Part shown: positions 1 to 24,340 of the stretch, one piece after another | How the letters are laid out: every line of letters starts with the position of its first letter | How positions within the stretch are numbered: the first letter of the stretch is position 1 | Virus record (IMG/VR): IMGVR_UViG_3300046321_000197 | Span: 1-24,340 of that record | From: a virus | Reading direction: 5' to 3' (one strand) | DNA length: 24,340 bases | Notes under the pieces: model-generated | What the model was told of the DNA's origin: nothing | Database searches by the model: none | Seen by the model: only the letters and a program-made list of their open reading frames with translations | Position numbers and translations under genes: made by a program

Positions 1-545
1 GCAAGAGTTACAGATGTAAATCCTTCTTTATCAAGTAATAATGCAAGAGCTGAATTCACTTTGTCTTCATATACGTTTCCATGTTGAATCAATGAATCAG
101 AAGCAAACGTTACTGAATTGTCTCTTAATGCTTTTCTAACAATTGCTTTTACTCTAGTTTGTAGTAATTCATCCATGCCTATTCGATACTTTATAAACAC
201 ATCTTTAGCACTTTCTCTTTTTAATTGTAAATTTAAAGATACATTTAGGCCAAATGTTGCTCCATCTGAAGACACAACGTCAATATGCTCATCGAATTCA
301 CTTCCATCAGTTACTTCTGACGTCCAAACTTTATGTTGGATTGAAGTTGGATAAGTAAACACATCTTGTGTTGGTGGAAAATAGAATACAAATCCTGATG
401 CAGGAGTTACATTTGGAATACCTTTGTCATTACCCATCTGGTCAACAACTAACGCTACTTCAGCACTGTCTGTAGTTGTGCAAGAGCTTGTAATAATACC
501 AACAATAAATAATACTGCCGTCAATTTTAATAATACTTTCTTCAT
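1..545 (-). CDS. SPFH/band-7 (prohibitin-like) lipoprotein, C-terminally cut by window edge
   Basis: The frame is open from ATG at 545 to the window edge, so about 181 residues are visible and the C-terminus is missing. The N-terminus MKKVLLKLTAVLFIVGIITSSC is a lipoprotein signal with a lipobox Cys at residue 22, so the mature protein should be membrane-anchored on the periplasmic side. Residues 28-150 look like an SPFH core: a short strand-rich start (AEVALVVDQMG), a YPTS..HKVWTSE segment, an SSDGATFGLNVSLNLQL strand pair, and the helix YRIGMDELLQTRVKAIVRKALRD. The family makes membrane-associated oligomers. A phage role, such as envelope remodelling or protecting an infected cell, is inference. 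Its start overlaps the stop of the preceding gene (TAATG), so translation is probably coupled. Family call from pattern; fairly sure. Confidence 0.7.
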   Translation of the reverse strand, partial: MKKVLLKLTAVLFIVGIITSSCTTTDSAEVALVVDQMGNDKGIPNVTPASGFVFYFPPTQDVFTYPTSIQHKVWTSEVTDGSEFDEHIDVVSSDGATFGLNVSLNLQLKRESAKDVFIKYRIGMDELLQTRVKAIVRKALRDNSVTFASDSLIQHGNVYEDKVNSALALLLDKEGFTSVTL

Positions 546-724
546 TACTTTTTCTTTTTAAATTGTGTAAAAAAATTTGTTTTTGCGATAGAATAACCCA
601 CCAGAAATAACACTACCGCACCTGCTGTGTTCCATAACCAACTAGGTTGATTAATCATTCTGAATGCTTGTAAGATTGAAGCTATTGAAGCAATCATACA
701 TAAAATAAATACTAAAACTCTCAT
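545..724 (-). CDS. Small two-helix membrane protein (59 aa)
   Basis: The frame runs from ATG at 724 to TAA at 547-545. It encodes two hydrophobic segments, about residues 2-18 (RVLVFILCMIASIASIL) and 29-46 (WLWNTAGAVVLFLVGYSI), followed by a basic tail KKKK. It starts three bases after the stop of the SANT-like gene and its stop overlaps the start of the SPFH lipoprotein by one base, so these three genes form a tight operon. Small membrane partners next to SPFH proteins are common in other contexts, but no function is recognisable here. Confidence 0.6.
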   Translation of the reverse strand: MRVLVFILCMIASIASILQAFRMINQPSWLWNTAGAVVLFLVGYSIAKTNFFTQFKKKK

Positions 725-726
725 AG

Positions 727-1209
727 TTAATCTAATTTCTCTATAAAGAATGTTCCGGTAATTCTAAAATTGCATCTTACTTCTCCCATAAATGGAATTG
801 TAATTACACCTTGTTTAACAATTAACTCATCTGTGTAAGCTAACTTTGGACCATTATCAGCTAATGCTTGAGTGTGCGTTTTTACATCACCTTCAACGCT
901 ACTAATAACCATCTCTTCTTCGTCAATCACATTCTCTTTGAAATCTAATTCACTTGGAACTCTGTTGGACTCGGCTACTGCGCGTTTTCGCTGAATAGCT
1001 TTTTTGTTTTTAGCAAGTCTTTTACTTACTCTATCTTCAAGCGTGAGTTCATAGACTCTAGCTTTAATTGAGGCTCTGCTTCTTCCTGGTAGTAACATGA
1101 CAAGAATATCTATTGCTTCTGCAATTGTTCTTCCTATCACTCCTTCTTCAGCAATCTCAACTTCTTCTAATGTCCATGGCGTCTTTGCCGGAATGAATTT
1201 ACTTTCCAT
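727..1209 (-). CDS. SANT/Myb-like DNA-binding domain protein (160 aa)
   Basis: Residues 10-60 match the SANT/Myb layout: a W-T-x-E-E start (PWTLEEVEIAEE), a second helix rich in aliphatics, then LLPGRSRASIKARVYEL, the typical 'GRS..SI..R...L' recognition helix. Residues 60-78 are strongly basic (RLAKNKKAIQRKRA). The C-terminal half is acidic, then strand-rich, and unrecognised. A phage regulator or DNA-binding accessory protein is the likely role. It is the first gene after the rRNA-like region 1215-1778 and leads the operon into the small membrane protein and the SPFH lipoprotein. The start at 1209 has an A-rich Bacteroidota-style leader. Confidence 0.6.
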   Translation of the reverse strand: MESKFIPAKTPWTLEEVEIAEEGVIGRTIAEAIDILVMLLPGRSRASIKARVYELTLEDRVSKRLAKNKKAIQRKRAVAESNRVPSELDFKENVIDEEEMVISSVEGDVKTHTQALADNGPKLAYTDELIVKQGVITIPFMGEVRCNFRITGTFFIEKLD

Positions 1210-1214
1210 TGGTT

Positions 1215-1778
1215 TTATTTTAAAGTTTTAGCACCCTCCACTTGAATCACTCATGGTTCCCTATTAGGGGATAGAATAATTTAAGCAATTGGGTCGCGTA
1301 AAAAGATAACGTTGATGTTATGAAGTGGGATTAATCTTCAATACAACTCATCCATGTACATTGCCGAGAACTCATTTGTATTGTAGTGTAATAGAATAAC
1401 CACCCCTTTCACTCTGAATCTTAACTCCTTTCTCAAGGGAGCAATACATCTAGGGTTACCCCATAAGCTAGCAATACGAAATCCACTATTCTAACAAACA
1501 CAATGGTTTGACTTACATGCTGTCATTTCAGCATTAGTATCTTTATGTAAGCTTAATATAACTACACATTTAACTGCATACACAGCACTTACAAAGGTTT
1601 AATGTTTAGCCGTTATCATAAAATCATTTTACTCCGCCAATAGAGATACACAAAACGCATAAACTCGTTAAAATCTCATTAAAAAAAGTTCAAAATCCCT
1701 TCTCTATTGACTCGGCGGCTTTAGCCCTGCTTGAAAAACCACTAACATTACAGGGCTATTTAAACTAAAAGGAAAATA
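1215..1778 (-). rRNA. Non-coding structured region with divergent LSU rRNA-like (domain I) sequence
   Basis: There are no credible ORFs across about 565 bases. Read on the minus strand, 1440-1403 follows the conserved 23S domain I block around E. coli nt 440-490: TGAG, AAAGG, AAGA and AGAGTGAAA occur in the E. coli order with short deletions. Upstream, GCTA (about 1471) and AGATGT (1451-1446) line up weakly with the sequence before that block, and downstream ACAAATGAGTT resembles the TATAATGGGTC region near nt 540. The 5' part (1778-1500) is strongly structured: AGCCCTG/CAGGGCT; CCGCC+AATAGAGA pairing with TCTCTATT+GGCGG; ATGCTG/CAGCAT. It also has scattered domain IV/V-like words (CCGAGTCA, TTTTGAAC, ACGG, AACCTTT) that I cannot place firmly. 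Boundaries are approximate. Confidence 0.5.
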
Positions 1779-2141
1779 CTATTTAGAGATAAGACTCAAT
1801 TGTTCTGTTAAGAACGTGATTTCTTCCTCATGATTTTTAATCTCATCTTCAGCTTGCGAGATCTTTCTGTTTGCTATAAGAAGCGTTTTGATGTATGCAA
1901 CACTATCAGATATTAATAATCCATTGTTGATACGGGCTTGAGCTAAAGCTTCTTTGGCTACTTCAAGATTGTCTTCAAGCGTTAAGGTATGCGCATTCTT
2001 TGCAGCTACTTGAGCACGAATTTGAGCCATTGCAGTCTTTTGGATTTTAATACCTACTGCCGCTGCGTCATCGCCTTTCACTGCTGCTATCACTAATTGA
2101 ATAAATAATGATGCATTTTCTTTAATTTCTGATGTTTTCAT
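1779..2141 (-). CDS. Hypothetical helical/coiled-coil protein (120 aa)
   Basis: This is an almost entirely helical protein, Ala/Glu/Lys/Leu-rich, with a long predicted coiled coil over about residues 50-118 (heptad-like LEDNLEVAKEALAQARI and AEDEIKNHEEEITFLTEQL). No signal peptide, zinc ligands or catalytic motif is visible. It starts 11 bases downstream of the 257-residue gene and its stop directly abuts the rRNA-like region. No family recognised. Confidence 0.55.
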   Translation of the reverse strand: MKTSEIKENASLFIQLVIAAVKGDDAAAVGIKIQKTAMAQIRAQVAAKNAHTLTLEDNLEVAKEALAQARINNGLLISDSVAYIKTLLIANRKISQAEDEIKNHEEEITFLTEQLSLISK

Positions 2142-2152
2142 CTTTCTTTGTT

Positions 2153-2926
2153 TTAGATTGTTATGTTTATTGTTGATTCGATGACAATGTCATCAGTTGA
2201 ATTTTTGTTTGTTGTTCCATGGCTTATGTAATCAGGATGACGGAAGGTAGGAACTATAGAAGGTTCTACTTCGACTTCTCCACAATTAACCTGTTCAACA
2301 GGTTTAGGATTTTCAGAATAAACTTCATACATTCTTGAATGTATTCCTACATGTGGTGGTATTACATCTTTACCGATGAAATCAGACTCTCTAAAGTAAA
2401 AACCATCTAATAGTATTGTTTCAGGCGTGTCTCTGTCTTTAGCTAGTTTTATAGCTTCATGCCCGTGAGGAGATACTAATTGACCTAAATATTTATTCAT
2501 TCCGCCATCAGACGCCCATCTTGCTGGACAATCAACGTCTCTGCCGCTTGACTTTGCATAAACCCAACGACCTTCTTTAATAAACTCCTCTTTGGTCTTA
2601 AATCTATACAATGAAGTATCTGTCATTTGAGGCGCATCTTCTGAATACGCCTCAACTTTGATCAATCTAAAGCATTTTGCATCTACATTGGCACAAAGCT
2701 TATTATCTTCAGGATGAATCGCTCCTTCTTCAACATAATTATAAGACCATGTTACTGAACCTACTGGTATTAAACTAGGATCTATTCTAGATTCTGACAT
2801 TTCCCATCTAAGAGGTTCTATCACTTCTAAGTAATAAACTTTGTTGCGTTTGGTTGATGGAGGAGTAAATTTATAACCAGTCTTTGCTTGCATTATTCCT
2901 AGTTCGAAATATTGACTTAAATACAT
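2153..2926 (-). CDS. Hypothetical protein (257 aa)
   Basis: This is a soluble, mixed alpha/beta protein of average composition with many aromatic and charged residues. It has two histidine-containing loops (SPHGHEA near residue 153 and PHVGIHSRM near 192) and no signal peptide or membrane span. The start at 2926 overlaps the TAA of the upstream 44-residue gene (TAATG), which supports the start choice. It is one of the largest proteins of the leftward arm, but I recognise no family. Confidence 0.55.
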   Translation of the reverse strand: MYLSQYFELGIMQAKTGYKFTPPSTKRNKVYYLEVIEPLRWEMSESRIDPSLIPVGSVTWSYNYVEEGAIHPEDNKLCANVDAKCFRLIKVEAYSEDAPQMTDTSLYRFKTKEEFIKEGRWVYAKSSGRDVDCPARWASDGGMNKYLGQLVSPHGHEAIKLAKDRDTPETILLDGFYFRESDFIGKDVIPPHVGIHSRMYEVYSENPKPVEQVNCGEVEVEPSIVPTFRHPDYISHGTTNKNSTDDIVIESTINITI

Positions 2927-3060
2927 TACTCTACTCTTTGAATAGCATTCTTCATAGCATAGCTACAAACATACTTGTTCTTAATTTTCTTCATCCAGGC
3001 TTCAAATCCTTCTTGTCTAACAAGAATAGATATGTGTTGTCTTTGTTCTTTTATTGACAT
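2926..3060 (-). CDS. Small basic hypothetical protein (44 aa)
   Basis: The frame runs from ATG at 3060 to TAA at 2928-2926. The protein reads MSIKEQRQHISILVRQEGF, then EAWMKKIKNKYVCSYAMKN, ending AIQRVE. It overlaps the start of the upstream membrane-protein gene's 3' end by ten bases, and its stop overlaps the next start (TAATG). Chained overlaps on both sides are the main evidence that it is translated. No function recognised. Confidence 0.5.
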   Translation of the reverse strand: MSIKEQRQHISILVRQEGFEAWMKKIKNKYVCSYAMKNAIQRVE

Positions 3061-3275
3061 TTTCTTAAATTTTCAGGGTTATCAAAATGTTCTCTTGCTC
3101 TTTTCACGTATTCAGCTTCAGATTCAAGTTGTTCAATTTCATCTAATTCTTTTAAATCAGATTTTAAAGCATTAGCTATATTATGCACAACTATTTTTTC
3201 TTCAGCCATTGCTATCATGAATGCAGTTATTCCTATTAATACCAATATTAATAGGAACCATAATAAAACTATCAT
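3051..3275 (-). CDS. Small single-span membrane protein with cytoplasmic coiled coil (74 aa)
   Basis: Residues 2-22 are a clear membrane segment (IVLLWFLLILVLIGITAFMI). They are followed by an acidic helical region (residues 25-70, LKSDLKELDEIEQLESEAEY) with coiled-coil character. The start at 3275 shares one base with the stop of the upstream gene, and the 3' end overlaps the 44-residue gene. Membrane protein of unknown role. Confidence 0.55.
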   Translation of the reverse strand: MIVLLWFLLILVLIGITAFMIAMAEEKIVVHNIANALKSDLKELDEIEQLESEAEYVKRAREHFDNPENLRKCQ

Positions 3276-3505
3276 TATAGCTCAATTTTATAGGTTGAAT
3301 TCTTAGTTTTGAATACATATCTTTCGTCTGTAATGGACATTATTGCAGTCACATACGAGGTTATTAGTCTTCCAAATCTATAACTCTCTCCCATTACTGG
3401 AAGTTCCGGAACAATTTCGTCTATTGAAATAGTAAATCCTGTGTTAATATTGTTTGGATGATTACCTTCGAATGCATTATCTTCTACTTTAGTTATTATA
3501 GCCAT
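3275..3505 (-). CDS. Hypothetical strand-rich protein (76 aa)
   Basis: The composition suggests a small beta protein (GFTISIDEIVPELPVMGESY, YVFKTKNSTYKIEL). No signal peptide or metal-binding residues are visible. The TAATG overlap with the downstream membrane protein supports its reading frame. It has general resemblance to small phage proteins such as that at 3600-3815, but no family is recognised. Confidence 0.5.
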   Translation of the reverse strand: MAIITKVEDNAFEGNHPNNINTGFTISIDEIVPELPVMGESYRFGRLITSYVTAIMSITDERYVFKTKNSTYKIEL

Positions 3506-3508
3506 TTC

Positions 3509-3598
3509 TTAATGTTTTAATGCATATCCTGCGTTTCTACCTAATTCTTCTAACTCTGTGTTTATCTTGATAAACAATGCTTTCAATAGTTTAATCAT
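3509..3598 (-). CDS. Very small ORF (29 aa)
   Basis: An ATG at 3598 opens a short frame encoding MIKLLKALFIKINTELEELG, ending RNAGYALKH, stopping four bases before the next gene's start. It fits the densely packed gene string with no intergenic gap on either side, which is the only support. An amphipathic basic peptide is possible; it could also be a chance ORF. Confidence 0.35.
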   Translation of the reverse strand: MIKLLKALFIKINTELEELGRNAGYALKH

Positions 3599-3599
3599 T

Positions 3600-3815
3600 T
3601 TACTTTCTTCTTAATACAACGTGCCATTGTGGTGTTAATCCACTAAATGCGCTGCTAATTATTACTACTCCTTTAGATACTACTCGATATGAGCGTTTAC
3701 CTGTTACCGTATCACCTACAGCTAAATGTCTTAATTCAGACTCAATACCTAATTCTTCATAATCAGGATGAGTCATTGGAATTTCTTCATTGAATTCCGT
3801 TGTTAATTTGTACAT
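3600..3815 (-). CDS. Hypothetical small strand-rich protein (71 aa)
   Basis: I chose the ATG at 3815 rather than the upstream GTG at 3836, because it overlaps the end of the preceding gene by 13 bases and gives a compact protein starting MYKLTTEFNEEIPMTHP. The C-terminal half is beta-rich (AVGDTVTGKRSYRVVSKGVVII) and resembles small SH3-like or OB-like barrels in pattern only. It is in the same string of small genes downstream of the LSU-like RNA region. Confidence 0.5.
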   Translation of the reverse strand: MYKLTTEFNEEIPMTHPDYEELGIESELRHLAVGDTVTGKRSYRVVSKGVVIISSAFSGLTPQWHVVLRRK

Positions 3816-4066
3816 GGTTGAAATGTTTTTAACCACACCTTAAACAACTCTATGTTGTCTTCCACGGTGCATGCGTTACTTAATTCAGCTGTAAAGAATC
3901 CTTTGTATCTTGGATTCCATTTTACATACTTTAGTTTGTGCTCTTTAAGGAATGCTACTAATATCTCATTAGGCTTCTTTCCATTTCCAAATGCATCTAG
4001 ACCTTTATCAAGCATAAGCTTTCTAATTCTATACGCGTTGTTCGTTAATCTTGTTAAATTGCTCAT
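3803..4066 (-). CDS. Hypothetical protein (87 aa)
   Basis: This is a small basic protein with an N-terminal helical half (MSNLTRLTNNAYRIRKLMLD) and aromatic-rich middle (KYVKWNPRYKGFF). The start at 4066 is preceded by an A-rich leader (AAAAAAGAAAACA) and lies just downstream of the 3' end of the LSU-like RNA. No family recognised. Its position next to the rRNA-like segment makes it worth testing for RNA binding, but nothing in the sequence proves that. Confidence 0.5.
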   Translation of the reverse strand: MSNLTRLTNNAYRIRKLMLDKGLDAFGNGKKPNEILVAFLKEHKLKYVKWNPRYKGFFTAELSNACTVEDNIELFKVWLKTFQPCTN

Positions 4067-4084
4067 TGTTTTCTTTTTTAATTA

Positions 4085-4495
4085 ATAATAGCCATTCTAG
4101 CATAGTGTGTTGTTACACCAAATTCTCAACGGAATCTACATTAGCTTTGCTGTTTACTCACACGTTAGCCGCAAGTAAATCTCTATGTTCACGACATAAA
4201 GAATAACAGGTTAAGTCCCGGATCCTCTCGTACAAGGGAACCTTACTAATCATTGAGCTACTCGCCTGAATATATCTAATGCTTTCCTGAGGATCTACGA
4301 CATTTCAGTGTTATAGCAGGTTACATTATCAAATTTTCGCTTTTACTCCTCCCAGAATCCTAGTAAATGTGACGCTAACATTGTCTCTTTACTTTTTATC
4401 GTTACGTTTACGATTACTTTCATCCTTTGAAACTCTTTAAATGATGGCTACTTCCAGGCCCACATCCTAGTGCGTCTCTGAATGGCTAATATTAA
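4085..4495 (-). rRNA. Divergent, abridged LSU (23S) rRNA-like segment: helix 43, PTC-like, sarcin-ricin loop, domain VI
   Basis: No ORF lies on this strand. Read on the minus strand, 4471-4434 matches E. coli 23S nt 1051-1088 (helix 43 of the GTPase-associated centre) at 32 of 38 positions by eye; the A1067 equivalent is G. Helix 44 is replaced by another hairpin. Next comes GGATGAAAG (like the 2446 PTC strand), then AATGTTAGC-GTCACAT (like 2502-2518; A2503-U2506 kept). AATGTCGT (near 2590) follows. 68 nt later (63 in E. coli) comes the sarcin-ricin core GTACGAGAGGA, identical over 11 nt at 4233-4223, with flanking GTTCC/GGGAC pairing. The helix 97-like GCTAACGTGTGAGTAAAC begins near 4170. 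All elements are in 23S order and strand. Exact ends are unknown; most of domains I-IV are absent here. Confidence 0.75.
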
Positions 4496-4501
4496 TAATA
4501 G

Positions 4502-4540
4502 AAAACTAAGACACTCAAAGTGTTAGAATGTCTCAGTTTT
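4502..4540 (-). other. 12-bp hairpin upstream of the LSU-like segment
   Basis: On the minus strand AAAACTGAGACA (4540-4529) pairs with TGTCTTAGTTTT (4513-4502), with one G-U pair. An inner CACTTTGAGTG hairpin fills the loop. It could be a terminator or a folded spacer separating the tRNA-like element from the LSU-like segment. There is no clean U-tract after it. Confidence 0.5.
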
Positions 4541-4598
4541 AATCATACGCAAGGCTACTTAGATATTCCTTGTGTTGCAGTTGCACGTTGATTTTTAG

Positions 4599-4661
4599 AG
4601 AGAATGGAGGCTTATCGAGGCCTCATACGTTTATTGCTTTTACCATTTAAGCTACATCCTC
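4599..4661 (-). other. tRNA-like element without an anticodon arm
   Basis: On the minus strand the acceptor strands GAGGATG and CATTCTC pair over 7 bp (one G-U) and are followed by U as discriminator. T8-A9, a D arm GCTT-AAATGGTAA-AAGC with the invariant GG, and a T-like arm GAGGC-CTCGATAA-GCCTC are all in place, but only 11 nt (AATAAACGTAT) separate the D and T arms, so there is no normal anticodon arm. The 5' end lies eight bases after the stop of the AAA+ gene, ahead of the LSU-like segment. A tRNA-mimic processing signal for RNase P/RNase Z is a reasonable inference; a decayed tRNA is the alternative. Confidence 0.5.
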
Positions 4662-4668
4662 CGGATCT

Positions 4669-5481
4669 TTATAGAGTAAGTTTAGATTGAAATGAAATCT
4701 CTTTCACAACTGACTCTTCTAATAATCCTCCTTTTATGAAATACTGATGAACTAGAGTGTTTATTAGTCTAGCTCCAATTGTATTCATTTCAAAGTTATT
4801 TTTTACTACTTCTTTTATTCTATTTACAACTACGTTTTTATCTACTGAATCAAACAAAGCCAAATACTTGTCGATTAAACTAGATGAGTCTATGATGTTG
4901 TTCATGTCTTCTATAGTTAGTGGACATGTATTAAATACTAATCCAACTCTTCCTAAGAATTCAGTTTTTATACCTATTTCTCTCAATCTATCTATTGTAA
5001 TGTCTTCTTCACCATTGAATGCTCCTGCAAATACAAACAATGTATTGCTTATTGGCACGTTCACGTATTTACCGTAATCTCCAAATACAGATGCTGTATC
5101 AGATTCTAATACTTTTAAGAATTCATTCTGAACACCTGTTGTAGATTCATGAGCGCAACTGTCATTACTGTTTCCAGATATGAATAGCTTATCAAACTCA
5201 TCTACAAATACAACAGTAGGTTTTCCTCCTGTTTGTCCAAGTGGAGATAATGCTTTAGATAACGAATTACCTGACGTTCCTTCTTTAGTCAATTGGGCTG
5301 CATTAACTTCAATGAAGCCTAGATTAAATTTCTTTGCTAATTGAGCTATTGTAAATGATTTACCTGATCCAGACGGACCTGTTAACAAGAAATGAGGTCT
5401 TATCTCAGATCCTGACGCTCTAAATATCTCGAATATTTTACTTGTTTCTTTAACTAATTCTACTTGTCCTACAATTCCCAT
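4669..5481 (-). CDS. AAA+ ATPase, ClpX/HslU-like (270 aa)
   Basis: The Walker A motif GPSGSGKS is at residues 35-42 and the Walker B motif VVFVDEFDK at about 90-98. There is a sensor-1-like strand (TLFVFAGAFNG, about 150), the ClpX-type segment EFLGRVGLVF (about 174-183) with its putative Arg finger, and a sensor-2 helix with GAR (about 236-238). The length is just the AAA+ module: there is no zinc-binding N-domain and no obvious ClpP-docking loop, so it is more likely a stand-alone remodelling ATPase than a protease unfoldase. The gene sits between a tRNA-Gln-like gene upstream and the tRNA-like element and LSU-like segment downstream. A role in ribonucleoprotein assembly is speculative. Confidence 0.75.
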   Translation of the reverse strand: MGIVGQVELVKETSKIFEIFRASGSEIRPHFLLTGPSGSGKSFTIAQLAKKFNLGFIEVNAAQLTKEGTSGNSLSKALSPLGQTGGKPTVVFVDEFDKLFISGNSNDSCAHESTTGVQNEFLKVLESDTASVFGDYGKYVNVPISNTLFVFAGAFNGEEDITIDRLREIGIKTEFLGRVGLVFNTCPLTIEDMNNIIDSSSLIDKYLALFDSVDKNVVVNRIKEVVKNNFEMNTIGARLINTLVHQYFIKGGLLEESVVKEISFQSKLTL

Positions 5482-5504
5482 AATTTCTATTGGTTTTAAA
5501 TTTG

Positions 5505-5576
5505 TGCTGGTTACAGGTTCGAACTGTAGTCTCTTGCTCCAAAAGCGAGCGCTCTATCCAATTGAGCTATTCCAAC
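5505..5576 (-). tRNA. tRNA-Gln(UUG)-like
   Basis: The D arm GCTC/GAGC, anticodon arm CTCGC-TTTTGGA-GCAAG (one C-A mismatch; anticodon TTG) and T arm TACAG-TTCGAAC-CTGTA are clear. The acceptor is weak: GTTGG pairs with CCAGC and the inner pairs are lost. The body around the anticodon resembles a tRNA-Pro(UGG) with G35 changed to U. Another, better-paired tRNA-Gln(UUG) occurs at 11207. It may be functional, altered in identity, or kept as a processing signal. Confidence 0.6.
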
Positions 5577-5803
5577 GTTTTGACTTCAAACAATTTTGGT
5601 AGATAAGAACTATCCGTCATTCTAATTACTTCTGCTACATCGTTCAGGTATCTAAAGAGTTATTCTCTTCTGAATCTAGATAATAATAAAGCATTAGATT
5701 TCTTAAATTAAACAATCTGCAGTAATTTGTTCAATTCTGCCCACTATAAATAGCGTAGTATATTGAGATTGTTAGATACTAACAATCAATTCTGTTCATG
5801 TTG
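5577..5803 (-). ncRNA. Structured non-coding spacer between two tRNAs, possible SSU-like piece
   Basis: No ORF is visible. On the minus strand there is a 9-bp hairpin GATTGTTAG-TAT-CTAACAATC (5781-5761) and a nested stem TTCAG/CTGAA enclosing AAGAG/CTCTT with an unpaired TTAGATAC (about 5673-5643). TTAGATACC followed by AACGATGT recalls the 16S 790 loop (ATTAGATACCC...AAACGATG) with the intervening bases missing, and GAAGTAATTAGAA recalls GAAGTCGTAACAA near the 16S 3' end. These matches are short and I treat the assignment as open. Confidence 0.35.
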
Positions 5804-5875
5804 TGTCCTCAGATGGATTTGAACCACCGACCTATCCGTTATGAGCGGAGTGCTCTACCGCTGAGCTATAAGGAC
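5804..5875 (-). tRNA. tRNA-Met-type(CAU)
   Basis: This is a full cloverleaf: acceptor GTCCTTA/TGAGGAC (one G-U), D arm GCTC-AGCGGTA-GAGC, anticodon loop CTCATAA (CAT) and T arm GGTGG-TTCAAAT-CCATC. The first acceptor pair is G-C, which does not fit an initiator tRNA's unpaired 1-72. It could be elongator Met or a lysidine-modified Ile tRNA. It begins three bases after the closing stem of the SSU-like segment. Confidence 0.9.
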
Positions 5876-5878
5876 ATT

Positions 5879-6114
5879 GCTTAATAATTACCTGTTCTCC
5901 TCTTGAAGTACAAACTTACAAATGCTTTCATTTGAGCCTTGTAATTATTAAGCTTTAATTTAAACACCACTTGACGCTATTTAACTTTCCTGTCAATTCA
6001 GGTAGCATGTAAGGTTTTGGGACACGATGGTACTTACACGCACATGTGATGATTAACTTCACTTTTAGGGTTTCACTCAATCACGTCATGCAACCCACAA
6101 ACTTTATGTGGTAT
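5879..6114 (-). rRNA. Divergent SSU (16S) rRNA-like segment, helices 26-29 region
   Basis: There is no ORF. On the minus strand a helix 27 counterpart is present: GTAAG (6037-6033), TACCATCGTGTCCC-AAAAC, CTTAC (6013-6009). E. coli has a similar stem around a UAC...AAAAC loop at nt 885-912. It is followed, as in 16S, by TGAATTGACAGG (6000-5989; 11 of 12 with E. coli TGAATTGACGGG), CAAGTGGTG (5973-5965; 8 of 9) and TTTAAATTAAAG (like TTTAATTCGATG). Upstream, GGTTG, TTGAG and AGTTAATC recall helix 26 (nt 830-873) in order. The 3' part is enclosed by a perfect 13-bp stem (5953-5941 with 5891-5879), right before tRNA-Met. The order and strand agree with 16S. Confidence 0.7.
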
Positions 6115-6396
6115 TTAAACTTTTATATCCCAAAGGATATCTCTTATTCTTACCTTTACAGGTTGTTCCTTCTTAGCTAATCTCTTCAACTTAGCGTTGA
6201 ATTTGATTGCTTCTTCTTTGCTTTCACTTTGAAATGCTACTACAATAGGTTTAGCTTTCTTTGATATTGTCGGATTATCTATTCCAACACACCATTTACC
6301 ACTAAGGCCTAAAAATACACCTTTCTTATTGGTTTCATTAGCTTTTTTAACTGCTACACAAATGTGATGCTTGTTTCCTCCTGGTATTAATGCCAT
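6115..6396 (-). CDS. Hypothetical basic protein (93 aa)
   Basis: I chose the ATG at 6396 (MALIPGGNKHHICVAVKKAN) because it overlaps the upstream stop as TAATG; the upstream TTG would add only five residues. The protein is Lys-rich with alternating strands and a helix (SKEEAIKFNAKLKRLAKKE). The layout recalls small RNA- or DNA-binding phage proteins, but no family is recognised. It lies immediately upstream of the SSU-like segment on the same strand. Confidence 0.55.
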   Translation of the reverse strand: MALIPGGNKHHICVAVKKANETNKKGVFLGLSGKWCVGIDNPTISKKAKPIVVAFQSESKEEAIKFNAKLKRLAKKEQPVKVRIRDILWDIKV

Positions 6397-6584
6397 TATT
6401 CTAATGCGCAATTAACAATGAATGATAATACCGTTATGATTGCTCCTAACCATATTGTGTCTTCTATTCTATGACCTAATACTGGATCTATTCCTCCCCA
6501 TATTACTAATAATGAGAGGATGATTGTGCTTAATACTACTAATACTAACATCAATGATGCTAAAAATGCTGTAAACTTTTTCAT
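6396..6584 (-). CDS. Small two-span membrane protein (62 aa)
   Basis: The ATG at 6584 is preferred over a TTG at 6617 inside the upstream gene's tail. There are two hydrophobic segments: residues 4-29 (FTAFLASLMLVLVVLSTIIL onward) and 44-60 (WLGAIITVLSFIVNCAL). It is coupled to its downstream neighbour by TAATG. Unknown role; the leftward arm contains several such membrane miniproteins. Confidence 0.5.
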   Translation of the reverse strand: MKKFTAFLASLMLVLVVLSTIILSLLVIWGGIDPVLGHRIEDTIWLGAIITVLSFIVNCALE

Positions 6585-6585
6585 G

Positions 6586-6786
6586 TTACTTAATGTTTTG
6601 TTCACTCTTGTACTCAAAGTGATAGATTGTTAATGATCCGAAGAATGCAATGAATGGCATTAATACCATGAAGATGCTAATTGAATCTGTCATTATCATT
6701 GCGTTATTTGCTACTGCAAACATTGTAGTTAATGCCCAAATAAGGTTCAATAATACTAATACTAGTGTTTTTGTGCTTTGTTTCAT
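6586..6786 (-). CDS. Small two-span membrane protein (66 aa)
   Basis: The ATG at 6786 opens MKQSTKTLVLVLLNLIWALT, with a first span at about residues 6-28 and a second at about 36-54 (SIFMVLMPFIAFFGSLTIY), then a charged tail. It stops one base before the next gene's start, so the two small membrane proteins probably act or are made together. The leader upstream contains the hairpin at 6821-6847 that ends the SSU 5'-domain-like segment. No family recognised. Confidence 0.5.
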   Translation of the reverse strand: MKQSTKTLVLVLLNLIWALTTMFAVANNAMIMTDSISIFMVLMPFIAFFGSLTIYHFEYKSEQNIK

Positions 6787-6820
6787 TTTGTGGTTGATTA
6801 AATTAAAGTTGTTTTTATAA

Positions 6821-6847
6821 TGGCTCGATGTATTTCACATCGAGCCA
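6821..6847 (-). terminator. 11-bp perfect hairpin at the 3' edge of the SSU 5'-domain-like RNA
   Basis: TGGCTCGATGT and ACATCGAGCCA pair around a 5-nt loop. On the minus strand it follows the 530-loop-like hairpin and is followed by an A-rich, not U-rich, stretch. It may be an RNA 3'-end stabiliser or processing hairpin rather than a classical terminator. Confidence 0.5.
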
Positions 6848-7165
6848 AATTTTATAACCAATATTACTGCTTCGCGAACTCAACAATATTAAGGTTCAAT
6901 AAATCTGTTTCATGCAAGGATATTATAGATTGATCAACATCTAATCCTCTTCGTTGATTTATTTGCAACCATAAGCAATATTCTCTACGTGCTTATGATG
7001 TGTGATTCATTTTGAATCACCAAGTCATTTTGTCTAGCAATGGTCTACCTAGACTGAATGTATTTGCCTACATTGAAACACACGTTAGTTATTCTTACTC
7101 TTCTTCTGAATAGTGCACAGAATGGAGATTATTAATAAGATTTCTGCATTTCTTATTAACACAGT
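6848..7165 (-). rRNA. Divergent SSU (16S) rRNA 5'-domain-like segment
   Basis: There is no ORF. On the minus strand GTAGAGAATATTGC, then ATGG, then GCAA (6988-6963) matches the E. coli 16S block GTGGGGAATATTGC..ATGGGCGCAA near nt 350-385; GAATATTGC is identical over nine bases. Upstream hairpins (GTCTAG/CTAGAC; GTGATTC-AAAAT-GAATCAC at 7020-7002) sit where helices 12-13 would be. Downstream GAAGAGGATTAGATGTTGATCAA resembles GAAGAAGG..GGGTTGTAAA of helix 16. A hairpin at 6896-6856 (AACC/GGTT outer stem, AATATT/AATATT inner stem, about 19-nt loop ending GCAGT) has the architecture of helix 18, the 530 loop. The order and strand match 16S. Confidence 0.65.
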
Positions 7166-7381
7166 TTATTTTATTGATGTCTTATTGATTGAGAAGTGTG
7201 TTTTTATCACAACATTTGTTTCATAGTTCTTCCATATCTGGTGAACTACAGCTTTAGAGAACCCAATAGATTTATCTGACTCATAGCTTATAATGCCTGA
7301 GTAAGTTTTATAGTGCTCATCTTTTTTTCCCTCGTTAAATACTATACTAGTTATTAAGACGAAGTCGTTTGCTTTATACAT
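7166..7381 (-). CDS. Hypothetical protein (71 aa)
   Basis: This is a small beta-rich protein starting MYKANDFVLITSIVFNEGKK, with no membrane span or metal ligands. It directly precedes the SSU 5'-domain-like segment. No family recognised. Confidence 0.5.
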   Translation of the reverse strand: MYKANDFVLITSIVFNEGKKDEHYKTYSGIISYESDKSIGFSKAVVHQIWKNYETNVVIKTHFSINKTSIK

Positions 7382-7398
7382 AGTATAGATTTATTTAG

Positions 7399-7479
7399 TT
7401 ACCAAGGCATTCCGTCTTCATCACAAAGATCTTGTTCGTATTTAGGAATGTATTCATAATCTTCTTTAGATTGAGACAT
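7399..7479 (-). CDS. Very small acidic ORF (26 aa)
   Basis: ATG at 7479 encodes MSQSKEDYEYIPKYEQDLCD, ending EDGMPW. It is preceded by an A/T-rich leader and lies 17 bases upstream of the 71-residue gene. The composition is protein-like and unlike the A/T background, but the length alone cannot prove it. It is preferred over an overlapping 62-residue frame of poor composition. Confidence 0.4.
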   Translation of the reverse strand: MSQSKEDYEYIPKYEQDLCDEDGMPW

Positions 7480-7658
7480 AATAGCGATGTTATTAATGTT
7501 AGGTTAAATTTGATTGAGATTAGGTTGATGTAATATGGGGTTATAGGTCTATGCAACGCATAACAATAACTTACATTAAACACAAAGCCTTACAATAATT
7601 CAATATCATAAGACTCTATGCAAACTAATTCAACCACGAATTGTGTGATTAATGAGAG
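7480..7658 (-). other. Intergenic stretch, nothing firm
   Basis: This AT-rich non-coding stretch lies between two small genes. I see no tRNA, strong hairpin or rRNA-like block in it. An open frame across 7583-7395 looks like translated non-coding sequence. Confidence 0.4.
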
Positions 7659-7883
7659 TTACTCATTTAATTTGTTTAATGAGCCATTAAAGATTTGATA
7701 TGCAATATATAATGCACCTATTCCAACTATCTTAGATAGAAGAAGAGTGTATAATGAGCCATCATTATCAATTGGCTCTGATATCATTAATACGAATCCT
7801 CCTAATGAGAGAACTATTAATGCTAGAAGTTTAATCATTGCGAATATATTATACGCTAATAATCTTGTGTTTGGTAAATTCAT
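7659..7883 (-). CDS. Small two-span membrane protein (74 aa)
   Basis: There are two hydrophobic segments, about residues 14-34 (IFAMIKLLALIVLSLGGFVL) and 49-64 (LSKIVGIGALYIAYQIF), separated by an acidic loop (EPIDNDGS). The start at 7883 lies eleven bases downstream of one copy of a 23-nt repeat, possibly a regulatory element. Unknown role. Confidence 0.5.
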   Translation of the reverse strand: MNLPNTRLLAYNIFAMIKLLALIVLSLGGFVLMISEPIDNDGSLYTLLLSKIVGIGALYIAYQIFNGSLNKLNE

Positions 7884-7893
7884 GTGGTTGAGG

Positions 7894-7965
7894 TTTTATC
7901 TAATGATTGAAGTTTAATATAAAGCCTTACACTACATAAGGCTTTTATCTGATGATTGAAGTTTA
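7894..7965 (-). repeat. Two 23-nt direct repeats flanking a stem-loop
   Basis: The 23-mers at 7894-7916 and 7943-7965 (TTTTATCTRATGATTGAAGT then TTA on the plus strand) differ at one base. Between them AAAGCCTTA/TAAGGCTTT (about 7920-7945) forms a hairpin. On the minus strand the array lies between the 93-residue gene and the 74-residue gene, so it can be a terminator plus duplicated leader or operator. Confidence 0.6.
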
Positions 7966-7988
7966 ACATAACCCTATAAGGGCAACAA

Positions 7989-8270
7989 CTAGTATACTAA
8001 TTGTTTAAGGTTTGCTGATCCATCAGCTGTAGTACGTACTTCTCCTGTAACACTATCTACGATATCTTCCAATGTGTAACCATCAGGTATCTCAAATGTG
8101 AATCCTTTATCTTCATCAGTTAAAGCTTTGCCAGCAAAATGAATAGCACCTGCTAATGGCACATAAACAGGATCACTGCTAAATTGTAATGGATTTCTTT
8201 TAATTAATAATAAGACAGATGTTTTCTTTGCTCCTCTTAATGAATGGAATGTTGCGATTGCGATTGGCAT
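7989..8270 (-). CDS. Hypothetical protein (93 aa), first gene of the leftward arm
   Basis: The protein starts MPIAIATFHSLRGAKKTSVL and ends with a strand-rich domain (GFTFEIPDGYTLEDIVDS). The TGEVRTT segment is common to small phage proteins, but I recognise no family. As the most upstream leftward gene seen, it is probably among the earliest transcribed; the divergent intergenic region 8271-8442 must carry its promoter, which I cannot pin down. Confidence 0.5.
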   Translation of the reverse strand: MPIAIATFHSLRGAKKTSVLLLIKRNPLQFSSDPVYVPLAGAIHFAGKALTDEDKGFTFEIPDGYTLEDIVDSVTGEVRTTADGSANLKQLVY

Positions 8271-8412
8271 AATATGAGTATTTAATAATGTTAGACTGTG
8301 GAAATAAGACTACCCTATCTCCCAAAACATAAAAAGAGTAGGGCGTGAAGTGTGGTTTAGTAAGTGTGTGACAATTTTTTTATAAAAATTTTTTATATCC
8401 AAAAACAATTAC

Positions 8413-8420
8413 TATCTTTA
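8413..8420 (+). promoter_or_regulatory. Possible promoter for the HNH gene
   Basis: TATCTTTA differs by one base from the Bacteroidota -7 element TAnnTTTG and lies 23 bases before the HNH start. No clear -33 TTG is visible. The region 8271-8442 is the divergent junction between the two arms. Confidence 0.35.
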
Positions 8421-8442
8421 CCACAATATAAAAAGAAATAAA

Positions 8443-9111
8443 ATGTCCAAGAAATGCAGTAAATGCCAAGAGTTTAAAGAGTTAGATAAATTTCACAACT
8501 TAAAGAGTTCGAAAGATGGAAAGAAAGGTCTGTGTAAATTATGCACTAAGTTAGATACTAATACTTATTATTCAGCAAACAAAGACGCGATACTATCCAG
8601 AATAGACAGAGATAAAGCTAAGGCTAATTCTAAAGCATTCTATAAAGCTAATAAAGAGTTGGTTTTAGATAATTTAGCTATAGCTTACGAGTCTAATCCA
8701 GATAAATTCAAGCTTAAATCTAAAGAGTATTATAAAAAGAATCAAGATAAAGTTCAGCTAAAGCAGTCTGAATATCAAAGAAGCAAAAGAAGAAGTAATC
8801 CAATATACAGGGCTGCTTGTAATATAAGGTGGAGAACTACAGCTGCCTTCAAAGGAAAAGGATTTACTAAGAATGGCAGTTCTAAAGAATTAGTAGGATT
8901 AGAGTTCGACGAATTAATCACATACTTAGGATCACTAATGACAGAAGGAATGACTATAGAAAAACTTGGAAAAGAAATTCATATCGACCACATCATTCCA
9001 TTAGACTCTGCTAAGACTGAAGAAGAATTAATAAAGTTATGCCATTACACTAATCTTCAACCTTTATGGGCAAAAGATAATTTAATAAAAAGCAACAAGA
9101 TTCAAAACTAA
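8443..9111 (+). CDS. HNH endonuclease with N-terminal zinc-binding motif (222 aa)
   Basis: The N-terminus has two CxxC pairs (Cys5/8 and Cys31/34) typical of the zinc motif in phage HNH proteins. The middle (residues 40-125) is a basic helical region with repeated YY/KxNKD-like units that can grip DNA. The C-terminal nuclease shows IHIDHIIPLD (about 180-189) and the closing LQPLWAKDNLIKSNK (about 206-220), the His-rich and Asn elements of the HNH fold. It cuts DNA, probably as a free-standing homing-type nuclease. It is the first rightward gene and has its own likely promoter, a typical setting for a selfish insert. Confidence 0.85.
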   Translation: MSKKCSKCQEFKELDKFHNLKSSKDGKKGLCKLCTKLDTNTYYSANKDAILSRIDRDKAKANSKAFYKANKELVLDNLAIAYESNPDKFKLKSKEYYKKNQDKVQLKQSEYQRSKRRSNPIYRAACNIRWRTTAAFKGKGFTKNGSSKELVGLEFDELITYLGSLMTEGMTIEKLGKEIHIDHIIPLDSAKTEEELIKLCHYTNLQPLWAKDNLIKSNKIQN

Positions 9112-9139
9112 TTCTTACCTTGCATAAAAATAAAACACT

Positions 9140-9580
9140 ATGAATATAAAAAGCGCATTTGCAAAAGCATTTGGAACTACACATGATGACATGAGACCTA
9201 ATGTACAGAAGATAATTTCAAGAAGAATAGGAGATAAAGTTACTACTAGTTCTAATAAAATGCATACACTAGGAATCAATACTACAGAAGGATTTATGAT
9301 GAGAAATGATTCTTTAGGTCCACCTCAGTTTGGACAGACTTTTAGTCAACCTTCCTTTGGGTCTGTTTCAGGCTCATTTAATAACAATAACAAGCCTTAT
9401 CACCCATTTGAATTCTTAGATTCACTTGAAAAAGCTAAGTTGATTAAACAATTTTTAATTGAAAGAGGTGTTAAAAGAATAAATGAAGAAACAGCAAAAG
9501 CTTTGTTCTTGGTGAGTTGTGTGCTGAAGGATCAAGTCCTACCTCCGGTAAAACAAGCAAAGAAGAAACTAATAATATAG
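9140..9580 (+). CDS. Hypothetical protein (146 aa)
   Basis: The protein starts MNIKSAFAKAFGTTHDDMRP. Residues 60-90 form a low-complexity linker rich in Gly, Ser, Phe, Pro and Asn (FGQTFSQPSFGSVSGSFNNN), and the C-terminus is helical and basic (KQAKKKLII). The linker suggests two modules or a flexible virion or assembly protein. It starts an operon of short overlapping genes. No family recognised. Confidence 0.55.
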   Translation: MNIKSAFAKAFGTTHDDMRPNVQKIISRRIGDKVTTSSNKMHTLGINTTEGFMMRNDSLGPPQFGQTFSQPSFGSVSGSFNNNNKPYHPFEFLDSLEKAKLIKQFLIERGVKRINEETAKALFLVSCVLKDQVLPPVKQAKKKLII

Positions 9581-9582
9581 CG

Positions 9583-9879
9583 ATGAAGAAACGTGATAAA
9601 AGTAAGGCTTATAAAATGGGTCTTATTCCAGAGATAATGCCTAGAAGAAAGAAAAAAGAGATGTATCCAGCACTCACTAAAGCTGTTTTAGAAACTACAA
9701 TTAGAGAAGTGTTTTCTTCTGCACCACCAATGAACTCTAACTGGCACGGTGTTTGGATATCATCAAAACCAAAAACTCCCACTGAATCTTTTAGGTTAGA
9801 GATAATGGACCTAGGTTCCGAACGGGAGGTAGGCAGAAAAGAACTAGCGAAGGGCCATAAACTAAAATTAACATTATGA
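9583..9879 (+). CDS. Hypothetical basic protein (98 aa)
   Basis: I placed the start at the ATG two bases after the upstream stop, giving MKKRDKSKAYKMGLIPEIMP; an in-frame start 66 bases earlier would add a Ser/Thr-rich extension read out of frame through the upstream gene. The protein is strongly basic at the N-terminus with a strand-rich C-terminal half (GVWISSKPKTPTESFRLEIM). Its stop overlaps the next start (ATGA). Unknown function. Confidence 0.55.
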   Translation: MKKRDKSKAYKMGLIPEIMPRRKKKEMYPALTKAVLETTIREVFSSAPPMNSNWHGVWISSKPKTPTESFRLEIMDLGSEREVGRKELAKGHKLKLTL

Positions 9880-10097
9880 GTGAAATACACGAGGGAGGAT
9901 ATAGTATGGGTCCAGGATTAAGAGAGCAAATATCTACAAAAACTTTTCACAAGATTGAAACTCAATCAAGAGCAGAGTTTGATGAATTAATGAAAATAAT
10001 GAATCACATGAAAGAAGTAGAAAGGAAAAAAATCCAACTCAAAGAAGAATTAAAAAAACTTAAAGGACCTAAAAAGAACTTACTATGGAAGAATTAA
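9876..10097 (+). CDS. Coiled-coil hypothetical protein (73 aa)
   Basis: Residues 25-68 form a highly charged helix (RAEFDELMKIMNHMKEVERK and KIQLKEELKKLKG), a probable coiled coil, after a short Gly-rich N-terminus. It is translationally coupled to the upstream gene by ATGA, and its 3' end overlaps the next gene by 13 bases. Unknown function. Confidence 0.5.
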   Translation: MSEIHEGGYSMGPGLREQISTKTFHKIETQSRAEFDELMKIMNHMKEVERKKIQLKEELKKLKGPKKNLLWKN

Positions 10098-10276
10098 AGC
10101 ATGCGACATACAAGACTTATGTTAAGAGCGGAATGACAATGAGTCTTGACGACATAGGATCAATAAGAACATTAACTTATGACCAATGCGAGCAGATAAA
10201 AAACACTGGTGACATCAATGATGATCATAAATACAAGAGAAAGAAACTTATATTAAACACAAAAGAGGCTAGATAG
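10085..10276 (+). CDS. Hypothetical protein (63 aa)
   Basis: Small charged protein starting MEELKHATYKTYVKSGMTMS, the last gene of the operon, whose stop lies inside the shared terminator. Its frame continues the overlapping gene chain, which is the main support. Unknown function. Confidence 0.45.
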   Translation: MEELKHATYKTYVKSGMTMSLDDIGSIRTLTYDQCEQIKNTGDINDDHKYKRKKLILNTKEAR

Positions 10277-10286
10277 CCTCTTTTTT
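10261..10286. terminator. Bidirectional terminator between converging genes
   Basis: GAGGCT-AGAT-AGCCTC is followed by six T on the plus strand and preceded by AAAA, so it serves both the rightward operon and the leftward 84-residue gene. Confidence 0.85.
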
Positions 10287-10523
10287 AATGTGTGCGCATA
10301 CATCAATGCATTTCTTCTTAAAGTCATGAAGGAAGTCTTTAGCTTCTTCTAATCCTAATTCATACCTTAAGAAGTCTTTATCTTCTCCGGTAGTAAATGT
10401 TATGTGAACCCTTGAATTCACTACTGCGAATGCAGCTTTGCATCCATGTTTATAACTGTCAAGTGCGAAATTGAGCTTTAAAAATTCCTTTCTAAACAAC
10501 TCTACATAATCTTCTTTGTCCAT
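10269..10523 (-). CDS. Hypothetical protein (84 aa), lone leftward gene
   Basis: The protein starts MDKEDYVELFRKEFLKLNFA, with alternating helices and a central beta hairpin (AFAVVNSRVHITFTTGED) and Cys/His near the C-terminus (KKKCIDVCAHIKK). It has its own strong leftward promoter (10549-10577) back to back with the tRNA promoter, and shares a terminator with the converging operon. The isolated regulated setting suits a control or host-takeover gene, but no family is recognised. Confidence 0.55.
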   Translation of the reverse strand: MDKEDYVELFRKEFLKLNFALDSYKHGCKAAFAVVNSRVHITFTTGEDKDFLRYELGLEEAKDFLHDFKKKCIDVCAHIKKEAI

Positions 10524-10548
10524 AATATAGTGATTTTATTGATTAAAA

Positions 10549-10577
10549 CAAAGATAATACATTTTTTATTATAACAA
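10549..10577 (-). promoter_or_regulatory. Leftward Bacteroidota-type promoter
   Basis: On the minus strand TTG (10577-10575) and TATCTTTG (10556-10549) are 18 bp apart, a perfect -33/-7 pair, upstream of the 84-residue gene. Confidence 0.8.
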
Positions 10578-10581
10578 TGTA

Positions 10582-10611
10582 TTGTTTTTACTAAAACTTG
10601 TTGTATCTTTG
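10582..10611 (+). promoter_or_regulatory. Rightward promoter for the leader RNA and tRNA array
   Basis: TTG (10582-10584) and TATCTTTG (10604-10611) are 19 bp apart. Only about five bases separate it from the leftward promoter, so both may share one control region. Confidence 0.85.
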
Positions 10612-10617
10612 CAAAGT

Positions 10618-10960
10618 CGCAATGTCTCAATAGGGAGATAATATCAAGAGGTATTGAATATGCATTGGATGCAACGGTATTGAATTGAAAATGGTCCCGT
10701 TATTATAGTAACTTATTCCTAGTGAACCAACATAAGCAATGATATTAGTGCTCCGAGAGATAAAACGGGTGTTAGTTGGACATAATTCTAGTATGCTTTA
10801 CTTGATCTGAAATGGTTAAGGATTCCTGATAAGCCAAGATAATATAAAAAGAACCTATACCTATCCTCTGGACAGGAACCTCTTCTTTTCTTTAAAAGAA
10901 ATAATATTAAAGTAATCACGGAAGTGAAACAAACATAAAGACATTAGTCTAAATTATATC
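10618..10960 (+). ncRNA. Long untranslated leader of the tRNA transcript, possible LSU domain IV-like RNA
   Basis: Transcription should start near 10618, but the first recognisable gene is a tRNA at 10961, leaving about 340 nt with no ORF. It carries words in the order of 23S domain IV into V: AACGG, GGTCC, TAGTAAC-TT-ATTCCT (like the helix 69-71 strand GGTCC..TAGCGAA-ATTCCT), AATGA, CTCCGAGA, ACGG and GCTTTACTTGATCTG (like CCTTTACTATAGCTTG near nt 2075). The spacings differ from E. coli by up to tens of bases, so this is only suggestive. A processed leader or a distinct small RNA are the alternatives. Confidence 0.35.
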
Positions 10961-11028
10961 GCGGTGTAGTGTACAGGTAGCACGAAGGGCTCATAACCCT
11001 GAAGATGAGTTCGAATCTCACATCCGCA
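10961..11028 (+). tRNA. tRNA-Met-type(CAU), irregular acceptor
   Basis: The D arm GTGT-ACAGGTA-GCAC, anticodon arm AGGG-CTCATAA-CCCT (CAT) and T loop TTCGAAT are clear. The acceptor pairs GCGG/CCGC with a bulged base before TG/CA. It could be Met, initiator or lysidine-Ile; it is first of the ten-tRNA array. Confidence 0.75.
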
Positions 11029-11036
11029 ACTAAAAT

Positions 11037-11110
11037 GGTATTGCAGCATATTGGCGCATGACGCTCCCCTGTCACGGGAGAGATTGAGGATTCGAATTCC
11101 TTCAGTACCG
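11037..11110 (+). tRNA. tRNA-Asp(GUC)
   Basis: The acceptor GGTATTG/CAGTACC, anticodon arm CTCCC-CTGTCAC-GGGAG (GTC) and T arm GAGGA-TTCGAAT-TCCTT fit, with discriminator G as usual for Asp. Confidence 0.85.
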
Positions 11111-11118
11111 CAACAAAT

Positions 11119-11200
11119 TGAATTAATGGTAAATTGGCTAAATCAGCAGATTGTAACTCTGTCATCCTTGATTATGTAGGTTCGAGTCCTACCAATTCAG
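11119..11200 (+). tRNA. tRNA-Tyr(GUA)
   Basis: The anticodon arm CAGA-TTGTAAC-TCTG (GTA) is followed by a long variable arm, as in bacterial class II tRNA-Tyr. The T arm GTAGG-TTCGAGT-CCTAC and acceptor TGAATT/AATTCA support it. Confidence 0.85.
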
Positions 11201-11206
11201 CAAATA

Positions 11207-11275
11207 GCTCTATAGTGTAGCGGTAACACTACTGCCTTTGACGCAGTCATCTCAAGTTCAAATCTTGATGGAGCA
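11207..11275 (+). tRNA. tRNA-Gln(UUG)
   Basis: The acceptor GCTCTAT/ATGGAGC, D arm GTGT-AGCGGTA-ACAC and anticodon arm ACTGC-CTTTGAC-GCAGT (TTG) are well formed. It is better paired than the minus-strand UUG tRNA at 5505-5576. Confidence 0.85.
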
Positions 11276-11281
11276 ACGAAT

Positions 11282-11357
11282 GCCTAGGTGGCGAAATTGG
11301 TAGACGCGCTGGTCTTAGAAACCAGTAAAATTGAGAGTTCAAGTCTCTCCTTAGGTA
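11282..11357 (+). tRNA. tRNA-Leu(UAG)
   Basis: The anticodon arm CTGGT-CTTAGAA-ACCAG (TAG), Leu-like D region GGCGAAATTGGTAGACGC and T arm GAGAG-TTCAAGT-CTCTC fit. The variable arm is shorter than in host tRNA-Leu. Confidence 0.85.
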
Positions 11358-11362
11358 CAATT

Positions 11363-11435
11363 GGATACATAGCTCAGCTGGTAGAGCACTAGGTTGAAGA
11401 CCTGGGTGTCGGGAGTTCAAGTCTCTCTGTTTCCA
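11363..11435 (+). tRNA. tRNA-Phe(GAA)
   Basis: The acceptor GGATACA/TGTTTCC (one mismatch), D arm GCTC-AGCTGGTA-GAGC and anticodon arm CTAGG-TTGAAGA-CCTGG (GAA) are present. Confidence 0.9.
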
Positions 11436-11441
11436 CAACTT

Positions 11442-11512
11442 GCTTTTATAATACAATGGTATTATTCCTGATTTGTACTCAGGCTATTGAGGTTCGAGTC
11501 CTCATAAAAGCT
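11442..11512 (+). tRNA. tRNA-Thr(UGU)
   Basis: The acceptor GCTTTTA/TAAAAGC is perfect. The anticodon arm CCTGA-TTTGTAC-TCAGG (TGT) and T arm GAGG-TTCGAGT-CCTC are clear. Confidence 0.85.
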
Positions 11513-11521
11513 CTATTAATC

Positions 11522-11593
11522 CTGCGGAGATAACGGTGGTTGTTTACGCGCCTTGGACGCGCGAGGTCATAGGTTCGAATCCTATTCCGCAGA
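11522..11593 (+). tRNA. tRNA-Pro(UGG)
   Basis: The acceptor CTGCGGA/TCCGCAG is perfect and has the C1-G72 pair typical of bacterial tRNA-Pro. The anticodon arm GCGC-CTTGGAC-GCGC gives TGG. Confidence 0.9.
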
Positions 11594-11595
11594 CT

Positions 11596-11668
11596 GTGTT
11601 GTTAGCATAATTGGAATAATGCGCTCGGCTGTGAACTGAGAAGATTGGGTTCGAGTCCCTGCAACACC
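11596..11668 (+). tRNA. tRNA-His(GUG)
   Basis: The acceptor GTGTTGT/GCAACAC and anticodon arm CTCGG-CTGTGAA-CTGAG (GTG) fit, with the His-specific C73. The encoded base at -1 is T rather than G. Confidence 0.85.
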
Positions 11669-11673
11669 CAAAG

Positions 11674-11711
11674 AGAGTAAGTGGGGTCTTATCAGCCTTG
11701 CAAGGCTCTCT
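11674..11711 (+). other. Mini tRNA-like three-way junction between tRNA-His and tRNA-Ser
   Basis: AGAG/CTCT closes two arms: TAAG-TGGGGT-CTTA and AGCC-TTGCAA-GGCT. The second loop resembles a tRNA-Ala (UGC) anticodon loop, but there is no T arm and stems are only 4 bp. It could be a decayed tRNA or a spacer fold. Confidence 0.25.
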
Positions 11712-11717
11712 ACCTCT

Positions 11718-11805
11718 GGAAAGGTAAACCAAGTTGGACTAAGGGTCACTGTCTTGAAAACAGTTGGGGGTAATACCCGTAAGAGTTCGAGTCTCTTTCT
11801 TTCCG
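11718..11805 (+). tRNA. tRNA-Ser(UGA)
   Basis: The acceptor GGAAAGG/TCTTTCC, anticodon arm ACTGT-CTTGAAA-ACAGT (TGA) and long variable arm (GGGGGTAATACCC) are typical of tRNA-Ser. It is last of the array. Confidence 0.9.
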
Positions 11806-11837
11806 CTTCAATCCGATAAAACTAGAAGTAGTTTGAT

Positions 11838-11867
11838 CCTTAAGAAATATATTCTTAAGGATTTTTT
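11838..11867 (+). terminator. Terminator of the tRNA transcript
   Basis: CCTTAAGAA-ATATA-TTCTTAAGG forms a 9-bp stem, followed by ATTTTTT. Confidence 0.9.
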
Positions 11868-11896
11868 GGTTTATAAGCTATTTTAGTTTAGCTTTG
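11866..11896 (+). promoter_or_regulatory. Promoter for the HAD-hydrolase operon
   Basis: TTG (11866-11868) and TAGCTTTG (11889-11896) are 20 bp apart and start right at the upstream terminator's T-run, 20 bases before the next gene. Confidence 0.7.
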
Positions 11897-11915
11897 TAAT
11901 CTAAACAAGATAAAT

Positions 11916-12101
11916 ATGAAAGATAAATTAACACCAATAGCAGAAGACTTAACACCGGCAGCAGTTTCATTCCATAATAAGGATGGAAAAACAATAGGTA
12001 AATTCATTATGGACAGTGAGAAGTTAAGATTCGAAGGAGATGCAGATAAGTCTGCTAAGACATTTATAAAACTAGTATTAAGGAAATTCAACAAGAAATA
12101 A
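11916..12101 (+). CDS. Hypothetical protein (61 aa)
   Basis: The protein starts MKDKLTPIAEDLTPAAVSFH; a strand-rich first half and a basic helical end (KTFIKLVLRKFNKK) are visible. It lies two bases upstream of the HAD-like gene, so they form one operon. No family recognised. Confidence 0.5.
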   Translation: MKDKLTPIAEDLTPAAVSFHNKDGKTIGKFIMDSEKLRFEGDADKSAKTFIKLVLRKFNKK

Positions 12102-12103
12102 GC

Positions 12104-12529
12104 ATGACTATAAACATAGATTTTGATGGAACCGTGACAACACACGCATTTCCTAAGGTAGGCAGGAACATAGGAGCTCAATTCGTACTAAAAAGATTAG
12201 TGGCTAATGGTCATAAACTTATACTCTTCACAATGAGATCAGATAAGAAAGGGAAGATGACTACGAATAATCCAGATATTGTAGCAGTTTCGGGACAATA
12301 TTTAACTGATGCAGTAAACTGGTTCAAAGAAAATAGTATACCTTTGCATGGAATCCAGTCTAATCCGGACCAAAAGACCTGGACAGATTCTCCGAAGAGT
12401 TATGCTGAACTAATGATTGATGACTCAGCATTAGGATGTCCGTTAAAGTACGACAGGAACATATCTAATAGGCCTTTCGTAGATTGGTTAAAAGTAGAAG
12501 AATGGTTAGAATCAAGAGCAATAATTTAA
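12104..12529 (+). CDS. HAD-superfamily hydrolase-like protein (141 aa)
   Basis: Motif I is IDFDGTVT (residues 5-12, with Asp6 and Asp8 as expected nucleophile and acid). Motif II is LILFTMRS (about 39-46), where the threonine position is filled by the FTMR segment common in phage and small bacterial HADs. A late acidic motif, ELMIDDSALG (about 103-112), fits motif IV. The protein is short and capless. Likely activity: a phosphatase on a nucleotide or sugar phosphate; the substrate is unknown. Confidence 0.75.
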   Translation: MTINIDFDGTVTTHAFPKVGRNIGAQFVLKRLVANGHKLILFTMRSDKKGKMTTNNPDIVAVSGQYLTDAVNWFKENSIPLHGIQSNPDQKTWTDSPKSYAELMIDDSALGCPLKYDRNISNRPFVDWLKVEEWLESRAII

Positions 12530-12543
12530 AACAAACATAGAAC

Positions 12544-12630
12544 ATGGAAAAAAATTTAAAACCAGTTGAAGTAGAAAAAGAGTCATTAGAATTTGCAGCA
12601 GTAGTGACAACATTAAAAATTAAAAATTAA
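12544..12630 (+). CDS. Very small acidic ORF (28 aa)
   Basis: ATG at 12544 has a good A-rich leader and encodes MEKNLKPVEVEKESLEFAAV followed by VTTLKIKN. It is followed directly by a terminator hairpin, as expected for the last gene of an operon. The evidence is context only. Confidence 0.4.
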   Translation: MEKNLKPVEVEKESLEFAAVVTTLKIKN

Positions 12631-12655
12631 AGTCTTTATTTAATGATAAAGACTT
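12629..12655 (+). terminator. Terminator-like hairpin (first of a related pair)
   Basis: AAAGTCTTTAT-TTAATG-ATAAAGACTTT, with the A and T tracts inside the stem. A close relative lies at 12966-12993. Confidence 0.6.
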
Positions 12656-12678
12656 TGTAATCTAAACAAATAATAATT

Positions 12679-12942
12679 ATGGAAGAAAAGATTGAATACA
12701 GTAAAGAATACGTAGATGGATTAGACAATATGGACTTGTCAATTCTTAACGCACTAGTGGAGTATCAAACTGACCATGTTAAGGCAGATATAAGTCAAGA
12801 GATTCAAGACTATGTAAAAGAGAAGGTTAAATCACGAATTGATTCAAGATTGATTCTTAAAGACTTAATAGATGAAGACGTTGAGATTGTAAAGAAGAAT
12901 AAGGGAAAATACGTATGGACGGCAACTTGGGAAACAGATTAG
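12679..12942 (+). CDS. Hypothetical acidic protein (87 aa)
   Basis: This helical, charged protein starts MEEKIEYSKEYVDGLDNMDL, with a basic mid-section (VKEKVKSRIDSRLILKD) and a C-terminal YVWTATWETD. It is flanked on both sides by related hairpins, so it is a single-gene unit, a hallmark of individually controlled accessory genes. No family recognised. Confidence 0.5.
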   Translation: MEEKIEYSKEYVDGLDNMDLSILNALVEYQTDHVKADISQEIQDYVKEKVKSRIDSRLILKDLIDEDVEIVKKNKGKYVWTATWETD

Positions 12943-12965
12943 CAGGAAGTATAATTTAAAAATTA

Positions 12966-12993
12966 AAAGCCTTTATTTAACGATAAAGGCTTT
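12966..12993 (+). terminator. Terminator-like hairpin (second of the pair)
   Basis: AAAGCCTTTAT-TTAACG-ATAAAGGCTTT, followed by GTTGTTT. It nearly copies the hairpin at 12629-12655. Confidence 0.65.
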
Positions 12994-13020
12994 GTTGTTT
13001 AAAATAGTTTCTTATCTTTG
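12992..13020 (+). promoter_or_regulatory. Promoter for the 13041-15775 gene block
   Basis: TTG (12992-12994) and TATCTTTG (13013-13020) are 18 bp apart, 20 bases upstream of the 96-residue gene. Confidence 0.8.
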
Positions 13021-13040
13021 ACAAACAAAACAGATACATT

Positions 13041-13331
13041 ATGGCATTTTTAAAAAAGAAAACACAAGTAATAAATAAAAAGGTAAACGTATTCACGCCT
13101 ACTCAGAATAGAATCCTTACAATGGATAGAGAGTTTTTGATTAAACATTACGCATTAGTGCGGTGTAAACAAAGCTCTATGGGTGCAGAAGAGCGTCGAA
13201 TACTGCTTAACAGAATTGAATACGGAGTAAGTAAAAAAACAATAACTGTTGAAGAACTTCAGATAGAAGTAGATAAAGTTCAAGACATGATACAAGAAGT
13301 ATTAAATGAAAATAGTAATAACCCATTCTAA
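13041..13331 (+). CDS. Hypothetical helical protein (96 aa)
   Basis: A basic N-terminus (MAFLKKKTQVINKKVNVFTP) is followed by helices, ending LNENSNNPF. It leads a long operon of overlapping genes driven by the promoter at 12992-13020. I recognise no family; helix content and length resemble small head or packaging accessory proteins, but that is not evidence of function. Confidence 0.55.
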   Translation: MAFLKKKTQVINKKVNVFTPTQNRILTMDREFLIKHYALVRCKQSSMGAEERRILLNRIEYGVSKKTITVEELQIEVDKVQDMIQEVLNENSNNPF

Positions 13332-13545
13332 AACGTACGGATCAAAGTTAAAGCAGATTATAGATTCTGCTTACGCCGCCGGTGAGAAGGGAATTACTCT
13401 TTTCTCTACCTCAGATATAAATGAAGAGCTTTTGAGATTACTAAATAAAACACCTGCATCTGTTAAAATGAAAATGATGAGAAACGCAGTGTTTATGGTA
13501 AAAGGAATATTAATTGAACTAATAATAGTAGATGGCTATGAGTAA
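13306..13545 (+). CDS. Hypothetical protein (79 aa)
   Basis: An alpha/beta pattern (MKIVITHSKTYGSKLKQIID, GITLFSTSDINEELLRLLNK, FMVKGILIELIIVDGYE) suggests a small Rossmann-like or thioredoxin-like fold without catalytic residues. It overlaps the previous gene by 26 bases and the next by 14. Confidence 0.5.
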   Translation: MKIVITHSKTYGSKLKQIIDSAYAAGEKGITLFSTSDINEELLRLLNKTPASVKMKMMRNAVFMVKGILIELIIVDGYE

Positions 13546-13756
13546 AGTAGAAGAGATTGCAAGTGGATTTAAGAACCTCTTAAGAAGCAAACTTAATTTA
13601 ACCACAGAAGAAGAAGAGATTCTATTCAAAACAAGAAGAAAGGTATGCGATGCATGCCCATCAAACAAAGATAATTTAACTTGTTCAACCTGCGGTTGTG
13701 TATTAGCTGCTAAAGTAAGGGCAATTAATACAGAATGTCCAGAAAAACATTGGTAA
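13532..13756 (+). CDS. Zinc-ribbon-like phage protein (74 aa)
   Basis: Six cysteines are arranged as CDAC (39, 42), CSTCGC (51, 54, 56) and C69 in TECPEKHW, matching a small phage family with 'CGC.LAAKVR' and a C-terminal 'CP..KW'. The N-terminal 35 residues are helical. It probably binds zinc; a nucleic acid or protein partner is unknown. A second in-frame ATG at 13538 is an alternative start. Confidence 0.6.
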   Translation: MAMSKVEEIASGFKNLLRSKLNLTTEEEEILFKTRRKVCDACPSNKDNLTCSTCGCVLAAKVRAINTECPEKHW

Positions 13757-13766
13757 AAAATAGGAA

Positions 13767-14123
13767 ATGAGAAAGAAAGATATTAATTTAGCCGCAGAGA
13801 TTAAGAGACGAGAAGATTACAACGCATTGTGCCCTTTCCCTTATTACTCAACAGAAGTAATTGCAGACTTAAAAACAAAACATACAATGATAACAAAGAC
13901 ATCAGATTACAATAATGTTCCAGTAGAATACTGTAAAACATGCTTATCTCTTCACTTAAAAGAAGTTAAGTTTGAAGGACAGTTAGATTTAACTACAGGT
14001 AAAGAAAGAAGTGTAGTCTATTGTATTCCTTGTGGAAACACAACTATCGAGAGATCACACATAACAGAATGGGAAGACTTTTATCAAGCAAAATACGGAG
14101 AAAGTTTCTTAGCTAAAAAATAA
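13767..14123 (+). CDS. Zinc-binding hypothetical protein (118 aa)
   Basis: Two CxxC knuckles, YCKTC (56-59) and YCIPC (86-89), are separated by 26 residues and form a plausible treble-clef or ribbon. A helical N-terminus and Cys22 precede. It is adjacent to another zinc-binding small protein in the same operon. The exact family is not recognised. Confidence 0.55.
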   Translation: MRKKDINLAAEIKRREDYNALCPFPYYSTEVIADLKTKHTMITKTSDYNNVPVEYCKTCLSLHLKEVKFEGQLDLTTGKERSVVYCIPCGNTTIERSHITEWEDFYQAKYGESFLAKK

Positions 14124-14129
14124 GACAAC

Positions 14130-14519
14130 ATGGAGAATGTAAATATAAAAAGAATTAATGTCGATGTGAAGCAGTTATTTACTTACTGGCTAACATTCTT
14201 AAAGCCTTATCATGGTTTAAGGCAGAAAGAAATTGAAGCATTAAGCGTATTCTTGTATTACCGACACAAGTTGTCTGAAGAAGTTTTAAACAAAAATCTA
14301 ATAGACAAATTATTATTCTCTCCAGACGTAAGAAAAAGCATAATGGCTGAGCTTAATATAAAGAGTACTTATGTGTTTAATAATCTACTAACGGCATTGA
14401 GAAACAAAGGAGTTATAACAAGAGATAACAAGATAGCAGAAGTTTTAATACCAAATTTTCTGCCTGGCTCTGACGACTTTAAACTGGTATTTAACTTTGA
14501 AATTAATGATAGTAAGTAA
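14130..14519 (+). CDS. Hypothetical protein with winged-helix-like core (129 aa)
   Basis: A helix-rich body ends in the pattern of a winged helix: YVFNNLLTALRNKGVITRDN (about residues 81-100) followed by IAEVLIPNF. Such proteins often occur before the terminase genes in Bacteroidota phages. DNA binding is plausible; a role in packaging or regulation is inference. It overlaps the next gene by 14 bases. Confidence 0.5.
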   Translation: MENVNIKRINVDVKQLFTYWLTFLKPYHGLRQKEIEALSVFLYYRHKLSEEVLNKNLIDKLLFSPDVRKSIMAELNIKSTYVFNNLLTALRNKGVITRDNKIAEVLIPNFLPGSDDFKLVFNFEINDSK

Positions 14520-14760
14520 AACTGATAAGATTGAGCTAGAAAAAATAGCAGCCAAGCACAACATAACTATAGAAGAAGTCAAGACTGCAATAGATAGCAT
14601 GTATGGATTCATAAGAGAGAAGGTAACTGATATTAACTTCACCGAGAAAGAGCTCACTAAAGAAGAGTTCTCTAATTTAAAAACTAATTTCAACATTCCT
14701 TGCATAGGAAAATTTGTAGCTGTATATTACGCCTATAAAAAAATAAACAAAATTAAATGA
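14506..14760 (+). CDS. Hypothetical protein (84 aa)
   Basis: I used the ATG at 14506 (MIVSKTDKIELEKIAAKHNI), three codons after an alternative TTG. It is a helical protein with a helix-turn-helix-like N-terminal part (LEKIAAKHNITIEEVKTAI). The C-terminus is aromatic and basic. Its TGA overlaps the next ATG by four bases. Confidence 0.5.
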   Translation: MIVSKTDKIELEKIAAKHNITIEEVKTAIDSMYGFIREKVTDINFTEKELTKEEFSNLKTNFNIPCIGKFVAVYYAYKKINKIK

Positions 14761-14981
14761 CAAACACAGACACCTTTGGAGAAGCATTAATAGGATACAG
14801 GTTTAATCCTCAAGGAGATCCGGATGTAAATATTGTAAAGAAAACATTCGCAAGCTTAGTTGATTTGATTGAAACATTCCCATCGAAAACAAGAATAAGT
14901 AAGATGCTTAAAGAAGCAAGTTTAGTAGCGTGTGTACAAGCACAGATGCTAATGGTAAAATTAATAACATTAAATGAATAA
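14757..14981 (+). CDS. Acb2/Tad1-hairpin-like protein, candidate anti-CBASS sponge (74 aa)
   Basis: The whole protein fits the small all-helical Acb2/Tad1 hairpin pattern: a 'GYRFNP.GDP' entry (residues 12-21), a first helix VNIVKKTFASLVDLIETFP, the turn SKTR, and a second helix EASLVACVQAQMLMVKLI ending near the C-terminus. In known members two such helices stack into hexamers that bind cyclic di- and trinucleotides and so blunt CBASS immunity. No nucleotide-binding residue can be confirmed by eye, so this is a pattern-based call. It is in the late operon by ATGA overlap with its neighbour. Confidence 0.5.
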   Translation: MTNTDTFGEALIGYRFNPQGDPDVNIVKKTFASLVDLIETFPSKTRISKMLKEASLVACVQAQMLMVKLITLNE

Positions 14982-15591
14982 CATGGAAGATAAAGTTTGG
15001 ATTAAAACAGCAAAAGTAAATGAAGATGTCAAACACCAAAAGGCGCAAGCTGAACTACAAGGAGATATCAAAGGATACTTTGGAGAGAGAGACAAAACCA
15101 ATAGAGGCCTTAGCACTAAAATTTCAGACGCGACAGAAACCTCTAAAGCAGAAGCTGAAGTCAAAGAATTGCTTTATGAGGATTCTATCAAAGACTTTCC
15201 AATTGCATCCACAATTACACCTATGTTCAACCATATCTTCTTATCTGCTAGAAGAAATAAAACCAAGACTGATTCAGGATTATGGTTGCCACAAGCGTCA
15301 TTTGGAACAGAAAAGGAAACAGATGCATCAATTGACTATCAAGCGGTTCAGAAAGTAATGGCAATTGGACGTCAAGTTCAAGAACTAGCTGTAGGAATGG
15401 AAGTTAAATTGAACTACGAAATCTTCAAAAGAAAAGTAGAAGGAAATTTATCTTCAGTAGTAAGAAAAGAATTCGAATACATCGTGCCAATCGTTGAGAT
15501 TGACGGACATGAATACATCAAGATCTCAGAGAGAGAAATTGAATACATTACAAACACTAACGGATTAGTTAATCCAAATTATACAAAGTAA
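14974..15591 (+). CDS. GroES-like co-chaperonin (205 aa)
   Basis: Residues 78-160 follow the Cpn10 layout: TPMFNHIFLSARRNKTKTDS (the N-terminal strand and start of the mobile-loop region), GLWLPQASF, then VQKVMAIGRQVQELAVGMEV, matching 'V.AVG.....L.VGD.V'. A charged N-terminal extension of about 75 residues and a C-terminal tail (IVPIVEIDGHEYIKISEREI) are extra. Phage GroES-like proteins help fold the capsid protein. A second Met at residue 4 (14983) is an alternative start. Confidence 0.6.
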   Translation: MNNMEDKVWIKTAKVNEDVKHQKAQAELQGDIKGYFGERDKTNRGLSTKISDATETSKAEAEVKELLYEDSIKDFPIASTITPMFNHIFLSARRNKTKTDSGLWLPQASFGTEKETDASIDYQAVQKVMAIGRQVQELAVGMEVKLNYEIFKRKVEGNLSSVVRKEFEYIVPIVEIDGHEYIKISEREIEYITNTNGLVNPNYTK

Positions 15592-15595
15592 GATT

Positions 15596-15775
15596 ATGAA
15601 AGAAGATTTAGTATTAGCATTAAATGCAATTTTAGAAGCTTTAGAAGCAAATGAAGTTCAAAACATTGAAGTAAGAGGAGCTGTTGCTTTTGGAAAGCAA
15701 TTTCAATCAGCATTAGCAGTAGTGCCGGCAGAAGATATTTTAGCAAAGGAAGTAGAAGAAGTTAAACCAGTATAA
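15596..15775 (+). CDS. Small hypothetical protein (59 aa)
   Basis: ATG at 15596 encodes MKEDLVLALNAILEALEANE, then IEVRGAVAFGKQFQSALAVV and an acidic tail. The layout (N-terminal helix, hydrophobic core, Glu/Val-rich C-terminus) resembles the small protein at 21510-21707. Both sit next to structural genes. No function known. Confidence 0.5.
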   Translation: MKEDLVLALNAILEALEANEVQNIEVRGAVAFGKQFQSALAVVPAEDILAKEVEEVKPV

Positions 15776-15795
15776 GTAAAAAAAATAAATAACTT

Positions 15796-16005
15796 ATGGA
15801 TCAAATTATTTTAGTAGTGTTAGAAGTGCTGTTTGTATTATCAGTATTGATTAGCGCAGTAGTAACAAACAAGTCAGTTAACAGATTAGAAAGAGGGCTT
15901 AAAGAACTTGGAGATATCGTCTACAAAGACGAGCCAGTATTAACTGCTCAACCAGTTAAAAAGAAGAGAACAAGAAAGCCTAGAGCGGCTAAAGAAATAG
16001 TGTAA
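15796..16005 (+). CDS. Single-span membrane protein with basic tail (69 aa)
   Basis: Residues 4-24 are a membrane segment (IILVVLEVLFVLSVLISAVV), followed by an amphipathic helix and a Lys/Arg-rich end (KKKRTRKPRAAK). It is the last gene before a strong terminator. Unknown role. Confidence 0.55.
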   Translation: MDQIILVVLEVLFVLSVLISAVVTNKSVNRLERGLKELGDIVYKDEPVLTAQPVKKKRTRKPRAAKEIV

Positions 16006-16010
16006 AATTA

Positions 16011-16037
16011 AGGGACTTGTAAAGGTCCCTTTTTTTG
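16011..16037 (+). terminator. Terminator before the packaging genes
   Basis: AGGGAC/GTCCCT stem followed by seven T. The -33 element of the next promoter lies inside its loop. Confidence 0.85.
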
Positions 16038-16047
16038 TTTATATTTG
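16017..16047 (+). promoter_or_regulatory. Promoter of the packaging operon
   Basis: TTG (16017-16019) and TATATTTG (16040-16047) are 20 bp apart, 24 bases before the pre-terminase gene. Confidence 0.7.
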
Positions 16048-16071
16048 TAAACACATTTTAAAGAGAGAAAG

Positions 16072-16617
16072 ATGAACGTATTCGAAGTAAAAAACTTTGT
16101 GGTGACATTCTCACCACAAGCACTAATGTTAAAGCCTTTTAAAGAGATATGGCTTAACGACAAATCTAAAGACAAAGAGAAAGCAGTACAAGAGCTATCT
16201 TATGTTTTCTATATGTCAGACGATAGATCTGATTACATGTACGTATTAGATTTAGAAGAGAGACATGAGTTTGTTTTAAGAGATTTAATGATGGATCCTA
16301 ACTGGATTAAGCCGCTATATATTGACGAGGCTATGGAGTTTTATATTGAGGCATCCACAACCACGTCAACTCAAATGCTTAAGAGCACTCGTGGAGTGAT
16401 AGAAAAGATCTCTAAATTCCTAGACGACATTGATGTCAATGAGAGAGACAAGAATAACAAACCAATGTTTGACATTGGTAAGATCGTAGCTTCAGTAGAG
16501 AAGATTCCAAAACTAGTTAAAGCTCTTAATGAGATTGAACAAGAGATTGTGAAAGAGAAAGAACTTAAATCTCAAGGGTCCAAGAATGGAGGAGTCTTTG
16601 ATAATGAAGGAATCTAA
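16072..16617 (+). CDS. Pre-terminase protein, possible small terminase-like (181 aa)
   Basis: This soluble helical protein (MNVFEVKNFVVTFSPQALML) has aromatic/charged patches in the middle and a long C-terminal helix (VEKIPKLVKALNEIEQEIVK). It ends exactly at the first base of TerL (TAATG overlap), the usual place of a small terminase or packaging accessory. No helix-turn-helix is visible, so the small-subunit idea rests on position only. Confidence 0.55.
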   Translation: MNVFEVKNFVVTFSPQALMLKPFKEIWLNDKSKDKEKAVQELSYVFYMSDDRSDYMYVLDLEERHEFVLRDLMMDPNWIKPLYIDEAMEFYIEASTTTSTQMLKSTRGVIEKISKFLDDIDVNERDKNNKPMFDIGKIVASVEKIPKLVKALNEIEQEIVKEKELKSQGSKNGGVFDNEGI

Positions 16618-18962
16618 TGGATAACTATAGAAAATTCAATAAGACACAGACAGACTTAACAGCTGATCTGATGTCACACATGAACAAAGAAGAAGAAGCA
16701 GATCTATTTGAAATGCTAGACTCTATTATGTTCTTGCAGAACTTATCCTCACCAACTAGATTATACGCTAGAAATTTAGAACGTTGGGATAACCCGGCGT
16801 TGCCAACTTTTGCTGCAATACCTGGAGCCAAGATAAGAAACTTAGATCCTAATGGTAAGATTGTTGTAGACATAACAAATCCTCACATCTTAGAAGATAT
16901 GGATTTCTTTAGAGAAGCAGCTATTCATTTCGAGAAGCATGGAGTTTACACAAGGTTGTTTCCTAATAGAAATCCTAACAGTGAGTACTTTAAGTATTGG
17001 AAAGAAGAAGCCAGAAGATGTAGAGAAGGTCATTTCAGGCCATCAGATGGAGAGTGGATCCCAGGATTTTATTACTTTTATCTGAATTATTCTCCAATAT
17101 TGAAAGTAGAAGTTGTTGAAGGAACACAAAGAGCAGGTCGTGTGGAAGCATTTCCTAATGTGTATGATGGAGATTACTTATTCTATCATTACTTAGAGCA
17201 AGCACGTAATGCAGGTAAACATACTGCAACTCTTAAGAAGAGGGGTTCTGGATTCTCATTTAAAGGTGGATCTAAAATGGCTCGTAACTTTATCTTAGGA
17301 GAATCAGAAGTAGCACGACATAAAATTAAATCTTATGCTGTAGCGAATGAGAAAGAATACTTAACCAAGGATGGTGTTTTAAACAAGTTTCTAGCCATTG
17401 CAGACTTTTGTGCTATAAATACTGGATTCCCTGGAGTTAGGTCTTTAAAAGACTCTCTAAATGACATGCACTGGAAGATGGGTCGCAAGGATTCTAAGAC
17501 TGGCACAGATGTTGGAACTCTAAATGAAGTAATGGGAGTTACGCTTAAGAATGACCCGGAAAAAGCAAGAGGAAAAAGGGGTTCATTAATTGAATGGGAA
17601 GAAGCAGGAAAGTTCGACAACTTCTTGGTTGCTTGGGGTATCGCTAGACCATCAGTAGAAGAAGATGGATTTGCCTTTGGAATTATGAATGCTTATGGAA
17701 CCGGTGGTACTGAAGGTGCAGCCTTTGATGGTTTGGAAGAGATATTCTACAATGGAGATGGTTATAATATTTATTCACTACCTAACGTATTCGATAAGAA
17801 CACAGGCGGTAGAGGAAGATGTTCATTCTTCTTTGGAACTTATATGAACTTCAAAGGAAAGTACGACAAAAATGGAAACAGTGATGTAGTTGGAGCTTTA
17901 ATCTTAACAGTCAAAGACAGACTTAAAACTAAATATGGAGCATCAGATCCTAATGCAATTGTACAGAAGAAAGCTGAGCATCCTACCACTCCTCAAGAAG
18001 CTATTATGAGGACTGAAGGCTCTGCATTTCCTGTAGGGGACTTGAGAGATTACTTAGAAGATATAATGCCTAATATCGACCGTTTCGTGGACGAGCACTG
18101 GGTTGGTAAGTTATCTTACGACAATAAAGGTGGGGTTACATGGGCGCCAGATCCAAGCATCACACCAATACGAGAATTTCCATACGTTGTAAAAGGTGGT
18201 AAATCTGATGGAGCTGTGGAAATCTTTGATATGCCACAGAAAGGTAAAGATGGAAAAGTATTCTCCGGAAGATACATTGCCGGAATTGACCCTATTGATA
18301 ATGACTACACTGTGAATGGGTCCTTAGCGTCTATCTTTGTGTTTGACATGTGGACAGACAAGATTGTGGCAGAATATACCGCGAGACCAGTATTGGCCGA
18401 AGAGTTCTATGAAATCTGCCTCAGGCTAACCATGTATTTCAACGCAGAAGCAAATTACGAGAGCAATTTAAAAGGACTGTTCACGTACTTTTCTAATCAT
18501 AATGCATTACATTTGCTGTCAGATACACCTGAGATCTTAAAAGACATGTACGTAGCTAAGACTATTCTACATGGAAATAGAGCTAAAGGAACACGTACTA
18601 CTAAGGAAGTGATTAAACTAGGTAAAACTCTTCAACGTCAATGGATGATGTCACAATATGAGATTGAGTTATACGACGAAGAGAATGGAGATATGCAAAC
18701 TACGTTTGTACAGAACTTAAGAAGAATTAGAAGTATTGGTTATGTTAAAGAGTGTATCGCATGGAACCAAGATATAAATGCAGATAGAGTTTCTGCCATG
18801 GATATGGTAATGATTCTAAGAGAAGATAGAGCTAAAACGGTAGATAAATATGAGGACAAGAATAACATGGAGATTAACTCTATGACTGGTGATGAATTTT
18901 TAGATTCCAATTGGGCAAAGGCATTAAGCACTATGCAGGGTGATAACAATCCATGGTCTTAA
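16617..18962 (+). CDS. terL: Terminase large subunit (781 aa)
   Basis: This is the packaging motor ATPase/nuclease. GEWIPGFYYFYLNYSPI (145-161) is a signature of crAss-like and related Bacteroidota phage TerL. The Walker-A region KRGSGFSFKGGSK (208-220) is atypical, as in that group. Walker B is SLIEWEEA (323-330) and the coupling motif is GTGG (361-364). The RNase H-like nuclease has GIDP (Asp558), NYESN (Glu615) and a C-terminal Asp-rich helix NADRVSAMD (721-729), giving the acidic triad. The length is larger than most TerLs but normal for this lineage. It acts at the procapsid vertex together with the portal encoded next. Confidence 0.9.
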   Translation: MDNYRKFNKTQTDLTADLMSHMNKEEEADLFEMLDSIMFLQNLSSPTRLYARNLERWDNPALPTFAAIPGAKIRNLDPNGKIVVDITNPHILEDMDFFREAAIHFEKHGVYTRLFPNRNPNSEYFKYWKEEARRCREGHFRPSDGEWIPGFYYFYLNYSPILKVEVVEGTQRAGRVEAFPNVYDGDYLFYHYLEQARNAGKHTATLKKRGSGFSFKGGSKMARNFILGESEVARHKIKSYAVANEKEYLTKDGVLNKFLAIADFCAINTGFPGVRSLKDSLNDMHWKMGRKDSKTGTDVGTLNEVMGVTLKNDPEKARGKRGSLIEWEEAGKFDNFLVAWGIARPSVEEDGFAFGIMNAYGTGGTEGAAFDGLEEIFYNGDGYNIYSLPNVFDKNTGGRGRCSFFFGTYMNFKGKYDKNGNSDVVGALILTVKDRLKTKYGASDPNAIVQKKAEHPTTPQEAIMRTEGSAFPVGDLRDYLEDIMPNIDRFVDEHWVGKLSYDNKGGVTWAPDPSITPIREFPYVVKGGKSDGAVEIFDMPQKGKDGKVFSGRYIAGIDPIDNDYTVNGSLASIFVFDMWTDKIVAEYTARPVLAEEFYEICLRLTMYFNAEANYESNLKGLFTYFSNHNALHLLSDTPEILKDMYVAKTILHGNRAKGTRTTKEVIKLGKTLQRQWMMSQYEIELYDEENGDMQTTFVQNLRRIRSIGYVKECIAWNQDINADRVSAMDMVMILREDRAKTVDKYEDKNNMEINSMTGDEFLDSNWAKALSTMQGDNNPWS

Positions 18963-19029
18963 AAAGCCATAAGGTACTATCAACTAAATAGGTATAAAAG
19001 TATAAATTCGTTAAATTAAAATAAAAGAT

Positions 19030-21432
19030 ATGTCATTAAATAATTTTCCTAAACAAAAAATCCCATTCAATAAGAAGGATAAAAAGTGGAGAAAAGCTAA
19101 TCTTGACTTTGCTGACAATAACAGTTTCATTCATAGTGGAAATATTAGAGCAAGGTTAAGAAGTAAAAGAATCAATCTAAATCTATATAATGGAGTTTTA
19201 GACCCTTCCGATATGAAGCTAATCCTTAATCCTGGAGACATCGAAAAGATGTTTGTTCCGGATAAGATTCAACACTACCCTATTGTTACGCCAAGAATCA
19301 ATGTTCTTATTGGTGAGGAGAAGAGGCGCAAGTTTGACTGGTCAGTTAATTTAACTAATCCAGACACAATTGCTATGATTTCAAAAGACAAGATGAAACT
19401 TGTTCAAGAGAAACTAAATGAATACTTGGAATCTACTAGACCTGAAGAGGAATTAGAGAAAGACATGAAAGCATTCAGTGATTACATTAATTACGACTAC
19501 CAAGACGTAAGAGAGAAAAGAGCTAACATGTACATGAGATACCATATTGAGTCTCTAGACATGAAGGTTAAATTCCAACAAGGATTTAAAGATGCTCTTA
19601 TCATGGGAGAAGAAATCTATATGACCGACATCGTTAATGGCCAGGTTACTTTCGAGAAACTAAATCCACTTAACGTGCATACATTAAGATCCGGAACATC
19701 TAACAAAATTGAAGACGCTGATATTATTGTCATCGATGACTACTGGAGCCCCGGTAAAGTTCAAGATCACTTCTACGAAGACTTAAAGTCTAAAGAAATA
19801 GATTTGCTTGACACTGAAAGTAACGGCGGAACTGGGAAAGATTCAGATGGAGAAAATTACGCTTTCAATGATATGCATAATTATGAAGTGATGCAAAGAG
19901 AAACTGTAAACGCATTCTTAGGCGCATCAGGAGTTTGGTCCAATTCATCTAAGAATACTTATACTGACGGTAATGGAAACATTAGAGTGTTACGTATGCT
20001 ATGGAAATCTAAAAAAGAAATACTTAAAGTTACTTTTTTTGACGACATGGGTAAAGAGCAGATTAAATTCAGAAGTCCTGATTATATTCTTGATAAAGAA
20101 AGAGGAGAGACTGGTGAAAAATTCTGGGTTAATGAATGGTGGAAAGGTGTTAAGATAGGAAAAGAGATTTACCTACAGATTAAACCTAAAGAGATTCAAT
20201 ACAACAAAATCAATCAGCCATCTTACAATTCATCTGGAATTGTCGGACAAGTTTACAACACCAACGAACAGGGAGCTGTTTCTTTGGTAGAGAGGTCTAA
20301 GCCATTTCAATACTTATACGACATTTCGTGGTATAGAGTAAATGAAGCTTTGTCTAAATACTTAGGTTCTATTGTTGAATTAGATTTAGCTAAGATACCA
20401 GAAGGATGGAATGTAACTAAATGGTTATACTTCGCACGCAAATCCGGTATAGCTGTAGTAGATTCATTCAAGGAAGGAAACAGAGGTATGGCCAAAGGTA
20501 AATTAGCAGGTGCCGTAGGTAATACAACTGGAAGAGTATTAGAACAGAAAGTTGGAGATTTTATTCAGACTCATATTCAAATGATGGAGTTTGCTAAAGC
20601 TCAGATGGACGAGATAATTGGAGTATCTAGACAACGTATGGGTCAGGTAGATAATAGAGAAACTGTAGGAGGTGTAGAAAGATCTGTATCACAATCTAAT
20701 CACATTACAGAAGAATTATTCACACTGCATGATTACTGTAAGAAAAGATGCTTTCAAATACTTCTAGAGACAATCAAGATTGCTTCAAAAGGGAATCAAG
20801 TTAAGTTTGCATACATTGCTGACGATATGACCAGAAAACTAATGGAAATAGACGGAGATGAGTTTGCTGAAGAAGAATACGGATTGCAAGTTTCAAATGA
20901 AGACGCTATCAATGAGATGCAACAAAAACTTGACGGAATGGTTCAAATGGGATTACAAAACCAAATGCTTTCATTCTCTACCGCTATGAAAATTTACAAC
21001 TCTCCTTCTATTAGAGAAGTTCAGAGAATGATTGAAAAAGCTGAGAATGACAAAAATGAATCAATGCAGAAACAATCTGAAGAGGCTCGTAAAATGCAAG
21101 AGACGCAAATTCAATCTAACGAGCAATTAGCCGCTACTAGAAATGAACTTGATATTGAGCAATTTAACAGAACTGACGAAACTAAGCGTTACATTGCTGA
21201 GCTTCAAGCAGAAACAGATAGGCTTAAGATTGAACAATCAGGTCAAGATTTAGTTCAATCTGAAGACGACTCAAATGATGATCTAGAGTATTCTAAGTTT
21301 CAAGAAGAGATGTTATTAAAGCATGGACAAGTAAACAACGATATGACTAAACATAGAGATATGATGAATCATAAAACTAAAGAGCTAGAAATTAAAAGAA
21401 AGCAAGCTAATAAGACTACGTCAAGTAAATAA
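19030..21432 (+). CDS. Portal protein, crAss-like (800 aa)
   Basis: The dodecameric DNA gate of the head. It lies one gene after TerL. The N-terminal half carries the portal core with the PRINVLIGEEKRRKFDWSV segment (about residues 90-108). The middle includes a long loop-rich region and QRMGQVDNRETVGGVERSVS (about 537-556), characteristic of large Bacteroidota-phage portals. Residues 630-800 are a long Gln/Glu/Lys-rich coiled coil (MQEARKMQ-type repeats). The length of about 800 residues fits crAss-like portals. A weak promoter-like TAAATTCG lies just upstream near 19005. Confidence 0.85.
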   Translation: MSLNNFPKQKIPFNKKDKKWRKANLDFADNNSFIHSGNIRARLRSKRINLNLYNGVLDPSDMKLILNPGDIEKMFVPDKIQHYPIVTPRINVLIGEEKRRKFDWSVNLTNPDTIAMISKDKMKLVQEKLNEYLESTRPEEELEKDMKAFSDYINYDYQDVREKRANMYMRYHIESLDMKVKFQQGFKDALIMGEEIYMTDIVNGQVTFEKLNPLNVHTLRSGTSNKIEDADIIVIDDYWSPGKVQDHFYEDLKSKEIDLLDTESNGGTGKDSDGENYAFNDMHNYEVMQRETVNAFLGASGVWSNSSKNTYTDGNGNIRVLRMLWKSKKEILKVTFFDDMGKEQIKFRSPDYILDKERGETGEKFWVNEWWKGVKIGKEIYLQIKPKEIQYNKINQPSYNSSGIVGQVYNTNEQGAVSLVERSKPFQYLYDISWYRVNEALSKYLGSIVELDLAKIPEGWNVTKWLYFARKSGIAVVDSFKEGNRGMAKGKLAGAVGNTTGRVLEQKVGDFIQTHIQMMEFAKAQMDEIIGVSRQRMGQVDNRETVGGVERSVSQSNHITEELFTLHDYCKKRCFQILLETIKIASKGNQVKFAYIADDMTRKLMEIDGDEFAEEEYGLQVSNEDAINEMQQKLDGMVQMGLQNQMLSFSTAMKIYNSPSIREVQRMIEKAENDKNESMQKQSEEARKMQETQIQSNEQLAATRNELDIEQFNRTDETKRYIAELQAETDRLKIEQSGQDLVQSEDDSNDDLEYSKFQEEMLLKHGQVNNDMTKHRDMMNHKTKELEIKRKQANKTTSSK

Positions 21433-21446
21433 ATTAAATTTTACTT

Positions 21447-21475
21447 GCAATAGCTAATTTAATACGGTAGATTTG
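21447..21475 (+). promoter_or_regulatory. Promoter of the 65-residue gene
   Basis: TTG around 21445-21447 and TAGATTTG (21468-21475) are about 20 bp apart. Confidence 0.7.
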
Positions 21476-21509
21476 TACTTCAATATTTAACAAAATAAAA
21501 AGAAGAATC

Positions 21510-21707
21510 ATGGAAGAAAAAACACCGTTTGAAAAGGCACTTATCACGTTATTAGAAGCGGTAGAAGTAGGTCGTCAAAAAGGAGCTTACTCTTTTAAAG
21601 AGTGTGTAATTATCGGAGGAGCTATCGAGTTCTTCACTTCTAAGCCAGAAGATAAAACAGAAGTGTCATTTGAAAGCCCGTCTTTAGAAGCTGAAGTAAT
21701 CAAATAA
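21510..21707 (+). CDS. Small hypothetical protein (65 aa)
   Basis: The protein is MEEKTPFEKALITLLEAVEV, then GRQKGAYSFKECVIIGGAIE and an acidic end. Proteins of this layout (helix, 'V..G..KGAYS..E', helix) recur as tiny genes in Bacteroidota phages. It has its own promoter and a strong terminator, so it is expressed as a unit. No function known. Confidence 0.55.
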   Translation: MEEKTPFEKALITLLEAVEVGRQKGAYSFKECVIIGGAIEFFTSKPEDKTEVSFESPSLEAEVIK

Positions 21708-21725
21708 GATTAACAAATAAATACA

Positions 21726-21753
21726 AACCACCTCATATAGAGGTGGTTTTTTT
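21726..21753 (+). terminator. Terminator after the 65-residue gene
   Basis: AACCACCTC-ATATA-GAGGTGGTT with a following T-run. Confidence 0.9.
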
Positions 21754-21943
21754 ATGAAATAAATTTAAATCAGATTAGCTAACAGGCGAGGTTCAACTAT
21801 CTCCTTTAGACACTATATCTATATACGCAACATCAAGCTTATCTTACTCTATTACTTTTTCAAGAGCATCAATACAAGTAGTAGAAAGAAATTAAATTCA
21901 ACTTTTAGCAATAAACAAATAATAAATAACGTAACATAAATAG

Positions 21944-21951
21944 TATTTTTG
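21944..21951 (+). promoter_or_regulatory. Promoter -7 element of the lysis cassette
   Basis: TATTTTTG is a match to TAnnTTTG 32 bases before the holin; no -33 TTG is evident. The rest of 21754-21983 is AT-rich and holds nothing else that I can identify. Confidence 0.5.
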
Positions 21952-21983
21952 CGTACCACGTTCCAAAAATAAACAAAAACAAC

Positions 21984-22478
21984 ATGAAGTCATTAACCTT
22001 ATTTTTCAGTGAACTAACTATTGTAAAAAAGATTTTATTAGTATTAACTCCAATACTTACAGTTATGTTAAATTCACAAAGCGCTATCATTGGGTTAGCG
22101 TTACTAATCCTTCTTGATTTATTATCAGGAATAAGAAAAGATTTTTTCTTAAAAGGAATTACAGCCTATGTTTGGCAAAAAAGATTCTGGAAAGGAGTTA
22201 AAAGTTACGGGATCAGAGAGACCTGGAAAAAAACCTATGAATATGGAATAGGTATTATCGTATGTTCAGTATTCGAAAGCATGATATTCAAAATGGAGCC
22301 AATTGACTTGATGAACAAGCAGTTCTCATTGACTGAATTAGCAATCATGGTTGCAAGCATTGTTGAAGTTTATAGTAACTACGAGAATATGGAAGCTGTA
22401 TCAGGAAGAAACATCTTAAAGAGAATGATGCAATTTCTACCTCAGTCTATTCAAGACATATTCGCTAAAACAAAATAA
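21984..22478 (+). CDS. Holin-like membrane protein (164 aa)
   Basis: There are hydrophobic segments at about residues 15-30 (VKKILLVLTPILTVML) and 34-50 (AIIGLALLILLDLLSGI), plus a later amphipathic hydrophobic stretch (IGIIVCSVFESMIF), with a conserved 'D.LSGIRK' loop after the second. This fits phage holin families of Bacteroidota. It is placed directly before the endolysin (gap of one base), as expected for a lysis cassette, and would open the inner membrane. Confidence 0.7.
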   Translation: MKSLTLFFSELTIVKKILLVLTPILTVMLNSQSAIIGLALLILLDLLSGIRKDFFLKGITAYVWQKRFWKGVKSYGIRETWKKTYEYGIGIIVCSVFESMIFKMEPIDLMNKQFSLTELAIMVASIVEVYSNYENMEAVSGRNILKRMMQFLPQSIQDIFAKTK

Positions 22479-22479
22479 C

Positions 22480-22998
22480 ATGGAAAACATTTCAAAACAC
22501 ATTACTTACGAGGAATCAATTAAATCTGCAACAGGCATAAGACTTGGCATCAAAAACACTCCTAATGGTAAAGAGATTGCAAGAATGAAGATCTTAGCAG
22601 AAAAAGTATTTGAACCGTTGAGGGAAAAGATTGGCAAACCAATAGCTATTATATCTTTTTTTAGGTCATTAACACTTAACAAAGCAGTTGGAGGGTCTAA
22701 AAATTCTCAGCATTGCGCAGGAGCTATTAGCGGAAAAAATGAAGCAGCCATGGATATAGATGCAGATCTAATTGACAATGGCATAACAAACAACGAAGTG
22801 TTTAATTTCATTAAAGACAATCTTAAATTTGATCAGCTTATTGCTGAGTTCGAAGGAGATAGCGGAACAAGCCCAGCTTGGGTACATGTAAGTTATTCAG
22901 ATCAAAATAGAAAACAAATACTTATAGCGCATAAAGTAGAAGGCAAAACAAAATACTCTCCTTACACTAAGGAGTTATATAAAAAAATCTATGGATAA
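22480..22998 (+). CDS. Endolysin, peptidase M15-like D,D-peptidase (172 aa)
   Basis: The M15 signature appears as SQH (His78), an unusual 12-residue insert, then AAMDID (Asp92), followed by DQLIAEFE (Glu123) and WVHVSY (His136), giving zinc ligands and base of the D-Ala-D-Ala carboxypeptidase/L,D-type fold. It would cleave peptidoglycan cross-links. No signal peptide is visible, so release depends on the holin. Its end overlaps the spanin-like gene by eight bases. Confidence 0.8.
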   Translation: MENISKHITYEESIKSATGIRLGIKNTPNGKEIARMKILAEKVFEPLREKIGKPIAIISFFRSLTLNKAVGGSKNSQHCAGAISGKNEAAMDIDADLIDNGITNNEVFNFIKDNLKFDQLIAEFEGDSGTSPAWVHVSYSDQNRKQILIAHKVEGKTKYSPYTKELYKKIYG

Positions 22999-23590
22999 AT
23001 TAAAAGAATTGGCTACAATGAAGAATCTCTTCATTCTAGCCCTTATAGCTATAATCTTGGTATTGAGTACATGCTCAGGACCAAAAGATAAGGTTGTCAC
23101 GGTAGTTCAGCCAGAATACCACAAAGTGACAGACACCGTGTTCATTGAAGAAATTAAGTTAAAAACTATTGTTGTCAAAGACGGAACTGTGGTAGTTAAC
23201 AAAGACAAATATAATGAATACATAAAGACAAAAGATACGGTAAAAAAAAAAGAGATCTTAATAGAAGCACTAACGGTTAGAGAATATAACACTAACGTCA
23301 TCGACAATGATTCTGTGAAAGTAGACGTGTATTCTAAGGTTCAAGGACTATTACTTGCTACAAGTGCGGACGTTACAGTAAAAGAGCAGAAGGTAAAGGA
23401 AAGAGTTATTACACAGAGACCTAGGTTATCTTTGGTACTGGGCGCGGAGGTAGGATATAAGGAATTCCAGTTTAAACCTTTAATTAAAACTGGAATTCAA
23501 ACTAAATCTGGGAATATCTTAACACTATCTTTAGACTTAGATAAGAATGTATACGTTGGATTCGCTAAAACATTCACATTGATTAAATAG
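22991..23590 (+). CDS. Spanin-like lipoprotein or membrane protein (199 aa)
   Basis: The N-terminus (residues 12-29, NLFILALIAIILVLSTCS) is a membrane anchor or lipoprotein signal with Cys28. Then come a Lys/Asp/Val-rich region, and a C-terminal beta-rich segment (LSLVLGAEVGYKEFQFKPLI) like a small outer-membrane-facing sheet. It directly follows holin and endolysin with gene overlap, the classic place of spanins, which fuse inner and outer membranes at lysis. The spanin role rests on context. Confidence 0.55.
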   Translation: MDKLKELATMKNLFILALIAIILVLSTCSGPKDKVVTVVQPEYHKVTDTVFIEEIKLKTIVVKDGTVVVNKDKYNEYIKTKDTVKKKEILIEALTVREYNTNVIDNDSVKVDVYSKVQGLLLATSADVTVKEQKVKERVITQRPRLSLVLGAEVGYKEFQFKPLIKTGIQTKSGNILTLSLDLDKNVYVGFAKTFTLIK

Positions 23591-23627
23591 CAATAAATTG
23601 CACTGAATGCAATCTACTTTAAGAATG

Positions 23628-23635
23628 TAGATTTG
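23628..23635 (+). promoter_or_regulatory. Promoter -7 element before the scaffold-like gene
   Basis: TAGATTTG is 27 bases before the ATG. The -33 half is not obvious. Confidence 0.55.
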
Positions 23636-23662
23636 TCAACGGAGATTTAAACAAAAAGAATT

Positions 23663-24340
23663 ATGGAAGGATTAAACTTAAACGATTTAACTTTTGACAC
23701 TGATAGCGATGACGTATTTGACGTATTTGCCACGAAGCCAAAAGATACAGCAGGAGAGCCTGCAAAAGACATTACAATACCAACACCTAATAGCGAGGAG
23801 AAAAAAGTAGAACCTACTAAAACTCCAGAGAGCGTAGCTACAAAGGAAGAAAATAAAACTAATCAAGATGGTAAGGCTCCAGAAGCCAAGAAGGAAGGTA
23901 CTGATTCTTCCTCTCCAACACCGAATGATACTGAAAAGTTATATTCTTCTTTAGCTGCCGAATTCAAAGCTAAAGGAATCTTATCAAACCTTGATTTAGA
24001 CAAAGACAAGATTTCATCTATGGATGACATCAACAATGCAATTAGCAAGGAAGTTGAATCTAGATTGTCTCAAAGAAACAAAACTATTGAAGATGCTGTT
24101 AACGCAGGAATCCCAGCAGAAGAAGTTTCTAAGCAATTAGAGTCAATAGGAAAGCTTAAAGCAATCACTGATGAGTACGTATCACAAGATGGTAACGAAG
24201 AATTCAGAATGAATGTAATTGCGCAAGATTTTATCAATAAAGGTTTCAATAAAGAAAAAGCGCTATCAATGGCACAAAGAAGTATTGATTCCGGAGATGA
24301 CGTAGAAGATGCTTTAAATGCATTAAAAGAAATCATAGGT
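23663..24340 (+). CDS. Scaffold-like acidic head protein, 3' end outside window
   Basis: The frame is open from ATG at 23663 to the last base (226 codons, no stop). The N-terminal third is disordered and acidic (TFDTDSDDVFDVFATKPKD) with Thr/Pro/Glu repeats (EEKKVEPTKTPESV). From residue 85 on it is helical and Glu/Lys-rich (LSSLAAEFKAKG-type, KLKAITDEYVSQDGNEEF). Position between portal/lysis and the expected capsid gene, with this composition, fits an internal scaffolding protein. The family itself is not recognised. Confidence 0.55.
   Translation, partial: MEGLNLNDLTFDTDSDDVFDVFATKPKDTAGEPAKDITIPTPNSEEKKVEPTKTPESVATKEENKTNQDGKAPEAKKEGTDSSSPTPNDTEKLYSSLAAEFKAKGILSNLDLDKDKISSMDDINNAISKEVESRLSQRNKTIEDAVNAGIPAEEVSKQLESIGKLKAITDEYVSQDGNEEFRMNVIAQDFINKGFNKEKALSMAQRSIDSGDDVEDALNALKEIIG

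What the first reader, a model, noticed from the sequence alone, without database searches (positions are those of the whole stretch)
4599..4661. Anticodon-less tRNA-like element ahead of the LSU-like RNA
A good acceptor stem, T8-A9, D arm with GG and a T-like arm are present, but the anticodon arm is reduced to 11 nt. Its place between the ATPase gene and the LSU-like segment, like the tRNA-Met and tRNA-Gln-like genes flanking other non-coding pieces, suggests tRNA punctuation: RNase P and RNase Z sites that free the rRNA fragments.
Basis: partly seen in the sequence, partly recalled or inferred. Interest (0 to 1): 0.75.

Follow-up and report, generated by a model that had tools for sequence, protein, structure and literature searches.

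The report
Phage tRNA missing its anticodon arm
A tailed-phage genome carries a 63-base relative of transfer RNA that has lost the arm that reads the genetic code; it sits at the very end of an inserted ATPase gene cassette, so if it does anything it probably marks a cutting site in the transcript, and it is not tied to the ribosomal-RNA-like piece next to it.

Summary
Minus strand 4661-4599 folds as a tRNA without an anticodon arm: 7/7 acceptor pairs, U8-A9, a 4-bp D arm with GG and a 5-bp T arm, joined by an 11-nt linker. Rfam's tRNA model picks out exactly these bases (28.0 bits, cut-off 29, E 1.5e-4 in 81 nt). Chance gives about 0.01 such elements per window.

A close relative (portal 93% identical; locus L234) has the same neighbourhood without the element. 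In the window, three blocks are inserted there. The tRNA-like element is the exact 3' end of one 905-nt insert that also holds the ATPase. The LSU-like RNA is a separate 428-nt insert, beyond a conserved stem-loop and a 15-bp terminator-like hairpin. That RNA belongs to a family I counted in 65 phage loci; members usually carry their own closing helix and mostly lack a tRNA nearby.

Best reading: a tRNA remnant that keeps the RNase P/RNase Z determinants and would cut between the ATPase message and the stem-loop/terminator, not release the rRNA-like piece. The shape is not recurrent in related phages. Passive remnant is the main rival.

The parts
4599..4661 (-). tRNA-like element without anticodon arm (acceptor 4661-4655/4606-4600, D arm 4652-4636, linker 4635-4625, T arm 4624-4607, discriminator U 4599)
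4597..5501 (-). 905-nt insert relative to close relative G003/L234: ATPase gene plus tRNA-like element, placed between tRNA-Gln and the conserved stem-loop
   Evidence: synteny alignment; ATPase not found in 27 portal-related records
4669..5481 (-). AAA+ ATPase (ClpX-like phage ATPase, 270 aa)
   Evidence: Pfam AAA E 1.5e-14; relatives up to 75% identity
5504..5577 (-). tRNA-Gln(TTG), canonical, 5' neighbour of the insert
   Evidence: 95% identical block in L234
5803..5875 (-). tRNA-Met(CAT), canonical
   Evidence: 92.8% block in L234
5583..5798 (-). 216-nt insert between tRNA-Met and tRNA-Gln, absent in G003; no ORF of 60 aa or more, folds as a structured RNA
4541..4596 (-). conserved small stem-loop region that follows tRNA-Gln in the relative and the tRNA-like element here
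   Evidence: 92% identity over 4596-4495; fold
4502..4540 (-). 15-bp hairpin with T-rich 3' arm, terminator-like, between tRNA-like element and LSU-like RNA
   Evidence: z -4.22, 0 of 200 shuffles as good
4084..4493 (-). LSU-like (GAC) RNA: closing helix 4493-4480/4097-4084, GTPase-associated-centre 5' half about 4470-4434 (23S 1052-1088), sarcin-ricin loop about 4233-4223, GAC 3' half about 4119-4105
3803..4066 (-). 87-aa ORF downstream, conserved in G003 (84% aa), marks the end of the compared locus

Best explanation
The element is a tRNA gene relative that has lost its anticodon arm and therefore cannot decode. It is the distal end of an inserted ATPase cassette placed between tRNA-Gln and a small stem-loop/terminator. 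Its acceptor-T stack and D/T elbow nucleotides are still those that RNase P and RNase Z measure. In the polycistronic transcript, RNase P would cut at its 5' end, releasing the ATPase message 7 nt after its stop codon, and RNase Z or 3' trimming would cut at its 3' end, about 7 nt before the small stem-loop. This recreates the tRNA/stem-loop junction that tRNA-Gln provides in the relative. It thus punctuates the ATPase cassette, not the LSU-like RNA. Shown: the structure, tRNA homology, insert boundaries and absence from the relative. Inferred: transcription as one unit, and cleavage. Not shown: that cleavage is selected for.
For: All 16 stem pairs are intact, and Rfam's tRNA model aligns over its full length. 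The D-loop GG and T-loop UCGA core are kept; RNase P and RNase Z read the elbow and the acceptor-T stack, not the anticodon (PMC4919913; PMC11693755). The element is the exact 3' end of insert 2 and abuts the stem-loop that follows tRNA-Gln in the relative. Pair 53-61 is C-G where 458 of 478 phage tRNAs have G-C, so both sides differ from the norm while pairing is kept. Precedent for the mechanism: mascRNA and menRNA are processed by RNase P and RNase Z without a normal anticodon arm (PMC11693755).
Against: It is a singleton: no orthologue to test covariation, absent in G003. Short elements of this kind are no commoner than chance in 2.68 Mb of related loci: 8 observed, 9.1 expected. Only 2 other ATPase loci have a tRNA or tRNA-like element right after the stop codon, so an ATPase-tRNA unit is not general. 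The T loop is 8 nt and starts with C. The 3' half scores only at the 11th percentile of phage tRNAs, as expected for decay. There are no transcript data.
Confidence: 0.5

Rival explanations
1. A decaying tRNA pseudogene with no role: a tRNA gene carried in with the ATPase cassette lost its anticodon arm by a short deletion and has not yet lost its other arms. It may be cleaved incidentally.
For: 5' half typical of phage tRNAs (58th percentile) but 3' half weak (11th percentile); odd T loop; singleton, not recurrent; absent in the relative; other sub-threshold tRNAs are common in these phages.
Against: All three stems are fully paired, with a both-sides difference at pair 53-61; exact placement at the insert edge next to the stem-loop.
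Confidence: 0.35
2. One reading: the element's 3' cleavage frees the LSU-like rRNA fragment, as part of a tRNA-punctuated fragmented rRNA.
For: Same strand and order; 16 of 65 GAC RNAs have a same-strand tRNA within 100 nt.
Against: A conserved stem-loop and a 15-bp terminator-like hairpin lie between; the two are separate inserts; most GAC RNAs have no tRNA nearby; L045 has the GAC RNA abutting a stop codon; GAC RNAs have their own closing helix.
Confidence: 0.07
3. Chance fold or a plain terminator: the T arm plus following CATTCTCTCT acts as a weak terminator and the cloverleaf is accidental.
For: The T-arm hairpin is listed by the terminator scan.
Against: Rfam tRNA match with E 1.5e-4 over the whole model; about 0.01 expected per window; a far stronger hairpin follows at 4540-4502.
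Confidence: 0.06

Closest known systems
Canonical tRNA (Rfam RF00005)
   Same: Acceptor stem, U8-A9, D arm with GG, T arm adjacent to acceptor; full-length model match at 28.0 bits
   Different: No anticodon arm; below the gathering score of 29; 8-nt T loop, C53-G61; not called by ARAGORN
mascRNA / menRNA (tRNA-like 3' ends of MALAT1 and MENbeta; PMC11693755)
   Same: Small tRNA mimic lacking a normal anticodon loop, located at the 3' end of another transcript; elbow kept for RNase P and RNase Z
   Different: Those have a longer anticodon-equivalent stem and a smaller D arm, and proven processing; this one has no stem there at all, is in a phage and is untested; no homology claimed
tRNA punctuation / plant mitochondrial t-elements (from general knowledge; related papers listed)
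   Same: tRNA or tRNA-like structures between coding and stable-RNA units as cutting sites
   Different: Organellar; here one element in one phage, function inferred
Bacterial Y RNA (YrlA, RF02553)
   Same: tRNA-like module without decoding role
   Different: No match to the window element at E<=10 in 81 nt; no Y-RNA stem

Membership tests
functional tRNA | 7-bp acceptor stem with U8 | tested here: met
   7/7 pairs, T8 A9
functional tRNA | D arm with G18 G19 | tested here: met
   GCTT/AAGC with loop AAATGGTAA
functional tRNA | T arm with 7-nt TTCRA loop and G53-C61 | tested here: inconclusive
   5-bp stem and UCGA core present, but loop is 8 nt, C54 and C53-G61
functional tRNA | anticodon arm (5 bp + 7 nt) | tested here: not met
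   11-nt unpaired linker AATAAACGTAT
functional tRNA | Rfam gathering score / ARAGORN call | tested here: not met
   28.0 against 29 bits; not called
RNase P/RNase Z punctuation element | 12-bp acceptor-T stack and elbow nucleotides | tested here: met
   7+5 bp, GG and UCGA; elbow rule from PMC4919913
RNase P/RNase Z punctuation element | cleavage at both termini | not testable with these tools
   no transcript or enzyme data
RNase P/RNase Z punctuation element | conservation of the shape with compensatory changes in relatives | tested here: inconclusive
   no orthologue; only covering relative lacks it
mascRNA-like | tRNA mimic at 3' end of a longer RNA | tested here: met
   starts 7 nt after the ATPase stop codon
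mascRNA-like | common ancestry with mascRNA | not tested
   not claimed; vertebrate family
YrlA Y RNA | match to RF02553 | tested here: not met
   only RF00005 matches in 4590-4670 up to E 10
tmRNA tRNA-like domain | tmRNA gene around the element | tested here: not met
   ARAGORN finds no tmRNA in the window; Rfam none

The most novel reading that the evidence does not exclude
A phage-borne, decoding-incompetent tRNA that has been kept purely as a processing mark: RNase P/RNase Z punctuation that lets a gene cassette be inserted into a tRNA/stable-RNA operon while giving the ATPase message and the downstream stem-loop clean ends. It would be a bacterial-virus counterpart of mascRNA.
Probability: 0.3. 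Interest if true: 0.6.

Novelty: new variant of a known kind. Interest (0 to 1): 0.38.

Why it matters
If it is processed, it shows that phages can use tRNA mimics as cutting sites in place of promoters and terminators when new cassettes land in tRNA operons, a bacterial-virus parallel to tRNA punctuation in mitochondria and to mascRNA. If it is a remnant, it is a clear intermediate of tRNA loss in a phage. Either way, the comparison separates it from the neighbouring rRNA-like RNA, whose family is the more important discovery in this window.

Tried and rejected
(1) Same shape near other LSU-like (GAC) RNAs or ATPases: a structural scan of 95 loci, a covariance model of anticodon-less tRNAs on 87 loci and a T-arm-based count with shuffled upstream control gave no excess. 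Weaker look-alikes with shorter acceptors: L191:763-813 and L073:2763-2714; L004:2850-2912 has a canonical T arm. (2) ATPase-tRNA as one mobile unit: of about 65 ATPase loci only L008/L263 (odd tRNA, 25.4 bits) and L009/L266 (canonical tRNA-Met) have it. (3) Split or intron-bearing tRNA: no canonical T arm or better acceptor partner downstream. (4) tmRNA or Y RNA: no match. (5) Insert 2 as an integrase product with a duplicated tRNA-Gln end: the element's 3' part does not resemble the tRNA-Gln 3' end (by eye). (6) The first Rfam search over 2.6 kb did not list the element, presumably because of its speed filters; the 81-nt search found it. (7) Paper searches for phage anticodon-less tRNA-like elements and phage-encoded rRNA fragments listed nothing on either; the library is open-access only.

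Full report
WHAT WAS CHECKED. The window is a 24,340-base viral record with a P22-type portal by a weak Pfam match and 12 tRNA genes. Its portal relatives include phage genomes of about 95-103 kb. From gene content and size I take it for a Crassvirales-like phage of Bacteroidota; that is inference, not tested. The finding lies on the minus strand between an AAA+ ATPase gene (5481-4669; Pfam AAA) and a segment that resembles part of 23S rRNA.

Minus 4661-4599 folds into a three-arm tRNA: 7 acceptor pairs (one G-U), T8 A9, a 4-bp D arm with a GG-bearing loop and a 5-bp T arm directly next to the acceptor, while the place of the anticodon arm holds an 11-nt linker. A descriptor scan found this place and no other in the window, and 4 hits in 379 shuffled windows. 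In 58.5 Mb of block-shuffled sequence the full 7/7 and 4/4 architecture occurred 21 times, about 0.009 per window. The descriptor was written with the element in view. The better evidence is independent: Rfam's tRNA model, given 81 bases, matches exactly 4661-4599 over all its positions, skipping only the anticodon arm, at 28.0 bits (gathering score 29), E 1.5e-4. A covariance model made from 46 phage tRNAs with the anticodon arm cut out ranks it third in the window, level with the true tRNA-Gln (20.3 against 20.1 bits). So it is a tRNA homologue, not a chance fold.

WHAT IS ODD IN IT. The first 14 nt score like an average phage tRNA (58th percentile), but the last 25 nt are at the 11th percentile. 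The T loop has 8 nt (3 of 478 phage tRNAs), begins CTC (1 of 478), and pair 53-61 is C-G (1 of 478; G-C in 458). The elbow core is kept: GG in the D loop, UCGA in the T loop. C53-G61 means both sides of a near-invariant pair differ from the norm while pairing is kept. That is a hint of selection on the stem, but one sequence cannot prove it. No alternative 3' half for a split or intron-bearing tRNA exists downstream.

THE COMPARISON THAT DECIDES MOST. One close relative covers the locus: the 97,443-base record behind L099, portal 93% identical, locus L234. Aligning the two gives four shared blocks and three inserts in the window. Shared: tRNA-Met (92.8%), tRNA-Gln (95%), a block of 102 nt made of a small stem-loop and a 15-bp hairpin (92%), and the 87-aa ORF (84% aa). 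Inserts: 216 nt between the two tRNAs (5798-5583); 905 nt after tRNA-Gln (5501-4597), which is the ATPase gene plus the tRNA-like element; and 428 nt before the ORF (4494-4067), which is the LSU-like RNA. The tRNA-like element is the very 3' end of the ATPase insert. The ATPase was not found in 27 portal-related records; many of these are fragments, so the direction (gain in the window rather than loss in the relative) is likely, not proven. In the relative, the small stem-loop begins a few bases after tRNA-Gln; in the window it begins a few bases after the tRNA-like element. The element has taken the place of a tRNA at that junction.

tRNA punctuation is reasonable, but its products would be the ATPase message (RNase P cut 7 nt after the stop codon) and the stem-loop/terminator, not the LSU-like RNA. 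Between the element and that RNA lie about 106 nt with the conserved stem-loop and a 15-bp terminator-like hairpin (z -4.2). Both occur in the relative without the ATPase/tRNA-like block and without the LSU-like RNA.

THE LSU-LIKE RNA IS INDEPENDENT. It carries the two halves of the 23S GTPase-associated centre (about 4470-4434, matching E. coli 23S 1052-1088, 89% over 37 nt; and GGTGTAACAACACAC) around a variable domain holding a sarcin-ricin loop (GTACGAGAGGA), inside a closing helix 4493-4480/4097-4084. Pattern scans found the same design in many phage contigs; I counted 65 distinct RNAs. Among 60 non-redundant ones the flanks form a helix of at least 7 pairs in 70%, against 14% when flanks of different RNAs are mixed. 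Most members lack the sarcin-ricin loop. Only 16 of 65 have a same-strand tRNA within 100 nt (11 upstream, 10 downstream, 5 both), and in L045 the RNA starts right after a stop codon. These RNAs do not depend on a tRNA-like element ahead of them.

IS THE SHAPE RECURRENT? No. Among 572 canonical T arms in 252 loci (2.68 Mb), 8 have a 7/7 acceptor partner giving a 40-66 nt element, against 9.1 expected with shuffled upstream sequence. Of about 65 ATPase loci, two others have a tRNA or tRNA-like element right behind the stop codon: L008, an odd one at 25.4 bits, and L009, a true tRNA-Met.

MECHANISM. RNase P and RNase Z measure from the elbow along the acceptor-T stack and do not need the anticodon arm (PMC4919913). 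mascRNA and menRNA show that a tRNA mimic without a normal anticodon arm, placed at the 3' end of another RNA, is cut by both (PMC11693755). The window element has the same determinants, so cleavage is likely (inference). Whether the phage depends on it cannot be told from one sequence. I give 0.5 to a punctuation role for the ATPase cassette and 0.35 to a passive remnant.

VERDICT. Interest is moderate because the element is a singleton of a known kind with one arm missing; the neighbouring GAC RNA family deserves its own study.

Noticed in passing
window 4493-4084 (minus); L045, L059-L097, L174-L233 and others: A phage RNA family carrying the 23S GTPase-associated centre (split by a variable insert) inside its own closing helix; 65 distinct members counted, no Rfam match for it in the window. 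In the window, L045 and L089 the insert also holds a sarcin-ricin loop: a possible free-standing mimic of the ribosome's factor-binding site. Much more interesting than the finding itself.
   Followed up: partly
L336:1122-1290 (Flintibacter muris, NZ_CALPCP010000004.1): The same GAC RNA in a sequenced bacterial contig, apparently identical in its core to viral loci L061/L083/L090, so probably a prophage.
   Followed up: no
window 5798-5583 (minus): 216-nt insert between tRNA-Met and tRNA-Gln, absent in the close relative; no ORF of 60 aa or more, folds at -38.9 kcal/mol with pairing ends.
   Followed up: no
window 4596-4495 (minus); L234 about 1501-1602: Small stem-loop of about 54 nt plus a 15-bp hairpin, 92% conserved between the two phages, directly behind the tRNA cluster; possibly a small RNA with terminator.
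   Followed up: partly
L091:701-815, L176:7723-7842 and 7858-7976, L224:10091-10218, L231:3279-3154: tRNA-like genes of 115-128 nt with normal acceptor, D and T arms whose anticodon region is replaced by a longer structured stretch (introns or another RNA class); not called by ARAGORN.
   Followed up: no
L222:5498-5439: A 60-nt tRNA-like gene without a D arm but with an anticodon-like arm, reminiscent of mitochondrial tRNAs; may be chance.
   Followed up: no
L008:3097-3178: Odd tRNA-like gene (25.4 bits) directly behind a relative of the window's ATPase, with a GAAA-type loop in a predicted 5-bp stem where an anticodon loop is expected.
   Followed up: partly
window 1212-1775, 6790-7165, 10530-10958: Long stretches without convincing ORFs in a dense phage genome; candidate structured RNAs, not rRNA-like by blastn to E. 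coli rRNA.
   Followed up: no
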